Shown one piece after another: positions 1-64,000 of a DNA stretch of 64,000 nucleotides. The first letter of the stretch is position 1. Each line of letters begins with the position of its first letter. Location: positions 992,001-1,056,000 of the forward strand of contig NZ_JACCFH010000001.1 of NCBI RefSeq assembly GCF_013410775.1, read 5' to 3'. The DNA comes from Sphaerotilus montanus. GTDB lineage: Bacteria; Pseudomonadota; Gammaproteobacteria; Burkholderiales; Burkholderiaceae_C. Position numbers and translations under genes: made by a program. Under the pieces are notes generated by a model. The model was not told where the DNA came from and made no database searches. It saw only the letters and a list, made by a program, of their open reading frames with translations.

Positions 1-697
1 GCAGGCTGTCGTGCGTGCCGGTGTCGAGCCAGGCGTAGCCGCGGCCCATGATCTCGACAGTGAGCTGCCCCTGCTGCAGGTAGGCCGCGTTCACGTCGGT
101 GATCTCCAACTCGCCGCGCTGGCTGGGAGTGATGCCCGCCGCGATGTCGCAGACCTGCTCGTCGTAGAAGTACAGGCCCGTGACGGCGTAGTTGCTCTTC
201 GGTGCCTTGGGCTTTTCCTCGATGCTCAGCGCGCGGCGGTGGCTGTCGAAGTCGACCACGCCGTAGCGCTCCGGATCGTGCACGTGGTAGGCGAAGACGC
301 TGGCGCCTTTGGTGCGGGCCGTCGCGCTGTTGAGCAGTTGCTGCAGGTCGTGGCCGTGGAAAATGTTGTCGCCCAGCACCAGCGCGCTCGGCGCACCGCC
401 GACGAACGCGCGGCCGAGGATGAACGCCTGCGCCAGCCCGTCCGGGCTCGGCTGCACGCAGTAGCTCAAGGAAAGGCCCCAGCGGCTGCCGTCACCGAAC
501 AGCGCCTCGAAACGCGGCGTGTCCTGCGGCGTGCTGATGATGAGGATGTCGCGGATCCCGGCGAGCATCAGCGTGCTCAGCGGGTAGTAGATCATCGGCT
601 TGTCATACACCGGCAGCAGCTGCTTGCTGATGGCCAGTGTCGCCGGGTGCAGCCGGGTGCCGGAGCCGCCGGCCAGGATGATGCCTTTGCGTTGCAT
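1..697 (-). CDS. rfbA: Glucose-1-phosphate thymidylyltransferase (partial)
   Basis: Makes dTDP-glucose from glucose-1-phosphate and dTTP, the first step of dTDP-L-rhamnose synthesis in the cytoplasm. The N-terminus reads [18 protein letters not shown], the nucleotide-binding signature of the family. Further on are [18 protein letters not shown] and the [10 protein letters not shown] motif, and FYDEQV and GELEITDVN are also typical of RmlA. About 232 of the usual 290 or so residues are present; the C-terminus lies beyond the left window edge. It is the last visible gene of the manC-rfbB-rfbD-rfbA run, with 15 bp separating it from rfbD. Confidence 0.95.
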
Positions 698-712
698 GGG
701 AACTCCAGTGGA

Positions 713-1615
713 TCAGCCGAGGATTTCGGTGAGCATGCGCTCGACGCCCTGCTGCCACGGCGGCAGGCGCAGCCCGAACGTGGCCTGCAGCTTCGTGGTG
801 GCGAGGCGCGAGTTCAGCGGGCGCTTGGCTGGCGTCGGGAAGGCGGTGGTCGGCACCGGGTCGATCGCCTGCACCTTCAGCTCGCGCCCGAGTCGGCGCG
901 CCTGCTCGACCACGAAGCTGGCGTAGCCGTGCCAGCTCGTCTGGCCACCAGCCACGGCGTGGTAGGTGCCCGAGAGGTCCAGATCCGGTTGCGCCACCGC
1001 GGTGCGCAGCATCTGCGCGGTCAGGTCGGCCAGCAGGTCGGCGCCGGTGGGGGCTCCGATCTGGTCGTCGATGACGGTGAGTCGCTCGCGCTCGGCCGCC
1101 AGCCGCAACATGGTCTTGGCAAAGTTGCCACCGCGCGCCGCGTAGACCCAGCTCGTGCGCAGGATCAGGTGCCGGCAGCCACTGGCGCGGATGGCGTCCT
1201 CGCCTTCGAGCTTGGTCTGCCCGTAGACGCTCAGCGGGCCGGTCGGCGCGTCTTCGCTGCGGGGCTGGTCGCCCGAGCCGTCGAAGACGTAGTCGGTGCT
1301 GTAGTGGACCAGCCACGCACCGGTCTCGGCCGCACAGCGGGCGAGCACAGCCGGCGCGGTGGCGTTGATCGCGCGGGCGAGGTCGGGTTCGCTTTCGGCC
1401 TTGTCCACGGCGGTGTGCGCCGCAGCATTGACGATGATGTCCGGGCGCACCGCCGCCACGGTCTCGGACAGCCGCTCGGGCCGGCTGAAGTCGCCATGCA
1501 GTTCGGTGCTGTCGTGGTCCAGGCCGACGACGTCGCCCAGCGGGGCCAGCGCGCGCTGCAGCTCCCAGCCAACCTGCCCGCCCTTGCCGAGCAGCAGGAT
1601 CTTCAGGCCGCTCAT
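713..1615 (-). CDS. rfbD: dTDP-4-dehydrorhamnose reductase
   Basis: Reduces dTDP-4-dehydro-L-rhamnose to dTDP-L-rhamnose. It is a 300-residue extended SDR. The N-terminus [19 protein letters not shown] carries the GxxGQVG nucleotide-binding motif typical of RmlD, followed by [12 protein letters not shown] and STDYVFDG. The ATG at 1615 is chosen because it overlaps the rfbB stop by 4 bp (ATGA) and fits family length; a longer frame reaching 1681 would add 22 unrelated residues. The epimerase rfbC is not in the visible part of this operon, although a divergent RmlC-like gene lies at 52188. Confidence 0.95.
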
Positions 1616-2676
1616 GCCCGCGCCCCGTAGTTCTGGTTCACCCAGTCGCGGTAGGCGCCAGTGCGCACCGCGTCGATCCACTGCGTGTTCTCCAGGTACC
1701 AGCGCACCGTCTTGTCGATGCCCGATTCAAACGTCTCCGCTGGCGTCCAGCCGATCTCGCGCTCGATCTTGGTCGGGTCGATCGCGTAGCGGCGGTCATG
1801 ACCGGGGCGGTCAGTGACGAAGGTGATCTGCGCTTCGTACTGCGTGCCGTCCGCCTTCGGCCGCAGCGCGTCGAGCTTGCGGCAGATGACCTGCACCACG
1901 TCGAGGTTCTTGATCTCGTTCTTGCCGCCGACGTTGTAGACCTCGCCCAGCCGGCCCTTGGCCAGCACCTGCCGGATCGCCTCGCAGTGGTCGCGCACGT
2001 ACAGCCAGTCGCGGATGTTCTGCCCATCGCCGTAGACCGGCAGCGGCTTGCCGTCCAGCGCGTTGAGGATCATCAGCGGGATGAGCTTCTCGGGGAAATG
2101 GTACGGGCCGTAGTTGTTCGAGCAGTTGGTGGTCAGCGTCGGCAGGCCGTAGGTGTGGTGGTAAGCGCGCACCAGGTGGTCCGAGCCGGCCTTGCTCGCC
2201 GAATACGGGCTGTTGGGCGCGTAGGGCGTGGTTTCGCTGAACGCCGGGTCGGTCTCGGACAGCGAGCCGTAGACCTCGTCGGTCGAGACGTGCAGGAAGC
2301 GGAACGCCGCCTTGGCCTCCGCCGCCATCGCGCCCCAGTACGACCGCACGGCTTCGAGCAGCTCGAACGTGCCGACCATGTTGGTCTGGATGAACTCGCC
2401 GGGGCCGTGGATGCTGCGGTCGACGTGGCTCTCGGCCGCGAAGTGCAGCACGGCGCGCGGCTGGTGCGTCTGCAGCAACTGGCTGACCAGCGCCCGGTCG
2501 CCGATATCACCCTGCACCAGCGTGCAGCGCCCTGCCCCCACGTGCGCCGCGATCGTCTGCGGGTTGCCCGCGTACGTCAGCTTGTCCAGCACGACGATCG
2601 GTTCTTCGCTGCGCTCGAACCAGTGGTGGACAAAATTTCCGCCGATGAAGCCGGCTGCGCCTGTGATGAGGATCAT
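1612..2676 (-). CDS. rfbB: dTDP-glucose 4,6-dehydratase
   Basis: Converts dTDP-glucose to dTDP-4-keto-6-deoxyglucose, using bound NAD. It has 354 residues, normal for RmlB. The Rossmann motif [13 protein letters not shown] is at the N-terminus, followed by [20 protein letters not shown] and the active-site [15 protein letters not shown]. It is co-transcribed with rfbD (4-bp overlap) and preceded by manC after a 51-bp gap. The keto-sugar product could also feed other deoxysugar enzymes, such as those encoded at 48783-56302, but that link is inference. Confidence 0.96.
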
Positions 2677-2727
2677 GTGCTGTACATACGGGTGGGTGAC
2701 TCGGATTTTCGCGATTGTGCAGGAGGC

Positions 2728-4191
2728 TCAGTTGCGCCCGTAGGTGTCCTCGTAGCGCACGATGTCATCCTCGCCGAGGTAGGACCCCGACTGCACCTCG
2801 ATGATCTCCAGCGGCACCCGGCCCGGGTTGGCCAGCCGGTGCACCTGCCCCAGCGGGATGTAGGTCGACTGGTTCTCGCTCAGCACCAGCACCTTGTCGC
2901 CGTTGGTGATCTCGGCGGTGCCGGTGACCACGATCCAGTGCTCGGCACGGTGGTAGTGCATCTGCAGGCTCAGGGACGCGCCCGGCTTGACCATGATGCG
3001 CTTGACCTGGAAGCGCGGGCCGCTGTCGATGCTGTCATACCAGCCCCAGGGGCGGTGGACCTTGCGGTGCAGGCTGTGCTCGGTGCGGCCGGCCTTGTCG
3101 AGTTGCGCGACGATCTTCTTCACGTCCTGGCTGCGGCTGCGGTCGGCGACCATCACGGCGTCGGCCGTCTCGATCACCACCACGTCGTCCAGCCCGACCA
3201 CGCTGACCAGCCGGCCCGAGGCGTGGACCAGCGTGTTGTTGCTGTCCTGCGTGATCACGTCACCGACGCTGGCATTGCCGTTCGCATCCTTGCGGGCTAC
3301 TTGCCACACGGCGTCCCATGCGCCCAGGTCGTTCCAACCGGCGCTCAGCGGCACCATGCGGATGTCGAAGTCGCTGCCGGGGCAACGCTCCATCACCGCA
3401 TAGTCCACCGACTCGCTGGGCACCGCGGCAAATTCGGTCTTGCCGGGGCGCACGAAGCTGGCATCGCACTTGCGCGGCGTCCAGGCCGCACGGGTCGCCT
3501 CGGCGATGTCGGGGCGGAAGTTCTCCAGCGCCTGCATCCACACCGAGGCCTTCAGCACGAACATGCCGCTGTTCCAGAAATAGCCGCCTTCGCTCAGGTA
3601 GCGCTGGGCGGTCTCCAGGTTCGGCTTCTCGACGAACTGGGCCACGCGGGCGGCGCCGAGTTCCGGGGTCGTGCGGATGTAGCCGTAGCCGGTTTCGGGC
3701 GCGTCCGGCGTGATGCCGAGGATGGCGATCACCCCTTGCGCGGCCAGCCGCACCGCCTGCTGCAGCGCGGCGGTGTAGGCGGCCGGGTCGGTGACGGTCT
3801 GGTCGGCCGGCGTCACCACCAGCACCGGATCGGCACCGCCTTCGAGCGCCTGCAGCGCGGCCAGCGTCAGCGCGGGCGCCGTGTTGCGGCCCATCGGCTC
3901 CAGCACCACCGCCAGCGGCGTCTGGCGGATCTCGCGCAACTGGTCGAGCACGAGGAAGCGGTGCTCCTCGTTGCCGACGATCAGCGGGGCAGCAATGGCC
4001 AGATCGTCCGCTGCCAGCGCGGACAGGCGCTCTGCGGCTTCCTGGAACAGGCTCTGGTTGCTGTCGCCCAGCACCAGGAACTGCTTGGGATAGCCCGCGC
4101 GCGACAGCGGCCACAGCCGCGTGCCACTGCCTCCGGCCATGATGACGGGTTGAACGGCGACCGGCGAAGATGCGGAAATAGGTTGGCTCAT
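2728..4191 (-). CDS. manC: Mannose-1-phosphate guanylyltransferase / mannose-6-phosphate isomerase
   Basis: Bifunctional GDP-mannose synthesis enzyme of 487 residues (ManC/AlgA/CpsB family). The N-terminal nucleotidyltransferase half shows [20 protein letters not shown] and the FVEKP motif. The C-terminal cupin half shows HRPWGWYDSI, GASLSLQMHYHRAEHWIVV and ENQSTYIPLGQVHRL, the type II phosphomannose isomerase signature. It heads the minus-strand operon that continues into rfbB-rfbD-rfbA. The 268-bp region upstream is shared with divergent rhlE, and I saw no strong promoter in it for manC. The product probably supplies mannose-derived residues for exopolysaccharide or lipopolysaccharide. Confidence 0.95.
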   Translation of the reverse strand: MSQPISASSPVAVQPVIMAGGSGTRLWPLSRAGYPKQFLVLGDSNQSLFQEAAERLSALAADDLAIAAPLIVGNEEHRFLVLDQLREIRQTPLAVVLEPMGRNTAPALTLAALQALEGGADPVLVVTPADQTVTDPAAYTAALQQAVRLAAQGVIAILGITPDAPETGYGYIRTTPELGAARVAQFVEKPNLETAQRYLSEGGYFWNSGMFVLKASVWMQALENFRPDIAEATRAAWTPRKCDASFVRPGKTEFAAVPSESVDYAVMERCPGSDFDIRMVPLSAGWNDLGAWDAVWQVARKDANGNASVGDVITQDSNNTLVHASGRLVSVVGLDDVVVIETADAVMVADRSRSQDVKKIVAQLDKAGRTEHSLHRKVHRPWGWYDSIDSGPRFQVKRIMVKPGASLSLQMHYHRAEHWIVVTGTAEITNGDKVLVLSENQSTYIPLGQVHRLANPGRVPLEIIEVQSGSYLGEDDIVRYEDTYGRN

Positions 4192-4459
4192 GAGATGCCC
4201 GTGTCCCTGATGGTGAGTAGATGCCCTGAATTGTGCAGACCGTCCGGGTCAATTCCTGGTCCGGAGCTGTCCAAGGGACCGCCTGCCGTGCAAAGTTTGT
4301 TCCATATTCAGCCGAGGCCAAGGAAGACCACGCGGCACGTTCTCGCCAGTGCGTGACGCGAGAAACGGACACCGGACTTGACAAGCCAAACCCCGCTTGT
4401 GGTCATTTCACGCCAGAACGACACCCACGCGCAGCATCCGCGGGATAATCGCCGCCGTG

Positions 4460-5926
4460 ATGACGCCCCAACTTGACGCTGCGCCCGATCTGGCCGCACC
4501 CGCCCGCTTCGACACCCTGCCCCTGGACGCCAAGCTCCAGCGCGCCATCGGTGACGCCGGTTACGAGACGATGACCCCCATCCAGGCCAAGGCCATCCCG
4601 ATCGTGCTGGAAGGCCGAGACGTGATGGGTGCGGCCCAGACGGGTACCGGCAAGACGGCGGCCTTTTCGCTGCCGCTGCTGCAGAAGATGCTCAAGCACG
4701 AAAACGCGAGCGCTTCGCCCGCCCGCCACCCGGTGCGCGCACTGGTGCTGGCGCCGACCCGCGAACTGGCCGACCAGGTCGCCGTGAACGTCAAGACCTA
4801 TGCGAAGCACAGCAACCTGCGCGTGGCCTGCGTCTTCGGCGGCATCGACATCGCGCCACAGACCGCCGAACTCAAGCGCGGCGTCGAGGTCCTGATCGCC
4901 ACCCCCGGCCGCCTGCTCGACCACATCCAGCTCAAGAACTGCCAGCTCAACCAGGTCGAGTACGTCGTGCTTGACGAAGCCGACCGCATGCTCGACATCG
5001 GCTTCCTGCCCGACCTGCAGCGCATCCTGAGCTTCCTGCCCAAGACGCGCCAGACGCTGCTGTTCTCGGCCACCTTCTCGCCCGAGATCAAGAAGCTGGC
5101 GCAGAGCTACCTGCAGGACCCCGTACTGGTGGAGGTCGCCCGCCCGAACGCGACCGCCACCAACGTCGAGCAGCGCTTCTACAGCGTCGCCGACGAGGAC
5201 AAGCGCCGCCTGATCGCCCAGATCCTGCGCCAGCGCGACATCCGCCAGGCCATCATCTTCGTCAATTCCAAGCTCGGCGCGGCCCGACTGGCGCGCACGT
5301 TCGAGCGCGACGGCCTGCGCACCGCCGCGCTGCACGGCGACAAGTCGCAGGACGAGCGCCTGAAGTCGCTGGCGGCGTTCAAGGCGGGTGAAGTCGATCT
5401 GCTGGTGGCCACCGACGTGGCCGCCCGTGGCCTGGACATCGCCGACCTGCCTGCCGTCTTCAACTACGACGTGCCCTTCAACGCCGAGGACTACGTCCAC
5501 CGCATCGGCCGCACGGGCCGTGCCGGCGCCTCGGGCATCGCCATCACGCTGGCCACCCGCGACGACGCGCGCCTGGTGGGCGACATCGAGAAGCTGATCA
5601 AGAAGACGATCACGCTGGAGACGGCCGAGCTGGAGAACGATCGGCCGCGCCGCCGCCGCGAGACCGAAGAGGCCCCCGCAGCCCTCAACGAACCGCGCCC
5701 GATGGCGGCCCCGGCGGCTGCACCCGCGCCACGCCCGGTGCGCAGCCGGTCGTCGCAGGATCCGTTCTTCGATCGACCGTACGAGCCGGATCCGAAAGCT
5801 GCGCCGGTCTGGGAAGACTCCCCCGCTCCGGTGAGCCCGTCCGCCGGTGTCAATCCGGTGTCGAATCCCGTTCACAAGCCCAAGCGCCGCATTGCCACCC
5901 TGCTGGGCGGCAAGATGCCCACCTGA
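4460..5926 (+). CDS. rhlE: DEAD-box ATP-dependent RNA helicase, RhlE-like
   Basis: ATP-dependent RNA helicase of 488 residues. Motifs in order: Q motif (YETMTPIQAKAIP), motif I AQTGTGKT, Ia PTRELADQ, II DEAD, III SAT, then DVAARGLDI and VI HRIGRTGRAG. The tail is Pro/Ala-rich and basic, ending KPKRRIATLLGGK, typical of RhlE proteins involved in ribosome or RNA metabolism. The ATG at 4460 is preferred because the upstream in-frame extension (from 4397) looks non-coding. A GATAAT hexamer at 4444-4449 lies only 10 bp before the ATG, which could mean a very short leader; this is tentative. Confidence 0.93.
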   Translation: MTPQLDAAPDLAAPARFDTLPLDAKLQRAIGDAGYETMTPIQAKAIPIVLEGRDVMGAAQTGTGKTAAFSLPLLQKMLKHENASASPARHPVRALVLAPTRELADQVAVNVKTYAKHSNLRVACVFGGIDIAPQTAELKRGVEVLIATPGRLLDHIQLKNCQLNQVEYVVLDEADRMLDIGFLPDLQRILSFLPKTRQTLLFSATFSPEIKKLAQSYLQDPVLVEVARPNATATNVEQRFYSVADEDKRRLIAQILRQRDIRQAIIFVNSKLGAARLARTFERDGLRTAALHGDKSQDERLKSLAAFKAGEVDLLVATDVAARGLDIADLPAVFNYDVPFNAEDYVHRIGRTGRAGASGIAITLATRDDARLVGDIEKLIKKTITLETAELENDRPRRRRETEEAPAALNEPRPMAAPAAAPAPRPVRSRSSQDPFFDRPYEPDPKAAPVWEDSPAPVSPSAGVNPVSNPVHKPKRRIATLLGGKMPT

Positions 5927-5951
5927 ATCCGGGCCGGAAGCCGGGATCGCG

Positions 5952-6722
5952 TCAGGCCAGGAACGCGAACACCGCCGGCACGTCGGACGGCAAGGCTGGC
6001 GGTGCGGCGCGCCATTTCGCCACGCGCTGGGTGCGGGTACTGCCGCCCTCCAGGGTCAGGCCGCAACTGATGCTCAGCCACGTGTCCGGGTGCAGGCTCG
6101 CCAGCAAGGCCTGCGCCATGGCGGCGTTGCGGTAGGGCGTCTCGATCAGCAACTGGGTCTGCTGCCAGCGGCGCGAGTGGGCCTCCAGCTCGCGCAGGCG
6201 CTGGGTGCGGGCTGTGGCATCGGTCGGCAGGTAGCCGACAAAGGCGAAGCTCTGCCCATTGAGCCCGCTGGCCGCCACCGCCAGGATCAGCGAACTCGGC
6301 CCCGACAGCGGCATCACCGTCACACCCTGCGCGTGGGCGACCCGCACCAGTTCAGCACCGGGATCGGCCACGGCCGGCAACCCCGCTTCGGACACCAGCC
6401 CCACATCGTGCCCCTCCATCGCGGGCGCGAGCAGCCCAGCCCAATCCGGCGCCGGAGCGCGCGCATCCGGTTTGCCCTTGGGCGGGCGCGGCAGTTCGCG
6501 GATCGACAGCGCCTGCAGCGGCTGCGCCAGCGGCACCACCGCATCGACCCGCTTGAGGAGTGCGCGTGCGCTGCGGGCGTTCTCGGCGACCCAGTGCGTC
6601 AGGCCGGCCGCGACGCGAATGGCGCCCAGCGGGAGCACCTCCTGCAAGTCGGGCAGCGGCTTGCCATCCGCCACGGTCCCCAGATCCAGCGTGTTGGGCA
6701 TCAGCCAGAGACGCCCCTTCAT
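5952..6722 (-). CDS. SAM-dependent methyltransferase, tetrapyrrole-methylase/RsmI-like family
   Basis: A 256-residue protein beginning MKGRLWLMPNTLDLG, with the VSEAGLPAVADPGAELVR and PLSGPSSLILAVAASGLNG motifs of the RsmI/CbiF-type methylase fold. These motifs match the rRNA 2'-O-methyltransferase RsmI superfamily, but it is a distinct, shorter paralogue family of unproven substrate. The ATG at 6722 overlaps the stop of maf by 4 bp, so the two are translationally coupled. In related bacteria this gene also travels with maf beside yceD-rpmF. It converges on rhlE with a 25-bp gap. Confidence 0.85.
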   Translation of the reverse strand: MKGRLWLMPNTLDLGTVADGKPLPDLQEVLPLGAIRVAAGLTHWVAENARSARALLKRVDAVVPLAQPLQALSIRELPRPPKGKPDARAPAPDWAGLLAPAMEGHDVGLVSEAGLPAVADPGAELVRVAHAQGVTVMPLSGPSSLILAVAASGLNGQSFAFVGYLPTDATARTQRLRELEAHSRRWQQTQLLIETPYRNAAMAQALLASLHPDTWLSISCGLTLEGGSTRTQRVAKWRAAPPALPSDVPAVFAFLA

Positions 6723-7366
6723 GCCGCACCCCCGTGTCCGGCGTGGACCGCCAGCGTGTCCAGCCCCGCCTGCCGCAGCAGCGCCGACGTGACGATCAGC
6801 GGCAGGCCGATCAGCGCGGTCGGATCGTCGGACTCGATCGCGTCGAGCAGCGTGATGCCCAGCGTCTCGCACTTGGCGCTGCCGGCGCAGTCGTAGGGCT
6901 GCTCCAGGCGCAGGTAGGTCTCGATCTCCACATCGCTCAGCGCCCGGAAGCGCACGGTCACCGGCACGCGCCGCACCGCCTCGAACGCCGTGTCGTGCCG
7001 CAACACGGCCACCGCCGTGTGGAAGACCACCGCGCGGCCGCGCATCGCCCGCAGCTGCGCCACCGCGTTGGCATGGTCGCCGGGTTTGCCCATGGGAACA
7101 CCATCGAGTTCGGCCACCTGGTCGGAGCCGATCACGACCGCGTGCGGCCGCTGCGCCGACACGGCACGCGCCTTGGCCAGCGCGAGCCGCTCGCTCAGCG
7201 CGGCAGGCGACTCGCCGGGCCAGGGAGATTCGTCGACATCGGGGGACACCACGTCGAACGGCAGGCGCAGCCGCGCCAGCAACTCGCGCCGGTAGGCGGA
7301 GGTAGACGCCAGCACCAGCGCCAGGGGCTGCAGCGGCACGAAAGCAGGGGAGGAGGAAGGGGCCAT
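6719..7366 (-). CDS. maf: Maf-family nucleotide pyrophosphatase (YceF-type)
   Basis: Maf/YceF proteins hydrolyse non-canonical or modified nucleoside triphosphates; the YceF branch prefers m7GTP. The 215-residue protein starts with low-complexity MAPSSSP and then has the signature LVLASTSAYRRELLARL, a conserved SPDVDES, the catalytic region VIGSDQVAELDG and GKPGDHANAVAQL. The E. coli order is the same: yceF lies divergent from yceD-rpmF-plsX, which supports the YceF assignment. The downstream methyltransferase overlaps by 4 bp. Confidence 0.9.
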   Translation of the reverse strand: MAPSSSPAFVPLQPLALVLASTSAYRRELLARLRLPFDVVSPDVDESPWPGESPAALSERLALAKARAVSAQRPHAVVIGSDQVAELDGVPMGKPGDHANAVAQLRAMRGRAVVFHTAVAVLRHDTAFEAVRRVPVTVRFRALSDVEIETYLRLEQPYDCAGSAKCETLGITLLDAIESDDPTALIGLPLIVTSALLRQAGLDTLAVHAGHGGAA

Positions 7367-7412
7367 GCCGGCATTGTTCCACCACCCCGGCGGCACCCGT
7401 ACACTGCGCGCC

Positions 7413-8009
7413 ATGAAAGCGCGTGAAATCCATCCCCGCCGCCTCGACGTGCGGCCCTTCGCCGAGACAGGCGAGCCGATCGACGGCAGCACCCCGCTCG
7501 GGGACTTCGAGCGCCTGCTCCATCTGCGCCACACGGACGCCGCCGTCGACACCGCCGCGCCGGTGCGCTGGTCGGCACAGGGCGAATTGCGCTCCCAGCG
7601 CAGCGGACCGCCCGAGGTGTGGCTGTACCTGACAGGATCGACCGCCTTGTCGCAGCAGTGCCAGCGCTGCCTGGAAACGGTCGAGGTCCCCCTGGCGTTC
7701 GAGCGCTGGTTCCAGTTTGTCGACAACGAACGCCAGGCCGCCGAACTCGATGCGGAGTCCGAGGACGACGTGCTGGTCATCAGCCGCCAGTTCGACCTGC
7801 TGGAACTGGTCGAGGACGAACTGCTGCTCGTCGCACCGATCGTGCCACGGCACGAGGTCTGCCCGACGCCCGTGGTGCTGTCGGTCGGCGACTGGTCCGA
7901 CGCGCCTGCAGACGAGACGTCCGAGGCATCCGCGGAGCCCTCCACCACAGACAAGCCGAACCCGTTCGCGGTGCTGGCCTCCCTGCGCAAGACCCCGGCG
8001 AAAGACTGA
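7413..8009 (+). CDS. yceD: YceD/DUF177 large-subunit rRNA accumulation protein
   Basis: YceD-family protein of 198 residues, linked in other bacteria to 23S rRNA accumulation and usually encoded just before rpmF. It shows the CQRCLETVEVPL pair of cysteines and the acidic stretch DAESEDDVLVISRQFDLLELVEDELLL that mark DUF177. The ATG at 7413 is chosen over the in-frame upstream codon at 7365, because the latter overlaps the start of divergent maf and gives an unrelated extension. The C-terminus is acidic and Ser/Thr-rich. Confidence 0.9.
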   Translation: MKAREIHPRRLDVRPFAETGEPIDGSTPLGDFERLLHLRHTDAAVDTAAPVRWSAQGELRSQRSGPPEVWLYLTGSTALSQQCQRCLETVEVPLAFERWFQFVDNERQAAELDAESEDDVLVISRQFDLLELVEDELLLVAPIVPRHEVCPTPVVLSVGDWSDAPADETSEASAEPSTTDKPNPFAVLASLRKTPAKD

Positions 8010-8058
8010 CCTGTCGGCGTGAATGCAACAGCGTCCCGCCGATGCGTCCAGTGCGTCT

Positions 8059-8088
8059 TTGGACCGATGTCCCGGGTAGTGCTACAAT
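8059..8088 (+). promoter_or_regulatory. Sigma-70-type promoter for rpmF
   Basis: TTGGAC (8059-8064) and TACAAT (8083-8088) are separated by 18 bp. This is close to the sigma-70 consensus and lies 46 bp before the rpmF start. It would drive rpmF and probably plsX and the fab genes separately from yceD. Confidence 0.7.
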
Positions 8089-8133
8089 CGAAAGCTTTTC
8101 CAATCGGAAAACCCAGGATCCCAGGAGTAAGCC

Positions 8134-8316
8134 ATGGCTGTCCAGCAAAACAAGAAGTCGCCTTCCAAGCGCGGTATGCACCGCTCGCACAACGCCCTGA
8201 ACACCCCGGGCACCGCGATCGAGTCCACCACCGGTGAAGTGCATCTGCGCCACCACATCAGCCCGACCGGCTTCTACCGCGGTCGCAAGGTGTTCAAGAC
8301 CAAGGCCGACGCCTGA
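8134..8316 (+). CDS. rpmF: 50S ribosomal protein L32
   Basis: A 60-residue ribosomal protein beginning [19 protein letters not shown], the standard bL32 N-terminus. The middle reads [15 protein letters not shown]. The zinc-binding cysteines found in some L32 proteins are absent, as in many proteobacteria. An AGGAGTAAGCC stretch just before the ATG is a strong ribosome-binding site. It lies between yceD and plsX, the conserved position. Confidence 0.98.
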
Positions 8317-8377
8317 GTCATCCCAGCCTCAGGGCCCCGCGATCGCCTGCGGGTATTGACACCGAGTCTGACCAGTC

Positions 8378-9484
8378 TTGAACGCCACTACCCCTCTTTC
8401 GCGCACGGTCCGGTTGTCGGTGGATTGCATGGGCGGAGACCACGGTCCCTCCGTGACGTTGCCCGCCTGCCGCTCCTTCCTTGATCAGCATCCGCAGGCT
8501 GAGCTGATTCTCGTCGGCAAGGCCGAGGCACTTGCGCCCGCTGCTGGCTGGGCGCGCTGCCGCCTGGTCGAGGCGAGCGAGGTGGTCGAGATGGACGATC
8601 CTGTCGAGATTGCACTTCGCAAGAAGCGTGACTCCTCGATGCGGGTGGCCATCCAGCAGGTCAAGCGCAATGCCGAAGGTGTCTCGGAGGCAGATGCCTG
8701 CGTGTCTGCCGGCAACACCGGCGCGCTGATGGCGGTCGCCCGCTATCTGCTGAAGACACTCGAAGGCATCGACCGGCCCGCCATCGCGAGCGTGATGCCC
8801 AACCAGCATGGCCACTACACGACCATGCTCGATCTGGGCGCCAATGTCGATTGCAGTGCGGAGCACCTGCTGCAGTTTGCGGTGATGGGCAGCGCCCTGG
8901 TGTCGGCGGTCGATGGCAAGGAGCAGCCCACGGTCGGTCTCCTGAACATCGGCGAGGAAGTCATCAAGGGCAGCGAGACGATCAAGCGCGCAGGCGAGCT
9001 GCTGCGCGCGGCTTCGCTCGCCGGTCACCTGAACTTCCACGGCAACGTCGAAGGCAACGACATCTTCAAGGGCACCACCGACCTCGTGGTGTGCGACGGA
9101 TTTGTCGGCAATGTGGCACTGAAGACCGCCGAAGGTCTGGCCGGAATGATCACCAGCTTCCTCAAGCAGGAGTTCACCCGCACGCCGCTGACGAAGCTGG
9201 TCGCGATGCTGGCCATGCCGACGCTCAAGCGCTTCTCGCGCCGCCTCGACCACCGCCGATTCAACGGTGCGGCCCTGCTCGGGCTGCGCGGTCTCGTGTT
9301 CAAGAGCCACGGCTCAGCCGATGCGCTGGCCTTCGAGAACGCGCTGAACCGGGCGTATGATGCCGCCCGAAATCGACTGCTGGACCGCGTGCACGACCGG
9401 ATCCTCGAGACGCTGCAGGCCCTCCCAGGTGCGGGCCAGTCCGCCGCTCAACCCGAGGCGCCAGCGGCACGCCACGCCGCATGA
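8378..9484 (+). CDS. plsX: Phosphate acyltransferase PlsX
   Basis: Converts acyl-ACP to acyl-phosphate for phospholipid synthesis. It has 368 residues with the hallmark [16 protein letters not shown] near the N-terminus, [14 protein letters not shown], and [13 protein letters not shown]. The proposed start is TTG at 8378, since no ATG or GTG precedes the conserved MGGDHG motif at a sensible distance. A second TTG a few codons inside is possible. No strong ribosome-binding site precedes it, which may mean modest translation. The gene overlaps fabH by 4 bp (ATGA). Confidence 0.94.
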
Positions 9485-10473
9485 CCACCACCACACCCCG
9501 TTTCTCGCGCATCGCAGGCACCGGCAGTGCCCTGCCCCCGCGCCGCCTGACCAATGCCGACCTCGTCGCCGAACTGGCTGCGCAGGGCATCGAGTCCTCG
9601 GACGACTGGATCGTCGAGCGCACCGGCATCCGCGCCCGGCATTTCGTCGGCGCAGACCAGAACGCCAGTGACCTGGCCGTCGAGGCAGGCCGCCACGCCA
9701 TCGAGGCCGCGGGGCTGAGCGGTGCCGACATCGGCCTGATCATCGTCGCGACCTCGACGCCGGACATGGTGTTCCCGTCCACCGCGACCATCGTGCAGCG
9801 CAAGCTCGGCATCGTGCACGGCTGCCCCGCATTCGACGTGCAGGCCGTCTGCTCGGGCTTTGTCTACGCGCTGACCGTGGCCGACGCGATGATCCGCACC
9901 GGCACCGCCCGCCACGCGCTGGTGATCGGCGCCGAGGTGTTCTCGCGCATCCTCGATTTCAAGGACCGCACGACCTGCGTGCTGTTCGGTGACGGCGCCG
10001 GCGCCGTGGTGCTGTCGGGCAGCGACACGCCGGGCATCCTGGCCACCGATCTGAACGCCGACGGACGCCATCTGGACATCCTGTGCGTGCCGGGCACCGT
10101 CTCGGGCGGGCAGATCCTGGGCGATCCGCTGCTCAAGATGGACGGGCAGGCCGTGTTCAAGCTGGCGGTCGGCGTGCTGGAGAAGACCGCCCGCGCCAGC
10201 CTCGCCAAGGCCGACCGCCAGGACAGCGACATCGACTGGCTGATCCCGCACCAGGCCAACATCCGCATCATGCAGAGCACGGCGAAGAAGCTGAAGCTGC
10301 CGCTGGAGAAGGTGATCGTCACCGTCGACCAGCACGGCAACACCTCCGCCGCCTCGATCCCGCTGGCGCTCGACACCGGCGTGCGCAGTGGCCGCATCCA
10401 GCGCGGCCAGACGCTGCTGCTCGAAGGGGTCGGCGGCGGATTCACCTGGGGCTCGGTGCTGGTGGACTACTGA
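9481..10473 (+). CDS. fabH: 3-oxoacyl-ACP synthase III (KAS III)
   Basis: Starts fatty-acid synthesis by condensing acetyl-CoA with malonyl-ACP. It has 330 residues. The catalytic triad is visible: Cys124 in QAVCSGF, His257 in PHQAN and Asn287 in HGNTSAAS. The C-terminal [13 protein letters not shown] is also typical. Its ATG lies within the plsX stop overlap, implying coupled translation. Confidence 0.97.
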
Positions 10474-10545
10474 GCGCACTGCGCGCCCACCGTCCCCGCC
10501 TCCTCACCCCATCTCGTTCATTCCTCTCTTCACGGATCTCGCACC

Positions 10546-11484
10546 ATGACCGCGTTCGCCTTCGTGTTTCCCGGCCAGGGGTCTCAGTCGGTGGGCATGC
10601 TTTCGGACTGGGGTGACCACCCCGCCGTGCGCGCCACCCTCGAAGAAGCCAGTGCCGCCCTCGGCGAAGACATCGCCCGCCTGATCGCCGAAGGCCCCAA
10701 GGACGCGCTGGACCTGACCACCAACACCCAGCCCGTGATGCTGACCGCCGGCATCGCCAGCTACCGCGCCTGGCTGGCCGAAGGTGGCGCTACGCCAGCC
10801 ATCGTCGCCGGCCACTCGCTGGGCGAATACACCGCGCTGGTCGCCGCGGGCAGCCTGACGCTGGCCGATGCATTGCCGCTGGTGCGCCTGCGCGCCCAGG
10901 CGATGCAGGACGCCGTGCCGGTCGGCACTGGTGGCATGGCCGCGATCCTCGGGCTTGACCCGGCTGCCGTGCGCGAAGGCTGTGCCAAGGCGGCGGCAGA
11001 GTCTGGTGAGGTGGTCGAGGCCGTCAACTTCAACGATCCGAAGCAGACCGTCATCGCCGGCAGCAAGGCCGGTGTCGAGCACGGCTGCGTGGTCCTCAAG
11101 GCGATGGGCGCCAAGCGCGCGCTGTCGCTGCCGGTATCGGCGCCGTTCCACTCCAGCCTGATGAAGCCCGCGGCCGAGCGCCTGCGCGAGCGGCTGGTGT
11201 CGATCGACCTGAAGACGCCGCAGATCCCCGTGCTGAACAACGTCGACGTGGCGGTGCAGACCGAGCCGGACGCGATCCGCGACGCGCTCTACCGCCAGGC
11301 CTTCGGCGCCGTGCGCTGGGTCGAACTCGTGACCGAACTCAAGGCCCGCGGCATGACCCATGTGCTCGAATGCGGCCCGGGCAAAGTCCTGTCCGGCATG
11401 GTCAAGCGCATCGACGCCGACCTCGTCACTGCCCCCTTCTACGACCCGGCCACGCTGGCCGCTGCCAAGGCGCTGCTCGCATGA
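10546..11484 (+). CDS. fabD: Malonyl-CoA:ACP transacylase
   Basis: Transfers malonyl from CoA to ACP. It has 312 residues. The N-terminus FVFPGQGSQSVGM, the nucleophile Ser91 in GHSLGEY and His202 in APFHSSLM give the full active site. It starts 72 bp after fabH and overlaps fabG by 4 bp. Confidence 0.97.
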   Translation: MTAFAFVFPGQGSQSVGMLSDWGDHPAVRATLEEASAALGEDIARLIAEGPKDALDLTTNTQPVMLTAGIASYRAWLAEGGATPAIVAGHSLGEYTALVAAGSLTLADALPLVRLRAQAMQDAVPVGTGGMAAILGLDPAAVREGCAKAAAESGEVVEAVNFNDPKQTVIAGSKAGVEHGCVVLKAMGAKRALSLPVSAPFHSSLMKPAAERLRERLVSIDLKTPQIPVLNNVDVAVQTEPDAIRDALYRQAFGAVRWVELVTELKARGMTHVLECGPGKVLSGMVKRIDADLVTAPFYDPATLAAAKALLA

Positions 11485-12230
11485 ACGCTCCTGCCCAAGC
11501 CTCCCAACAGATCGCCCTCGTCACCGGCGCCAGCCGCGGCATCGGACGCGCCATCGCGCTGACGCTCGCGCAGCGCGGCTTCAAGGTCATCGGCACCGCC
11601 ACCAGCGACAGCGGCTCGGCCGCCATCGGCGAGGCGCTGGCCCCGTTCGGCGGCCTGGGCCTGACGCTGAACGTGACCGACGCCGCGGCGCTGGACGCCG
11701 CCATCGACGGCATCGTCAAGCAGCATGGCGGCCTGCACGTGCTGGTCAACAACGCCGGCATCACCCGCGACACGCTGGCCATGCGCCTGAAGGACGACGA
11801 CTGGGACGCGGTGATCGACACCAACCTCAAGTCCGTCTTCCGCGCCTGCCGCGCCGCGATCAAGCCAATGATGAAGCAGCGCTTCGGCCGCATCGTCAAC
11901 ATCACCTCGGTGGTCGGCGCCTCCGGCAATCCGGGCCAGGCCAACTACTGCGCCTCCAAGGCCGGTGTGGCGGGGATGACACGTTCGCTGGCCCGCGAAC
12001 TCGGCAGCCGCAACATCACGGTCAACTGCGTCGCCCCGGGCTTCATCGCCACCGACATGACCGAGGGGCTGCCCGAGGCCCAGAAGGCCGCGCTCACCGC
12101 ACAGATCCCGCTCGGCCGCCTGGGCTCGCCCGAGGACATCGCCGAAGCGGTGGCCTTCCTGGCATCGCCGGCGGCCGGCTACATCACGGGGACCGAACTG
12201 CACGTCAATGGCGGCATGTTCATGAACTGA
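11481..12230 (+). CDS. fabG: 3-oxoacyl-ACP reductase
   Basis: NADPH-dependent reduction step of the elongation cycle. It has 249 residues. [13 protein letters not shown] is the cofactor motif, NNAGITRD the structural motif, and NITSVVG with YCASKAG supplies the Ser-Tyr-Lys triad. The C-terminus [15 protein letters not shown] is the family ending. The ATG at 11481 overlaps the fabD stop; in-frame codons further upstream lie inside fabD and are rejected. Confidence 0.97.
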
Positions 12231-12310
12231 TGACCCCGCCTGGCGGGTCCGACTTCTGCCCTGCGCGGACCCCTCAGGCAGCTTCCGAGTGACTTGTCGC
12301 ACGGAACCCT

Positions 12311-12316
12311 TAGAAT
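12311..12316 (+). promoter_or_regulatory. Possible -10 box for acpP
   Basis: TAGAAT at 12311-12316 lies 38 bp before the acpP ATG in the only non-coding gap (124 bp) of the fab run. No good -35 box is seen at 17 bp. acpP is usually expressed far more strongly than its neighbours, so a private promoter would make sense. Low confidence. Confidence 0.35.
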
Positions 12317-12354
12317 CGCAGGCTGTTTTGTACCAACCCTCTCGGAGGAGAGAA

Positions 12355-12594
12355 ATGAGCGACATCGAAGCACGCGTCAAGAAGATCATCGCCGAACAAC
12401 TCGGTGTGGCCGAAGAAGAAGTCACGTCGGAAAAGTCCTTCGTGGCCGATCTGGGTGCCGACTCGCTGGACACGGTCGAACTCGTGATGGCGCTGGAAGA
12501 CGAATTCGGCATCGAGATCCCCGATGAAGAGGCCGAAAAGATCACCACCGTCAAGGCGGCGATCGAGTACGCCACGGCCCACGCCAAGCCCTGA
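12355..12594 (+). CDS. acpP: Acyl carrier protein
   Basis: A 79-residue acidic carrier protein. The phosphopantetheine attachment serine is in [18 protein letters not shown]. It is modified by AcpS, encoded at 25296. A strong ribosome-binding site (GGAGGAG, 12344-12350) sits just before the ATG at 12355, consistent with high expression. The N-terminus [17 protein letters not shown] matches the family. Confidence 0.98.
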
Positions 12595-12597
12595 TCC

Positions 12598-12615
12598 GCT
12601 GATCTCCTGATCAGC
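12598..12615 (+). other. Perfect hairpin between acpP and fabF
   Basis: GCTGATC (12598-12604) and GATCAGC (12609-12615) form a perfect 7-bp stem with a TCCT loop, starting 3 bp after the acpP stop. There is no T-tract, so it is probably not a terminator. It could stabilise the acpP message or set the acpP to fabF ratio. Confidence 0.5.
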
Positions 12616-12653
12616 CGGACCTCCTTTTCGCCACTTTCGCAGCACGCAAACGC

Positions 12654-13898
12654 ATGACCCGTCGCCGTATCGTCGTGACCGGTCTGGGCCTCGTCACCCC
12701 GGTGGGCAACACCGTGGACGAGTCCTGGGCCAACCTCGTGGCCGGACAATCCGGTATCGACCACGTCACCCGTTTCGATGCATCGAACATGTCGGTGCGC
12801 TTCGCGGGCGAGGTCAAGGGTTTCCGCATCGAGGATTACATCCCCGCCAAGGAAGCCCGCCACATGGATACCTTCATCCATTACGGCATTGCCGCGTCGC
12901 TGCAGGCGATCAAGGATTCCGGGCTGCCCACGGGCGATGCGCTGAGCGACGAACTCGCCGAACGCATCGGCGTGATGGTGGGCTCGGGCATCGGTGGCCT
13001 GCCGCTGATCGAAGCGACGAACGACGAGTACCGCGCCCGCGGTGCGCGCCGCATCTCGCCCTTCTTCGTGCCGGCCTCGATCATCAACATGATTTCTGGC
13101 CACGTCTCGATCCTGAGCGGTTTCAAGGGACCGAATCTGGCCATCGTCACGGCCTGCACCACGGGCCTGCACAGCATCGGCATGGCCGCCCGCATGATCG
13201 AATGCGGCGATGCGGACGTGATGGTCGCCGGTGGCGCGGAAGCGACGGTTTCCCCGTTGGGCATGGGCGGCTTTGCCTCGGCCAAGGCCCTGTCCACCCG
13301 CAACGACGATCCCAAGACCGCCTCGCGCCCCTGGGACAAGGACCGCGACGGCTTCGTGCTCGGCGAAGGCGCTGGCGTGATGGTCGTCGAGGAATACGAA
13401 CACGCGAAGAAGCGTGGCGCCAGGATCTACGCTGAAATCTCCGGTTTCGGCATGACCGGCGACGCGTACCACATGACCGCCCCGAACGTGGACGGTCCGA
13501 AGCGCTCGATGCAGCTGGCCCTGCGCAACGCCGGCATCAACGCCGACGCAGTGCAGTACGTCAACGCCCACGGCACCTCGACCCCGCTGGGCGATGCCAA
13601 CGAGACCAACGCGATCAAGCTGGCGTTCGGCGATCACGCGAAGAGCCTCGTGGTGAACTCCACCAAGTCGATGACCGGTCACCTGCTGGGTGGCGCCGGG
13701 GGCATCGAGTCGGTGTTCACGACGCTGGCGCTCTACCACCAGATCTCGCCGCCGACGATCAACCTCTTCAACCAGGATCCGGCGTGCGATCTCGACTACT
13801 GCGCCAACACGGCGCGCGAGATGCGCATCGACGTGGCCGTCAAGAACAACTTCGGTTTTGGCGGCACCAACGGCACCCTGGTGTTCCGGCGCGTCTGA
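12654..13898 (+). CDS. fabF: 3-oxoacyl-ACP synthase II (KAS II)
   Basis: Elongating condensing enzyme, 414 residues. The Cys-His-His triad is seen as Cys168 (TACTTG), His306 (NAHGTSTP) and His343 (SMTGHLLG). The N-terminus RRIVVTGLGLVTPVGN and the C-terminus NNFGFGGTNGTLVF are classical. It ends the fab cluster; the sigma-E operon starts 33 bp downstream with a small membrane protein. Confidence 0.97.
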   Translation: MTRRRIVVTGLGLVTPVGNTVDESWANLVAGQSGIDHVTRFDASNMSVRFAGEVKGFRIEDYIPAKEARHMDTFIHYGIAASLQAIKDSGLPTGDALSDELAERIGVMVGSGIGGLPLIEATNDEYRARGARRISPFFVPASIINMISGHVSILSGFKGPNLAIVTACTTGLHSIGMAARMIECGDADVMVAGGAEATVSPLGMGGFASAKALSTRNDDPKTASRPWDKDRDGFVLGEGAGVMVVEEYEHAKKRGARIYAEISGFGMTGDAYHMTAPNVDGPKRSMQLALRNAGINADAVQYVNAHGTSTPLGDANETNAIKLAFGDHAKSLVVNSTKSMTGHLLGGAGGIESVFTTLALYHQISPPTINLFNQDPACDLDYCANTAREMRIDVAVKNNFGFGGTNGTLVFRRV

Positions 13899-13931
13899 GT
13901 ACACCCACCCCCACGGCGACGGGCGTCGGCG

Positions 13932-14423
13932 ATGCACCAGGCGCCCGCCCTTGCACTCACCCTGCCGCCCGACCGCCTGTGGCTGGGCAGCGTCCGGATA
14001 CTCGGTGTCTCCGCCCTGCTCGTGGCATTGGTCTGGCTGGGCTGGCACGCCGTCCGGACCGGCACGCCCACTCCGGTGATGCTGCTGCTGGCCGCCTTGT
14101 GCAGCCTGCCCGCGCTCTGGCTGCTCTGCAGGGACACGCCGACGGCTGCGGTCGGCTGCAACCTGTCGTGGCATCCGGAAAAGGCCCAATGGTGTCTGCA
14201 AACGCTGGATTCGAACGGCCAGGCCAGCCCACTCCGGTCGGGCCGGCTCGATTGTGTCGCCGACGGGATGCGCTGGATGCTGCTGCGCCACACCGGTCGC
14301 GGTATTGCCTCGGTCTGGCTGTGCGTGTCGCACCGCGACCATCCCGCCCATTGGCACACCCTGCGCTGCGCCGTGTTCAGCCCCGGTGCACGCCCCGAAC
14401 CGGCAGCGGCTTCCGATGAGTGA
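13932..14423 (+). CDS. Small membrane protein of unknown function upstream of rpoE
   Basis: A 163-residue protein I do not recognise. Two hydrophobic segments, about residues 21-41 and 48-66, form a probable membrane hairpin. A soluble C-terminal half is rich in Trp, Cys and Arg (LDCVADGMRWMLLRH, VWLCVSH). Its last 8 bases overlap the rpoE start, so it is probably translated with rpoE. The overall plan (two helices, then a small beta-rich tail) resembles YgfX/CptA-type inner-membrane proteins, but the sequence seen here does not prove that. Confidence 0.7.
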   Translation: MHQAPALALTLPPDRLWLGSVRILGVSALLVALVWLGWHAVRTGTPTPVMLLLAALCSLPALWLLCRDTPTAAVGCNLSWHPEKAQWCLQTLDSNGQASPLRSGRLDCVADGMRWMLLRHTGRGIASVWLCVSHRDHPAHWHTLRCAVFSPGARPEPAAASDE

Positions 14424-15024
14424 CGACGCCGACCAGCTGCTGGTCGAACGCATCAAGCGCGGCGACATGCAGGCCTTCGAGATGCTGGTGGTCAAGTACC
14501 AGCGCCGCATCGAACGCCTGATCGGGCGCTTCGTGCGCGACGTTGACCTGGTGCCGGACCTCGCGCAGGAAACCTTCATCCGCGCCTACCGGGCCATTCC
14601 GCAGTTCCGGGGTGAAAGCGCCTTCTACACCTGGCTCTACCGCATCGCCGTCAACACCGCCAAGAAGGCGCTGTCGGACATGAAGCGTGATCCGGTGCTG
14701 ACGGAAAGTGCCTTGGCATCGTCTTCGGACGAAGACGATGAAACTAACCGTCCCCGACACGAACTAAGCCATGACGAGACACCCGAGGCGCTGATGGCCA
14801 GCCGCGAGATCGCGAGCACGGTCAACAACGCCATCGAGGCCTTGCCGGAAGATCTGCGTCAAGCCATTCTCCTGCGCGAAGTCGAAGGTCTCTCGTATGA
14901 AGAAATTGCCTTGGCCATGGCGTGTCCGATCGGCACGGTTCGCTCGCGGATCTTCCGCGCCCGCGAAGCGATTGCCGTGAAGCTGCGTCCCTTGCTGGAT
15001 ACGAAACAGGGTCAGCGCTGGTGA
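14416..15024 (+). CDS. rpoE: RNA polymerase sigma factor RpoE (ECF family)
   Basis: Extracytoplasmic stress sigma factor of 202 residues. Region 2 (about residues 10-90) includes RFVRDVDLVPDLAQETFIRAYRAIPQF, and region 4 includes LPEDLRQAILLREVEGLSYEEIA with the helix-turn-helix AMACPIGTVRSRIFRARE. A Ser/Asp/Glu-rich linker (SSSDEDDETN) joins them. The ATG at 14416 is preferred because the upstream in-frame extension overlaps the previous gene. It is followed by rseA, rseB and mucD, the full sigma-E control set. Confidence 0.94.
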   Translation: MSDDADQLLVERIKRGDMQAFEMLVVKYQRRIERLIGRFVRDVDLVPDLAQETFIRAYRAIPQFRGESAFYTWLYRIAVNTAKKALSDMKRDPVLTESALASSSDEDDETNRPRHELSHDETPEALMASREIASTVNNAIEALPEDLRQAILLREVEGLSYEEIALAMACPIGTVRSRIFRAREAIAVKLRPLLDTKQGQRW

Positions 15025-15049
15025 TGCGCAGCCTTGCCTGGAGTGCCTG

Positions 15050-15691
15050 ATGATCGAACCAGATCTGCCCGAGGACCGGACCCGTGCCCGGGAACAACTG
15101 TCGTCGCTAATGGATGGCGATGCTGCCGCAGAGAGCGTCGCGCGCGCCTGTCGCCAGTGGCGCCAGGACGCGGATACCCGTGCCCAGTGGCACACCTACC
15201 ACCTGATCGGTGACGTGCTGCGCTCGGAAGACCTGTCGCAGCGCAGTGTCGGCGATGCCGACTTCCTGCGTGGCGTGCGTGAACGCCTGGCCCAGGAACC
15301 GATCGTGCTGGCCCCGACGCCCGTGCAGGCAACAGCCGGTGTGGCAGGCGACACGGTTGTCGCCGAGCGGATCGCACAGGCGGGCGGCAGCCGCCGATCG
15401 CGCTTCCACCTGCGCCGCTGGGTGGCGCCGGTCGGCATGGCGGCGGGCGTGGCCCTGGTCGCCGGAGCCGTGCTGGTGACCCGCCCGGGCAACGGACTGT
15501 CCGACCTGACGATGGCGTCGGTGACACGCGTCGAGCCGATCCAGGTTCCCCTCGATCCGAAAGCGCCCATGACGGACACCGAACTCGTGCGCTACCTCGA
15601 CGCGCACCAGCAGTTCCCCGGCACACCCGCCCTCGGCCCGGCCCCAGGCTTCCTGCGCAGCGCCACCTACGAGCCGACGCCGTCGCGATGA
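15050..15691 (+). CDS. rseA: Anti-sigma-E factor RseA
   Basis: Inner-membrane anti-sigma factor of 213 residues. The N-terminal cytoplasmic domain has the RseA pattern ARACRQWRQDADTRAQWHTYHLIGDVLRSEDL, which binds RpoE. One transmembrane helix lies at about residues 124-144, and the periplasmic tail would contact RseB. Its stop overlaps the rseB start by 4 bp. No rseC gene follows. Confidence 0.9.
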   Translation: MIEPDLPEDRTRAREQLSSLMDGDAAAESVARACRQWRQDADTRAQWHTYHLIGDVLRSEDLSQRSVGDADFLRGVRERLAQEPIVLAPTPVQATAGVAGDTVVAERIAQAGGSRRSRFHLRRWVAPVGMAAGVALVAGAVLVTRPGNGLSDLTMASVTRVEPIQVPLDPKAPMTDTELVRYLDAHQQFPGTPALGPAPGFLRSATYEPTPSR

Positions 15692-16743
15692 GTGCACCCT
15701 CGGTCGCGCGGCACCGCATCCGCTGGAAGGCCACGGTCGCGCTGGCGGGCGCCCTGGTCGGACCGGCCTCGGCGGTCTGGGCCGCCCAGGCACCGCAGGA
15801 CATCGTCGCGGTCGTGAAGCGCATCCAGGAGGCCGCTCAGCGGCGCAGTTTCGTGGGCACGTACGTGGTCAGCCACGGCGGCCACATGACCAGTTCGCGC
15901 ATCACCCACTTCTGCGACGGCCGCGACCAGATCGAGCGCATCGAGGCCCTCGACGGCCAGATGCGGCAGGTCTATCGCCACAACGACACCGTGCACGTGC
16001 TCTGGCCCGGCAGTCGCACCGCACTGGTCGAGCAGCGCGAACTGGTGGGTCGCTTCCCTGCCCCGCTGCAGCCCGGTGACGGGACACAGATCCACCAGTA
16101 CGAACTGCAGGTGGGCGGTGACGAACGGGTCGCCGGTCACGATGCGCAGGTCGTGCTCTTCAAGCCCCGCGACGCCTTGCGGTATCCAAGACGGCTGTGG
16201 CTGGAGCGGCGCACCGGGCTGCTGCTGCGCTCCGACCTGCTCAACGAGCGCGGTGACGTGCTGGAATCGGCCTCGTTCTCCGAGTTGCAGATCAATGTCC
16301 GGCTGTCCGCGCAGACCCTGCTCCAGGAAATGAACCGCCTGGACGGCTACCGGGTGAACAGGCCGGTCTATCTGCCTACCAGCCTCGACAGCGAGGGCTG
16401 GACCATGCGCCCGCCGGTGGCGGGCTTCGAGACCCTGCAGGTGGTCCGGCGGCCGATGGCGCCCTGGATCGCACGGACGGCGGCCTCTGGCGTTTCGGAC
16501 ACCGGGCCCGCCGCGGACAACGCCATGGTCCTCCAAGCGGTCTACAGCGATGGACTGACGCACGTCTCGGTCTTCATCGAACCGTTCGTGGCAGCCCTGC
16601 ACAAACGGGGAACACCGGCGACGATCGGCAGCACCAGTGCGCTGAGCCACCGGCAGGGGGAGTGGTGGATCACGGCGGTCGGTGCCGTGCCGGTCGCGGC
16701 GCTGCAGCAGTTCGTCGGCGGGCTGGAGCGGCGCAAGCCCTGA
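15688..16743 (+). CDS. rseB: Sigma-E regulatory protein RseB/MucB
   Basis: Periplasmic protein of 351 residues that binds RseA and shields it from proteolysis. A signal peptide covers about residues 1-32, ending near VWA-AQ. The family pattern follows: IVAVVKRIQEAAQRRSFVGT, then THFCDGRDQIERIEALDG. Position after rseA and before the DegP-like protease matches mucA-mucB-mucD order. Confidence 0.91.
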   Translation: MSAPSVARHRIRWKATVALAGALVGPASAVWAAQAPQDIVAVVKRIQEAAQRRSFVGTYVVSHGGHMTSSRITHFCDGRDQIERIEALDGQMRQVYRHNDTVHVLWPGSRTALVEQRELVGRFPAPLQPGDGTQIHQYELQVGGDERVAGHDAQVVLFKPRDALRYPRRLWLERRTGLLLRSDLLNERGDVLESASFSELQINVRLSAQTLLQEMNRLDGYRVNRPVYLPTSLDSEGWTMRPPVAGFETLQVVRRPMAPWIARTAASGVSDTGPAADNAMVLQAVYSDGLTHVSVFIEPFVAALHKRGTPATIGSTSALSHRQGEWWITAVGAVPVAALQQFVGGLERRKP

Positions 16744-16805
16744 CGCCACACCCCGACAAGCTCCCGTTTCATACTGTCCTTTCTCTGATTGCACAGGAAC
16801 ATTCG

Positions 16806-18371
16806 ATGCCCGAGTTCAATGTCCGACACGCCTCGCGGCGCTGGCTGGTCGCCGGCGCTGCATTGATCACCTCCGTCGGTCTGACCGCCGCCCTGGTCAG
16901 TCACCACGATGCCACGGCGCAGTCCTCCTTGGCCGTGACCTCCACGGCTGCGCAGGCGGCCACCAGCGCACCGCTGGTGCGTGGATTGCCGGACTTTGCC
17001 GACCTCGTCGAGCAGGTCGGCCCGGCCGTCGTCAACATCCGCACATCGACCAGGGTGGCCACCAGCACGGCCCAGGGACCGCAAGGTGGCGGCATGCCCG
17101 ATGCGGAGATGCAGGAATTCTTCCGCCGCTTCTTCGGCATCCCGATTCCGCGCCAGCAGGACCCTCGGCGCGGCCAGCCCCAGCCGGATGACGGGGAAGG
17201 CGACGGCAGTGGTGGTGCCCCCCGTGGCGTCGGCTCGGGGTTCATCGTCGCAGCGGACGGTCTCGTGATGACCAACGCCCATGTCGTCGAGGGCGCGGAC
17301 GAGGTCATCGTGCGCCTGACCGACAAGCGCGAATTCAAGGCCAAGGTGGTCGGCGCCGACAAGCGCACCGACGTGGCCGTGCTCAAGATCGAGGCCAGCG
17401 GCCTGCCCACCGTGCGCTTCGGTGATGTGGGCGAGCTGCGCGTCGGGGAATGGGTGATCGCCATCGGCTCGCCCTTCGACCTCGACAACACGGTGACCGC
17501 CGGCATCGTCAGCGCCAAGGCACGCGACACGGGCGATCTGCTGCCCTTCATCCAGACCGACGTGGCGATCAACCCCGGCAACTCCGGCGGTCCGCTGATC
17601 AACCTGCGCGGCGAGGTGGTGGGCATCAACTCGCAGATCTACAGCCGCTCGGGCGGCTACATGGGCATCTCGTTCGCGATTCCCATCGACGAGGCCACCC
17701 GCGTCGCCGAGCAGCTCAGGAGCAGCGGCCGGGTCGTGCGCGGACGCATCGGCGTGCAGATCGGCGAGGTCACCAAGGACGTGGCCGAGTCGCTCGGCCT
17801 GCCCAAGGCGGCGGGTGCACTGGTGCGCTCGGTCGAGCCCGGCGGCCCGGCGGAGAAGGCGGGCCTGGAAGCCGGCGACATCGTGACCCGCTTCGACGGC
17901 AAGCCGGTGGAGAAGTGGAGCGATCTGCCCCGCCTGGTCGGCAACACGAAGCCGGGAACGAAGAGCACGCTGCAGGTGCTGCGCCGCGGATCCACGCGCG
18001 ACCTCGGCATCACCGTGGCCGAGCTGGAACCCGAAGCCCGCCCGGTCGCCCAGCGCGGCAAGGCCGACCCCAAGGCCCCGCCCGCCAGCACGCAGGTGGC
18101 CTCGCTCGGCCTGACGGTCGTCGACCTCACCGCCGAGCAGCGCAAGGAACTCAAGCTCAAGGGCGGCGTGCTGATCTCCGCGGTGGACGGCCCGGCCGCC
18201 CGCGCCGGGGTGCAGGAGGGCGATCTGGTCCTCGCTGTGGCCAACAGCGAGGTGACCGATGCCCGCCAGTTCGAGGCGCTGGTGGCCAGGCTCGACAAGT
18301 CGCGCCCGGTCAGCCTGCTGCTGCGCCGCGGCGAGTGGGCGCAGTACGTGGTGATCCGCCCCGGCCGCTGA
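16806..18371 (+). CDS. mucD: Do-family periplasmic serine protease/chaperone (MucD/DegP-like)
   Basis: Envelope protease of 521 residues with an N-terminal hydrophobic export segment (about 14-38). The triad is His159 (TNAHVV), Asp189 (RTDVAVLK) and Ser260 (NPGNSGGPL). Two PDZ domains follow, the first around GALVRSVEPGGPAEKAGLEAGD and the second around GGVLISAVDGPAARAGVQEGD. The ATG at 16806 gives a proper signal sequence; the upstream in-frame extension lies in rseB. It is the last gene of the sigma-E operon and acts on misfolded envelope proteins. Confidence 0.94.
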   Translation: MPEFNVRHASRRWLVAGAALITSVGLTAALVSHHDATAQSSLAVTSTAAQAATSAPLVRGLPDFADLVEQVGPAVVNIRTSTRVATSTAQGPQGGGMPDAEMQEFFRRFFGIPIPRQQDPRRGQPQPDDGEGDGSGGAPRGVGSGFIVAADGLVMTNAHVVEGADEVIVRLTDKREFKAKVVGADKRTDVAVLKIEASGLPTVRFGDVGELRVGEWVIAIGSPFDLDNTVTAGIVSAKARDTGDLLPFIQTDVAINPGNSGGPLINLRGEVVGINSQIYSRSGGYMGISFAIPIDEATRVAEQLRSSGRVVRGRIGVQIGEVTKDVAESLGLPKAAGALVRSVEPGGPAEKAGLEAGDIVTRFDGKPVEKWSDLPRLVGNTKPGTKSTLQVLRRGSTRDLGITVAELEPEARPVAQRGKADPKAPPASTQVASLGLTVVDLTAEQRKELKLKGGVLISAVDGPAARAGVQEGDLVLAVANSEVTDARQFEALVARLDKSRPVSLLLRRGEWAQYVVIRPGR

Positions 18372-18422
18372 CCCCCGCGCAGCCGCGCAGGGACGGAAAC
18401 GGCCCCCTGTGCGGCTGCGCGC

Positions 18423-18428
18423 TACAAT
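18423..18428 (+). promoter_or_regulatory. Possible -10 box in the lepA leader
   Basis: TACAAT at 18423-18428, in the context GCTACAATCGCC, resembles the -10 element before rpmF. No convincing -35 box is seen. Transcription from here would give a lepA leader of about 100 nt that contains the hairpin at 18478-18509. Confidence 0.45.
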
Positions 18429-18477
18429 CGCCCGCCAACACTGCGACCCGGTTGCCCGACGTACACGCGTGTTGGAA

Positions 18478-18509
18478 GGCGCGTCAACGCTAGGACGTGC
18501 CTTTTTTTT
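18478..18509 (+). terminator. Intrinsic terminator-like hairpin upstream of lepA
   Basis: GGCGCGT (18478-18484) pairs with ACGTGCC (18495-18501), seven pairs including one G-U, with a 10-nt loop. Eight T residues (18502-18509) follow at once. It lies 27 bp before the lepA start and after mucD, so it either ends the sigma-E operon or attenuates lepA. Confidence 0.7.
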
Positions 18510-18535
18510 GTCGCCGCGCGCATGCCCCCAGGCCC

Positions 18536-20344
18536 ATGGACCACATCAGAAACTTCTCCATCATCGCCCACATCGACCACGGCAAGAGCACGCTGGCCGA
18601 CCGGATCATTCAGCGCTGCGGAGGCCTGAGCGACCGCGAGATGGAAGCGCAGGTGCTCGACTCGATGGACATCGAGCGCGAGCGCGGCATCACGATCAAG
18701 GCCCAGACCGCGGCACTGCACTACAAGGCGCAGAACGGACAGGTCTACAACCTCAACCTGATCGACACCCCCGGACACGTGGACTTCTCCTACGAAGTCA
18801 GCCGCTCGCTGTCGGCCTGCGAAGGCGCGCTGCTGGTGGTGGACGCCAGCCAGGGCGTGGAAGCGCAGACGGTGGCGAACTGCTACACCGCGCTCGACCT
18901 GGGCGTGCTGGTGGTGCCGGTCCTGAACAAGATGGACCTGGCGAGTGCCGACCCGGACAACGCCAAGTCGGAGATCGAGGACGTCATCGGCATCGATGCC
19001 ACCGACGCCATCCCCTGCTCGGCCAAGACCGGCATGGGCATCGACGAGATCCTCGAAGCCGTCATCACCCGCATGCCCCCGCCCAAGGGCAACCCGGACG
19101 GCCCGCCACGCGCGATGATCATCGACTCGTGGTTCGACAACTACGTCGGCGTCGTGATGCTGGTGCGCGTGGTGGACGGCATGCTGCGCAAGAACGAGCG
19201 CATCCGCATGATGGCGAGCAACGCGCTCTACCCGATCGAGCACCTGGGTGTGTTCACCCCGAAGTCCGAGAACCGCGAACTGCTGAAGGCCGGCGAGGTC
19301 GGCTTCATCATCTGCGGCATCAAGGAGCTGCAGGCGGCCAAGGTCGGCGATACCATCACGCTGGAAAAGAAGCTCCCGAACAACGCCGGCCCGGCCACCG
19401 AAGCCCTGCCCGGCTTCAAGGAAATCCAGCCGCAGGTCTTCGCCGGCCTCTACCCCACCGAGGCGAGCGAGTACGACCAGCTCCGCGACGCGCTGGAAAA
19501 GCTCAAGCTCAACGACTCCTCGCTGCGCTATGAACCGGAAGTCTCGCAGGCGCTGGGCTTCGGCTTCCGCTGCGGCTTCCTGGGTCTGCTGCACATGGAA
19601 ATCGTGCAGGAGCGCCTGGAGCGCGAATTCGACCAGGACCTGATCACCACCGCGCCGAGCGTGGTGTACGAGGTCGAGCTGAACGGCGGCGAGGTCATCC
19701 AGGTCGAGAACCCGTCCAAGATGCCGGACCTGGGCCGCATCAAGGAGATCCGCGAGCCGATCGTCACCGTGCACCTGTACATGCCGCAGGACTATGTTGG
19801 CGCCGTGATGACGCTGGCCAACCAGAAGCGCGGCGTGCAGCTCAACATGGCCTACCACGGCCGCCAGGTCATGCTGACCTACGAGATGCCGCTGGCCGAG
19901 ATCGTGCTCGACTTCTTCGACAAGCTGAAATCCGTCTCGCGCGGCTACGCGTCGATGGACTACGAGTTCAAGGAATACCGTGCCTCGGACGTGGTCAAGG
20001 TCGATCTGCTGATCAACGGCGACCGGGTCGACGCGCTGTCGATCATCGTCCACCGCGCGCAGAGCCTGTACCGCGGCCGTGCCGTGGCCTCGAAGATGCG
20101 CGAGCAGATTCCCCGCCAGATGTACGACGTGGTGATCCAGGCCGCCATCGGCGCCAACATCATCGCGCGCGAGAACATCAAGGCCTTGCGCAAGAACGTG
20201 CTGGCAAAATGCTACGGCGGCGACATCAGCCGCAAGCGCAAGCTGCTCGAAAAGCAGAAGGCCGGCAAGAAGCGCATGAAGCAGATCGGCTCGGTCGAAG
20301 TGCCGCAGGAAGCCTTCCTCGCCATCCTGCGCGTCGAAGACTGA
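18536..20344 (+). CDS. lepA: Elongation factor 4 (LepA)
   Basis: Ribosome-associated GTPase of 602 residues, normal family length. G motifs are visible: [12 protein letters not shown] (G1), [12 protein letters not shown] (G3) and NKMD (G4). The C-terminus [23 protein letters not shown] is the LepA-specific domain. The ATG at 18536 is chosen over a GTG at 18497 that lies inside the terminator hairpin. In many proteobacteria lepA precedes lepB, as here. Confidence 0.97.
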
Positions 20345-20379
20345 GCCCTGCGCTCGCAACCCACCCAACCGGACGAACG

Positions 20380-21351
20380 ATGGGCCTCCTCACCGGCATC
20401 CTCTACGCTTGCCTCGCCTTCTTTGGCACTGGCTGGTACCTCGGCAAGTGGAGCGGCAATTTCTCGCTGCTGCTGTTCACCCTGACCGTGGTCACCGCAG
20501 CCTACTGGCTGGCCGAGCGTTTCGTGTTCCTGCCACGCCGTCTGGCCGCCGCCGCGACGCTGACCCACCAGGACGGCGAGCGCCGTGCCGAACTGGCACG
20601 CCTGGGCATCGACAAGGTGGACATGGATGTCGAGTCCGCGCGCGAACGCCTGCTGGCGCAGCCGTGGTGGCTGGACTGGACCGCCGGCCTGTTCCCGGTG
20701 ATCCTGATGGTGTTCCTGCTGCGCTCGTTCCTGTTCGAGCCGTTCAAGATCCCGTCCGGTTCGATGATCCCGACGCTGGAGATCGGCGACCTGATCCTGG
20801 TGAACAAGTTCCACTACGGCATCCGCATTCCGGTGCTCAACAAGAAGGTCGTGCCGCTGAACGATCCGAAGCGGGGCGACGTGATGGTGTTCCGTTACCC
20901 GGTCGATCCGGGCATCGACTTCATCAAGCGCGTGGTCGGCGTACCGGGGGACGAGGTGGCCTACATCAACCAGAAGCTCTACCTGAACGGCCAGCTCGCC
21001 CCGCTGCAGCAGCTCGACGACTACTACGACGAAGACCGCCGCACCTACTCGCGCCAGTTCCGCGAGGACGTTGGCGGCGGCGTGACCCACCGTCTGCTGG
21101 TGGACCCGCAACAGCCGTCGAGCTACGGCATGCGTGCCCGGCCGTTCCCCGGATCTGAAAACTGTCGTTACACCGCCGAAGGCGTCACCTGCAAGGTTCC
21201 TGCAGGACACTACTTCATGATGGGCGACAACCGCGACAACTCCGAGGATTCGCGCTTCTGGGGCTTCGTGCCGGACGAGAACATCGTGGGCCGGGCCTTC
21301 TTCGTGTGGATGAACTTCGGCAGTCTCAAGCGCATCGGCCCCTTCCATTGA
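20380..21351 (+). CDS. lepB: Signal peptidase I
   Basis: Membrane-bound leader peptidase of 323 residues. Hydrophobic N-terminal segments lie at about 5-20 and 28-50, and another at about 102-118. The Ser/Lys dyad is Ser128 (IPSGSMIPT) and Lys183 (DFIKRVVGVPGD). The MGDNRDNSEDSRFWGFVP signature lies near the C-terminus. It removes signal peptides from exported proteins. Confidence 0.96.
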   Translation: MGLLTGILYACLAFFGTGWYLGKWSGNFSLLLFTLTVVTAAYWLAERFVFLPRRLAAAATLTHQDGERRAELARLGIDKVDMDVESARERLLAQPWWLDWTAGLFPVILMVFLLRSFLFEPFKIPSGSMIPTLEIGDLILVNKFHYGIRIPVLNKKVVPLNDPKRGDVMVFRYPVDPGIDFIKRVVGVPGDEVAYINQKLYLNGQLAPLQQLDDYYDEDRRTYSRQFREDVGGGVTHRLLVDPQQPSSYGMRARPFPGSENCRYTAEGVTCKVPAGHYFMMGDNRDNSEDSRFWGFVPDENIVGRAFFVWMNFGSLKRIGPFH

Positions 21352-21408
21352 TCCCGGCATGACGCACGGCCGGTCGGCTTGCAGCGACCGCCGTCGAGGA
21401 GTTCTTCG

Positions 21409-21795
21409 ATGACCTTTCGTCTCCGACCGCCCGCTGTATCGAACCGCCCGACGGGCCAGCGTGGCGTCACGCTGATCGGCCTCGTCTTCTGGGCCGTGCT
21501 GATCTCGATGTCGGCCCTGGTCGCGATGCGGGTGTTGCCGACCGTCAATGAATTTGCCACCATCAAGCGCGCCGTGACCAAGGTCGCCGCCGAAGGCGGC
21601 AGCACCGTGACCGAGATCCGGGCTGCCTTCGACCGGATCAAGGACATCGAGTATTCGATACAGTCGATCACCGGCAAGGATCTCGACATCACGAAGGACA
21701 ATGACCGTGTGGTCGTGAGCTTTGCCTACGACAAGGAAATCGAACTGTTCGGACCCGTGTCGCTGCTGATCAAGTACCGCGGCCGGTCCCAGTGA
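21409..21795 (+). CDS. DUF4845 membrane protein
   Basis: A 128-residue protein with one N-terminal membrane helix (GVTLIGLVFWAVLISMSALVAM) preceded by a short basic stretch that looks like a pilin-type leader. It then has a small soluble domain. DUF4845 proteins sit between lepB and rnc in many betaproteobacteria; their job is unknown. A GAGGA ribosome-binding site (21396-21400) supports the ATG at 21409. Confidence 0.8.
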   Translation: MTFRLRPPAVSNRPTGQRGVTLIGLVFWAVLISMSALVAMRVLPTVNEFATIKRAVTKVAAEGGSTVTEIRAAFDRIKDIEYSIQSITGKDLDITKDNDRVVVSFAYDKEIELFGPVSLLIKYRGRSQ

Positions 21796-21829
21796 ACCGC
21801 CTGTGCCCCGTGATCCCGAAGGTCCTCCC

Positions 21830-22519
21830 TTGAATCCGTCTCCTCTTGAATCCCTGTCGCAGCGACTGGGCTACACCTTCCGCCAGCGCGAGCTGCTCAC
21901 CTGCGCGCTGACCCACCGCAGCTTCGGCACGGACCACAACGAGCGGCTCGAATTCCTCGGTGACTCCGTGCTGAACATGGCCGTCTCCGACCTGCTGTTC
22001 GACCAGTACGACGAGTCCCCCGAAGGCGACCTGACCCGCATCCGCGCCCACCTGGTGCGCCAGGACATGCTGCACCGCATCGCGCTCTCGCTCGACCTGC
22101 CGGCGGTGCTGCGCCTGTCCGAAGGCGAAGCCCGCGGCGGCGGCGCCCAGCGTCCGTCGATCCTGGCCGACGCGCTCGAAGCGATCATCGGCGCCGTCTA
22201 CCGCGACTCCGGCTTCGAGTCGGCCGAGGCGCTGGTGCGCCGGCTGTTCGAGCCGCTGATCTCCGAGACCGCCACCCAGGCCTGGGGCAAGGACGCCAAG
22301 ACCCAGCTCCAGGAATGGCTGCAGGCACGCCGCCAGAGCGTCCCCGACTACCGCATCGAAGCCACCCGTGGCCGCGCACACGACCAGACCTTCGTCGTCC
22401 TGTGCACCATCGCCGGCTCCGGTGTGCAGGCCCGCGGCGAAGGCCGCTCACGCCGCGCTGCCGAACAGGAAGCCGCGCGCCTGGTCCTCGAACAACTGAG
22501 CGCTGCTCCAGAACAATGA
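21830..22519 (+). CDS. rnc: Ribonuclease III
   Basis: Double-strand-specific RNase for rRNA and mRNA processing. The catalytic signature [20 protein letters not shown] is followed by [16 protein letters not shown], and a C-terminal double-stranded RNA-binding domain covers about 150-229. The start is uncertain: TTG at 21830 has a GAAGG ribosome-binding site and gives the usual N-terminus (about 229 residues). GTG at 21803 would add nine residues. The stop overlaps the era start by 4 bp. Confidence 0.95.
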
Positions 22520-23655
22520 CCACCACCTCCAAGCCGCATGCGGCCACCCTGCCGGACGACCTGCTCGATCCGGTGGACGAATTCGCCGATGAAGACGGTC
22601 TGAACGACGCGCTGATCGAACTCGACGACGACGGACAGCCCATCGTGGACGCCGAGGACGAGGACGAAGACGACCTCGGCGAAGACATCGACGCCCTCGC
22701 CTACGACGCACCCGACCTGGACACGATGCTCAAGGCCGCCGTCGGCTCCAACGACGGCGACCGCCGCTGCGGCCTGATCGCCATCGTCGGCCGGCCGAAC
22801 GTGGGCAAGTCGACGCTGCTGAACACGCTGATCGGCCAGAAGGTCAGCATCACCTCGCGCAAGGCGCAGACCACCCGCCACCGCATCACCGGCATCTCGA
22901 CCCAGGCCGACACGCAGTACGTCTTCGTCGACACGCCCGGCTTCCAGACCACCCACACCACCCGCGGCACCGCGGCGCTGAACCGCAACCTGAACAAGAC
23001 GGTGCAGTCGGTGCTGGGCGACGTGGACGTCGTGCTGTTCGTGGTGGACGCCGGCCGCTTCAACCCGGCCGATGCCAAGGTGCTGTCGCTGATCCCGCCG
23101 GGCAAGCCGACCTTCCTGATCGCCAACAAGCTCGACCTGATCACGCGCCGCTCGGACCTGCTGCCCTGGCTGCAGCAGATGCAGGCCAGGCACGCCTTCA
23201 CCGAGTTCGTGCCGCTGACCGCGACGAAGAAGGACGACACCCAGCGCCTGCTGGACATCATCCGCCCCTACCTGCCCGAGCAGCCCTGGTACTACGACGA
23301 GGACGCGCTGACCGACCGCAGCGACAAGTTCCTGGCGGCCGAGCTGATCCGCGAGAAGCTGTTCCGGCTGACCGGCGACGAGCTGCCGTACACCTCCACG
23401 GTGCAGATCGACAAGTACGAGGAAGTCGAAGGCGGGCGCCTGAACCGCATCGCCGCGACCATCATCGTCGAGCGCGATGCGCACAAGGGCATGGTCATCG
23501 GCGAAGGTGGCGAGCGCCTCAAGCGCATCAGCACCGAAGCCCGCACCGAGATGGAGCGCTTGACCGGCCGGAAGGTCTTCCTCGAAGTCTGGGTCAAGGT
23601 CCGCTCGGGCTGGGCCGACGACGAGAAGCGCCTGAAGAGCTACGGCTACGAGTAA
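22516..23655 (+). CDS. era: GTPase Era with long acidic N-terminal extension
   Basis: Essential GTPase for 30S assembly and 16S rRNA 3'-end maturation. The P-loop GRPNVGKST is at residues 92-100, then DTPGFQTTH and NKLD. The C-terminal KH domain contains [19 protein letters not shown]. It is 379 residues; most Era proteins are about 300. The extra 70-80 N-terminal residues are strongly acidic ([15 protein letters not shown]). The ATG at 22516 is fixed by the rnc overlap, and a second ATG at codon 71 could give a short form. Confidence 0.93.
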
Positions 23656-23673
23656 GCCCGAGGCGCTGCGCTG

Positions 23674-24489
23674 ATGGCCACGCGCCGTGCCGCGCCTGCT
23701 GCGATCGCGGCCTACGTGCTGCACCACCACGACTGGAGCGAGTCCAGCCTGATCCTCGATCTCTGGACCCGCGAGCACGGCCGCATCGCCGCGGTCGCCA
23801 AGGGCGCGAAACGGCCACATTCGCAGATGCGCTGCGTGCTGCTGCCCTTCCAGCGGCTGACCATCGTGCTCGGCGGCAAGACCGCCCGGCGCGACACCGA
23901 ACCCGGCCCCGACCACGGTGGCCACGAAGCGCCCCCTGATCTCCACCTGCTGCGCAGCGCCGAATGGGCGGGCGGCGGCGCGATGCCGTCCGGCGCCGCA
24001 CTGCTGGCGGGCTTCCACCTGAACGAGCTGCTGCTGCGCGGACTGGCGCGGCATGACGCCCACCCGCGCCTGTTCGAGGTCTACGCCGCCACCCTGCCCC
24101 GCCTCGCCCCGCACGACGAGGCGCAGACCGCCGCCGCGCTGCGCGCCTTCGAGCTGTGGCTGCTGCGCGAATCGGGCGTGCTGCCGGAGCTGGATCGGGT
24201 CACGCTGACGCAGGTGCCGGTGCGCACGGACGCGCGTCACGGGCTGCACCCCGACACGGGCGTCCACCCGCTGCCCGATGGCGCAGCCGGCCTGGGCGGC
24301 GCAACGCTGCTGGCGCTGCAATCGGCCATGAACGCCTTCGACCTCGGCGCGCTGCAGCAGACCTGCCAGGGTGCGCTGCCCGAGCTACGCACGCAGCTGC
24401 GCCACCTGCTGCACTACCATCTCGGCACCTCGATGCTGCGCACCCGCGCGCTGATGGTCGAGGTACAGAAACTGACTGAGTCCCCATGA
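23674..24489 (+). CDS. recO: DNA repair protein RecO
   Basis: Recombination mediator that loads RecA with RecF and RecR. It has 271 residues. The N-terminal OB domain shows AYVLHHHDWSESSLILDLWTR followed by GRIAAVAKGAKRP, typical of RecO. The C-terminal helical domain has the LRAFELWLLRESGVLPELD pattern. The zinc cysteines present in some RecO proteins are absent. It ends in a 4-bp overlap with pdxJ. Confidence 0.92.
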   Translation: MATRRAAPAAIAAYVLHHHDWSESSLILDLWTREHGRIAAVAKGAKRPHSQMRCVLLPFQRLTIVLGGKTARRDTEPGPDHGGHEAPPDLHLLRSAEWAGGGAMPSGAALLAGFHLNELLLRGLARHDAHPRLFEVYAATLPRLAPHDEAQTAAALRAFELWLLRESGVLPELDRVTLTQVPVRTDARHGLHPDTGVHPLPDGAAGLGGATLLALQSAMNAFDLGALQQTCQGALPELRTQLRHLLHYHLGTSMLRTRALMVEVQKLTESP

Positions 24490-25277
24490 ACCCCCTCGTC
24501 GCCCCCGAATCGTCCGCCCACGGTGGCCGCACCGCGCTGTCGGTCAACCTCAACAAGGTCGCGCTGCTGCGCAACACGCGCCACCTCGGCATCCCGAGCG
24601 TGACCCGTGCGGCCATCTTCGTGCTGGAAGCCGGCGCCCAAGGCATCACCGTCCACCCGCGCCCCGACGAGCGCCACATCCGCGCAGGCGACGTGACCGA
24701 TCTGGCCGAGCTGCTCAAGGCCTGGCCGCACGTCGAGTACAACATTGAGGGCAACCCGTTCCACAACCTGATGGACGTGATCCGCGCCGTGCGCCCGCAC
24801 CAGGCCACGTTCGTGCCGGACACGGTCGGCCAGTTCACCTCCGACCACGGCTGGACCTTCCCCGACGACGCCGAGCGGCTGCGCCCGTTGATCGAGGAAA
24901 CGCGGGCGCTCGGCGTGCGCGTGAGCCTGTTCATGGACCCGATCCCCGAGATGATGCGCGCCGCCCGCGACATCGGTGCCGACCGGGTCGAGCTGTACAC
25001 CGAGGCCTACGCCAGCGCCTGGGGCACACCTCGGCAGGCCGAGGTGCTCGACCGCTACGTGCGCGCCGCGGAAGCCGCGCTGTCGGTGGGGCTCGGGATC
25101 AACGCCGGCCATGACCTGAACCGCGACAACCTGACCGACTTCCTGCGCGCCGTGCCGGGCGTGCAGGAGGTGTCGATCGGCCACGCGCTGGTCGCCGATG
25201 CGCTCGAACTCGGCTACACCGAGACGATCCGCGACTACCAGCGCTGCATCCAGCGCGCCTTCGCCCCCCAGCGCTGA
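24486..25277 (+). CDS. pdxJ: Pyridoxine 5'-phosphate synthase
   Basis: Condenses 1-deoxyxylulose-5-phosphate with 3-amino-2-oxopropyl phosphate in vitamin B6 synthesis. It has 263 residues. The N-terminal LSVNLNKVALLRNTR, GITVHPRPDERHIR and C-terminal LGINAGHDLNRDNL are signature stretches. It lies between recO and acpS, a common proteobacterial order. Coupled to recO by the ATGA overlap. Confidence 0.96.
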   Translation: MNPLVAPESSAHGGRTALSVNLNKVALLRNTRHLGIPSVTRAAIFVLEAGAQGITVHPRPDERHIRAGDVTDLAELLKAWPHVEYNIEGNPFHNLMDVIRAVRPHQATFVPDTVGQFTSDHGWTFPDDAERLRPLIEETRALGVRVSLFMDPIPEMMRAARDIGADRVELYTEAYASAWGTPRQAEVLDRYVRAAEAALSVGLGINAGHDLNRDNLTDFLRAVPGVQEVSIGHALVADALELGYTETIRDYQRCIQRAFAPQR

Positions 25278-25295
25278 GCCGGGACGGACGCCGCG

Positions 25296-25694
25296 ATGGT
25301 CTACGGCATCGGCACGGACATCTGCGACATCCGGCGCATCGCCGCGGTGCTCGCGCGGCGCGGCGACCGCTTCGCCGAGAAGGTGCTCGGGCCGACCGAG
25401 CTGAAGGTGTTCCACTACCGGCGCGCCAAGGTCGAGGCACGCGGCGTTGCGTATCTGGCTACGCGCTTTTCAGCCAAGGAATCGTTTTCCAAGGCGATCG
25501 GCCTCGGGCTGCACACGCCGATGCAGTGGCGCGACTGCGAGACGCTCAACGAGCCAAGCGGCAAGCCCTTCATCCGCCTGCACGGCGCGCTGGCCGACTG
25601 GTTCGCCGCGCGTGACCTGAGCGCCCATGTGAGCCTGACCGACGAGACCGACTACGCGACCAGCTTCGTCGTGGTCGAAACCCGCACCCCCTGA
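25296..25694 (+). CDS. acpS: Holo-ACP synthase
   Basis: Transfers 4'-phosphopantetheine from CoA to the acyl carrier protein encoded at 12355. It has 132 residues. [12 protein letters not shown] carries the metal-binding Asp, and [13 protein letters not shown] the conserved Glu and Lys. The spacing after pdxJ is 18 bp. Confidence 0.96.
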
Positions 25695-25721
25695 CCTCTC
25701 CCCACGGACCCTGCCCCGCCG

Positions 25722-26822
25722 ATGCACCACGCCCACGCTCCTGTCGTCCTCGATGTCGCCGGTCTCACGCTCAACGACGACGACCGCCGCCGCCTGCAGC
25801 ACCCGCTGGTCGGCGGCCTGATCCTGTTCAGCCGCAACTGGCAGGACCGCGCGCAGCTCACGCAGCTCGTCGCCGAGATCAAGGCGGTCCGCCCGGACGT
25901 GGTGGTCAGCGTGGACCACGAAGGCGGCCGGGTGCAGCGCTTCCGCACCGACGGTTTCACGCACCTGCCAGCGATGCGCACGCTGGGCGAGCGCTGGCTG
26001 AACGACGGCCGCCACGGGCCGGGCCACGGCGCGATGACCGCCTGCGACATGGCGACCGCGGCGGGCTACATCCTCGCGGCCGAGCTGCGTGCGTGCGGGG
26101 TCGATCTGAGCTTCACGCCGGTGCTCGACCTCGACCACGGCCGCAGCGGCGTGATCGGCAGCCGCGCCTTCCACCGCGATCCGCGGGTGGTCGGCACACT
26201 CGCCCGCAGCCTGATGCACGGCCTGCTGCAAGCCGGCATGGCCAACTGCGGCAAGCATTTCCCCGGCCACGGCTGGGCGGAAGCCGACAGCCACGTCGCG
26301 GTGCCCAAGGACGAACGCACGCTCACCGCCATCCTCGCGGACGACGCGCGGCCCTACGAATGGCTCTCGACCAGCCTGACCAGCGTGATGCCGGCGCACG
26401 TCATCTACCCGAAGGTGGACAAGCGCCCGGCCGGCTACTCGACGCGCTGGCTGAACGACATCCTGCGCGAGCGGCTTGGCTTCACGGGGGTGGTGTTCAG
26501 CGACGACCTGAGCATGGAAGGGGCGCGGCGCGTGCCGGGGGTGCAGAACGGCGCGGTGCTGAGCTACGCCGAAGCGGCGGTGCTGGCGCTGGCGGCGGGC
26601 TGCGACATGGTGCTGCTGTGCAACCAGTCGCTGGACGGCGGCAAGGCGGTGGACGACCTGCTCGACGGCTTGACCGCGGCACTGGAGCGCGGCGAGTGGC
26701 AGACCAGCCCCGACAGCGAGGAACGGCGCCTGGCGCTGCTGCCCCAGACGCCGCCGATCCCGTGGGATGACCTGATGCACCACGCGCCCTACCTGCGGGC
26801 GCTGGAGCGGCTGGGGAGCTGA
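25722..26822 (+). CDS. nagZ: Beta-N-acetylhexosaminidase (peptidoglycan recycling)
   Basis: Glycoside hydrolase family 3 enzyme of 366 residues that removes GlcNAc from anhydro-muropeptides in the cytoplasm. It shows VDHEGGRVQR (66-72), the catalytic histidine loop KHFPGHG (178-184) and the nucleophile motif SDDLSMEG (260-267). There is no signal peptide, as expected. It ends the housekeeping run; the next gene is on the other strand. Confidence 0.95.
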   Translation: MHHAHAPVVLDVAGLTLNDDDRRRLQHPLVGGLILFSRNWQDRAQLTQLVAEIKAVRPDVVVSVDHEGGRVQRFRTDGFTHLPAMRTLGERWLNDGRHGPGHGAMTACDMATAAGYILAAELRACGVDLSFTPVLDLDHGRSGVIGSRAFHRDPRVVGTLARSLMHGLLQAGMANCGKHFPGHGWAEADSHVAVPKDERTLTAILADDARPYEWLSTSLTSVMPAHVIYPKVDKRPAGYSTRWLNDILRERLGFTGVVFSDDLSMEGARRVPGVQNGAVLSYAEAAVLALAAGCDMVLLCNQSLDGGKAVDDLLDGLTAALERGEWQTSPDSEERRLALLPQTPPIPWDDLMHHAPYLRALERLGS

Positions 26823-26850
26823 CCCGGCCGGGCCGCCCCCCACGCGGCCG

Positions 26851-29826
26851 TCAGGCCATCGACTGCTGGGCGGCCAGTTTCGCCGCCTGCGCGATCCAGT
26901 TCTCGCGGTAGACGCGGGAGCCGAAGTTGGGCAGGTGGTGCGCCACCCACGCCAGCTCGGCCGGCGACCAGCTCGCGATCTGCCAGAAGTAGCGCACACC
27001 CTGCGCGTGCAGCCAGCGCTCGTTGACCGGGCCGATGCCGTCGATGATCTTCAGGTCATCGGGGCGCTGGTGGTCGATCTCGACCGGCGCGGGCTGCTGC
27101 CCGGCACCGGCCTCCAGCACCAGCCGCTCCAGTTCGGCGCTGGTGATCGTCGCCGCGGCCGACACGGCCGGTCGCACGACCATGGGCACCTCCGGTGCCG
27201 GCGGCGCCGCCAGTTCGGCCATGCGGGCCTGGGCCGCCTGCTGCTGCTCACGCTCGGCCTGCAGGCGGGCGCTCAGCGTGGCGAGCTGCTCGTCGTTCTC
27301 GGCCAGCGTCAGGCGCAGGGCCTGCAGTTCAGCCTCCAGCTCCTGGGCACGGGACTGCGACTGCGCCAGCTCCTGCTGCAGGGCTTGCTCGCGCAGCTGG
27401 GTGGCCGACTGGCCGGCGGCCTGGGCGTCCCGCAGCTCCTGCGCCTGGCGTTCGGCGGCCTGCCATGCGGCGTCCTGATCGGCCAGCGTGGCCTGCATCT
27501 CGGCGAGCTGGCGGTCGCGCTGCGCCGCCTGATCGACCAGCGCGGCCTGCTGCCGTTCCAGCGCGGCCAGCGCATCCTGGTGCGACTGGCGGCTGTGCAG
27601 CGCCGCCGCCGCAGCGGCCGCCGCCGCCAGCACCGCGAGTTCCCGCTCCTGGGTCAGCTCGGACTCCAGCTCGGTCACGCGGGTGGCGCGCGCTGCCACA
27701 TCGGCTTCCGAGGACACCACTTCCTGCCGGACCGACGCCAGCTGGGCTTCCAGCGCGGCGATCGTGTCAGCCTGCTGTCGGGCGGCCGCGGCGGCCTGTT
27801 CGGCGTCGTCGGCGGCAGCTTGCGCAGCGGCCTGGGCCGCCGCCTCCGCCTGCTGCACGGCCGCGTGTTCAGCCGCGAGTCGTGCCTGCAGATCGCGTTC
27901 GGTGGCGGCAGCAGCCTGGCGCGCGGCGTCCAGTTCGCCGAGCAGTTCCGCACCACGGCCGGTTTGGGTCGACAGCAGCGACTGGTGGTGGCTCAGGTCG
28001 CCTTGCAGCGCCTGGCGCTGGTCGCGCAGTGCGGCCAGTTCGGCTTCCAGCGAGGCGATGGCGTCCGCTTGCTGGCGGGCCGCGGCGGCGGCGCGCTCGG
28101 CCTCGTCGGCAGCTGCTTGCGCGGCGGCCTTGGCCGCGGCGTTCGCCTGCTGCGCTGCGGCGTGCTCGGCAGCCAGTCGGGCCTGCAGATCACTCTCGGT
28201 GGCAGCGGCGGCTTGACGCGCCGCCTCCAGTTCAGCGCGCAGGCGGGCCAGCGCCTCGTCGGCCTGCTGCTGGGCCGCGGCGGCCTGACGTGCGGCCTCG
28301 GCTTGTGCTTCTTGAGCGCTCACGGTCGCGCTGTGGGTGCCTTGCAGCGCCGTCAGCGCGGCGAGCAGTTCCACGCCGCGGCCGGTTTCGGTCGACAGCA
28401 GCGACTGGTGGTGGCCCAGGTCGCCCTGCAGCGCCTGACGCTGGTCGCGCAGTGCGGCCAGTTCGGCTTCCAGTGCGGCGATGGCGTCGGCTTGCTGGCG
28501 GGCCGCGGCGGCGGCGCGCTCGGCCTCGTCGGCAGCTGCTTGCGCGGCGGCCTTGGCCGCGGCGTCGGCCTGCTGCGCTGCGGCGTGCTCGGCAGCCAGT
28601 CGGGCCTGCAGATCACTCTCGGTGGCAGCGGCGGCTTGACGCGCCGCCTCCAGTTCAGCGCGCAGGCGGGCCAGCGCTTCGTCGGCCTGCTGCTGGGCCG
28701 CGGCGGCTTGCTCGGCGGCCTGACGTGCGGCCTCGGCTTGTGCTTCTTGAGCGCTCACGGTCGCGCTGTGGGTGCCTTGCAGCGCCGTCAGCGCGGCGAG
28801 CAGTTCCACGCCGCGGCCGGTTTCGGTCGACAGCAGCGACTGGTGGTGGCCCAGGTCGCCCTGCAGCGCCTGACGCTGGTCGCGCAGTGCGGCCAGTTCG
28901 GCTTCCAGTGCGGCGATGGCGTCGGCTTGCTGGCGGGCCGCGGCGGCGGCGCGCTCGGCCTCGTCGGCAGCTGCTTGCGCGGCGGCCTTGGCCGCGGCGT
29001 CGGCCTGCTGCTGTGCCGCCGCGGCCTGTTCTGCCGCTTGGCGTGCAGCCTCGGCTTGCGCTTCCTGGGCGCGCACGGTCGCGCTGTGGGTGTCTTGTAG
29101 CGCCGTCAGTTCGCCCTTCAGCGCCGCGAGTTCGTCCTGGTGGGACTGGCGAGCGGCCAGCGCCGCGGTGGCCGCGGCACCCGCAGCCAGCAGGGCGGCT
29201 GCGCGCTCATGGGTCAGCTCGGTCTCGGTGCGAGCGAGCGCCTGGCGAGCCGTATCGCGCTCGGACCGGGCCGTCAGCAGGGCTTCATAGGCCTCCCCGG
29301 CCACGTCGGCCTGGTTGGCCAGCGCCTTGGCGTGCGCCGCTTCCAGCGCCGCATGGCGGGTCTGCAGCTCGGCGAGCTGGTCGGACAGGTGCGCAGCGCG
29401 GCTGGTCTCCGTGTTGAGCAGCATGATGCGCGATTCATAGGCCGTCTGCAGCGCGTCCAGGCGCCCTTGCAGCGACTCGACCTCGGCACCCAGCCCCTGG
29501 CGCGCAGCGTGGTGTTCATCGACGCTGCTGCTCAGCGCCAGCGCGCGGGCGCTGGTCTGGCCGTGCTCGATGTCCAGCGCATCCAGACGGGCCTGCAGCG
29601 CCGCCTGCTCCGCGCCAGCGGTTTCGAGCGCCTGCGCATGCGCGGTGCGCTGCGCCGCGAGGGCAGCGTCGGCACGGGCACGGTCGTCGCGGTACTGGGT
29701 CTGCAGCGCAGCCAGCTCCGCGGCATGGCGGCGTTGCTGGCAGATGCGGTTCAGCAGAAGGCCGAGTCCGAGGCCGGCCAGGCAGGCCAGCAGGAGGTAC
29801 AGCCACAACTGGCTCAACAGGTACAT
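26851..29826 (-). CDS. Membrane-anchored giant coiled-coil protein with internal repeats and C-terminal helix-hairpin-helix
   Basis: A 991-residue protein of unknown function. One transmembrane helix lies at about residues 5-26 (LWLYLLLACLAGLGLGLLLN). About 850 residues of Ala/Gln/Glu-rich coiled coil follow, including near-identical repeats of 141-145 residues (modules such as GDLGHHQSLLSTETGRG). The last 75 residues form a compact domain around LKIIDGIGPVNERWLHAQGV, like a helix-hairpin-helix fold. A GGAGAGA ribosome-binding site precedes the ATG. It follows the OmpA-like gene by 59 bp and is probably co-transcribed with it; a role in envelope or nucleoid organisation is inference. Confidence 0.85.
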   Translation of the reverse strand: MYLLSQLWLYLLLACLAGLGLGLLLNRICQQRRHAAELAALQTQYRDDRARADAALAAQRTAHAQALETAGAEQAALQARLDALDIEHGQTSARALALSSSVDEHHAARQGLGAEVESLQGRLDALQTAYESRIMLLNTETSRAAHLSDQLAELQTRHAALEAAHAKALANQADVAGEAYEALLTARSERDTARQALARTETELTHERAAALLAAGAAATAALAARQSHQDELAALKGELTALQDTHSATVRAQEAQAEAARQAAEQAAAAQQQADAAAKAAAQAAADEAERAAAAARQQADAIAALEAELAALRDQRQALQGDLGHHQSLLSTETGRGVELLAALTALQGTHSATVSAQEAQAEAARQAAEQAAAAQQQADEALARLRAELEAARQAAAATESDLQARLAAEHAAAQQADAAAKAAAQAAADEAERAAAAARQQADAIAALEAELAALRDQRQALQGDLGHHQSLLSTETGRGVELLAALTALQGTHSATVSAQEAQAEAARQAAAAQQQADEALARLRAELEAARQAAAATESDLQARLAAEHAAAQQANAAAKAAAQAAADEAERAAAAARQQADAIASLEAELAALRDQRQALQGDLSHHQSLLSTQTGRGAELLGELDAARQAAAATERDLQARLAAEHAAVQQAEAAAQAAAQAAADDAEQAAAAARQQADTIAALEAQLASVRQEVVSSEADVAARATRVTELESELTQERELAVLAAAAAAAAALHSRQSHQDALAALERQQAALVDQAAQRDRQLAEMQATLADQDAAWQAAERQAQELRDAQAAGQSATQLREQALQQELAQSQSRAQELEAELQALRLTLAENDEQLATLSARLQAEREQQQAAQARMAELAAPPAPEVPMVVRPAVSAAATITSAELERLVLEAGAGQQPAPVEIDHQRPDDLKIIDGIGPVNERWLHAQGVRYFWQIASWSPAELAWVAHHLPNFGSRVYRENWIAQAAKLAAQQSMA
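27950..29010 (-). repeat. Long tandem coding repeats, 423 and 435 bp
   Basis: Within the coiled-coil gene, stretches such as the one around 28514 recur 423 bp away (28091) and 435 bp away (28949) almost without change. The 12-bp difference is an in-frame insertion coding for four residues (EQAA type). A more diverged copy lies near 27794. The near-identity at DNA level suggests recent duplication or gene conversion. Confidence 0.9.
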
Positions 29827-29885
29827 GGTGATCTCTCCGCAGTGTTTGCAGGTTCGGGTGTGGGTCGTCGGCGTGCCGCCGGAAC

Positions 29886-30686
29886 TCAGGGCGCCTTGGA
29901 CGCCAGGTGGAACTCGATGCGGCGGTTGCGCTCGTGGGCCTCGGGTGTCGTGCCCTGGTCCAGCAGGCGGTCCTCGCCAAAGCCCTGAGCCTGCAGCCGG
30001 CTGGTCGGCACACCGCGCTTGACCAGCGCATCGACGACGGCCTGCGCGCGGCGCTGCGACAGGCGCAGGTTCGCGGCGGCATCGCCCTGGGCATCGGTGT
30101 GGCCATCGACGCGCATGCGGGCCTGCGGGCAGCGCATGGACAACTGGTGCAGCGACTCCAGCAGGGGCACGCTGGACGGGTCCAGCTCGGCCGACGCCAG
30201 CTTGAAGCGGATCTGCCGGGCTTCCAGCACCTTGGCCATCGCCACCTGGCAGTCCGCGGCGGTCAGCGGACCGGAAGCCGCCACCGGCGGACGAGAGGCC
30301 GCGGCCACCACCGGTGCAGCGGCCGGCGCCGGCGCGGACACCTGCGGCAGCGTCAGCGCGGGCGAGGACTGGCCGTCTTCCAGCCGGGCGAACACGCCGG
30401 GCACCCCCATCATCGGCAGCAGCGTGACGCTGGCCGCCGCGTAGGCCGCCGCGCGCTGGGCGGGCGATGGCGCGTCACCGACGATGCGGCCGACCTCGTT
30501 GTCGATCTTCAGACTCGCCCACGGGAACCCCGCAGCACCGAGCACCTGGGCTGCGTCCGCTTCCGTGCGCTGGCGCACGGCGTCCGCCTTGGCATCTCCA
30601 CGCCCGATCAGCATCCAGGCCAGCAGGGCCAGACCGGCCAGGCCCAGCATGGTGCAGACCGGGCAGCTCAACCATCGCCTCGACAT
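29886..30686 (-). CDS. OmpA-family peptidoglycan-binding protein, inner-membrane anchored
   Basis: A 266-residue protein. A hydrophobic N-terminal helix (about 10-28) is probably an uncleaved anchor. Residues about 40-90 (SLKIDNEVGRIVGDAPSPAQR) resemble a BON-like domain, followed by a Pro/Ala linker. The C-terminal OmpA domain (about 155-266) has the peptidoglycan-binding pattern VDGHTDAQGD, then LSQRRAQAVVDAL and GFGEDR through NRRIEFHL. It is the first gene of the pair with the coiled-coil protein, so the two could form a cell-wall-to-membrane linkage. Confidence 0.85.
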   Translation of the reverse strand: MSRRWLSCPVCTMLGLAGLALLAWMLIGRGDAKADAVRQRTEADAAQVLGAAGFPWASLKIDNEVGRIVGDAPSPAQRAAAYAAASVTLLPMMGVPGVFARLEDGQSSPALTLPQVSAPAPAAAPVVAAASRPPVAASGPLTAADCQVAMAKVLEARQIRFKLASAELDPSSVPLLESLHQLSMRCPQARMRVDGHTDAQGDAAANLRLSQRRAQAVVDALVKRGVPTSRLQAQGFGEDRLLDQGTTPEAHERNRRIEFHLASKAP

Positions 30687-30769
30687 CGCTTCTCCTCCTC
30701 GCCGTTCGAGCGATCACGGCCCACCCGGACCGGGTCACTGCACAGGCACCTGTGTTCGTAATGCCGAGT

Positions 30770-30797
30770 AATGTATCGGTACCTGTGACTTCTTTAA
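30770..30797 (-). promoter_or_regulatory. Candidate promoter for the OmpA/coiled-coil pair
   Basis: Read on the minus strand, TTAAAG (30797-30792) and TACATT (30775-30770) are 16 bp apart. Copies of CACAGGTRCC on the minus strand lie between these boxes and further downstream at 30754-30745, the second forming a CACAGG/CCTGTG palindrome (30741-30754). This could be an operator. Weak evidence. Confidence 0.35.
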
Positions 30798-30839
30798 CAT
30801 CCTTTCGGAGAGGATCGGGGTAACCGATAAGCTTGGGTA

Positions 30840-32714
30840 CTATGTAGAACCCAGCACCGCAGGCAGCACGCCGCGCAGCGCGTTGCACACCGCCAGCGCC
30901 TGCGCGCGTCCCAGATCGGCCGGCCAGAGCACGCGCTCGGACACCAGCCAGACCGGATCCACCATCAGCGCGGACCGCATCACCCCCGGCAGCACGCCAG
31001 CCGACAGCGGCGGCGTGGTCCAGCGCCCGTCCAGCCGGACCAGCAGCGTGCTGCGCCCCCCTTCGGTCAGCGCGCCGTCGGCGTTGACGAACAGCCGGTC
31101 GAAGGCCCCGACCGCTTCGGCGTCGCGCACGGCGGCGTCGTAGGCGGTGCGCAGGGACGTCTTGTGGCCCAGCAGCGCCGACTCCTGCAGGGGAACCCGG
31201 CCCGTCGGACCAAGCAGGCGCACCGGCCCTTCGGGCAAGGGCACCAGCGCCCCGCTGCGACAGGACACCCGCCCGTCACGGGACAGATCGACCCGCAGGC
31301 GGAACACCTGCGCCGGGTCCGCCGGGAAGGTCTGCAACACCTCGTCCACCGCGGCCTGCACCGCCGACGCCGAAGCGCTGAACCCGAGTGCCGCCGCGCT
31401 GCCCAGCAAGCGCGCCAGATGGGCCTCGAAGCGGCACACCCGCCGGCCCTCGACGCGCAGCGTCTCGAACAGCGTGAAGCCGGGGTCGGTGCGGGTCAGG
31501 AAGCGGACCTTGTGCCGGCACTCCGCGGCCTCCGACGCCGCCTCCGAGTCCAGCACGATGCCGCCGCCCACGCCCAGCGTCACCGCCCGCGTGCCGTCCC
31601 GCGGATCGCCGGCGCCCATCTCCAGCGTGCGGATCGCCACCGACAGGCAGAAATTGCCCATTGACCGGCCCGCGGCGCGGTCGGCGGCGTCCGGCGCATC
31701 CAGCCAGCCGATCGCGCCGGTGTAGAGGCCGCGGGGCGAGGATTCCAGCCGGCCGATGACCGACATCGTCTGGCGCTTGGGCGCGCCGGTGATCGAGCCG
31801 CAGGGGAACAGCGCCCGCAGCACCGCGGGGAACTCGGTGGCGGGCGGCAGATCGGCCTCGACGGTCGAGGTCATCTGGAACACCGTCCGGTACGGCTCGA
31901 CCTGGAACAACTGCGGCACGCGCACGCTGCCCACCGTCGCCAGCCGGCCGAGGTCGTTGCGCAGCAGGTCGACGATCATCAGGTTCTCGGCGCGGTTCTT
32001 CACGTCGCGGGCCAGCCAGTCGGCGCTGGCCTGGTCGGCGGCCGGGTCAGCGTGGCGCGGCGCGGTGCCCTTCATCGGGCGGGTGACGAGGTGCCCCGCC
32101 TGGTGGCGCACGAACAGCTCCGGCGAGCACGACAGCACCCAGCGGTCCTGCGGCAAGGCGATCAGCGCGCCGAACGGCACCGGCTGCGCCGCCCGCAAGC
32201 GCCGGTACAGCGCCAGGGGTGAGCCGACGCTGCGGCCGCGCAGGCGCTGCGTGTGGTTGACCTGGTAGGTCTCGCCCGCGCGGATGCGGGCGTGGATCTC
32301 GTCGATCGCGGCGGTGTAGGTCGCCTCGTCATCGTCTGGCGTCAGGCCGAACACGCCGGCAGCCGAGGGAACCGGCGTGCCGTCCTGCTGCGCCAGCCAG
32401 GCATCCACCGCATCGCGTGTGAGCCGCGCGCAGTGCGCGAAACGCAGCAGCCGCAGGCTGCCGGGCGGCGCGGCCAGCCCGGCCAGGCGCACGCCCCATT
32501 CGTAGTCGGCCAGCAGCACCAGGTGCACGCCCTGCGCCAGATCGGCCGCGGCGGCCGACCAGACCGTGTCCAGCTCGGCCGGGTCCGCACAGCGGTGTTC
32601 CCCGAGCCAGCCGGTGTACAGCCGGCTCACCGCCCGGTCGGCAGGGGCGCTGGCATCGTCCAGCAGGGCGAAGACCGGAGCAGGCGAAGGAGCGGTCGAG
32701 AGCGGATCAAGCAT
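30840..32714 (-). CDS. pabB: Fused aminodeoxychorismate synthase component I / aminodeoxychorismate lyase
   Basis: A PabB-PabC fusion of 624 residues for p-aminobenzoate and hence folate synthesis. The PabB part (to about residue 400) shows ETYQVNHTQRLRG, PMKGTAPRHAD, ENLMIVDLLRNDLGR and GSITGAPKRQTM. The C-terminal part has the class IV aminotransferase-like lyase pattern FVNADGALTEGGRSTLL. The ATG at 32714 is chosen over an upstream ATG at 32825 that lies beyond the rne terminator. No pabA glutaminase gene is seen in the window. Confidence 0.93.
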   Translation of the reverse strand: MLDPLSTAPSPAPVFALLDDASAPADRAVSRLYTGWLGEHRCADPAELDTVWSAAAADLAQGVHLVLLADYEWGVRLAGLAAPPGSLRLLRFAHCARLTRDAVDAWLAQQDGTPVPSAAGVFGLTPDDDEATYTAAIDEIHARIRAGETYQVNHTQRLRGRSVGSPLALYRRLRAAQPVPFGALIALPQDRWVLSCSPELFVRHQAGHLVTRPMKGTAPRHADPAADQASADWLARDVKNRAENLMIVDLLRNDLGRLATVGSVRVPQLFQVEPYRTVFQMTSTVEADLPPATEFPAVLRALFPCGSITGAPKRQTMSVIGRLESSPRGLYTGAIGWLDAPDAADRAAGRSMGNFCLSVAIRTLEMGAGDPRDGTRAVTLGVGGGIVLDSEAASEAAECRHKVRFLTRTDPGFTLFETLRVEGRRVCRFEAHLARLLGSAAALGFSASASAVQAAVDEVLQTFPADPAQVFRLRVDLSRDGRVSCRSGALVPLPEGPVRLLGPTGRVPLQESALLGHKTSLRTAYDAAVRDAEAVGAFDRLFVNADGALTEGGRSTLLVRLDGRWTTPPLSAGVLPGVMRSALMVDPVWLVSERVLWPADLGRAQALAVCNALRGVLPAVLGST

Positions 32715-32768
32715 GGTCGGACAGGCAGACGGACAGTGGCACAGGGTGCGGATGATGCGGTGCAAGCA

Positions 32769-32803
32769 AAAACGCCGCCGGGCACAAGGCCGGGCGGCGT
32801 TTT
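32769..32803 (-). terminator. Intrinsic terminator of rne
   Basis: AAAACGCCGCC (32769-32779) and GGCGGCGTTTT (32793-32803) form an 11-bp stem. Read on the minus strand it ends in a T-run and lies 51 bp after the rne stop. The flanking A and T tracts would let it work in both directions. Confidence 0.85.
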
Positions 32804-32854
32804 GTAGGGCGGAGTGCCGAAGCACCCCGCTGGCACGGGGAGCACGTTGGCCGA

Positions 32855-35800
32855 TCAGGCCTCGGCGGACTCCGAGTTGGTGGTTTCGAACGGCAGTTGC
32901 AGTCCGGCCAGATCGCGGCGCGTCTCGACCAGGATCAGCGGGCCTTCATCGACCACGACCACCGGACGCGGCTCGCGCGGCTGGCGCACCGGGGCCGGCG
33001 TGCTGGCAATGGCGTCCTGCACGGCGCGGACCTTGTCGGTGTCGCTGTTGATCCACTCCAGTCCGGCGCTGCGGGCGACCGCGGCCAGCTCGTCGAGCTG
33101 CAGGACGTAGGCGGCGGGTGCCGCGACGACCGCAGCAGCGGCGGCGGGCGCCACCACTGCAGGCGCCTGGACCACGACCTCCGGAACCGCTTCGGCCACG
33201 GGAGCAGCCACCGGCTCGGCGACCTGGGCCACCGCGGGCGCCTCCGCCACCGGCGCAGCATCCGCCTCGACCGCATCGGTCACCACCGCAGCCGCAACGG
33301 CTGCTGCTGCGGCCACGACGGGGGCAGCGACCTCGGTGGCGACGGGTGCAACGTCGGCCTCGGCAGCCGCATCGGCCTGCGCCTCTTCGCGGTTGCGACC
33401 ACCACGGCCACGGCGACGGCGGCGACCTTCCTCACGGCCCTCCTCGGTCGACTCGTCCGCACGCGCTTCGACACCAGCGGCAGCCTCGGCGGCCACCGGC
33501 TCGGCGGCGGGAGCCGCCTCGGTGCTCACCGCAGCGGCAACGTCACCCGCTTCGGCTTCGGCCTCGACACCGTTTTCACCCACGCGGGCTTCATCGCGGT
33601 CACGGCGACCACGGCCACCACGGCGGCGGCGGCGGCCTTCGCGCTCGGCCTGGGCCGCAGCGCTCTCGCCTTCCGGTGCCGGGGACGCGGTGTCCTCGAA
33701 CCCGGGTTGCACGTCCTCGACGGCCAGCGCGGCCACTTCGGGCGCGGGGCGGCGCTCGCGCGGCGGGCGACCACCGCTCGGCAGTTCGGCGCCGGCCTCG
33801 GCCGGGCGGCGGTCCTGCGAACGGTCACCGCGTCCACCGCGGCCCCCTTCGGGGCGGGCCTCGGCCGGCGCACGTTCAGCCGGGCGTTCACCGTTGCGCT
33901 CGGCCGCTTCGGGCTTGGCGCGCTCACCACCACGCTCGCCACGGCGCCCGTCACGGCGATTGCCGTCGCGGCCACCCTCACGTCCACCTTCGCGGCCACC
34001 GCGGCGTTCGCCACGGCCGTCCGCCTTGTCAGCGGGCTTGTCGGTCTTCGCTTCCACCGGCGCTTCGACCACCGGAGCCACCGGCGCGGCCACCGGGGCG
34101 ACCGGTGCCGGCGCCGGCGCAACGCCGAACAGACGCTTCATCCAGCCGAAGAAGCCGGTGCCGGCGGCCACGGCTTCCGGAGCAGGCGCAGGGGCCACCG
34201 GGGCAGGCGCGGCCACGGGGGCCGGTGCGGCAGCGACCGGAGCCGGTGCGGCTTCGGCCTTCGGTACAGCGACCGGAGCCGGCTGGTCAGGCAGCACGCC
34301 GCGGATCATCGGCGCCTGCTTGGGCTTGATGTTCTTCTCGCGGCGCGTGATGCCGACGTCCTCTTCCGGCTCTTCCACCATCGAGTAGCTCGATTGCAGA
34401 TTCTCCAGACGCGGATCGTCGTGGCGCAGGCGCTCCAGCTTGTAGTTCGGCGTGTCGAGGTGCTTGTTCGGCACCAGCATCACCGTCACACGCTGCTTCA
34501 TCTCGATCTTGGTGATCTCGGGGCGCTTCTCGTTCAGCAGGAAGCTGGCCACCTCGACCGGCACCTGGACGTGGACCGCCGCCGTGCCTTCCTTCATCGA
34601 CTCTTCCTGGATGATGCGCAGCGTCTGCAGCGCGGAAGACTCGGTGTCGCGGATGTGGCCGGTGCCGTTGCAGCGCGGGCAGGTGATGTGGCTGCCCTCG
34701 GACAGCGCCGGGCGCAGGCGCTGGCGGCTCATCTCCAGCAGGCCGAACTTGCTGATGGTCGAGAACTGCACGCGGGCGCGGTCGTAGCGCAGCGCGTCGC
34801 GCAGGCGGGTCTCGACCTCGCGGCGGTTCTTCGACTCTTCCATGTCGATGAAGTCCACCACCAGCAGACCACCCAGGTCGCGCAGACGCGCCTGGCGGGC
34901 GATCTCGTCGGCGGCTTCGAGGTTGGTGCGGGTCGCAGTCTCCTCGATGTCACCGCCACGGGTGGCGCGGGCCGAGTTGACGTCGATCGACACCAGCGCT
35001 TCGGTGTGGTCGATCACGATCGCGCCGCCGGACGGCAGGTGCACCGTGCGGCTGAACGCGGTCTCGATCTGGTGCTCGATCTGGAAGCGGCTGAACAGCG
35101 GCGCGTCGTCGCGGTAGCGCTTCACGCGGTTGGCCGTCTCGGGCATGACATGCAGCATGAACTGCTTGGCCTGCTCGTAGATGTCGTCCGTGTCGATCAG
35201 GATCTCGCCGATGTCGGAGGTGAAGTAGTCGCGGATGGCGCGGATCACCAGCGACGATTCCTGGTAGATCAGGAAGGCGCCCTTGCCGCCCCGGGACGCG
35301 TCATCGATCGCGGTCCAGAGCTTGAGCATGTAGTTCAGGTCCCACTGCAGCTCGGGGGCGGTGCGTCCGATGCCGGCGGTGCGGGCGATCAGGCTCATGC
35401 CCTTCGGGTATTCGAGCTGTTCGAGGTTCTCCTTCAGCTCCTCGCGGTCCTCGCCCTCGATGCGGCGCGACACGCCACCACCCCGCGGGTTGTTGGGCAT
35501 CAGCACGAGGTAGCGGCCGGCCAGCGAGACAAACGTCGTCAGGGCCGCGCCCTTGTTGCCGCGCTCTTCCTTCTCGACCTGGACCAGCAGTTCCTGGCCT
35601 TCGCGGATGGCGTCCTGGATGCGCGCCGAGCGCACGTCGGTGCCTTCGCGGAAGTAGCTGCGGGCGATTTCCTTGAAGGGGAGGAAGCCGTGGCGGTCTT
35701 CGCCGTAGTCGACGAAACAGGCTTCCAGCGAAGGCTCGACGCGGGTGACGACGGCCTTGTAGATGTTGCCCTTGCGCTGTTCGCGCCCTTCGATCTCGGT

Positions 35801-35884
35801 TTCGAAGTCGATCAGTTTCTGACCGTCAACGATGGCCAGGCGGCGCTCTTCGGGCTGCGTGGCATTGATCAGCATGCGTTTCAT
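32855..35884 (-). CDS. rne: Ribonuclease E
   Basis: Main endonuclease for mRNA decay and rRNA/tRNA processing, 1009 residues. The N-terminus [21 protein letters not shown] leads into an S1 domain. Equivalents of E. coli Asp303 ([17 protein letters not shown]) and Asp346 (VVDFIDM) form the metal site, and CPRCNGTGH is the zinc link. The C-terminal half is unstructured and made of Ala/Pro/Val runs and Arg/Gly-rich blocks, the usual scaffold region. A long leader precedes it. It is divergent from rluC, as in most Burkholderiales. Confidence 0.96.
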
Positions 35885-36490
35885 GCGTGTCTCTCCTCAT
35901 GATTCATGTCTTCATGAGATGCACGAGACCGCGCCGCGGAGCCGGGAAGGAATCGCCCTGGACTGCGCGCAACGGACACCGGCAGATGCCGGCGCCCTCA
36001 GCAGCGCAGCGTTGGCGCGTGCGTCGACCGTGATGCCGGGGCAGGAAACGCAGTGTCGCCGTGGTGTCGGCCTCCGGGCCGGCAGGGCACGGGTCCGCCA
36101 TCCGACGCACACGCGCTGGCGTGCGACTCCGACCGGGGACGACAGTCACCAGGGGTCGGGTCGGGAAGCGGAAACTCGAAATCGTTCATGCGACGGCGTC
36201 GGTGGTCGGACGCGGGCGACAGCCCCTTTCGGAAGCTGCCGCCGAAAACCTTGTGTCGGGGCTCTTTCAGCGTGGTCTCTTGCATGCTGCCGGTCCATCC
36301 GCACACTCACCTTGGGAGTGCACACCATGCGCCAGGCAACACGCTGCATCAGCGTCTGGACCCGGCCCGCACCCACCTCAGGTGTCGCGTGCCAGTCCGA
36401 CCACCCTGCACCGGGGGCTGCTTCTCAGTGCCCGCTAAACTCAGGCAAATCAAACACTTACAGCGCAATCGTGGTCCAACGCATTATAGG
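35885..36490 (-). promoter_or_regulatory. Long rne leader with perfect -10 box and stem-loop
   Basis: This stretch has no gene on either strand that I can support up to the rluC start. On the minus strand a perfect TATAAT (36488-36483) could start the rne transcript, giving a leader of nearly 600 nt; no good -35 box is seen. Within it, AGCCCC/GGGGCT (36221-36226 with 36258-36263) encloses TTTCGG/CCGAAA (36227-36232 with 36242-36247), a two-part stem-loop. E. coli rne also has a long structured leader used for autoregulation. Confidence 0.55.
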
Positions 36491-36569
36491 GGCAAAGCCC
36501 AGCCGGCCCGGCTCCGGAAAAGCCGGCCCGAAACCAGCCACGCGCAAGCCTGTGAACGCGGGAGTACCC

Positions 36570-37607
36570 GTGCCTCGGCCACCCGTTCCGCCAGCGCCCG
36601 CACCTGCGGTCGCACCGGTCGCGCCGCAGGTGCGCCACCTGCTGGTCGATGACGACAGCGCCGGTCAGCGGCTCGACAACTTCCTGCTGCGCGAACTCAA
36701 GGGCGCACCCAAGACCCTCGTCTACCGGATCATCCGCAGCGGCGAGGTGCGCATCAACAAGGGCCGCGCCCATGCCGATTCGCGTGTCGAGGCCGGCGAT
36801 GACGTGCGTGTGCCGCCGCTGCGCCTGAGCGAGCCGACGGTGTCGACCGCGCCGCCGCGCGAGTTCCCGGTCCGCTTCGAGGACGAGCACCTGCTGGTGA
36901 TCGACAAGCCGGCGGGCGTGGCCGTGCACGGCGGCTCGGGCGTGAGCCACGGCGTGATCGAGCAGTTGCGCCGGGCGCGGCCGCAGGCGAAGTTCCTCGA
37001 ACTGGTGCACCGGCTGGACCGCGAGACCTCGGGCCTGCTGCTGATCGCCAAGAAGCGCAGCGCCCTGACCGCCCTGCAGGACCAGTTCCGCCAGCGCGAG
37101 ACCGGCAAGACCTACGCCGCGCTGGTGATCGGCGCCTGGCCGGCCGCGCGCAAGGTGGTCGATGTGGCGCTGCACAAGTACCTGGATGCCGCGGGCGAGC
37201 GCCGCGTGCGCGCGGTCGAGGCGGACCACCCGGACGGGCGCCGCTCGGTCTCGCTCGTGCGCATCGCGCAGACCTACGCGGACTGCACGCTGCTGGACGT
37301 GACCATCAAGACCGGCCGCACGCACCAGATCCGCGTCCACCTGCTGAACGAAGGCCATGCCATCGTCGGCGACGACAAGTACGGCGACTTCGCGCTCAAC
37401 AAGGCGCTGGCCCGCGGCGACGCGCCGGCCGCGCCGGGCTGCCGCTTCGAGCGCATGTTCCTGCACGCCCGCCGTCTCGCCTTCGACCACCCCGCCACGG
37501 GCGAGCGCATCGAGCTGGAAGCGCCGCTGCCGCCCGAATGCACCGCCCTGCTGTCCCACCTGCGTCCCGCCGCTAAACCTGCCGCTGCTCCAGCCCCCGC
37601 GCCATGA
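36570..37607 (+). CDS. rluC: 23S rRNA pseudouridine synthase RluC
   Basis: Makes pseudouridines in 23S rRNA (positions 955, 2504 and 2580 in E. coli). An S4 domain (QRLDNFLLRELKGAPKTLVYRIIRSGEVRINKG in part) precedes the catalytic HRLDRETSGLLLIAK, and KTGRTHQIRVHL follows. The start is uncertain: no ATG fits. GTG at 36570 has a GGGAG ribosome-binding site 5 nt upstream; GTG at 36552 or 36472 would add a Pro-rich tail. It overlaps the next gene by 4 bp. Confidence 0.92.
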   Translation: MPRPPVPPAPAPAVAPVAPQVRHLLVDDDSAGQRLDNFLLRELKGAPKTLVYRIIRSGEVRINKGRAHADSRVEAGDDVRVPPLRLSEPTVSTAPPREFPVRFEDEHLLVIDKPAGVAVHGGSGVSHGVIEQLRRARPQAKFLELVHRLDRETSGLLLIAKKRSALTALQDQFRQRETGKTYAALVIGAWPAARKVVDVALHKYLDAAGERRVRAVEADHPDGRRSVSLVRIAQTYADCTLLDVTIKTGRTHQIRVHLLNEGHAIVGDDKYGDFALNKALARGDAPAAPGCRFERMFLHARRLAFDHPATGERIELEAPLPPECTALLSHLRPAAKPAAAPAPAP

Positions 37608-38281
37608 CCGACACCACCGCCTTCCGCCCGCGCCAGTACGACCTCATCGTCTTCGACTGGGACGGCACGCTCTATGACTCGACCGCGCTGATCGTGCGCG
37701 CCATCCAGGCCGCGTGCCGGGACCTGGGCGTGGCCGTGCCGAGCGACGAAGCGGCGTCCTACGTCATCGGCCTCGGGCTGCAGGATGCGCTGATGCACGC
37801 CGTCCCCGGCCTGAGCCCCGACCGCTACCCCGAACTCGGCCGCCGCTACCGCCAGCACTACTTCAAGGACCACGAGGACGTCACGCTCTTCAGTGGCGTG
37901 CCCGATCTGCTGGCCGATCTGCGCCAGCGCCAGCACTGGCTGGCCGTGGCCACCGGCAAGAACCGGCAGGGCCTGAACGACGCGCTGCGCCTGTCCGGTC
38001 TGGCCCCGCTGTTCGACGCCACCCGCACCGCCGACGAGACCCGCTCCAAGCCGCACCCGCAGATGCTGCACGAGCTGATGCGCGAGTTCGGCGTCGAGCC
38101 CGAGCGCACGCTGATGATCGGCGACACCACGCACGACCTGCAGCTCGCCGCCAACGCCGGCGCGCACAGCGTGGCCGTCACCTATGGCGCGCACGAGCAC
38201 GCGCCGCTGCGGGAGCTGGGACCGCGGCATGTGGCGCATTCGGTGGCGGAACTGCGCGCGTGGCTCGGGACGCACGCATGA
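37604..38281 (+). CDS. HAD-superfamily phosphatase, phosphoglycolate phosphatase-like
   Basis: A 225-residue HAD-IA hydrolase. The nucleophile Asp18 is in FDWDGTLYDS. Motif II lies in LAVATGKNR, motif III in KPHPQML and motif IV in MIGDTTHDLQLAANAG. This fits the Gph subfamily, but the substrate is unproven. It is coupled by 4-bp overlaps to rluC upstream and the Rieske gene downstream, a conserved Burkholderiales trio. Confidence 0.9.
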   Translation: MTDTTAFRPRQYDLIVFDWDGTLYDSTALIVRAIQAACRDLGVAVPSDEAASYVIGLGLQDALMHAVPGLSPDRYPELGRRYRQHYFKDHEDVTLFSGVPDLLADLRQRQHWLAVATGKNRQGLNDALRLSGLAPLFDATRTADETRSKPHPQMLHELMREFGVEPERTLMIGDTTHDLQLAANAGAHSVAVTYGAHEHAPLRELGPRHVAHSVAELRAWLGTHA

Positions 38282-38658
38282 GCGACCAGGCCAGCGCCAT
38301 CCCCCTGTGCGCCTCCGCCGACCTCGCCGACGGCGGCCGGGCCCATGTCTTCGACCTGCTCGAATACGGCCAGCCCGCGCGCGGCTTCGTGCTGCGCCAC
38401 GGCGGAAAGGTGGTCGGCTATCTCAACCAGTGCGCCCACGTGCCGGCCGAGATGGACTGGAAGGAGGGGCAGTTCCTCGACGACAGCGGCCAGTGGATCC
38501 TCTGTTCCATCCACGGGGCGGCCTACGAGCCGGCCTCGGGCTACTGCGTGGGCGGGCCGTGCCGGGGCAAGCGGCTCAAGGCGCTGCGGGTGGACGAGCA
38601 CGACGGACAGGTGTCTTGGTATCCTTCTGTCACCTTGACGCCGGCGTTCGGCGACTGA
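38278..38658 (+). CDS. Small Rieske [2Fe-2S] protein
   Basis: A 126-residue single-domain ferredoxin-like protein. The cluster ligands are Cys52 and His54 (CAHVPAEMDW) and Cys76 and His79 (CSIHGAAY), matching the Rieske C-x-H and C-x2-H pattern. It has no membrane segment. The partner and the role are unknown; conserved linkage to rluC and sppA is the only clue. Confidence 0.9.
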   Translation: MSDQASAIPLCASADLADGGRAHVFDLLEYGQPARGFVLRHGGKVVGYLNQCAHVPAEMDWKEGQFLDDSGQWILCSIHGAAYEPASGYCVGGPCRGKRLKALRVDEHDGQVSWYPSVTLTPAFGD

Positions 38659-38665
38659 AGATTCC

Positions 38666-39676
38666 ATGACCCAGCCAGACGACACTCCCTCCACAGCCCC
38701 CTCCGCTGCACCGGCCTCCACGCCCGCCACGCCGGTGGCCCCGGCCGCCTCCCGCGGCGCCTTCGACCACGTGATGGAGCAGTTCGCGCGCGACTACCTG
38801 CGCGACCGGCGCAGTTCGCGGCGCTGGAGCCTGTTCTTCCGGCTCGGCTGGCTGGGTCTGGGCCTGTTCGCGGCCTGGACGGTCTACAGCGAGAACCGGC
38901 ACAACAGCGCCCCGACCGGACCGCACACCGCACTGGTCGATCTGCGCGGCGAGATCGCCTCGGGCGGCGAGGCCAGTGCCGAAGTGCTGCTGTCGGGCCT
39001 GAAGGACGCCTTCGAGGACGTCGGTGCCCAGGCCGTGGTGCTGCGCATCAACTCGCCTGGCGGCAGCCCGGTGCAGGCGGGCATCGTCTACGACGAACTG
39101 CGCCGCCTGAAGGAAAAGCACCACAAGAAGGTCTATGCGGTGGTCGAGGAAAGCGCGGCCTCGGGCGCGTACTACATCGCCGTCGCAGCCGACGAGATCT
39201 ACGTCGACAAGGCCTCCATCGTCGGCTCGATCGGTGTGCTGATGGACGGCTTCGGCTTCGAGGAAGTCATGAAGAAGGTCGGTGTCGAACGCCGCCTGCT
39301 GACCGCCGGCAGCAACAAGGGGATGCTCGACCCGTTCTCGCCGCTCGACGAGAAGCAGCGTGGCTACGCCCAGACCATGCTCGACCAGATCCACCGCCAG
39401 TTCATCGACACGGTGAAGGAAGGCCGAGGCAAGCGCCTGAAGGAAACGCCGGAGACCTTCTCCGGCCTGTTCTGGAGCGGCGAGGAAGCCATCAAGATGG
39501 GGCTGGCCGACGGCATCGGCAACCTCGACTACGTCGCCCGCGAGGTGATCAAGGCCGAGGACATCATCGACTACACGACCAAGGAAAACGTCGCCGAGCG
39601 GCTGGCCAAGCGCTTCGGCGCGTCGCTGGGCGAAGGCGCCGTGCGGGCGCTGCGCGCGCTGCCGGCGGTGCATTGA
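38666..39676 (+). CDS. sppA: Signal peptide peptidase SppA (S49 family)
   Basis: Membrane-bound serine protease of 336 residues, the short SppA form. A Pro/Ala/Ser-rich N-terminus precedes one membrane helix at about 54-74. LRINSPGGSPVQAG and the nucleophile Ser166 in ESAASGAYYIA are clear, followed by GSIGVLMDGFGFEEVMKKVGV. It degrades cleaved signal peptides in the inner membrane. It starts 7 bp after the Rieske gene and ends the operon. Confidence 0.94.
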   Translation: MTQPDDTPSTAPSAAPASTPATPVAPAASRGAFDHVMEQFARDYLRDRRSSRRWSLFFRLGWLGLGLFAAWTVYSENRHNSAPTGPHTALVDLRGEIASGGEASAEVLLSGLKDAFEDVGAQAVVLRINSPGGSPVQAGIVYDELRRLKEKHHKKVYAVVEESAASGAYYIAVAADEIYVDKASIVGSIGVLMDGFGFEEVMKKVGVERRLLTAGSNKGMLDPFSPLDEKQRGYAQTMLDQIHRQFIDTVKEGRGKRLKETPETFSGLFWSGEEAIKMGLADGIGNLDYVAREVIKAEDIIDYTTKENVAERLAKRFGASLGEGAVRALRALPAVH

Positions 39677-39722
39677 GGGCGCGGCACGCTGCACAGGGTG
39701 CGCGCAGCCAGGCACGGCCCGC

Positions 39723-40367
39723 TCAGCCCACCAGCAGACCCCGCTGCTCGATGAACGACACCACCTCGGCCAGCCCGTCGCGGGTCTTGAGATTGGTCAT
39801 GACAAACGCCCGATTTGGTCGCATGCGCACCGTATCGGTGCGCATGACATCCAGATTTGCCCCGACATGGGGCGCCAGGTCGGTCTTGTTGATCACGAAC
39901 AGGTCGCTCTTGGTGATGCCGGGGCCGCCCTTGCGCGGGATCTTCTCGCCGGCAGCCACGTCGATGACGTAGATCGTCAGGTCGGACAACTCGGGGCTGA
40001 AGGTGGCGGCCAGGTTGTCACCGCCCGACTCGATGAAGACGATGTCGGCGTCCGGGAACTTCTCCAGCATCCGGTCGACGGCCTCGAGGTTGATCGAGGC
40101 GTCCTCGCGGATCGCCGTGTGCGGGCAGCCGCCGGTCTCCACGCCCATGATGCGCTCCGGGTCGAGCGCGCCGGCCACCGTCAGCAGGCGCTGGTCTTCC
40201 TTGGTGTAGATGTCGTTGGTGACGACCACCAGGTCCCAGCGATCGCGCATCGTCTTGCACAGCATCTCGACCAGCGTCGTCTTGCCGGAGCCGACCGGCC
40301 CGCCCACGCCGACGCGCAGCGGGGGCAGTTTCTTGGTGCGTCCGGGGATCGAATGGAGTGGGCTCAT
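39723..40367 (-). CDS. ureG: Urease accessory GTPase UreG, isolated
   Basis: Nickel-delivery GTPase of 214 residues. The P-loop [10 protein letters not shown], the metal-binding [13 protein letters not shown] and the G4 motif [10 protein letters not shown] are all intact. The ATG at 40367 is preferred; the longer frame runs into the divergent tRNA promoter. No other urease gene (ureABCDEF) lies in the window: downstream is convergent sppA and upstream the tRNA-Met gene. It is therefore a single-gene unit. Confidence 0.93.
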
Positions 40368-40443
40368 GGGGGCAGGTCTCGGTGTGTGGTTCGCGGTCTT
40401 CGAGGGTAGCAAGACGCGAACCAAATAATTCTTCAGAAAATGC

Positions 40444-40472
40444 TTGCTCGACCAGATGGTCATCTGCATAAT
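40444..40472 (+). promoter_or_regulatory. Promoter of tRNA-Met
   Basis: TTGCTC (40444-40449) and CATAAT (40467-40472) are spaced by 17 bp and lie 11 bp before the tRNA. On the other strand the same bases give TATTAT, which could serve divergent ureG. Confidence 0.6.
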
Positions 40473-40483
40473 AGCGGGCTGTT

Positions 40484-40560
40484 GGCGCTTTAGCTCAGTC
40501 GGTTAGAGCGATGGAATCATAATCCACAGGTCCGCGGTTCGAGTCCGTGAAGCGCCACCA
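40484..40560 (+). tRNA. tRNA-Met (CAT)
   Basis: A 77-nt cloverleaf with encoded CCA. GGCGCTT (40484-40490) pairs with AAGCGCC (40550-40556). The D-loop has AGCTCAG and GGTTAGAGC, and the T-loop GGTTCGAGTCC. The anticodon CAT is at 40518-40520 in the loop ATCATAA, which fits the elongator methionine tRNA; an Ile2 (lysidine) identity cannot be fully excluded by eye. Confidence 0.95.
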
Positions 40561-40570
40561 AAATTCTGAA

Positions 40571-40601
40571 AAGCCCGTGCAATCGCTGCACGGGCTTTTT
40601 T
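40571..40601 (+). terminator. Intrinsic terminator after tRNA-Met
   Basis: AAGCCCGTGCA (40571-40581) and TGCACGGGCTT (40587-40597) form a perfect 11-bp stem with a 5-nt loop, followed by T residues to 40601. Confidence 0.92.
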
Positions 40602-40724
40602 CATGGCGCTGCCGGAACTCCGAACTCCGCCGCCGTGGCGCGCCTTATCGCGCGATGCACCGGGAACCCGCTGCCTAGACTGGCTGTCCATATTGCCGCC
40701 GACCGCGGCCCGACCCGCCACGTC

Positions 40725-42683
40725 ATGGACGCCCTCCGCCCTGCCCCTGCTGCTGCCAGCCTCCGTCCGTCGTCGGGGCCCGGCATCGATGCGCACGGGA
40801 CCCAGCGTCCGGCGGCACGGCATGGCGAAGTTCCTGTCCATGCAAGCGCCCAGGCACGACCACACGACCACCCGCCCCGTTCGACCGCCGCGCTGCGGCT
40901 GGCGCTGCCGACCCTGCTGCTGGCGCGCCAGGCCTTCGACCTGAACCGGCGCGACGCCGCCGCCTGCGTGCGCACCGCCGAGCTGCTGCTGGCCCGGCAC
41001 CGCCCGACCGAGGTGCTCGACTGCCTGGACCTGCTCGATGCCAGCGTCGAGCGCAGCGCCGCCTGGCACCTGGCCCGGGCGACCGCCCTGTCCGCGCTGC
41101 GGGACGACCGGCAGGCGGTGTGCGACGCCAAGGCAGCGGTGGCCAAGGCAGGCCCGGATGCGGCCCTGCACCAGCGCGCCCTGCTGCAACTCGGCCAGGG
41201 CCTGACGCGGCGGCAGGAACACACCGAGGCCGCGTGGTGCCACCAGATGGCCCTCGACGCGCAGCCACAGGCCGCCGATGCCGCGCTCGCCGCCGCCTTC
41301 GGCCGTGCATCGGATCTGGACTGGGAGGCCCTGCCGGCCCACCTCGACCGCCTGCTGGCCGGCATGGCCCAGTCGCCCGCGGCGGCGCAGTGGCCGCTGG
41401 CGGTGCCGCTCGACCCGAGCCAGCTCATCCCCTTGCTGGACCACCCGCTGCTGCAGCGCTGGCTCGCCGCACTCGCCTGCCAGCAGCGCCATGGCCCCGG
41501 CGCCCCACGCGAGAAGCCGAAACCCGGTGCCCGCGACCACCGCCGCCAAGGAAAATGGCGCCTCGGCATCCTCGCTGGCGGGCGCGAACGATCCGGATCC
41601 GCGCTGGAGCCATCCGTGGCGGCGCTGTTCGAGGCCTTCGACTGGGCACAGGTCGCGCTGTACGTCTACTCGGATGCCCGGTCCGCCTCCCCACCCGCGC
41701 TCGCCGCTGCGCACTGGCACGACAGCCGCCACGCCAGCACCGACGACCTCGTCAGCGTCATCCGCGGCGACCGGATCGACCTGCTGCTGGACCTCACCGG
41801 CCCCGGCGACGACTCGCGTCTGGGCGTGCTCGCCCAGCGGCCGGCGCCAGTCCAGGTCGCCTGGCTGGGCCATGCCGGCACCACCGGCGCGCCCTGGGTC
41901 GACTACCTGATCGGCGATCCGGTCGTCACGCCGCTGGATGCACAGGCGCAGTTCAGCGAATGCATCGCCCAGCTGCCCGGATGCCACCGGCCAGCCGACC
42001 TGCCGCCGCCGGAGTCGCAGCCGCCCGCCCCGCCTCGCCGCGCCGACTGTGGCCTGCCCGACACCGCCCCGGTGCTCGCCAGCTTCAACCCGCCGGAGCG
42101 CATCACCGCCGAGCAGTTCCGGGCGTGGTGCCAGATCCTGTCGGCCGTGCCCGGCGCGGTGCTGTGGCTGCTGGCGCCAGCGGCCGATGCCCGGCGGCGG
42201 CTGCGCGCCAGCCTGGCCCGCGCCGGCATCGATCCGGTGCGGCTGGTCTTTGCACCCAGGGTCGCGCCACAGGCGCATCTGGCGCGTCTGCCGCTGGCCG
42301 ACCTCGTGCTCGACTGCTTCCCCGGCAACGCCGAGACCGCGGCGCGGGACGCGCTCGGGACCGGCGTGCCAGTGCTGACCCGCCTCGGCCAGGGCTTCGC
42401 GGCGCGCTGCACCGCCAGCCTGCTGGCCGCGTTCCGGCTGCCCGCACTGGTGTGCGCGGACGCCGACCACTACGTCCGTACTGCCGTGCTCCTGCTGCGG
42501 GACGCCGACGCCATGGCACAGCTCAAGACCCGGCTCGCCGCCGTGCGGAGCCACGCGACGCACCTGGACGTCGCGCGCAGCGCACGCGATCTGGAACACC
42601 TGCTGGCCCGCATGGTCGCGCGCCACGACGCCGGACTGCCCCCCACCCCGCTGGCCGCCGAGCCGGCTCCCCGGAGAGACTGA
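40725..42683 (+). CDS. GT41 (O-GlcNAc transferase/SPINDLY-like) glycosyltransferase with TPR-like region
   Basis: A 652-residue protein. After a low-complexity N-terminus, about residues 60-200 form helical repeats of TPR type. The C-terminal half has the GT41 pattern: PVQVAWLGHAGTTGAPWVDY, then VLASFNPPERITAEQFRAW, and the sugar-nucleotide site DCFPGNAETAARDALGTGVPVLT followed by GQGFAARCTASLL. Such enzymes O-glycosylate proteins. The ATG at 40725 lies 44 bp after a TAGACT -10-like box; a GTG at 40635 would include that box. It abuts a GT2 gene with no spacing. A flagellin or pilin target is inference from the neighbouring chemoreceptor. Confidence 0.85.
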   Translation: MDALRPAPAAASLRPSSGPGIDAHGTQRPAARHGEVPVHASAQARPHDHPPRSTAALRLALPTLLLARQAFDLNRRDAAACVRTAELLLARHRPTEVLDCLDLLDASVERSAAWHLARATALSALRDDRQAVCDAKAAVAKAGPDAALHQRALLQLGQGLTRRQEHTEAAWCHQMALDAQPQAADAALAAAFGRASDLDWEALPAHLDRLLAGMAQSPAAAQWPLAVPLDPSQLIPLLDHPLLQRWLAALACQQRHGPGAPREKPKPGARDHRRQGKWRLGILAGGRERSGSALEPSVAALFEAFDWAQVALYVYSDARSASPPALAAAHWHDSRHASTDDLVSVIRGDRIDLLLDLTGPGDDSRLGVLAQRPAPVQVAWLGHAGTTGAPWVDYLIGDPVVTPLDAQAQFSECIAQLPGCHRPADLPPPESQPPAPPRRADCGLPDTAPVLASFNPPERITAEQFRAWCQILSAVPGAVLWLLAPAADARRRLRASLARAGIDPVRLVFAPRVAPQAHLARLPLADLVLDCFPGNAETAARDALGTGVPVLTRLGQGFAARCTASLLAAFRLPALVCADADHYVRTAVLLLRDADAMAQLKTRLAAVRSHATHLDVARSARDLEHLLARMVARHDAGLPPTPLAAEPAPRRD

Positions 42684-43718
42684 ATGCAACGCTACACCGT
42701 CGCTGCCGTCCTGATCGTGCGCGACGAGGCCCCGCGCCTGCGCCGCGCACTCGACAGCTTGCGCCCCTGGACCGACCGTCTGGTGGTGGTCGACACCGGC
42801 TCGCAGGACGACACCATCGCCGTCGCCCGTGCGGGGGGCGCGGAGGTGTCGCACGTCCGCTGGTGCGACGACTTCAGCCTCGCCCGCAACGCCGCACTGG
42901 AGCGGGCCGGCGCCGACTGGCACATCGTGCTCGACGGCGACGAATGGCTGGCCCGCGGCGGCGAGACCCTGGCCACGCTGCGCACGCTGCGGCCCGACTT
43001 CGTCGGCGCGGTGCGGGTGGACAGCGACCACGGACCGAAGGAGCACACCAGCGTCGCCTCCAGCTGGATCAGTCGCCTCCTGCCCGGCCACGTGCGCTAC
43101 GCCGGCCGCATCCACGAGCAGCCGCAGCACACGCTGCCCGTGCGGCGTCTGCCGCTGCGGGTCGGACACGATGGCTATGCCGCCGTCGCGCTGGACCGCA
43201 AGGCCGGCCGCAACGCCGTGCTGCTGCAACGCTCGATCGACGAGCACCCGGGCGATCCCTACCTCTGGTACCAGCTCGGCAAGGACCACGATGTCTACGG
43301 CCGCCACGCCGAGGCGCTGCACTGCTTCGCGCAGGCGGAGGGGCTGCTGTCAGAACAGGCCAGCACGCCGAGCTGGCTGCACGACCTCAGCGTGCGCAGC
43401 CTGCACGCGCTCAAGTGCTGCGGCCGCCACGCCGACGGCGTGCAGCGCGCCTCGGACGGCATGGCGCGCTGGGAGCGCTCCCCCGATTTCTTCTTCGCGC
43501 TGGGCGACCTGATGCTCGACTGGGCCGCCAGCGAACCAGCCCGTGCAGGCGAGCTGCTGCCCATGATCGAAGGCGCCTGGCAGCGCTGCCTGGAGATCGG
43601 AGAGCGGCCCGATCTGGAAGGCGCCGTCCACGGCCGTGGCAGCCATCTCGCCACGCACAACCTGGGGGTGCTGCGCGCATGCAGTACCGCCTTGATTCCC
43701 GCCAAGACTGACACATGA
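42684..43718 (+). CDS. GT2 glycosyltransferase with C-terminal TPR-like domain
   Basis: A 344-residue protein. The N-terminal GT-A fold shows [30 protein letters not shown] and the metal-binding LDGDEWL. The C-terminal third (from about 165) has helical repeats such as [23 protein letters not shown] in pieces. This arrangement resembles SunS-like glycosyltransferases that modify proteins. Its ATG follows the stop of the GT41 gene directly, and its own stop overlaps the chemoreceptor start by 4 bp, so all three are made together. Confidence 0.88.
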
Positions 43719-45151
43719 CCATGTCCACAGACACACAATCCCTCCCTGCCCTGCACGCCAACGACCGCTCCCTGCTGGTCACCATCACGCTGATCCTGGC
43801 GGGCACCCTGGCCTATGGCATCGGCAACGGCACCACCATGCTGCCCCTGGTGGCCGGTGGTCTCATCCTGTCGCTGTCCTGGGCGGTGGCCTGGACCTCA
43901 CGCTCGGGCATCGCCAGCCGCATCGGGCTGCCCATGCTGGGCATGGCCATGGTGGCGCTGCTGATCCACGTGGCACGGGGCCGCCCCGAGGCCCATTTCG
44001 CGGTGTTCGCCTTCCTGGCGGTGACGGTGGTCTACCGGCACTGGCTGCCGGTGCTGTCGGCCGCGGCCACGATCGCCGTGCACCACCTGTCGTTCAACTA
44101 CTTCCAGGCCTGGGGCTGGGGCCCGGTGTGCTTCACCGAGCCCAGCCTGACCCGCGTCATCGAGCACGCCCTGTACGTGGTCGCGGAAGCCGGCATCCTG
44201 GTCATGCTCGCGCAGCGGGCACGCGCCGACTTCCGCACGGCGGAGCGTCTGGTCGACATCACGCACGCGCTGCTCGACACGCAAGGCCGGATCGACCTGC
44301 GGGTCTCGCGGCAGACATCGAGCGACCCGGCCTCCGGCACGCTGCTCGAAGCACTCCGGGGCATCGAGCGCGCCATCCTGCTGGTGCGGACCAGCGCCAC
44401 CCAGGTGGGCTCCGCCTCGCAGGAAATCGCCAGCGGCAACACCGACCTGTCGCGCCGCACCGAGATGACCGCCAGCCACCTGCAGGCCACGGCCAGCGCG
44501 ATGGAGCAGCTGACCAGCACGGTCCAGCAGACCTCGCTCGGCGCTCAGGCAGCCAGCACGCTCGCCAGCGCCGCCTGCGAGGTGGCGCAGCGGGGTGGCC
44601 AGGTGGTGACCCAGGTCATCACCACCATGCACGACATCGATGCCAGCTCGAAAAAGATCGTCGACATCATCGGCGTCATCAACGGCATCGCCTTCCAGAC
44701 CAACATCCTGGCGCTCAACGCCGCGGTCGAAGCCGCCCGTGCCGGCGAGCAGGGGCGCGGATTTGCCGTGGTCGCGGGAGAGGTCCGCAACCTGGCCCAG
44801 CGCAGTGCCACCGCGGCCACCGAGATTCACCAGCTGATCAGCAGCAGCGTGGACAAGGTCGCCTCGGGCACACGCCTGGTCAATGAAGCAGGCACGACCA
44901 TGGCCGAGATCGTCGCCAGCGTGCAGCGCGTGCAGGAGACGATCCGGGACATCAGCACCGCCTCCAGCGAGCAGAGCGTCGGCATCAGCAGCATCCACAG
45001 CTCCGTGCATGAACTCGACACCATGACGCAGCAGAACGCCGCGCTGGTCGAGCAGAGCGCCGCCGCCGCCACCAGCCTCGGCGAGGAAGCGCGCCATCTG
45101 CTGCAAGCCGTGGACGTGTTCCATCTGGACAGCGCGCCCCAGCCAGCCTGA
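43715..45151 (+). CDS. Methyl-accepting chemotaxis protein with multi-pass membrane sensor
   Basis: A 478-residue chemoreceptor. Instead of a periplasmic ligand domain, the N-terminal 170 residues hold about five to six hydrophobic segments (about 20-60, 72-90, 93-118 and 147-168), so it may sense within the membrane. The cytoplasmic signalling domain has the conserved tip [20 protein letters not shown] followed by [22 protein letters not shown]. No CheR-binding pentapeptide is present at the end. It is translationally coupled to two glycosyltransferase genes, which is unusual. Confidence 0.93.
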
Positions 45152-45247
45152 AGTGAAAGTAGCCTGATTTGGTCACCCTGATCAGCCTGATCCCCGGGGC
45201 GGCGACACCTAGACTGGCCTGGCCCCCTTTGCTCGGAACCCACGCCC

Positions 45248-46831
45248 ATGAACCTGCCGGATATCCACCTGTGTGTTGTCCAGCCGCTCGATCAGCCCCA
45301 TGCCCTGGCACTGATCGATCCCGCACGCTACTTCCGCTATCAGTTCCGGCGACTGGGTGCCCGGGTCAGCCTGTCCAAGAACCGGCTGCGCCATGACGCG
45401 ATCAACTTCGTCTTTGGGGCCCACCTGGGCTTCGATGGCAACCAGTGCCTGCAGCACACCTGCGTGTTCGTGAACCTGGAATCGCTCGGACACGAAGGTT
45501 CGCAGGTCTCCACCGCCTACCTGCAGCTGCTGCGCCGCTCGGCCGTGGTCGACCACGACCCGGCCAATCTGGAGGTCTACACCGACCACCCGGACGATGT
45601 GCCGCTGGTGCCCTTCGTCCATGCGCCCTACCTCGCCGGGGATGCCCAGGCTCCTGCCGTACCGCTGGAAGAGCGCCCGATCGACCTGCTCGTCATCGGC
45701 ACGCAGAACGAACGCATCCGCCGCCTGGTCAAGCGCATCGAGGACACCGGCGTGACGGTGAGCCAGTTCGACCGCCCGGTCTATGCCGGCGAGCGTGACG
45801 CGTACATCCGCCAGGCCAAGGCCGTGCTGCACCTGCGCCCGCACGACACCAGCCGCCTCGAACCCCTCACGCTCGCACATTGCCTGAGCCTGGGCACACC
45901 GGTCATCGGCGAGCAGCCCCCCCACGCCACCACGGCCGCCTTCTACGAGGAGGCCGCCTGCTGGATCGACAGCGACCATCTGGAAGCCTTCTTCCAACAG
46001 GACTTCGGCACGCCGGCCTGGTTCGATCTGGCGCGCGCACAACTGGCGCATTTCGAGGAACTGGATCCGGCCGAGGCCTTCGCCGACATGCTGGCCTTCG
46101 TCAGCGGCTACGGCAAGACCAATGTGCGCACCCGCGACCCGGAACCATGGCGCCCGCTGCGGCTGAACCTGGCCGCAGGCGCCGACTACCGCGTCGGCTG
46201 GCTCAACATCGACGCCAGCCCGGAGACCCAGCCGGACCTGGTACTCGACCTCGGCCAGCCACAGGCGCTGCCGCTGCTGACCAGTGGCACGCTCTGCGGA
46301 CCGGTGCGGCTGGAAGCAGGCCAGTTCGCCGAGATCTGCGCCGGCAACGTGCTGGTCCGCACGCCGGATCTGGCCTTGCTGATGACGCAGGCGCTGGCGC
46401 TGCTGCGCGAGGGGGGCCACCTGGTCGTCGAGGTGCCCTGCGAGCATTCGCCGACCGCCTGGCGCGATCCGACCCATCTGCGCGCGCTCAACGAGAACGC
46501 CTGGACCTGCTACACCGAGACCTTCTGGCAGCTCGGCTGGTTCACGCACCGTTTCCAGATCGAGAACTCCGGCTACCGCGACCTGAACCGCAAGAACTGC
46601 CGCCGCGAGAAGGCGGCGTCGATGGTGGTCGTGCTGCAGAAGGTGGCGACGACCCCTGCCGAACGCACGCAGGCACGCACGATGAGCTTCGAGGTGCTGG
46701 TGCCGGACGACACCGTGCCGGCGCAGGACCAGCTGCTGCCGGCTGCCAGCTCCCGCCCGCTGCAGGAGCTGCTGCTGAACGAGCCGGCCACCCGCGAGTC
46801 CCTGCTCGCAGGCGTCCACTGCGGGGACTGA
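45248..46831 (+). CDS. Two-domain protein: glycosyltransferase-like N-terminus and SAM methyltransferase-like C-terminus
   Basis: A 527-residue protein. Residues about 1-290 look like a GT-B type glycosyltransferase: IDLLVIGTQNERIRRLVKRI, FDRPVYAGERDAYIRQAKAV and a C-terminal-type motif LEPLTLAHCLSLGTPVIGEQ. Residues about 300-480 look like a predicted methyltransferase: RLNLAAGADYRVGWLNIDAS, VLDLGQPQALP and ALALLREGGHLVVEVPCEH. I do not know the substrate. A TAGACT box lies 33 bp before the ATG. The gap from the chemoreceptor is 96 bp. Confidence 0.75.
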   Translation: MNLPDIHLCVVQPLDQPHALALIDPARYFRYQFRRLGARVSLSKNRLRHDAINFVFGAHLGFDGNQCLQHTCVFVNLESLGHEGSQVSTAYLQLLRRSAVVDHDPANLEVYTDHPDDVPLVPFVHAPYLAGDAQAPAVPLEERPIDLLVIGTQNERIRRLVKRIEDTGVTVSQFDRPVYAGERDAYIRQAKAVLHLRPHDTSRLEPLTLAHCLSLGTPVIGEQPPHATTAAFYEEAACWIDSDHLEAFFQQDFGTPAWFDLARAQLAHFEELDPAEAFADMLAFVSGYGKTNVRTRDPEPWRPLRLNLAAGADYRVGWLNIDASPETQPDLVLDLGQPQALPLLTSGTLCGPVRLEAGQFAEICAGNVLVRTPDLALLMTQALALLREGGHLVVEVPCEHSPTAWRDPTHLRALNENAWTCYTETFWQLGWFTHRFQIENSGYRDLNRKNCRREKAASMVVVLQKVATTPAERTQARTMSFEVLVPDDTVPAQDQLLPAASSRPLQELLLNEPATRESLLAGVHCGD

Positions 46832-46838
46832 TCCGCCC

Positions 46839-47522
46839 TCAGCGGGCGGTCCGGTACGGCTCCTCGAAGTCCAGGAAATCCCGCTCCGCGAGCGCCTCGG
46901 CCACCCAGGCCGCCACGCCCGGCGCGGCCCAGACCTGCGCCATCCAGTCTGCCACCACCGGCGGCACCGGCAGCGCATAGGTCCGCAGGCGGGACACGAC
47001 CGGCGCGAAGTACGCATCCGCGATGGTGAACGTGCCGAACAGGAAGGGCCCGCCGCTGTCGGCCAGGGCCTCGCTCCACAGCGCCACCAGCCGGTCCAGA
47101 TCGGCCTGCACCGCCGGCTGCTCGGCCAGCACCTGCGCGCCCACCTCCGGCAACGACGCCTCGATGTTCATCGGGCAGGCGCTGCGCAGCGCCCGGAAAC
47201 CGGCATGCATCTCGGCGCACACCGAACGGGCACGGGCCCGCTGACGCGCATCCCGCGGCCACAGCGCCCGCTCCGGGTGGCGCTCGGCCAGGTACTCGGC
47301 GATCGCCAGCGTGTCCCACACCGCCAGTCCGCCGTCGTCCACCAGCACCGGCACCGTGCCCGTCGGGGTCACCCGCGCCAGGGTCGTCTTGAACACCGAA
47401 CCGGCGTCGAAACTGTCGAAGCGCACCATCACCTCGTCGAACGGGATGCCGAACTGGCGCAGCAGCACCCACGGCCGCATGGACCAGGAGGAATAGTTCT
47501 TGTTGCCGATGTAGATCTGCAT
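46839..47522 (-). CDS. Glutathione S-transferase family protein
   Basis: A 227-residue soluble protein. The thioredoxin-like N-terminal domain begins MQIYIGNKNYSSWSMRPWV, with the serine-containing active-site region and the cis-proline motif TGTVPVLVDDGGLAV. The C-terminal all-helical domain includes FLFGTFTIADAYFAPVVSRL. The substrate is unknown. It lies downstream of the LysR gene on the same strand, separated by 131 bp that hold no gene. Confidence 0.88.
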   Translation of the reverse strand: MQIYIGNKNYSSWSMRPWVLLRQFGIPFDEVMVRFDSFDAGSVFKTTLARVTPTGTVPVLVDDGGLAVWDTLAIAEYLAERHPERALWPRDARQRARARSVCAEMHAGFRALRSACPMNIEASLPEVGAQVLAEQPAVQADLDRLVALWSEALADSGGPFLFGTFTIADAYFAPVVSRLRTYALPVPPVVADWMAQVWAAPGVAAWVAEALAERDFLDFEEPYRTAR

Positions 47523-47653
47523 GAGGGGCCTTCCGTGTGGGGATTCTGCGTTGGAATGGGGTCGATGCTACGGGGGGAAGCCGTGCGCTCGGGTGACGAT
47601 CCTGCATGGCATGCATGCACTGCACGCATGCGTGCGGTTGGCCTGGAACAGCC

Positions 47654-48661
47654 TCAATCGGCGTGGGCATCGGTCTCCGGATCGGCCACATCACCGATCG
47701 CGGCCCGCGTCAGCGCCGCCTGTGCCAGCACCCAGTCCGAGAACGCCCGGACTTCCGGCCGCTGTGCGGCTGCACCGGTGCGACCACCCGGCGGCACCAG
47801 CGGCACCAGCCAGTAACACGGCTCCGCCCAGCGCCGCCCACCGGCACCAAAGGGCTCGACCAGATCGCCACGCGCCAGCGCGTCGTGCACCATCGCCAGC
47901 CGCGCCAGCGCCACCCCTTGTCCGGCGAGCGCGGCCTGCACCTGCTGGTGGGTGTAGTTGACGCTGATCCAGCGCCGCGGCGTCAGATGCGCCAGCCCGC
48001 AACCGGCCAGCCAGCGTGGCCAGGACAGCAGCGTCGACGGCGAATGGCCATCGTCCATCTCCAGCAGCGTGTGCTCGGTCAGGTCCGCCGGCTGCGCCAG
48101 CCGCGGGGCGTGTCCGCGGTCAATCGCGTCCGCCAGCCCCGCGCTGACCACCGGCGTCAGCACCTCGCCAAAGAGCCGCACCGCACCGGCCGGCACCTTG
48201 TCCGCGCTGCAATGGCGCAGCGCCACGTCCAGTTCGACATCCTCGGTCTCGACCAGTCGGTCCGATGCCGCGATGCGCAGGTCGGCATCGGGGTGCGCCC
48301 GTTCGAAATCGGGCAGGCGCGGCATCAGCCACAGCGAGGCAAACGAGGGGAAGGTGGTCACGCTGACCATGGCCCGGCTGTGCGACAGGCGGATCTGCCG
48401 CACACAACTGTCCAGCCGCGCCAGAGCGGGCTGCACGGTGCGCTGCAGGGTCTGGCCGGCCAGGGTCAGCTCGATCCTGCGGGTGCCGCGGTGGAACAGC
48501 TGGGCCCCGAGCGCCTCCTCCAGCCCCTTGATCTGGCGGCTGATGGCGGGCTGGGTGAGGTGCAGTTCCTCCGCCGCGGCGCTGAAGCTCAGGCGCCGTG
48601 CGGCGGCCTCGAAGGTGCGCAGGCAATCCAGCGCGAGGGGTCGGTTCGGCAAGCGATGCAT
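47654..48661 (-). CDS. LysR-family transcriptional regulator, GcvA-like
   Basis: A 335-residue regulator. The N-terminal winged helix-turn-helix reads CLRTFEAAARRLSFSAAAEELHLTQPAISRQI in pieces, followed by a type 2 periplasmic-binding effector domain (VTTFPSFASLWLMPRLPDF). The pattern of the first 60 residues matches the GcvA subgroup. It is divergent from the sugar-modification operon beginning at 48783 and upstream of the GST gene; either could be its target. The C-terminus is extended and charged. Confidence 0.9.
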   Translation of the reverse strand: MHRLPNRPLALDCLRTFEAAARRLSFSAAAEELHLTQPAISRQIKGLEEALGAQLFHRGTRRIELTLAGQTLQRTVQPALARLDSCVRQIRLSHSRAMVSVTTFPSFASLWLMPRLPDFERAHPDADLRIAASDRLVETEDVELDVALRHCSADKVPAGAVRLFGEVLTPVVSAGLADAIDRGHAPRLAQPADLTEHTLLEMDDGHSPSTLLSWPRWLAGCGLAHLTPRRWISVNYTHQQVQAALAGQGVALARLAMVHDALARGDLVEPFGAGGRRWAEPCYWLVPLVPPGGRTGAAAQRPEVRAFSDWVLAQAALTRAAIGDVADPETDAHAD

Positions 48662-48782
48662 GCGTCCATCGTATATGTCGCGCCGAACCCTCCGAAATGC
48701 CGCGCCGCAGCCGATATTCCAGCATCAAAGAACACTCGTTACGTTCATTTACGATTCAGCCTCCTCTGCCTGGTATGCCCTG

Positions 48783-49829
48783 ATGCAAGTCTCGATCGTC
48801 GTCCTGAACTACAACTACGCCCGTTTTGTCAGCGCGGCGATCGACTCCGCCCTGCGCCAGACGCTGCCGCCCGGCGAGTGCGAGGTGATCGTGGTCGACA
48901 ACGGCTCGACCGACGACTCGCTGGCGGTGATCGGCCGCTACGGCGACCGGGTGCGGCTCGTGCGCCAGAAGGTCAACATCGGCCAGGGCCAGGGCTACAA
49001 CCTCGGCATCGCGGCTGCGCGGGGCGAGTGGATCGTCTGGCTCGACGCCGACGACGTGCTCGACGACGACGCGATGGCCACCTGCCTGTCGCTGGCCGAT
49101 GCCGGCACCGCCAAGGTCCACTACCCGATGCGGCTGATCGACGCGGAGGGGGCGCCGCTGGGCGGCGTGATCCCGTTCCTGCGCCATGACGGCGACGTCG
49201 TGCCGATCATCGAGGCGCTCGGCCACTACGCCGGCCCGCCCGGCAGCGGCAACCTCTACCGCCGCTCGGCCGTCGCGCCCTACTTCCCCGTCAAGCCCGA
49301 AGACTGGCCGATCTGCACCGACACCGTGCCCTTCATCACCGCGCCCTTCCACGGCCTGGTGGTCGGCGCCGACCGCCCGCTCGGCGGCTACCGCCTGCAC
49401 CGCAAGCCCGACACCCAGGCCGCTCCCGGCTACCGCGGCAACTACAGCGGCAGCATCGGCCTCGAAGTCAGCCTCGTCGAGCGCAGCCGCGACCGGACGA
49501 TGGCGCTGCTGCGCGAACGCTCGGGCATCGTGGTGGACGGCCCCTTCCTGATGCTGCCCACCCATGTGCGCCACCGCATCACCTCCTGGCGCTGGGCGCG
49601 GGAAGCACACCCCTTCCCGGAAGACACCGCCAGCAGCCTCTGGCAGCTGATGCGCGACTCGCTCAAGGTCTGCCCGGGCTACAACCCGACGCAGCGCACC
49701 GCGATGTTGGCCTGGGCCAGCGGGGCGCTCTACCTGCCGGATGCGATGGCGGCGGCGGTGATGTCCACCAGCCGCGCCAACCCGGTCTGGGAAACCGTCA
49801 CCCGCTGGACCAGGCGCCTGGGCGCCTGA
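48783..49829 (+). CDS. GT2 family glycosyltransferase
   Basis: A 348-residue protein. The GT-A fold is clear: VSIVVLNYNYARFVSAAIDSAL, EVIVVDNGSTDDS and the DXD region WLDADDVLDDD. The ATG at 48783 is chosen because the longer in-frame reading passes through the divergent LysR gene. The 121-bp upstream gap is relatively AT-rich and probably holds promoters for both directions. It is the first gene of an eight-gene run, with a 44-bp gap to the next. Confidence 0.9.
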   Translation: MQVSIVVLNYNYARFVSAAIDSALRQTLPPGECEVIVVDNGSTDDSLAVIGRYGDRVRLVRQKVNIGQGQGYNLGIAAARGEWIVWLDADDVLDDDAMATCLSLADAGTAKVHYPMRLIDAEGAPLGGVIPFLRHDGDVVPIIEALGHYAGPPGSGNLYRRSAVAPYFPVKPEDWPICTDTVPFITAPFHGLVVGADRPLGGYRLHRKPDTQAAPGYRGNYSGSIGLEVSLVERSRDRTMALLRERSGIVVDGPFLMLPTHVRHRITSWRWAREAHPFPEDTASSLWQLMRDSLKVCPGYNPTQRTAMLAWASGALYLPDAMAAAVMSTSRANPVWETVTRWTRRLGA

Positions 49830-49873
49830 GCCACCGCCCTCAACCTTCCACCCGAACCGCCGATCCTGCCGAC

Positions 49874-51118
49874 ATGACGACACGCTCCTCCGCCCTCGAA
49901 TGCCGCTTCTGCAAGGCGCCGCTGCGCACCAGCTTCGTTGACCTGGGGATGAGCCCGCTGTGCCAGACGCACATCGCGCCCGACCAGCTCGGCGACATGG
50001 AGCCGTTCTACCCGCTGCACGCCTACGTCTGCGACGACTGCCACCTGGTGCAGCTGCAGGAGTTCGTCGCCCCCGATTCGATCTTCAGCGAGTACGCCTA
50101 CTTCTCGTCCTACTCGTCGAGCTGGGTGGAACATGCGCGCCGTTACGCCGTGATGGCCGCGGATCGCTTCAAGCTGGGCGCGCACAGCCGCGTGATGGAA
50201 ATCGCCAGCAACGACGGCTACCTGCTCCAGCACTTCGTCGCCGCCGGCATCCCGGTGCTGGGGATCGAGCCGGCCGCCAACGTCGCCCAGGTGGCCATCG
50301 ACAAGGGCATCCCGACGACGGTGCGCTTCATGGGCCGCGCCTCCGCCGCCGACATCGCCCGCGAACACGGCAAGGCCGACCTGCTGCTGGGCAACAACGT
50401 GCTGGCGCACGTGCCCGACATCAACGACTTCGTCGGCGGCATGAAAGACCTGCTCGCCCCGGGCGGCACGATCACGATGGAGTTCCCGCACCTGCTGCGC
50501 CTGATCGAGGGCGTGCAGTTCGACACCATCTACCACGAGCACTTCAGCTACCTGTCGCTGGTCACGGTCGAGCGCATCTTCGCGCACCACGGCCTGACGC
50601 TGTTCGACGTGGAGGAGCTGCCCACGCACGGCGGCTCGCTGCGCATTTTTGCGCGCCACACCGAGGACACCGCGCGCCCGGTCGGCGAGCGGGTCCACGC
50701 GCTGCGCGAACGCGAGATCGCCGACGGCTACCTCGGCACCGAGCGCTACCAGGGCTTTGGCGAACGCGTGCGCGAGACCAAGCGCAAGCTGCTGGCCTTC
50801 CTGATCGACGCCAAGGCGCACGGCAAGACCGTCGTCGGCTACGGCGCGCCGGGCAAGGGCAACACGCTGCTGAACTACTGCGGCATCCGCACCGACTTCC
50901 TCGACTTCACGGTGGACGCCAACCCCTACAAGCAGGGCAAGTTCACCCCCGGCACCCGCATCCCGATCCTGGCCCCGGCCGCCATCCGCGAAGCCAGGCC
51001 CGACTACGTGCTGATCCTGCCGTGGAACCTGAAGGACGAGATCGCCCGCGACGCCGCCTACATCCGCGAATGGGGCGGGCAGTTCGTCGTGCCGATCCCC
51101 GAAGTCACCGTGTTCTGA
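49874..51118 (+). CDS. Nucleotide-sugar C-methyltransferase
   Basis: A 414-residue protein of the NDP-hexose C-methyltransferase family (TylCIII-like). The N-terminal zinc site is Cys10, Cys13, Cys53 and Cys56. The SAM motif follows (VMEIASNDGYLLQHF), then FDTIYHEHFSYLSL, which holds likely catalytic Tyr and His residues. The C-terminal domain has VVGYGAPGKGNTLLNY. Such enzymes add a methyl branch to keto-deoxysugars, so a keto-sugar nucleotide should be the substrate. It is the second gene of the operon. Confidence 0.9.
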   Translation: MTTRSSALECRFCKAPLRTSFVDLGMSPLCQTHIAPDQLGDMEPFYPLHAYVCDDCHLVQLQEFVAPDSIFSEYAYFSSYSSSWVEHARRYAVMAADRFKLGAHSRVMEIASNDGYLLQHFVAAGIPVLGIEPAANVAQVAIDKGIPTTVRFMGRASAADIAREHGKADLLLGNNVLAHVPDINDFVGGMKDLLAPGGTITMEFPHLLRLIEGVQFDTIYHEHFSYLSLVTVERIFAHHGLTLFDVEELPTHGGSLRIFARHTEDTARPVGERVHALREREIADGYLGTERYQGFGERVRETKRKLLAFLIDAKAHGKTVVGYGAPGKGNTLLNYCGIRTDFLDFTVDANPYKQGKFTPGTRIPILAPAAIREARPDYVLILPWNLKDEIARDAAYIREWGGQFVVPIPEVTVF

Positions 51119-51153
51119 GCCTGACCTCCCGACCCGTTCACCGAGCTGTCCAC

Positions 51154-52191
51154 ATGAAAATTCTCGTCACTGGCACCGAGGGCTACATCGGCGCCCGCCT
51201 CGCTCCCTGGCTCGAAGCCGCGGGCCATGAAGTCACCGGCCTCGACATCGGCTTCTACGGCGATGGCCGGCTCTACCACGACCCGCTCGCCGCCCGCCTC
51301 AGCGCCCGCACGCTCTACAAGGATCTGCGCACCGTCACGCCGGCCGATTTCGCCGGCTTCGACGCGGTGATCCACCTGGCCGAGCTGTCGAACGATCCGC
51401 TGGGCCAGAACCGCCCCGAGATCACGATGAAGATCAACCACGAAGGCTCCGTGCGCATCGCCCAGGCGGCGCGCGAAGCCGGCGTGAAGCGCTTCGTCTA
51501 CGCCTCGTCGTGCAGCGTCTACGGCGTCGGCACCGGCGACTTCCTCGACGAGCGCTCGCCCGTCAACCCGCAGACCGCCTACGCCGTGTGCAAGACACTG
51601 GTCGAGCGCGACGTGACGCCGATGGCCAGCAGCGATTTCAGCGTCGTCTTCCTGCGCAACGCCACCGCCTACGGCCCGTCGCCGCGCATGCGCTTCGACA
51701 TCGTGCTGAACGACCTCTGCGCACTGGCCCGCACGACCGGCCGCATCGCCATGGTCAGCGACGGCAGCCCGTGGCGCCCGATCGTCCACGTCGAGGACAT
51801 CTGCGAAGCGATGCGCTGCGCGGTGGAAGCGCCGGCGGACGCGATCAACGGCGAGGTGTTCAACGTCGGGCGCACGGACGAGAACTTCCGCGTGCGCGAG
51901 ATCGCCGCGCTGGTGGCCGCCGCCTTCCCCGGCTGCGAAGTCACCGCCGGCCCGCCGAGTGCGGACAACCGCAGCTACCGCGTCTCGTTCGAGAAGATCG
52001 AGCAGCGCCTGCCCGGCTTTGTCGCCCGCTGGACTGCGAAGCGCGGCGCCGAGGAGCTGGCCAGCCTGTTCCAGCGCATCGACTTCACCGAGGCCGACCA
52101 CCGCTGGCGCCCCTACACCCGCCTGAAGCAGTTGCAATACCTGCAGCGCACCGGGCAGGTGGACGACGACCTGTTCTGGAGCGCGCGTTGA
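51154..52191 (+). CDS. NAD-dependent epimerase/dehydratase (extended SDR)
   Basis: A 345-residue sugar-nucleotide SDR. VTGTEGYIGARLAPWLE is the cofactor motif. ASSCSVYGVG gives the serine, and YAVCKTLVERDV the Tyr-x3-Lys pair. FNVGRTDENFRVREIA is also typical of the family. The exact reaction (epimerase or dehydratase) cannot be read from the sequence. Its stop overlaps a TTG start of the following epimerase gene. Confidence 0.9.
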   Translation: MKILVTGTEGYIGARLAPWLEAAGHEVTGLDIGFYGDGRLYHDPLAARLSARTLYKDLRTVTPADFAGFDAVIHLAELSNDPLGQNRPEITMKINHEGSVRIAQAAREAGVKRFVYASSCSVYGVGTGDFLDERSPVNPQTAYAVCKTLVERDVTPMASSDFSVVFLRNATAYGPSPRMRFDIVLNDLCALARTTGRIAMVSDGSPWRPIVHVEDICEAMRCAVEAPADAINGEVFNVGRTDENFRVREIAALVAAAFPGCEVTAGPPSADNRSYRVSFEKIEQRLPGFVARWTAKRGAEELASLFQRIDFTEADHRWRPYTRLKQLQYLQRTGQVDDDLFWSAR

Positions 52192-52763
52192 GTCTGGTCT
52201 TCGAGCCGACGGCGATCGACGGCGTGCGGCACATCCGCCTCGCGCCGATGGCCGACGAACGCGGCTCGTTCGCGCGGACGTGGTGCCGGGAAACGTTTGC
52301 GGCGAACGGGCTGGACGCGGCGATGGTGCAGACCAGCACCTCGTTCAACGTTCGCGCCGGCACGCTGCGCGGCATGCACTTCGCGTGGCCGCCGGCGACC
52401 GAGTGCAAGCTGGTGCGCTGCACACGCGGGCGGGTGTTCGACCAGTTGCTCGATCTGCGCCCCGAGTCGCCGACCTACCTCGCCACGGTGTCGGTCACGC
52501 TGGACTCGGCGCTGGGCAACGCGCTGTGGATTCCGCGCGGCGTGGCGCACGGCTTCCAGACGCTGGTCGATGACAGCGAGGTCTTCTACATGATGACCGA
52601 GGCGTACCGGGGCGACCTCAGCGCCGGTGTGCGGGCGGACGATCCGGCGTTCGGGTTGACCTGGCCGCTGCCCGTGAGCGCGCTCTCGGACCGGGACCGC
52701 GACGGCCCGCTCTTCGACGAGGCCGCGCACCGCCAACGCTACGCCGCCGGGCTGGAGCGCTGA
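52188..52763 (+). CDS. dTDP-4-dehydrorhamnose 3,5-epimerase-like protein
   Basis: A cupin-fold RmlC-like epimerase of 191 residues. LRGMHFAWPPATECKLVRC holds the catalytic-type His, followed by FDQLLDLRPESPTY and IPRGVAHGFQTLVDDSEVFY. The proposed start is TTG at 52188, within a TTGA overlap with the previous stop; no ATG or GTG fits at the right distance. The sequence is more divergent than housekeeping RmlC, so it may act on the methylated sugar of this operon rather than on rhamnose. It could also complement the visible part of the rfb operon, which lacks rfbC. Confidence 0.88.
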   Translation: MSLVFEPTAIDGVRHIRLAPMADERGSFARTWCRETFAANGLDAAMVQTSTSFNVRAGTLRGMHFAWPPATECKLVRCTRGRVFDQLLDLRPESPTYLATVSVTLDSALGNALWIPRGVAHGFQTLVDDSEVFYMMTEAYRGDLSAGVRADDPAFGLTWPLPVSALSDRDRDGPLFDEAAHRQRYAAGLER

Positions 52764-54109
52764 TGCTGCTCGACGCCCTGCTCCCCGACGACGCGGCCAG
52801 CGCCAGCGCCGCCGACGCCTGGACGTTGATCGAGGCGCTCTACCCGCTGTGCCGCAGCCTGACCGGCGACGGCGTGCGCCAGACGCTGGACCGGATCGGC
52901 GAGCGCATCCCGCTGATCCGCACCGAAGTCCCGAGCGGCACGCCCGCCTTCGACTGGGAGATCCCGCGCGAGTGGAACCTGCGGGATGCGTGGATCGCGG
53001 ATGCCGAGGGGCGCCGCGCGGTCGACTTCCGCGCGCACAGCCTGCACGTCATGGGCTACTCGGTGCCGGTGCGCCGCACGATGACGCTGGAAGAGCTGCA
53101 GCCGCACCTGCACTCGCTGCCCGACCAGCCGGACTGGATTCCATACCGCACCAGCTACTACCGCGAGCAGTGGGGCTTCTGCCTGCGCCACCGCGACCGG
53201 GAGCGGCTCGGACCCGGACCCTACGAGGTGGTGATCGACGCCACGCTGGCGCCGGGGCACCTGAGCTACGCCGAGTCGGTGGTGCCGGGCCAGTCCACCG
53301 ACGAGGTGCTGGTCTACACGCACACCTGCCACCCGGCGCTGGCCAACGACAACCTGAGTGGCATCGCCGTGGCGGTCGAGCTGGCGCGGGCGCTGCATCA
53401 AGCGCCGACGAAACCGCGGCTGACGTGGCGCTTCATCTTCGGCCCCGGCACGATCGGCTCGCTGGCCTGGCTGTCGCGCAACGAGGAGCGCCTGGGCCGC
53501 GTGCGCGCCGGGCTGGTGCTCGGGCTGCTGGGCGATCCGGGCGTGCTGCACTACAAGCACAGCCGCCGCGGCGACACGCTGACCGACCGCGCCGCCGCCC
53601 ACGTGCTGCGCGGCACGGACGCCAGGCTGCTGGAATTCGAGCCCTACGGCTACGACGAGCGCCAGTTCTGCTCCCCCGGCTTCGACCTGCCGATGGGCCG
53701 CCTCACCCGCTCTCCCAACAGCACGTATCCCGAGTATCACACCAGCGCCGACGACCTGTCGCTGATCCGCCCGGCGCAGCTCGCCAAGGCACTGCAGACG
53801 CTGGCCCGCCTCGCCTCGGTGCTCGACGCCAACCGCACGCCGCTCAACCTCAGCCCCAAGGGCGAGCCGCGGCTCGGCAAGCGCGGCCTGTACGGCAGCG
53901 TCGGCGGCGGCGCGCCCGGTGCGTTCGAGCATGCGCTGCTCTGGGTGCTCAACCAGGCCGATGGGACGCGCAACCTGCTGGCCATCGCCGAGCGCGCCCG
54001 GCTGCCGTTCGAGCAGGTCGAGCAGGCCGCAGCCGCGCTCGAACACGCCGGCCTGCTGCGCACGCTGGACCGTCCCCACGAATCCGAACCGAAAGGCCCT
54101 TCCCCATGA
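52763..54109 (+). CDS. DUF4910 aminopeptidase-like protein
   Basis: A 448-residue protein with a zinc-peptidase-like core of the M28-related DUF4910/DUF2172 family, plus a C-terminal winged-helix-like segment (from about 370, VLNQADGTRNLLAIAERARLP). Putative metal residues lie in YTHTCHPALANDNLSG and near PEYHTSADDLSLI. GPGTIGSLAWL replaces the acidic motif of true M28 peptidases, as in related DUF4910 proteins. Such genes recur in sugar clusters, but the reaction is not established. It overlaps its neighbours by 1 bp and 4 bp. Confidence 0.8.
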   Translation: MLLDALLPDDAASASAADAWTLIEALYPLCRSLTGDGVRQTLDRIGERIPLIRTEVPSGTPAFDWEIPREWNLRDAWIADAEGRRAVDFRAHSLHVMGYSVPVRRTMTLEELQPHLHSLPDQPDWIPYRTSYYREQWGFCLRHRDRERLGPGPYEVVIDATLAPGHLSYAESVVPGQSTDEVLVYTHTCHPALANDNLSGIAVAVELARALHQAPTKPRLTWRFIFGPGTIGSLAWLSRNEERLGRVRAGLVLGLLGDPGVLHYKHSRRGDTLTDRAAAHVLRGTDARLLEFEPYGYDERQFCSPGFDLPMGRLTRSPNSTYPEYHTSADDLSLIRPAQLAKALQTLARLASVLDANRTPLNLSPKGEPRLGKRGLYGSVGGGAPGAFEHALLWVLNQADGTRNLLAIAERARLPFEQVEQAAAALEHAGLLRTLDRPHESEPKGPSP

Positions 54110-54918
54110 AAGTCGTCCTCTTCTGCGGCGGACTCGGCACGCGCCTGCGCGAGCACTCCGACACCATCCCGAAGCCGCTGGTCAACATCGGCGTGCGGCC
54201 GATCCTGTGGCACCTGATGCGCTACTACGCGCACTACGGCCACAAGGAGTTCATCCTCTGCCTGGGCTACCGCGGTGACCTGATCCGCGAGTACTTCCTG
54301 AACTACAACGAGGCGCTGTCGAACGACTTCGTGCTCAGCGAGGGCGGGCGCAAGATCGATCTGGTCCACAGCGATCTGCAGGACTGGAAGATCACCTTCG
54401 TCGACACCGGCCTGCACGCCAACATCGGCCAGCGCCTGCTGCGCGCCCGCAAGTACCTGGGTGATGACGAGGAGTTCCTGGCCAACTACGCCGACGGCCT
54501 GAGCGACCTGCCGCTGGATGCGCAGATCGCCGACTTCCGCGCCAGCGGCGTCACGGCCAGCTTCGCCACCGTGCCGTCGCCGCAGAGCTTCCACGCGCTG
54601 CACGAGGACGACAACGGCATCGTCACCAGCTTCGGCCCGCTCAACGAGCGGCCGTACTGGATCAACGCCGGCTTCTTCTGCCTGCGCCGCGGGATCTTCG
54701 ACGTGCTGAACGAAGGCGACGAACTGGTCGAAGCGCCCTTCCAGCGGCTCATCGCCCAGCGCCAGCTTGGCACCTTCCGCCACCGCGGCTTCTGGCAGCC
54801 GATGGACACCTTCAAGGACAAGATCGGCTACGACCGCATGGCCGGCAAGGGCGACTGCCCGTGGATGGTCTGGCAGCACGAGCGCATCGAGCCAGCGCGC
54901 ACGCCATGCTGTCCCTGA
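54106..54918 (+). CDS. Sugar-1-phosphate nucleotidyltransferase, RfbF-like
   Basis: A 270-residue protein of the glucose-1-phosphate cytidylyltransferase type. CGGLGTRLREHSDTIPKPLVNIG is the nucleotide-binding signature (GGxGTRL and PKP). LWHLMRYYAHYGHKEFILCLGY and WQPMDTFKDKIG also match RfbF. It would activate a sugar for the operon; CDP-glucose is the best guess, but no CDP-glucose 4,6-dehydratase is recognised here. It overlaps the deacetylase gene by 13 bp. Confidence 0.88.
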   Translation: MKVVLFCGGLGTRLREHSDTIPKPLVNIGVRPILWHLMRYYAHYGHKEFILCLGYRGDLIREYFLNYNEALSNDFVLSEGGRKIDLVHSDLQDWKITFVDTGLHANIGQRLLRARKYLGDDEEFLANYADGLSDLPLDAQIADFRASGVTASFATVPSPQSFHALHEDDNGIVTSFGPLNERPYWINAGFFCLRRGIFDVLNEGDELVEAPFQRLIAQRQLGTFRHRGFWQPMDTFKDKIGYDRMAGKGDCPWMVWQHERIEPARTPCCP

Positions 54919-55556
54919 ACCCGGCGACCGGCCGCGACCGGCTGCACCTGCTCTGCCTTGGGGCGCACAGCGACGACCTCGAGATCGGCTGCAGCGGCGC
55001 CGTGCTGCGCTGGCTGGCCGAGGTGCCGGAAGTGCATGTGACCTGGGTCGTGCTGAGCGCGCCCGGCGAGCGCGCCCTGGAGGCGCGGCGCAGCGCCAAG
55101 GCGCTGCTGAAGGGCGCAGCGTCCGCCGAGGTGGTGATCGGCGATTTCAGCGACGCGCACTTCCCGTCGGAGACGGCGCGGATAAAGGCCTTCTTCGCCG
55201 AGCTGGGCCGGCGCACCACGCCCGACCTCGTGCTCACCCACCGCCTGGAAGACCGCCACCAGGACCACCGCACCGTCGCCGAGCTGACCTGGCAGGCGTG
55301 GCGCGACCACCTCGTGCTGGAGTACGAGATCCCGAAGTACGAGGGCGACCTCGGCCAGCCCAATGTCTACGTGCCGCTGCCGGCGGAGATCGCTCGCCGC
55401 AAGGTGCGCCACCTGATGAAGCACTTCGGCACGCAGCGCTCGAAGGGCTGGTTCACCGAGGCGACCTTCCAGGGGCTGATGGCGCTGCGCGGCATCGAGT
55501 GCCGCGCCCCGAGCGGACAGGCCGAAGCGCTGCACGCCCGCAAGGTGGTGCTTTGA
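54906..55556 (+). CDS. PIG-L/LmbE family N-deacetylase
   Basis: A 216-residue zinc hydrolase. The AHSDDLEIGCSGAV motif and the later HRLEDRHQDHRTVAE supply the metal ligands. PIG-L proteins remove acetyl groups from N-acetylated sugars or related compounds. The ATG at 54906 lies inside the end of the previous gene. Its presence suggests that an amino sugar is part of the pathway, although none of the neighbours is a clear aminotransferase. Confidence 0.9.
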   Translation: MLSLNPATGRDRLHLLCLGAHSDDLEIGCSGAVLRWLAEVPEVHVTWVVLSAPGERALEARRSAKALLKGAASAEVVIGDFSDAHFPSETARIKAFFAELGRRTTPDLVLTHRLEDRHQDHRTVAELTWQAWRDHLVLEYEIPKYEGDLGQPNVYVPLPAEIARRKVRHLMKHFGTQRSKGWFTEATFQGLMALRGIECRAPSGQAEALHARKVVL

Positions 55557-56302
55557 ACCCGCGGCTGGCGCTGGTCACGGGCGGCTCGCGCGGCCTCGGT
55601 AGGGCGCTGGTCACGCAGTTGCAGGCCGAGGGCTGGCGCGTGGTCGAGCTGTCGCGCTCGGCGCCGATGGCGGACTCGGTACGGGTCGATCTGGCGCAGC
55701 CGGCCGCGGTGGCGCAGGTGCTCGCCGAGGCACTGGCCGGGATCGATCCGATCTCGGTCAGCGAACTGCTCGTGCTGCACAACGCGGGCACCGTGCAGCC
55801 AGTCGGACCCGCGGCCAACAAGCCCGTCGGCGAGGTCATCGACGCGCTGAACGTCAACCTCGTCTCGGGCATCGCCTTCCTCGTCACCGCGATGGCGCAT
55901 TTCCAGTCCTGCCCGGGCCGCAAGGTCGTCGCGCAGATCACCTCGGGGGCGGCCGTGCGCGCCCACGCCGGGCTGTCGCTCTACAGCGCGGCCAAGGCGG
56001 GCATGGACCAGTTCATGCGCGTCGTCGCCGCCGAGCAGACGCACCAGGCACATCCCTTCCTCGCACTGAGCCTCGACCCCGGCGCGCTCGACACCGACAT
56101 GCAGGCGGTGCTGCGCAGCGCGTCGAGCACGGACTATCCAGGCGCTGCCGCCTTCGCCCGACGGCAGCGCGACGGCCAGCTCGGACAGGTCGAGGCCGTG
56201 GCCACCGCCCTGCGACGGCTGCTGGACACGCCCGCCGCCCTGGCACCCGGCGAACGCCACGGCCTGCGCGGTCCGGGTCCCGCCAGCATCCCCGTCAGCT
56301 GA
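55553..56302 (+). CDS. Short-chain dehydrogenase/reductase
   Basis: A 249-residue classical SDR. VTGGSRGLGRALVTQL is the cofactor motif, HNAGTVQPVG follows, and YSAAKAGMDQF gives Tyr-x3-Lys. It resembles sepiapterin-reductase-like SDRs. The start is TTG at 55553 in a TTGA overlap with the deacetylase stop. It is the last gene of the eight-gene operon and overlaps the convergent IclR gene by 8 bp. Confidence 0.88.
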   Translation: MNPRLALVTGGSRGLGRALVTQLQAEGWRVVELSRSAPMADSVRVDLAQPAAVAQVLAEALAGIDPISVSELLVLHNAGTVQPVGPAANKPVGEVIDALNVNLVSGIAFLVTAMAHFQSCPGRKVVAQITSGAAVRAHAGLSLYSAAKAGMDQFMRVVAAEQTHQAHPFLALSLDPGALDTDMQAVLRSASSTDYPGAAAFARRQRDGQLGQVEAVATALRRLLDTPAALAPGERHGLRGPGPASIPVS

Positions 56303-57071
56303 TCGACAAGGCGCTCGCCGCAGCCGCCAGCAGGACGCGGGTGGCGCCGATGTCCGGCCCCGGGTGGCGGTCGATGCGCCGGATGAACGGGCAGGTCAGC
56401 ACGGCCACCGCATGGCCGTCCGGCCCCAGCACCGGCATCGACAGATCGGTCACCCCCTCCGTCTGCAGGCTGGCGCCCACCCAGCCCCCATCGGCACGCA
56501 CCCGGGCCAGCCGGGCCTGCAACTCGGCCTCGGCCAGCGGAATCTCGCCCTCCAGCGCCTCGTGCGCCGCCAGCATCTCGGCGCGGCGCTCTGCGCTCTG
56601 GAAGGCAAGCAGCACATGGCCGGAGGCCGTGTCCACCAGACTGACCCGGGCGCCCAGCCGCAAGGCGAACCCGAGCTTGTGGGGACTGTCCACCTGCGCC
56701 ACCACCGTGATGTTGCCGCGGTCGTACAGACCGAGGTGGCCACTCTGCTCGACCGCCGTGGCAAAGGCCTCGATCACCGGCTGCGCCTGCGCCACCAGCC
56801 GGTTCACCGGGGGGTGGCGGTGCGCCAGCACGAACAGCTTCAGGCTCAGCGCATAGCGGTCTCCCTCGGTCGAGCGGGTGACGTAGTCGCGGGCCACCAG
56901 CCGCTCCAGCATCCGGTAGATCTCGCTGGGACTGCGCCCCATCGCCTTGACGATCTCGGCGCGGGTGAGTCCCTGCGCCTGCTCCGACAGCAGCTCCAGG
57001 ATGTCGAGGCCCTTGTCCAGCGCAGGGGCGCGGTAGCGATCGACCTCGGTATCGGCGAAGGGGCTGGACAT
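56295..57071 (-). CDS. IclR-family transcriptional regulator
   Basis: A 258-residue regulator. The winged helix-turn-helix covers about residues 15-75 (ALDKGLDILELLSEQAQGLTRAEIV, then GRSPSEIYRMLERLV). The C-terminal effector domain contains GVTDLSMPVLGPDGHAVAVLT. The ATG at 57071 is preferred; an upstream ATG at 57143 would lie within the operator palindrome. It is divergent from the uxaA-like gene at 57157 and probably controls it through the site at 57125-57140. Confidence 0.92.
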   Translation of the reverse strand: MSSPFADTEVDRYRAPALDKGLDILELLSEQAQGLTRAEIVKAMGRSPSEIYRMLERLVARDYVTRSTEGDRYALSLKLFVLAHRHPPVNRLVAQAQPVIEAFATAVEQSGHLGLYDRGNITVVAQVDSPHKLGFALRLGARVSLVDTASGHVLLAFQSAERRAEMLAAHEALEGEIPLAEAELQARLARVRADGGWVGASLQTEGVTDLSMPVLGPDGHAVAVLTCPFIRRIDRHPGPDIGATRVLLAAAASALSIS

Positions 57072-57124
57072 GGCGGCGCAGAGGGCGGGAAAGTCCCAGT
57101 GTAAACGGCCTGCGCCCACACTAA

Positions 57125-57140
57125 TGTTCATCCATGAACA
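57125..57140. promoter_or_regulatory. Palindromic operator candidate between iclR and uxaA
   Basis: TGTTCATCCATGAACA is a perfect inverted repeat with 7-bp arms and a 2-bp centre. It lies 54 bp from the regulator start and 17 bp before the dehydratase start, and a further half site GGATGAA follows at 57155-57161. This is a natural IclR-type binding site. Confidence 0.7.
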
Positions 57141-57156
57141 CATTATTTGCCAATGG

Positions 57157-58734
57157 ATGAATCAAGACATGCCCCAGCCCTCCGCCACCACCCCGGCGCC
57201 GGTGCCCGCCACCGAGGCGGCCCTGCGCATCCACCCGGCCGATGACGTGGCCATTGCCCGGCGCCAGATGCTGTCGGGCACCCGGCTCGACACGCTCGGC
57301 GTCGTCGTGCGCGGGATGGTGCCGCCCGGCCACAAGGTGGCACTGCGCGACCTGCCGGCTGGCGCGCCAGTGCGGCGCTACAACCAGGTGATCGGCCACC
57401 TCAGCGCGCCGGTGGCGGCCGGTGCGCATGTCCACACCCACAACCTGCGCTACGCCGAGTTCACCCGTGACCACGAGGTGGGCATCGACGCCCGGCCGAC
57501 CCGGTTCGTCGAGGAGCCGGCCACCTTCCAGGGCATCGTCCGGGCCGATGGCCGGGTGGCGACGCGCAACTACATCGGCGTGCTGACCTCGGTGAACTGC
57601 TCGGCCACGGCAGCCCGCGCCATTGCCGACCACTTCCGCCGCGACATCCATCCCGAAGCGCTGGCCGACTACCCGAACATCGACGGCGTGGTGGCGCTGA
57701 CCCACGGCACCGGCTGCGCCACCGATGGCGACGGCGAACCGCTGAAGGTGCTGCGCCGCACGCTGGGCGGGTATGCGCGGCACCCGAACTTCGCCGCCGT
57801 GCTGATCGTCGGGCTGGGCTGCGAGACGAACCAGATCCAGGGCCTGGTCGCCCAGGAGGCGCTGCAGGAAGGCACCCGGCTGGTGACCTTCAGCATCCAG
57901 GACTCGGGCGGCACGGCACGGACCGTGGCACGCGGCGTCGCCGCCATCCAGGCGCTGCTCGGTCCGGCCAACGCGGTCCGGCGCGAACCCGTGCCGGCCC
58001 GCCACCTGACGGTCGGGCTGCAGTGCGGCGGCTCCGACGGCTATTCCGGCATCAGCGCCAATCCGGCGCTCGGTGCCGCCGTGGACCGGCTGGTGGCACA
58101 CGGCGGCACCGCCATCCTCTCCGAGACGCCCGAGATCTACGGCGGCGAGCACCTGCTGCTGCGCCGGGCCGTCTCGACCCAGGTGGCCGACAAGCTGCTC
58201 GCCCGCATCCGCTGGTGGGAGGACTACACCGCCCGCAACGGCATGAAGATGGACAACAACCCCTCGGCCGGCAACAAGGCCGGCGGGCTGACCACCATCC
58301 TGGAAAAGTCGCTCGGCGCCATCGCCAAGAGCGGGACTTCGGCGCTCGTGGACGTGTTCGAGTACGCCGAGCCCGTCCACGCTCGGGGCCTGGTCTACAT
58401 GGACACCCCCGGCTACGACCCGGTGTCCGCGACCGGCCAGGTCGCGGGCGGCGCGAACCTGATCTGCTTCACCACCGGGCGCGGATCGGCCTACGGCTGC
58501 GCACCGGCGCCCTCGCTCAAACTCTCGACCAACACCGCGCTGTGGCTGCGCCAGCAGGAGGACATCGACCTGGACTGCGGCCCGATCGTCGAAGGGCTGG
58601 CCACCATCGACGCGGTGGGCGAGCGCATCTTCCGGCAGATGCTGGCCACCGCGTCGGGCGAGCGCACCGCCAGCGAGCGCCACGGCTACGGCCAGAACGA
58701 ATTCGTGCCGTGGTCGCTGGGGGCGGTGATGTGA
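57157..58734 (+). CDS. UxaA-family (altronate/galactarate-type) dehydratase
   Basis: A 525-residue sugar-acid dehydratase. The N-terminal SAF-like domain covers about residues 20-100 (LRIHPADDVAIARRQM). The main domain shows TRNYIGVLTSVNCSATA, ALTHGTGCATDGDGEPLK, IVGLGCETNQIQG, LQCGGSDGYSGISANPALG and LSETPEIYGGEHLL, all typical of altronate and galactarate dehydratases. It is a single gene beside its IclR regulator, with no transporter or aldolase nearby. The start may instead be the ATG at 57169. Confidence 0.88.
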   Translation: MNQDMPQPSATTPAPVPATEAALRIHPADDVAIARRQMLSGTRLDTLGVVVRGMVPPGHKVALRDLPAGAPVRRYNQVIGHLSAPVAAGAHVHTHNLRYAEFTRDHEVGIDARPTRFVEEPATFQGIVRADGRVATRNYIGVLTSVNCSATAARAIADHFRRDIHPEALADYPNIDGVVALTHGTGCATDGDGEPLKVLRRTLGGYARHPNFAAVLIVGLGCETNQIQGLVAQEALQEGTRLVTFSIQDSGGTARTVARGVAAIQALLGPANAVRREPVPARHLTVGLQCGGSDGYSGISANPALGAAVDRLVAHGGTAILSETPEIYGGEHLLLRRAVSTQVADKLLARIRWWEDYTARNGMKMDNNPSAGNKAGGLTTILEKSLGAIAKSGTSALVDVFEYAEPVHARGLVYMDTPGYDPVSATGQVAGGANLICFTTGRGSAYGCAPAPSLKLSTNTALWLRQQEDIDLDCGPIVEGLATIDAVGERIFRQMLATASGERTASERHGYGQNEFVPWSLGAVM

Positions 58735-58757
58735 GGGCTGTGCGGGCGGGGATCGCT

Positions 58758-58784
58758 TCAAGTGCGACCGACCAGGGCCGATAA
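58758..58784 (+). promoter_or_regulatory. Sigma-28 (FliA) type flagellar promoter
   Basis: TCAA (58758-58761), 15 bp, then GCCGATAA (58777-58784). This matches the FliA pattern TAAA-N15-GCCGATAA at 11 of 12 positions, with exact spacing. It lies 56 bp before the PYP-like start and is the best match to that pattern that I noticed in the window. Confidence 0.8.
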
Positions 58785-58840
58785 CGGGAATTGGTCGGAG
58801 TCGCGTGGTAGATGGCTCCGGCACCTCGACGGAGCCCTCC

Positions 58841-59239
58841 ATGCCGCCACTGGTCACTCTCGACTTCACGCAGGACGCCCTGCTGGATGCCCTGCTGCCG
58901 CTGGACCGTGAAGGCCTGGATGCCCTGGGGTTCGGCGTCATCGGCTTCGATGTGGACACCATCGTGCGGGACTACAACGCCGTCGAGTCCCGCATGGCCG
59001 GGCTGTCGCGCGACAAGGTGATCGGCCTGCCGCTGTTCACGGCGGTCGCGATCTGCATGAACAACTTCATGGTGGCCCATCGGTTCGAGGAAGCCGCCGA
59101 GAACGGCCTGCCACTGGACGCCACCATCGACTACGTGCTGACCCTGCGCATGCGTCCCCAGCGCGTGCAGTTGCGCCTGCTGGCGCGGCCGGGGGAAGCC
59201 CGCCGGTTCGTTCTGATCCAGCGCAAGACCGGCGTCTGA
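58841..59239 (+). CDS. PYP-like single-domain PAS protein
   Basis: A 132-residue PAS protein resembling photoactive yellow protein of Halorhodospira (125 residues) along its whole length. The chromophore-pocket residues Tyr42, Glu46 and Cys69 of that protein correspond to Tyr45 and Glu49 (DYNAVES) and Cys72 (AICMNNF), all offset by three. The usual Thr50 and Arg52 are Ala53 and Leu55, and the Pro before Cys is Ile71. The ATG at 58841 has a GGAG site 6 nt upstream; a GTG at 58805 is less likely. It precedes a diguanylate cyclase by 5 bp. Light sensing is inference: the p-coumarate synthesis genes are not in the window. Confidence 0.8.
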   Translation: MPPLVTLDFTQDALLDALLPLDREGLDALGFGVIGFDVDTIVRDYNAVESRMAGLSRDKVIGLPLFTAVAICMNNFMVAHRFEEAAENGLPLDATIDYVLTLRMRPQRVQLRLLARPGEARRFVLIQRKTGV

Positions 59240-59244
59240 CGCCC

Positions 59245-60576
59245 ATGGACGCCCGGGAAGCCCTGCAGCAGCTGGAGCGGGAGCACCAGGCGCTGCTGCA
59301 GTTCGTGTACCTGGCGCCGGTCGGGCTGGTGCAGGTCCGCAGCGATGGCGAGATCGTGATGGTCAACCCGACGGCAGCGCAACTGCTGATGCCCCTGTCG
59401 CGCGACGGCACGCTGGACAACCTGTTCACGGCCTTGCGGGAGGTCGCACCCGACCTGCAGGATCTGCTGGACACCGGCACGCCCGCCAGTGGCGTGGTCT
59501 GCGACGGGCGGCAGTTGCCGGTGCAGATCGGCCAGGGCACCAGATCCGAGGCGCGTCTGCTGTCGTTCAGCCTGATCAGGATTGACACGGAACACTGCAT
59601 GGTCCTGCTGCAGGACGTGACCGAGCAGGTCCGCCGCGAACACCGGCTGCGGCAGCAGGAAGCCTGGCTCGGCGCCATCCTCTCCGGCGTGACGGACTAC
59701 GCCCTGGTCACGCTGGACCCCGGCGGGGGCGTCGTCGAGTGGAACGACAGCATCCAGCGCATCAGCGGCTTCAGCCCCGAGGCCGTGCACGGTCAGACCC
59801 TGGCGCTGTTCTACCCGCCCGACAGCATCACGCCCGAGCGCGTGCTGGACCATCTTCGCGAAGCCGACCAGAGCGGCTGCAGCCTGGATGAAGGCTGGCG
59901 CGCACGCGCCGACGGCACCCGCTACTGGGGCAGCATGCTGATCACGCCGCTGCGACCGGCCGGCGGCGGGCGCACGGCCGATGCCGCCTACTGCCTGATC
60001 CTGCGCGACCTGAGCGACCACCGCGACACGGCCGTCGAGGTCCGGCAGGCAGCGGTCTGCGACTACCTCACCGGGATCCACAACCGCCGCGCCTTCTTCG
60101 AAGCCGCAGAGCGCGAGACCCGGCGCGTGAAGCAGCGCCCCCGGCCGCTGTCGGTGGTGCTGTTCGACGCCGACCACTTCAAGCGCATCAACGACTCCCT
60201 GGGCCACCCGGCCGGTGACGCGGTGCTGTGCCACATCGCCAGCACGCTGCGCGCCTCGTTCCGCGAGGTGGACGTGGTCGCCCGCATCGGCGGCGAGGAA
60301 TTTGCGGTGCTGCTGCCGTCGACCGATCTCCAGGGCGCCCACACCGTGGCCGAGCGTTTCTGCCGCAAGCTGGCGGCGTCCCCGGCCAGCACGGCCGCGG
60401 GCGAGGTGGTCTGCACGGTCAGCGCCGGCATCGCGACCATGGCCGACTGCGGCGGTGACCTGAACACGCTGATGCAGCGGGCGGACCAGGCGCTCTATGC
60501 CGCCAAGGCGGCGGGGCGCAACCGGGTGTGCGGACTGGCACCGGAACTGCCAGACGAATCGCTTGCAAGTCCTTGA
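59245..60576 (+). CDS. PAS-PAS-GGDEF diguanylate cyclase
   Basis: Makes cyclic di-GMP from two GTP. It has 443 residues and no membrane segment. The first PAS domain covers about 15-125 (PVGLVQVRSDGEIVMVNPTA), and the second about 140-260 (GVVEWNDSIQRISGFSPEAV). The GGDEF domain is at about 270-430: DYLTGIHNRRAFFE, FDADHFKRINDSLGH, and the active-site GGEEF at 349-353. An RxxD inhibitory site (340-343) lies five residues before it, so product feedback is expected. It is coupled to the PYP-like gene under the sigma-28 promoter. Confidence 0.93.
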   Translation: MDAREALQQLEREHQALLQFVYLAPVGLVQVRSDGEIVMVNPTAAQLLMPLSRDGTLDNLFTALREVAPDLQDLLDTGTPASGVVCDGRQLPVQIGQGTRSEARLLSFSLIRIDTEHCMVLLQDVTEQVRREHRLRQQEAWLGAILSGVTDYALVTLDPGGGVVEWNDSIQRISGFSPEAVHGQTLALFYPPDSITPERVLDHLREADQSGCSLDEGWRARADGTRYWGSMLITPLRPAGGGRTADAAYCLILRDLSDHRDTAVEVRQAAVCDYLTGIHNRRAFFEAAERETRRVKQRPRPLSVVLFDADHFKRINDSLGHPAGDAVLCHIASTLRASFREVDVVARIGGEEFAVLLPSTDLQGAHTVAERFCRKLAASPASTAAGEVVCTVSAGIATMADCGGDLNTLMQRADQALYAAKAAGRNRVCGLAPELPDESLASP

Positions 60577-60582
60577 TTGGAT

Positions 60583-60631
60583 TGGTAGGCCGCCCGTGAG
60601 TCGAACACGGCACCAACAGATTATGAGTCTG
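60583..60631 (-). other. tRNA 3' fragment (CAT anticodon), integration site
   Basis: On the minus strand these 49 bases read as the 3' part of a tRNA: anticodon stem-loop with CAT (60625-60623), variable region, T-arm CCGTG-TTCGACT-CACGG, acceptor strand and CCA (60585-60583). The bases that should form the D-arm and 5' acceptor strand (above 60631) do not fit. A tyrosine integrase follows at 60778, so this is the attachment-site copy left by island integration into a Met- or Ile2-type tRNA gene. Confidence 0.85.
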
Positions 60632-60748
60632 CAGGCCATAGCAAAACCCAGCCCCGAAGATACCCGCCAGCCATACCGCAGACCATGTGAATCAATGACT
60701 TGCAAACGTTCTCGCGTTGAGTGGCGTTTATCCGTGTGCAAGAATGGT

Positions 60749-60770
60749 GCTTACATAGGCGCTTACATGG
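60749..60770 (+). repeat. Direct repeats before the integrase gene
   Basis: GCTTACATAG (60749-60758) and GCTTACATGG (60761-60770) are 12 bp apart, just before the integrase ATG. They look like arm-type integrase binding sites or an autoregulatory site. Confidence 0.5.
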
Positions 60771-60777
60771 ACTCAGG

Positions 60778-62091
60778 ATGGCTCGAATCAGACTCACTGC
60801 CGGCCGCATTGCATCGGCTACATGCCCGGACGGGAAAGCTCAGGCATTCGTCTGGGATGACGCCGCGCCCGGTCTGGCGCTGAGGGTGACTGCTGCCGGG
60901 GATAAGGCGTTCATCTTCCAATCACGGCTGAATGGCGCGGTACTGCGGATGACCATAGGCAAGCCGGAAGCGTGGAGCATCCCCGAAGCTCGCACCGAGG
61001 CCCGCCGATTACAGACGCTGGTGGACAAGGGCGCCGACCCGCGAGCCGCGAAGGCCGCCACCATCGCCACCGACACCGCCGACCGTGCGGAAGCCAAGGT
61101 AGAACGCCAGCGCCAGCAAGTCACGGGGCTTGAGGCGTGGGGCACCTACTGCACCGCCCGCGCTTCGCACTGGAGCGAACGCCACGCCCGAAACCATGCC
61201 GTGATGGTGCAAGCCGGTGGAGAGCCGCGCACCCGTGCCAAGGTCAAGACCCTGCAAGCCGGCATCCTGCGCCCCCTGCTGGCCCGTCCGCTGGCGCTGA
61301 TTGACGCCGACACCATCGCCGCATGGATGACCGCCGAAGCCCCTGCACGCCCTGCTGTGGCCGCGCTGGCGTTCAGGCAGTTGGCCGCGTTCCTGCGCTG
61401 GTGCGGGGAGCATCCCGAGTTCGGCGCCATCGCCCAGGCAGAAGCCCACAAGCCGCGCCGCGTGCGGGAGCTGGTCCCGGAGGTGGGCACAAAGGACGAT
61501 TGCCTACAGCGCGAACAGCTCCCCCTGTGGTTCGAGGCCGTGCGCAGGCTGTCGAACCCGGTGCCGGCTGCGTTCCTGCAAACCGCCCTACTGACTGGCG
61601 CACGCCGCGAAGAGCTGGCCGGGTTGCGCTGGGATGACGTGGATTTCCGCTGGGGTTCCCTGAGCATCCGCGACAAGGTGGAAGGCATCCGCACAATCCC
61701 GCTAACGCCCCTCGTTTCGCAATTGCTGGCCGCCCTGCCCCGTCGCAATCAATGGGTTTTCAGTAGTCCGACCGCTGCCGATGGCCGCATTCAAGACCCC
61801 CGAGAGGCGCACGAACGCGCCCTATCTGCTGCGGGTTTGCCACACCTGACGATTCATGGCCTGCGCCGTTCGTTCGGCACGCTGTGCGAGTGGGTCGAGA
61901 TGCCTGCCGGTGTCGTAGCGCAGATTCAGGGGCACAAGCCGAGCGCCACGGCAGAGAAGCACTACCGCCGCCGCCCGCTGGACCTGCTGCGCATGTGGCA
62001 CACCCGCGCCGAGGCGTGGATGCTGGAACAGGCCGGCATCGAGCAACCCAGCGCCAGCGAGGAACCCGCCCGCCTGCGCGCTGTGCAGTAA
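60778..62091 (+). CDS. Tyrosine-type site-specific integrase
   Basis: Phage-type integrase of 437 residues. The N-terminal arm-binding DUF4102-like domain spans about 1-90 (LTAGRIASATCPDGK, LALRVTAAGDKAFIFQSRL). A core-binding domain follows, then the catalytic domain with Arg in TGARREELAGLRWDDVD, His-x2-Arg in HGLRRSFGTL, His in QGHKPSA and the likely nucleophile Tyr in EKHYRRRP. The ATG at 60778 follows directly repeated sequences. It would integrate at the tRNA fragment at 60583. Confidence 0.93.
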   Translation: MARIRLTAGRIASATCPDGKAQAFVWDDAAPGLALRVTAAGDKAFIFQSRLNGAVLRMTIGKPEAWSIPEARTEARRLQTLVDKGADPRAAKAATIATDTADRAEAKVERQRQQVTGLEAWGTYCTARASHWSERHARNHAVMVQAGGEPRTRAKVKTLQAGILRPLLARPLALIDADTIAAWMTAEAPARPAVAALAFRQLAAFLRWCGEHPEFGAIAQAEAHKPRRVRELVPEVGTKDDCLQREQLPLWFEAVRRLSNPVPAAFLQTALLTGARREELAGLRWDDVDFRWGSLSIRDKVEGIRTIPLTPLVSQLLAALPRRNQWVFSSPTAADGRIQDPREAHERALSAAGLPHLTIHGLRRSFGTLCEWVEMPAGVVAQIQGHKPSATAEKHYRRRPLDLLRMWHTRAEAWMLEQAGIEQPSASEEPARLRAVQ

Positions 62092-62117
62092 CATAGCAAA
62101 AAGAGCATAATTTAGCC

Positions 62118-62435
62118 ATGTGGACTGTTGCACTTCACCCCGAAGCGGAGCCCGAGTTGCTGGCGCTGCCTGACGACATGCGCGCCCGCTTCCTGCGCAT
62201 TGCCGACATGCTGCAGGAGTTCGGCCCGCATCAAGTCGGGTTGCCCCACGTTCGCCCGCTGGAAGGCAAGCTGTGGGAGATGCGGATGCAGGGGCGTGAC
62301 GGCATCGCCCGCGCCGTGTACGTGGCAATGCATGGCCGGCGCCTGCTGGTGTTGCATGTGTTCGTCAAGAAGACCCAGACCACACCCCGCAAGGCACTGG
62401 ACGCCGCCCGCAAACGACTGGAGAACGCCCCATGA
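62118..62435 (+). CDS. HigB-like toxin (phage-derived Gp49-like, RelE superfamily)
   Basis: A 105-residue basic protein. LPDDMRARFLRIADMLQEFG, VRPLEGKLWEMRMQGRDGIAR and VLHVFVKKTQTTPRKALDAAR are typical of Gp49/HigB mRNA interferases. It is followed by an XRE antitoxin with a 4-bp overlap, in toxin-first order as in higBA. A CATAAT box lies at 62106-62111, so the leader may be very short. Confidence 0.9.
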   Translation: MWTVALHPEAEPELLALPDDMRARFLRIADMLQEFGPHQVGLPHVRPLEGKLWEMRMQGRDGIARAVYVAMHGRRLLVLHVFVKKTQTTPRKALDAARKRLENAP

Positions 62436-62716
62436 AGACCCTGAACGACATCAAGGCCGAACTGCTGGCCGACCCTGCAACCCGTGCAGCCTATGACGCA
62501 CTGGCGCCCGAGTTCGAGACGGCCCGCGAACTGGTGGCCGCCCGTGCCCGCGCTGGCTTGACGCAACAGCAGGTAGCCGAACGCATGGGCACGACGCAAA
62601 GCACGATTGCCCGCATGGAAAGCGGCAGGCGCCCGCCGTCCCTGCGCACGGTGCAGCGGTACGCCCAGGCGCTTGGGTGCCGGGCTGTGGTGCGCATCGA
62701 GCGCGCGCCCGCCTGA
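62432..62716 (+). CDS. HigA-like antitoxin, XRE family
   Basis: A 94-residue DNA-binding antitoxin. The helix-turn-helix lies at about 36-75 (RARAGLTQQQVAERMGTTQSTIARMESGR in part). The N-terminal MKTLNDIKAELLADPATRAAYD is the usual lead-in of this family. It is coupled to the toxin gene by an ATGA overlap and would repress the shared promoter. Confidence 0.92.
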   Translation: MKTLNDIKAELLADPATRAAYDALAPEFETARELVAARARAGLTQQQVAERMGTTQSTIARMESGRRPPSLRTVQRYAQALGCRAVVRIERAPA

Positions 62717-62816
62717 GTTTCTGCCACGGATAGGCCCGCGTCGAAACCGGACCGAAAAGCGGGACAACCTCACCCGCCTGCCGTGGCACCTTAAACGAGG
62801 CGCGTAGAGGTACGCA

Positions 62817-63788
62817 ATGATGGATATAAAGCCGGTTCTCGTTGTTGAGCGGGTTGATGAACAGACAGGGGAAAAGGTTTGGCAGGAGGCGCGCCCTTCC
62901 GCATATCTTGAAATACCTGAAGCGGACCGTCTAAGGCTTAACCTTTTTCGTTTGATTGATGGCGCCTATACGCCCGAAGAGATAGGGCGGATTCATTCGC
63001 TGCCGAGGTTTGAAATTACCGCATTCGCGCAGGATATACCGAAGGAGTTACTAGGCCTCCCTCCCTGTAGCGAAGTGGTTTTGCGTTCATCATCATCCGA
63101 TGACGTAATAACGGTCGAGAATGCCATACAGAAATTCAGGCGCATCATTAGCCCGCCAGATAGGCTAACTGTTTTCGAGGCTGTCGGCCTTCTTGAGCGT
63201 TACGGCATTCAACCGCCGCCGACCGGAAAAACTCACGGGCCATTCAGGATTGACCCTCTTCAATGGCTGTGCAGAGAAGTGGAAGCGGGCAGGCTGGTTT
63301 TCAACGACCATGGCGGACTGAGAATCGAGCCGGGCGAGTATGCGGGGCATTTCGGTCTGTATGGCGAAACGACAAGCAGGAAAGAGCTGAACGCATGGCT
63401 TGAGCGTATCGGGCATCTGCACCGCATTCCTGAGCCAGTAGCGCCATCCGTTGCCGTGGATGCATCTACCCCTGCACCAAGCGCCAGCGCGCCCGCCGTG
63501 GCCGTTCCTGAGCGTGTGGCGGCCCCGGTTGCAGACCCCGATGAAACCACGCAAGAGAGGCAAGACCGGCGCTTGCGCGAACTGCGCGCCGATGGGGCGG
63601 AATTCATAGTGACCGACAGGGAGAAACGGCACGGACAGGTGCGGGGGGGGAGGCGTGGCGCGCTCGCAAGGCTGACAGCGCGTGAACAGGCCGCAGGCAG
63701 GCCGATGAGCACCAAGGATGGGGTGCGGCAAGACCTTGTGAGCGCGGTTATGCGCGAGGTAGGGCGCAACGGGAGACTATCCCGATGA
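62817..63788 (+). CDS. Island protein of unknown function
   Basis: A 323-residue protein with no family that I recognise. Residues 1-205 appear folded and mixed alpha/beta (VVERVDEQTGEKVWQEARPS, HSLPRFEITAFAQDIP). A Pro/Ala/Val linker (about 210-240) leads to a charged basic C-terminus (RQDRRLRELRADGAEF). Codon use in the first 400 bp is clearly more AT-rich than the chromosome (for example ata, tta and gtt codons), a sign of transfer. A GAGGT ribosome-binding site supports the ATG at 62817. Confidence 0.7.
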   Translation: MMDIKPVLVVERVDEQTGEKVWQEARPSAYLEIPEADRLRLNLFRLIDGAYTPEEIGRIHSLPRFEITAFAQDIPKELLGLPPCSEVVLRSSSSDDVITVENAIQKFRRIISPPDRLTVFEAVGLLERYGIQPPPTGKTHGPFRIDPLQWLCREVEAGRLVFNDHGGLRIEPGEYAGHFGLYGETTSRKELNAWLERIGHLHRIPEPVAPSVAVDASTPAPSASAPAVAVPERVAAPVADPDETTQERQDRRLRELRADGAEFIVTDREKRHGQVRGGRRGALARLTAREQAAGRPMSTKDGVRQDLVSAVMREVGRNGRLSR

Positions 63789-63821
63789 ACGGGAGACGTT
63801 GACGGGATAGGGTAGCCCGTC
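63768..63821 (+). repeat. Direct repeat and overlapping hairpins before the last gene
   Basis: AACGGGAGAC occurs at 63768-63777 and 63788-63797. CTATCCCG (63777-63784) can pair with CGGGATAG (63803-63810), and GACGGG (63801-63806) with CCCGTC (63816-63821). These two stems share 63803-63806, so only one can form at a time. Confidence 0.6.
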
Positions 63822-63857
63822 GAGACATTGAGCATCTTTCCCCGTTGGAAGATGTTC

Positions 63858-64000
63858 ATGCAAGCTGATACCGCTACCGCAAAACCCCGAGGCCGTCGCC
63901 CCCGCGACCGCTCGATTCCCCGGACCTTCACGCCGCTGGCGCTGGAAACCCGGACCCATATCACCACCGAAGAGGCCGCGCACCATCTGAATCTGCGCCC
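63858..64000 (+). CDS. Helix-turn-helix (excisionase-like) protein, partial
   Basis: The first 47 or so codons of a gene running off the right edge. It starts MQADTATAKPRGRRPRDR and reaches HITTEEAAHHLNLRP, the beginning of an excisionase/MerR-type helix-turn-helix found next to replication or excision genes in islands. The ATG at 63858 has GGAA about 7 nt upstream; an ATG at 63852 is also in frame. Confidence 0.75.
   Translation, partial: MQADTATAKPRGRRPRDRSIPRTFTPLALETRTHITTEEAAHHLNLR

Follow-up and report, generated by a model that had tools for sequence, protein, structure and literature searches.

The closest described relatives of the locus presented here belong to the photoactive yellow protein (PYP) clade C of Xing, Gumerov and Zhulin (2022), a group centred on Burkholderiales whose genes frequently adjoin GGDEF genes and which features no characterised member; its signature is the loss of Phe92, Phe96 and Trp119 together with the retention of Met100 (PMC9664959). 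The pairing of a stand-alone PYP with a GGDEF protein, taken for a distinct arrangement in the first-pass annotation of this DNA, had thus already been published in 2022 (PMC9664959), and 29 pyp operons with a GGDEF gene downstream were listed by Dohmen et al. in 2025 (PMC12826048). The single-domain PYP of Idiomarina loihiensis lowers biofilm in blue light, with the adjacent GGDEF protein as the proposed target (PMC9664959, PMC12826048). Besides, bifA of Pseudomonas putida was described as a gene for a c-di-GMP enzyme partly under FliA control (PMC5300878). A term search of the text of the 2022 study found no promoter or FliA link (PMC9664959), and the main text of the 2025 study discusses neither FliA nor promoters nor clade C (PMC12826048). 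Likewise, the literature search yielded no paper treating PYP and FliA together and none on Leptothrix swarmer cells.

The window, i.e., the whole stretch of DNA analysed here, comprises 64,000 nucleotides of the Sphaerotilus montanus genome, and positions refer to it. Downstream of a galactarate-dehydratase-like gene with its stop at 58734, a gap of 106 bp leads to the start of a pyp gene, whose own stop is separated by 5 bp from a diguanylate cyclase gene (Table 1).

Table 1. Features of the pyp-cyclase locus in window coordinates, with the basis of each assignment.
Feature	Position	Strand	Basis or remark
Predicted FliA (sigma-28) promoter, TCAA-N15-GCCGATAA	58758..58784	+	Full site TCAAGTGCGACCGACCAGGGCCGATAA, inside the 106-bp gap
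Likely ribosome-binding site, GGAG	58831..58834	+	6 nt 5' of the ATG, read from the sequence
Clade-C PYP-family PAS protein, 132 aa	58841..59239	+	TIGR02373, phmmer, fold, tree
Span of the pocket triad Tyr45, Glu49, Cys72 (PYP 42/46/69)	58973..59056	+	Alignment to PYP
Predicted diguanylate cyclase, PAS-PAS-GGDEF, 443 aa	59245..60576	+	Domain matches and orthologues downstream of pyp
Cyclase PAS1, approx. residues 24-124	59314..59616	+	Domain match; high conservation among orthologues
Cyclase PAS2, approx. residues 152-258	59698..60018	+	Domain match
Cyclase GGDEF domain, approx. residues 270-430	60052..60534	+	PF00990, E 2e-47
Cyclase inhibitory site RxxD (REVD), residues 340-343	60262..60273	+	Motif in alignment
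Cyclase active-site motif GGEEF, residues 349-353	60289..60303	+	Motif in alignment

The best reading of this locus is a light (or ligand) sensor which tunes c-di-GMP in flagellated cells. In its specific form, which is considered somewhat probable, a p-coumaroyl-bearing clade-C PYP from a FliA-controlled operon would set the activity of the PAS-PAS-GGDEF cyclase in swimming cells. FliA would transcribe both genes as one operon, and the PYP would act as a single-domain blue-light receptor, with p-coumaroyl probably bound to Cys72 in this strain, and would most likely set cyclase activity by direct contact via the conserved N-terminal PAS domain. Since the operon would be switched on with the late flagellar genes, the light response would occur in swimming cells, and the altered level of c-di-GMP would tip the choice between swimming and settling one way or the other. 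The observations underlying this reading are the homology to PYP, the fold of the predicted model, the structure of an operon that is conserved among relatives, the motifs of the cyclase and a conserved FliA-type site; PYP family and fold, the kept triad, the recurrent cyclase, the enrichment of sites, the motif at cheY, the presence of FliA, the ligase-linked loci and the precedent of I. loihiensis were counted in its favour, and the absence of a characterised clade-C PYP was counted against it.

The 132-residue protein had been noted for retaining the Tyr, Glu and Cys residues of PYP at matching spacing, and its relationship to PYP was borne out by profile search and structural comparison. 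TIGR02373 (photo_yellow) is its sole NCBIfam match (62.3 bits, E 4.5e-17), though the score misses the curated equivalog cut-off of 143 bits; this is a narrow model which detects about 20% of PYP homologues (PMC9664959). Generic Pfam PAS models all stayed under their own cut-offs, and PDB sequence matches with E < 1e-4 (phmmer) were exclusively PYPs or PYP-derived tags. The nearest solved structures to the AlphaFold model (pLDDT 88.6, built from 56 sequences) are those of PYPs (2phy with Z 19.8, 125 residues aligned at an rmsd of 1.8 A), compared with Z 12.5 for the best non-PYP PAS chain. Because the profile match, the PDB matches and the fold nearest to 2phy all lead to PYP, the protein is, judged by sequence and model, a member of the PYP family (PAS_PYP, sensu Xing 2022). 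It carries Ile, Leu, Phe and Met at PYP positions 92, 96, 119 and 100, i.e., the clade-C signature, and groups in the tree with the Burkholderiales clade, apart from canonical PYPs; on these sequence features it is placed in clade C.

In the sequence alignment, Tyr45, Glu49 and Cys72 correspond to PYP Tyr42, Glu46 and Cys69, which are present in 24/24 aligned family members from the profile search, a set free of bias from Cys patterns. The invariance of Cys69 in the 80 loci of the contig scan is partly built in, as one of the two search patterns includes Cys. Further pocket residues kept besides the triad are Ile31, Val66 and Ala67 (PYP numbering), the changes being Phe62 to Leu, Phe96 to Leu and Pro68 to Ile, and Ile at position 68 is unique to this copy among 98 clade-C sequences. 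Within the 301 genomes of the GTDB family, the profile search gave TIGR02373 matches of any strength in 53, canonical PYPs above the cut-off in four and clade-C proteins with roughly 50-87 bits in about two dozen. The contig scan retained 80 of 267 relatives, mostly from Massilia and also from Duganella, Sphaerotilus, Rubrivivax, Paucibacter, Variovorax and Rhodoferax. In addition, three loci (L048 in G247, L063 and L066 in G184) form a separate divergent PYP-like group which keeps Cys69 and differs at positions 94-100, with one member featuring Phe at position 42.

The first-pass annotation had read the loss of Thr50 and Arg52 as a sign that the pocket may bind another ligand or work without light. 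This doubt carries no weight, because Ala50 and Leu52, the residues found here, represent the PYP family consensus (Dohmen et al., 2025; PMC12826048), and PYPs carrying Ala50 are photoactive (PMC12826048). Better grounds for doubt, which it missed, are provided by the missing ammonia-lyase and PYP-type ligase and by the change of Pro68 to Ile. The genome search for chromophore enzymes, part of the earlier proposal, did not recover the pathway: profile searches found no PF00221 aromatic ammonia-lyase in this genome or in three genomes of the same genus, and no TIGR02372 PYP-type 4-coumarate-CoA ligase above the cut-off in this genome (best 104.9 vs 334.7 bits).

These absences, counted against a p-coumaroyl photoreceptor, favour the alternative that the protein, although descended from clade-C PYPs, controls the cyclase in this strain as an apo-protein or with Cys72 binding a different thioester or a redox ligand. 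The unique exchange at position 68 points in the same direction, as does the fact that FliA-type sites and ligase neighbours almost exclude each other: among 64 scored loci with the cyclase, a single one features both, 14 the site only, 26 the ligase only and 23 neither (Fisher p 0.002, with relatedness of the loci ignored). Nevertheless, Tyr42, Glu46, Cys69 and Met100 are kept throughout, ligase-linked relatives included. Moreover, the aryl-CoA candidates of the genome, a benzoate-CoA ligase and two PRK12582-family acyl-CoA synthetases below cut-off, might load imported p-coumarate, a source of chromophore also suggested for other hosts (PMC12826048), and the majority of published pyp operons lack TAL as well (PMC12826048). 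Loading of this PYP from imported p-coumarate is possible, and the alternative without p-coumarate is regarded as doubtful, although it is the strongest of those considered.

The ligase-linked relatives deserve attention in this regard. In 26 clade-C loci without a FliA-type site, nearly all from Oxalobacteraceae, a PYP-type coumarate-CoA ligase gene is located upstream, in most cases at a distance of about 300 bp and in divergent orientation; no canonical PYP is in view in 24 of these loci. Four clade-C-linked ligases (three from these 26 loci and that of Methyloversatilis L119) reached 303-320 bits for TIGR02372, with the cut-off at 334.7 and other families far below; in 27 whole genomes, ligases above the cut-off were confined to the four with a canonical PYP. 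In Methyloversatilis (L119:3231-7698), an ammonia-lyase gene is followed in a row by those for coumarate-CoA ligase, clade-C PYP and cyclase, and a FliA-type site separates the PYP gene from the ligase gene; this cluster is a good experimental model. The clade-C operon of Burkholderiales bacterium PBB1 (G104, L098) has a canonical set of lyase, PYP and ligase genes about 4.4 kb away. The ligase-linked loci, the Methyloversatilis cluster and the PBB1 set together argue for p-coumarate being carried throughout clade C. That the loci divide into a FliA-linked and a ligase-linked group is new relative to the literature found and offers a natural comparison for the question whether all clade-C PYPs are photoreceptors. 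A further reading, considered unlikely, is that the FliA-controlled branch has lost its dedicated chromophore genes and would read an environmental signal, e.g., a plant-derived hydroxycinnamate thioester on Cys72, as ligand or scavenged chromophore, and would set c-di-GMP only in swimming cells.

With regard to control of the operon, the genome encodes FliA (279 bits), and the near-perfect FliA promoter motif claimed at the outset was upheld. In pattern searches of the 5.07-Mb genome, which is in three contigs, the exact motif TMAA-N15-GCCGATAA occurred four times vs 0 for the reversed control; as a one-mismatch pattern gave 56 matches vs 30 for its control, only near-exact sites are informative. 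Among the other exact sites, one lies before cheY and likewise begins with TCAAGT; a weaker form is found before motA. A scan of the 200 nt preceding each of 98 clade-C genes, with the upstreams of 1581 other ORFs from the same loci as control, revealed FliA-type sites with a score of at least 18 in 20/98 vs 13/1581 and of at least 19 in 14/98 vs 7/1581; shuffles predict 0.9 and 0.15, respectively, and the reverse strand of the 98 upstreams gave none (0/98). The sites of relatives are mostly positioned at -59 to -114 from the pyp start, and most of the strong ones at -59 to -94. Strong sites are spread over about seven tree lineages, although the grouping of loci in a tree with few resolved forks means that not all of them are independent. 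FliA was present in 26/27 genomes examined vs 235/301 (78%) of the family; the sole genome of the 27 without it, G036, holds no clade-C protein, and all clade-C genomes checked have FliA.

The predicted FliA link of the operon is thus well supported by sequence, and the frequent position of clade-C pyp operons behind a FliA-type site appears to be new. That the motif is fortuitous or minor here, with a sigma-70 promoter driving the operon outside the flagellar regulon, seems rather improbable. Such control would agree with the 51/69 cyclase-bearing loci below score 18, since the operon can work without the site where most loci lack it, and with some exact sites of this genome preceding genes without an obvious flagellar role, which also counts against the preferred reading. 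Still, the enrichment holds over shuffles, the reverse strand, random windows and the upstreams of other genes, the distance from site to start codon is similar in most strong cases, and the sites occur in several separate tree lineages. Apart from clade C, a canonical PYP gene (L057, G251:C165) features TAAA-N15-GCCGATAA 153 nt upstream, so such sites may extend beyond this clade. Another exact FliA-type site (G000:C1:226122-226148; L002, L160) lies between two divergent genes; the product of one seems to be transmembrane, and that of the other resembles a methyl-accepting protein.

The second gene encodes, as had been stated, a soluble PAS-PAS-GGDEF protein with intact active and inhibitory sites: GGEEF and the metal and GTP residues D308, D310, N316 and D317 are present, as is the I-site REVD, so that it is predicted from sequence to be an active diguanylate cyclase. 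An orthologous cyclase gene was found immediately 3' of pyp in 69/98 clade-C loci, the spacing between the two genes being -4 to +30 nt in most cases. The orthologues show 45-58% identity (34 aligned); GG(D/E)EF and the catalytic residues are kept, and RxxD nearly always is. Their PAS1 domain is unusually conserved and is therefore the best candidate for contact with the PYP. That one and the same cyclase partner recurs downstream of clade-C pyp is new relative to the literature found. What single-domain PYPs partner with has long been asked, and this cyclase, encoded in a compact operon with pyp in dozens of genomes, is a direct candidate; the FliA promoter points to the cells in which to look for its action. 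A shared promoter with separate signals, in which the PYP would act on another partner such as chemotaxis (phototaxis) and the cyclase would answer its own PAS domains, would fit the motility context, the negative phototaxis mediated by the Halorhodospira PYP and the existence of MCP-PYP fusions (PMC12826048), but is distinctly improbable given that, across Burkholderiales, the operon is tight and the cyclase the same, and that a second homologous PAS-GGDEF gene comes next in 50/67 clade-C loci with enough sequence.

This second cyclase gene is absent at the present locus. Its loss to an integrative element was considered and rejected, as the tRNA end lies 6 bp 3' of the cyclase stop and the element therefore did not cut the operon there. 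The element itself, of about 8 kb, extends from a 50-bp repeat of the tRNA-Met 3' end just past the cyclase stop (60583-60632) to the intact tRNA-Met 8 kb further on, ending at G000:C1:1060666 beyond the window, with a tyrosine recombinase gene (60721-62091) in between. It also contains two small genes (62118-62716), likely a toxin-antitoxin pair: the first resembles HigB/RelE on visual inspection and gave no NCBIfam match, and the second encodes a HipB/RstR-like HTH protein. Elsewhere, the second contig contains an open frame of 7,059 residues (G000:C2:126455-144667) which comprises six AMP-binding domains and probably encodes a large non-ribosomal peptide synthetase.

Compared with known systems, bifA of P. 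putida shares the connection of a c-di-GMP enzyme to FliA, but is a phosphodiesterase gene without a PYP-type sensor. Ppd of Thermochromatium tepidum (PYP-phytochrome-GGDEF/EAL) likewise ties a PYP domain to c-di-GMP, as one fused protein with phytochrome, whereas two proteins and no phytochrome are found here. The PYP of I. loihiensis resembles the present one as a single-domain protein beside a GGDEF protein, but belongs to clade A, and the accessible part of the source reports no FliA-type promoter for it. The operons of Dohmen et al. (PMC12826048) feature the same order, pyp followed by a GGDEF gene. Closest are the clade-C proteins (PMC9664959): whereas this member differs by Ile at position 68 and a genome without PYP-type chromophore-loading genes, it shares with them the protein clade, the single-domain build beside GGDEF genes and the retention of the triad and Met100 with loss of Phe92, Phe96 and Trp119.
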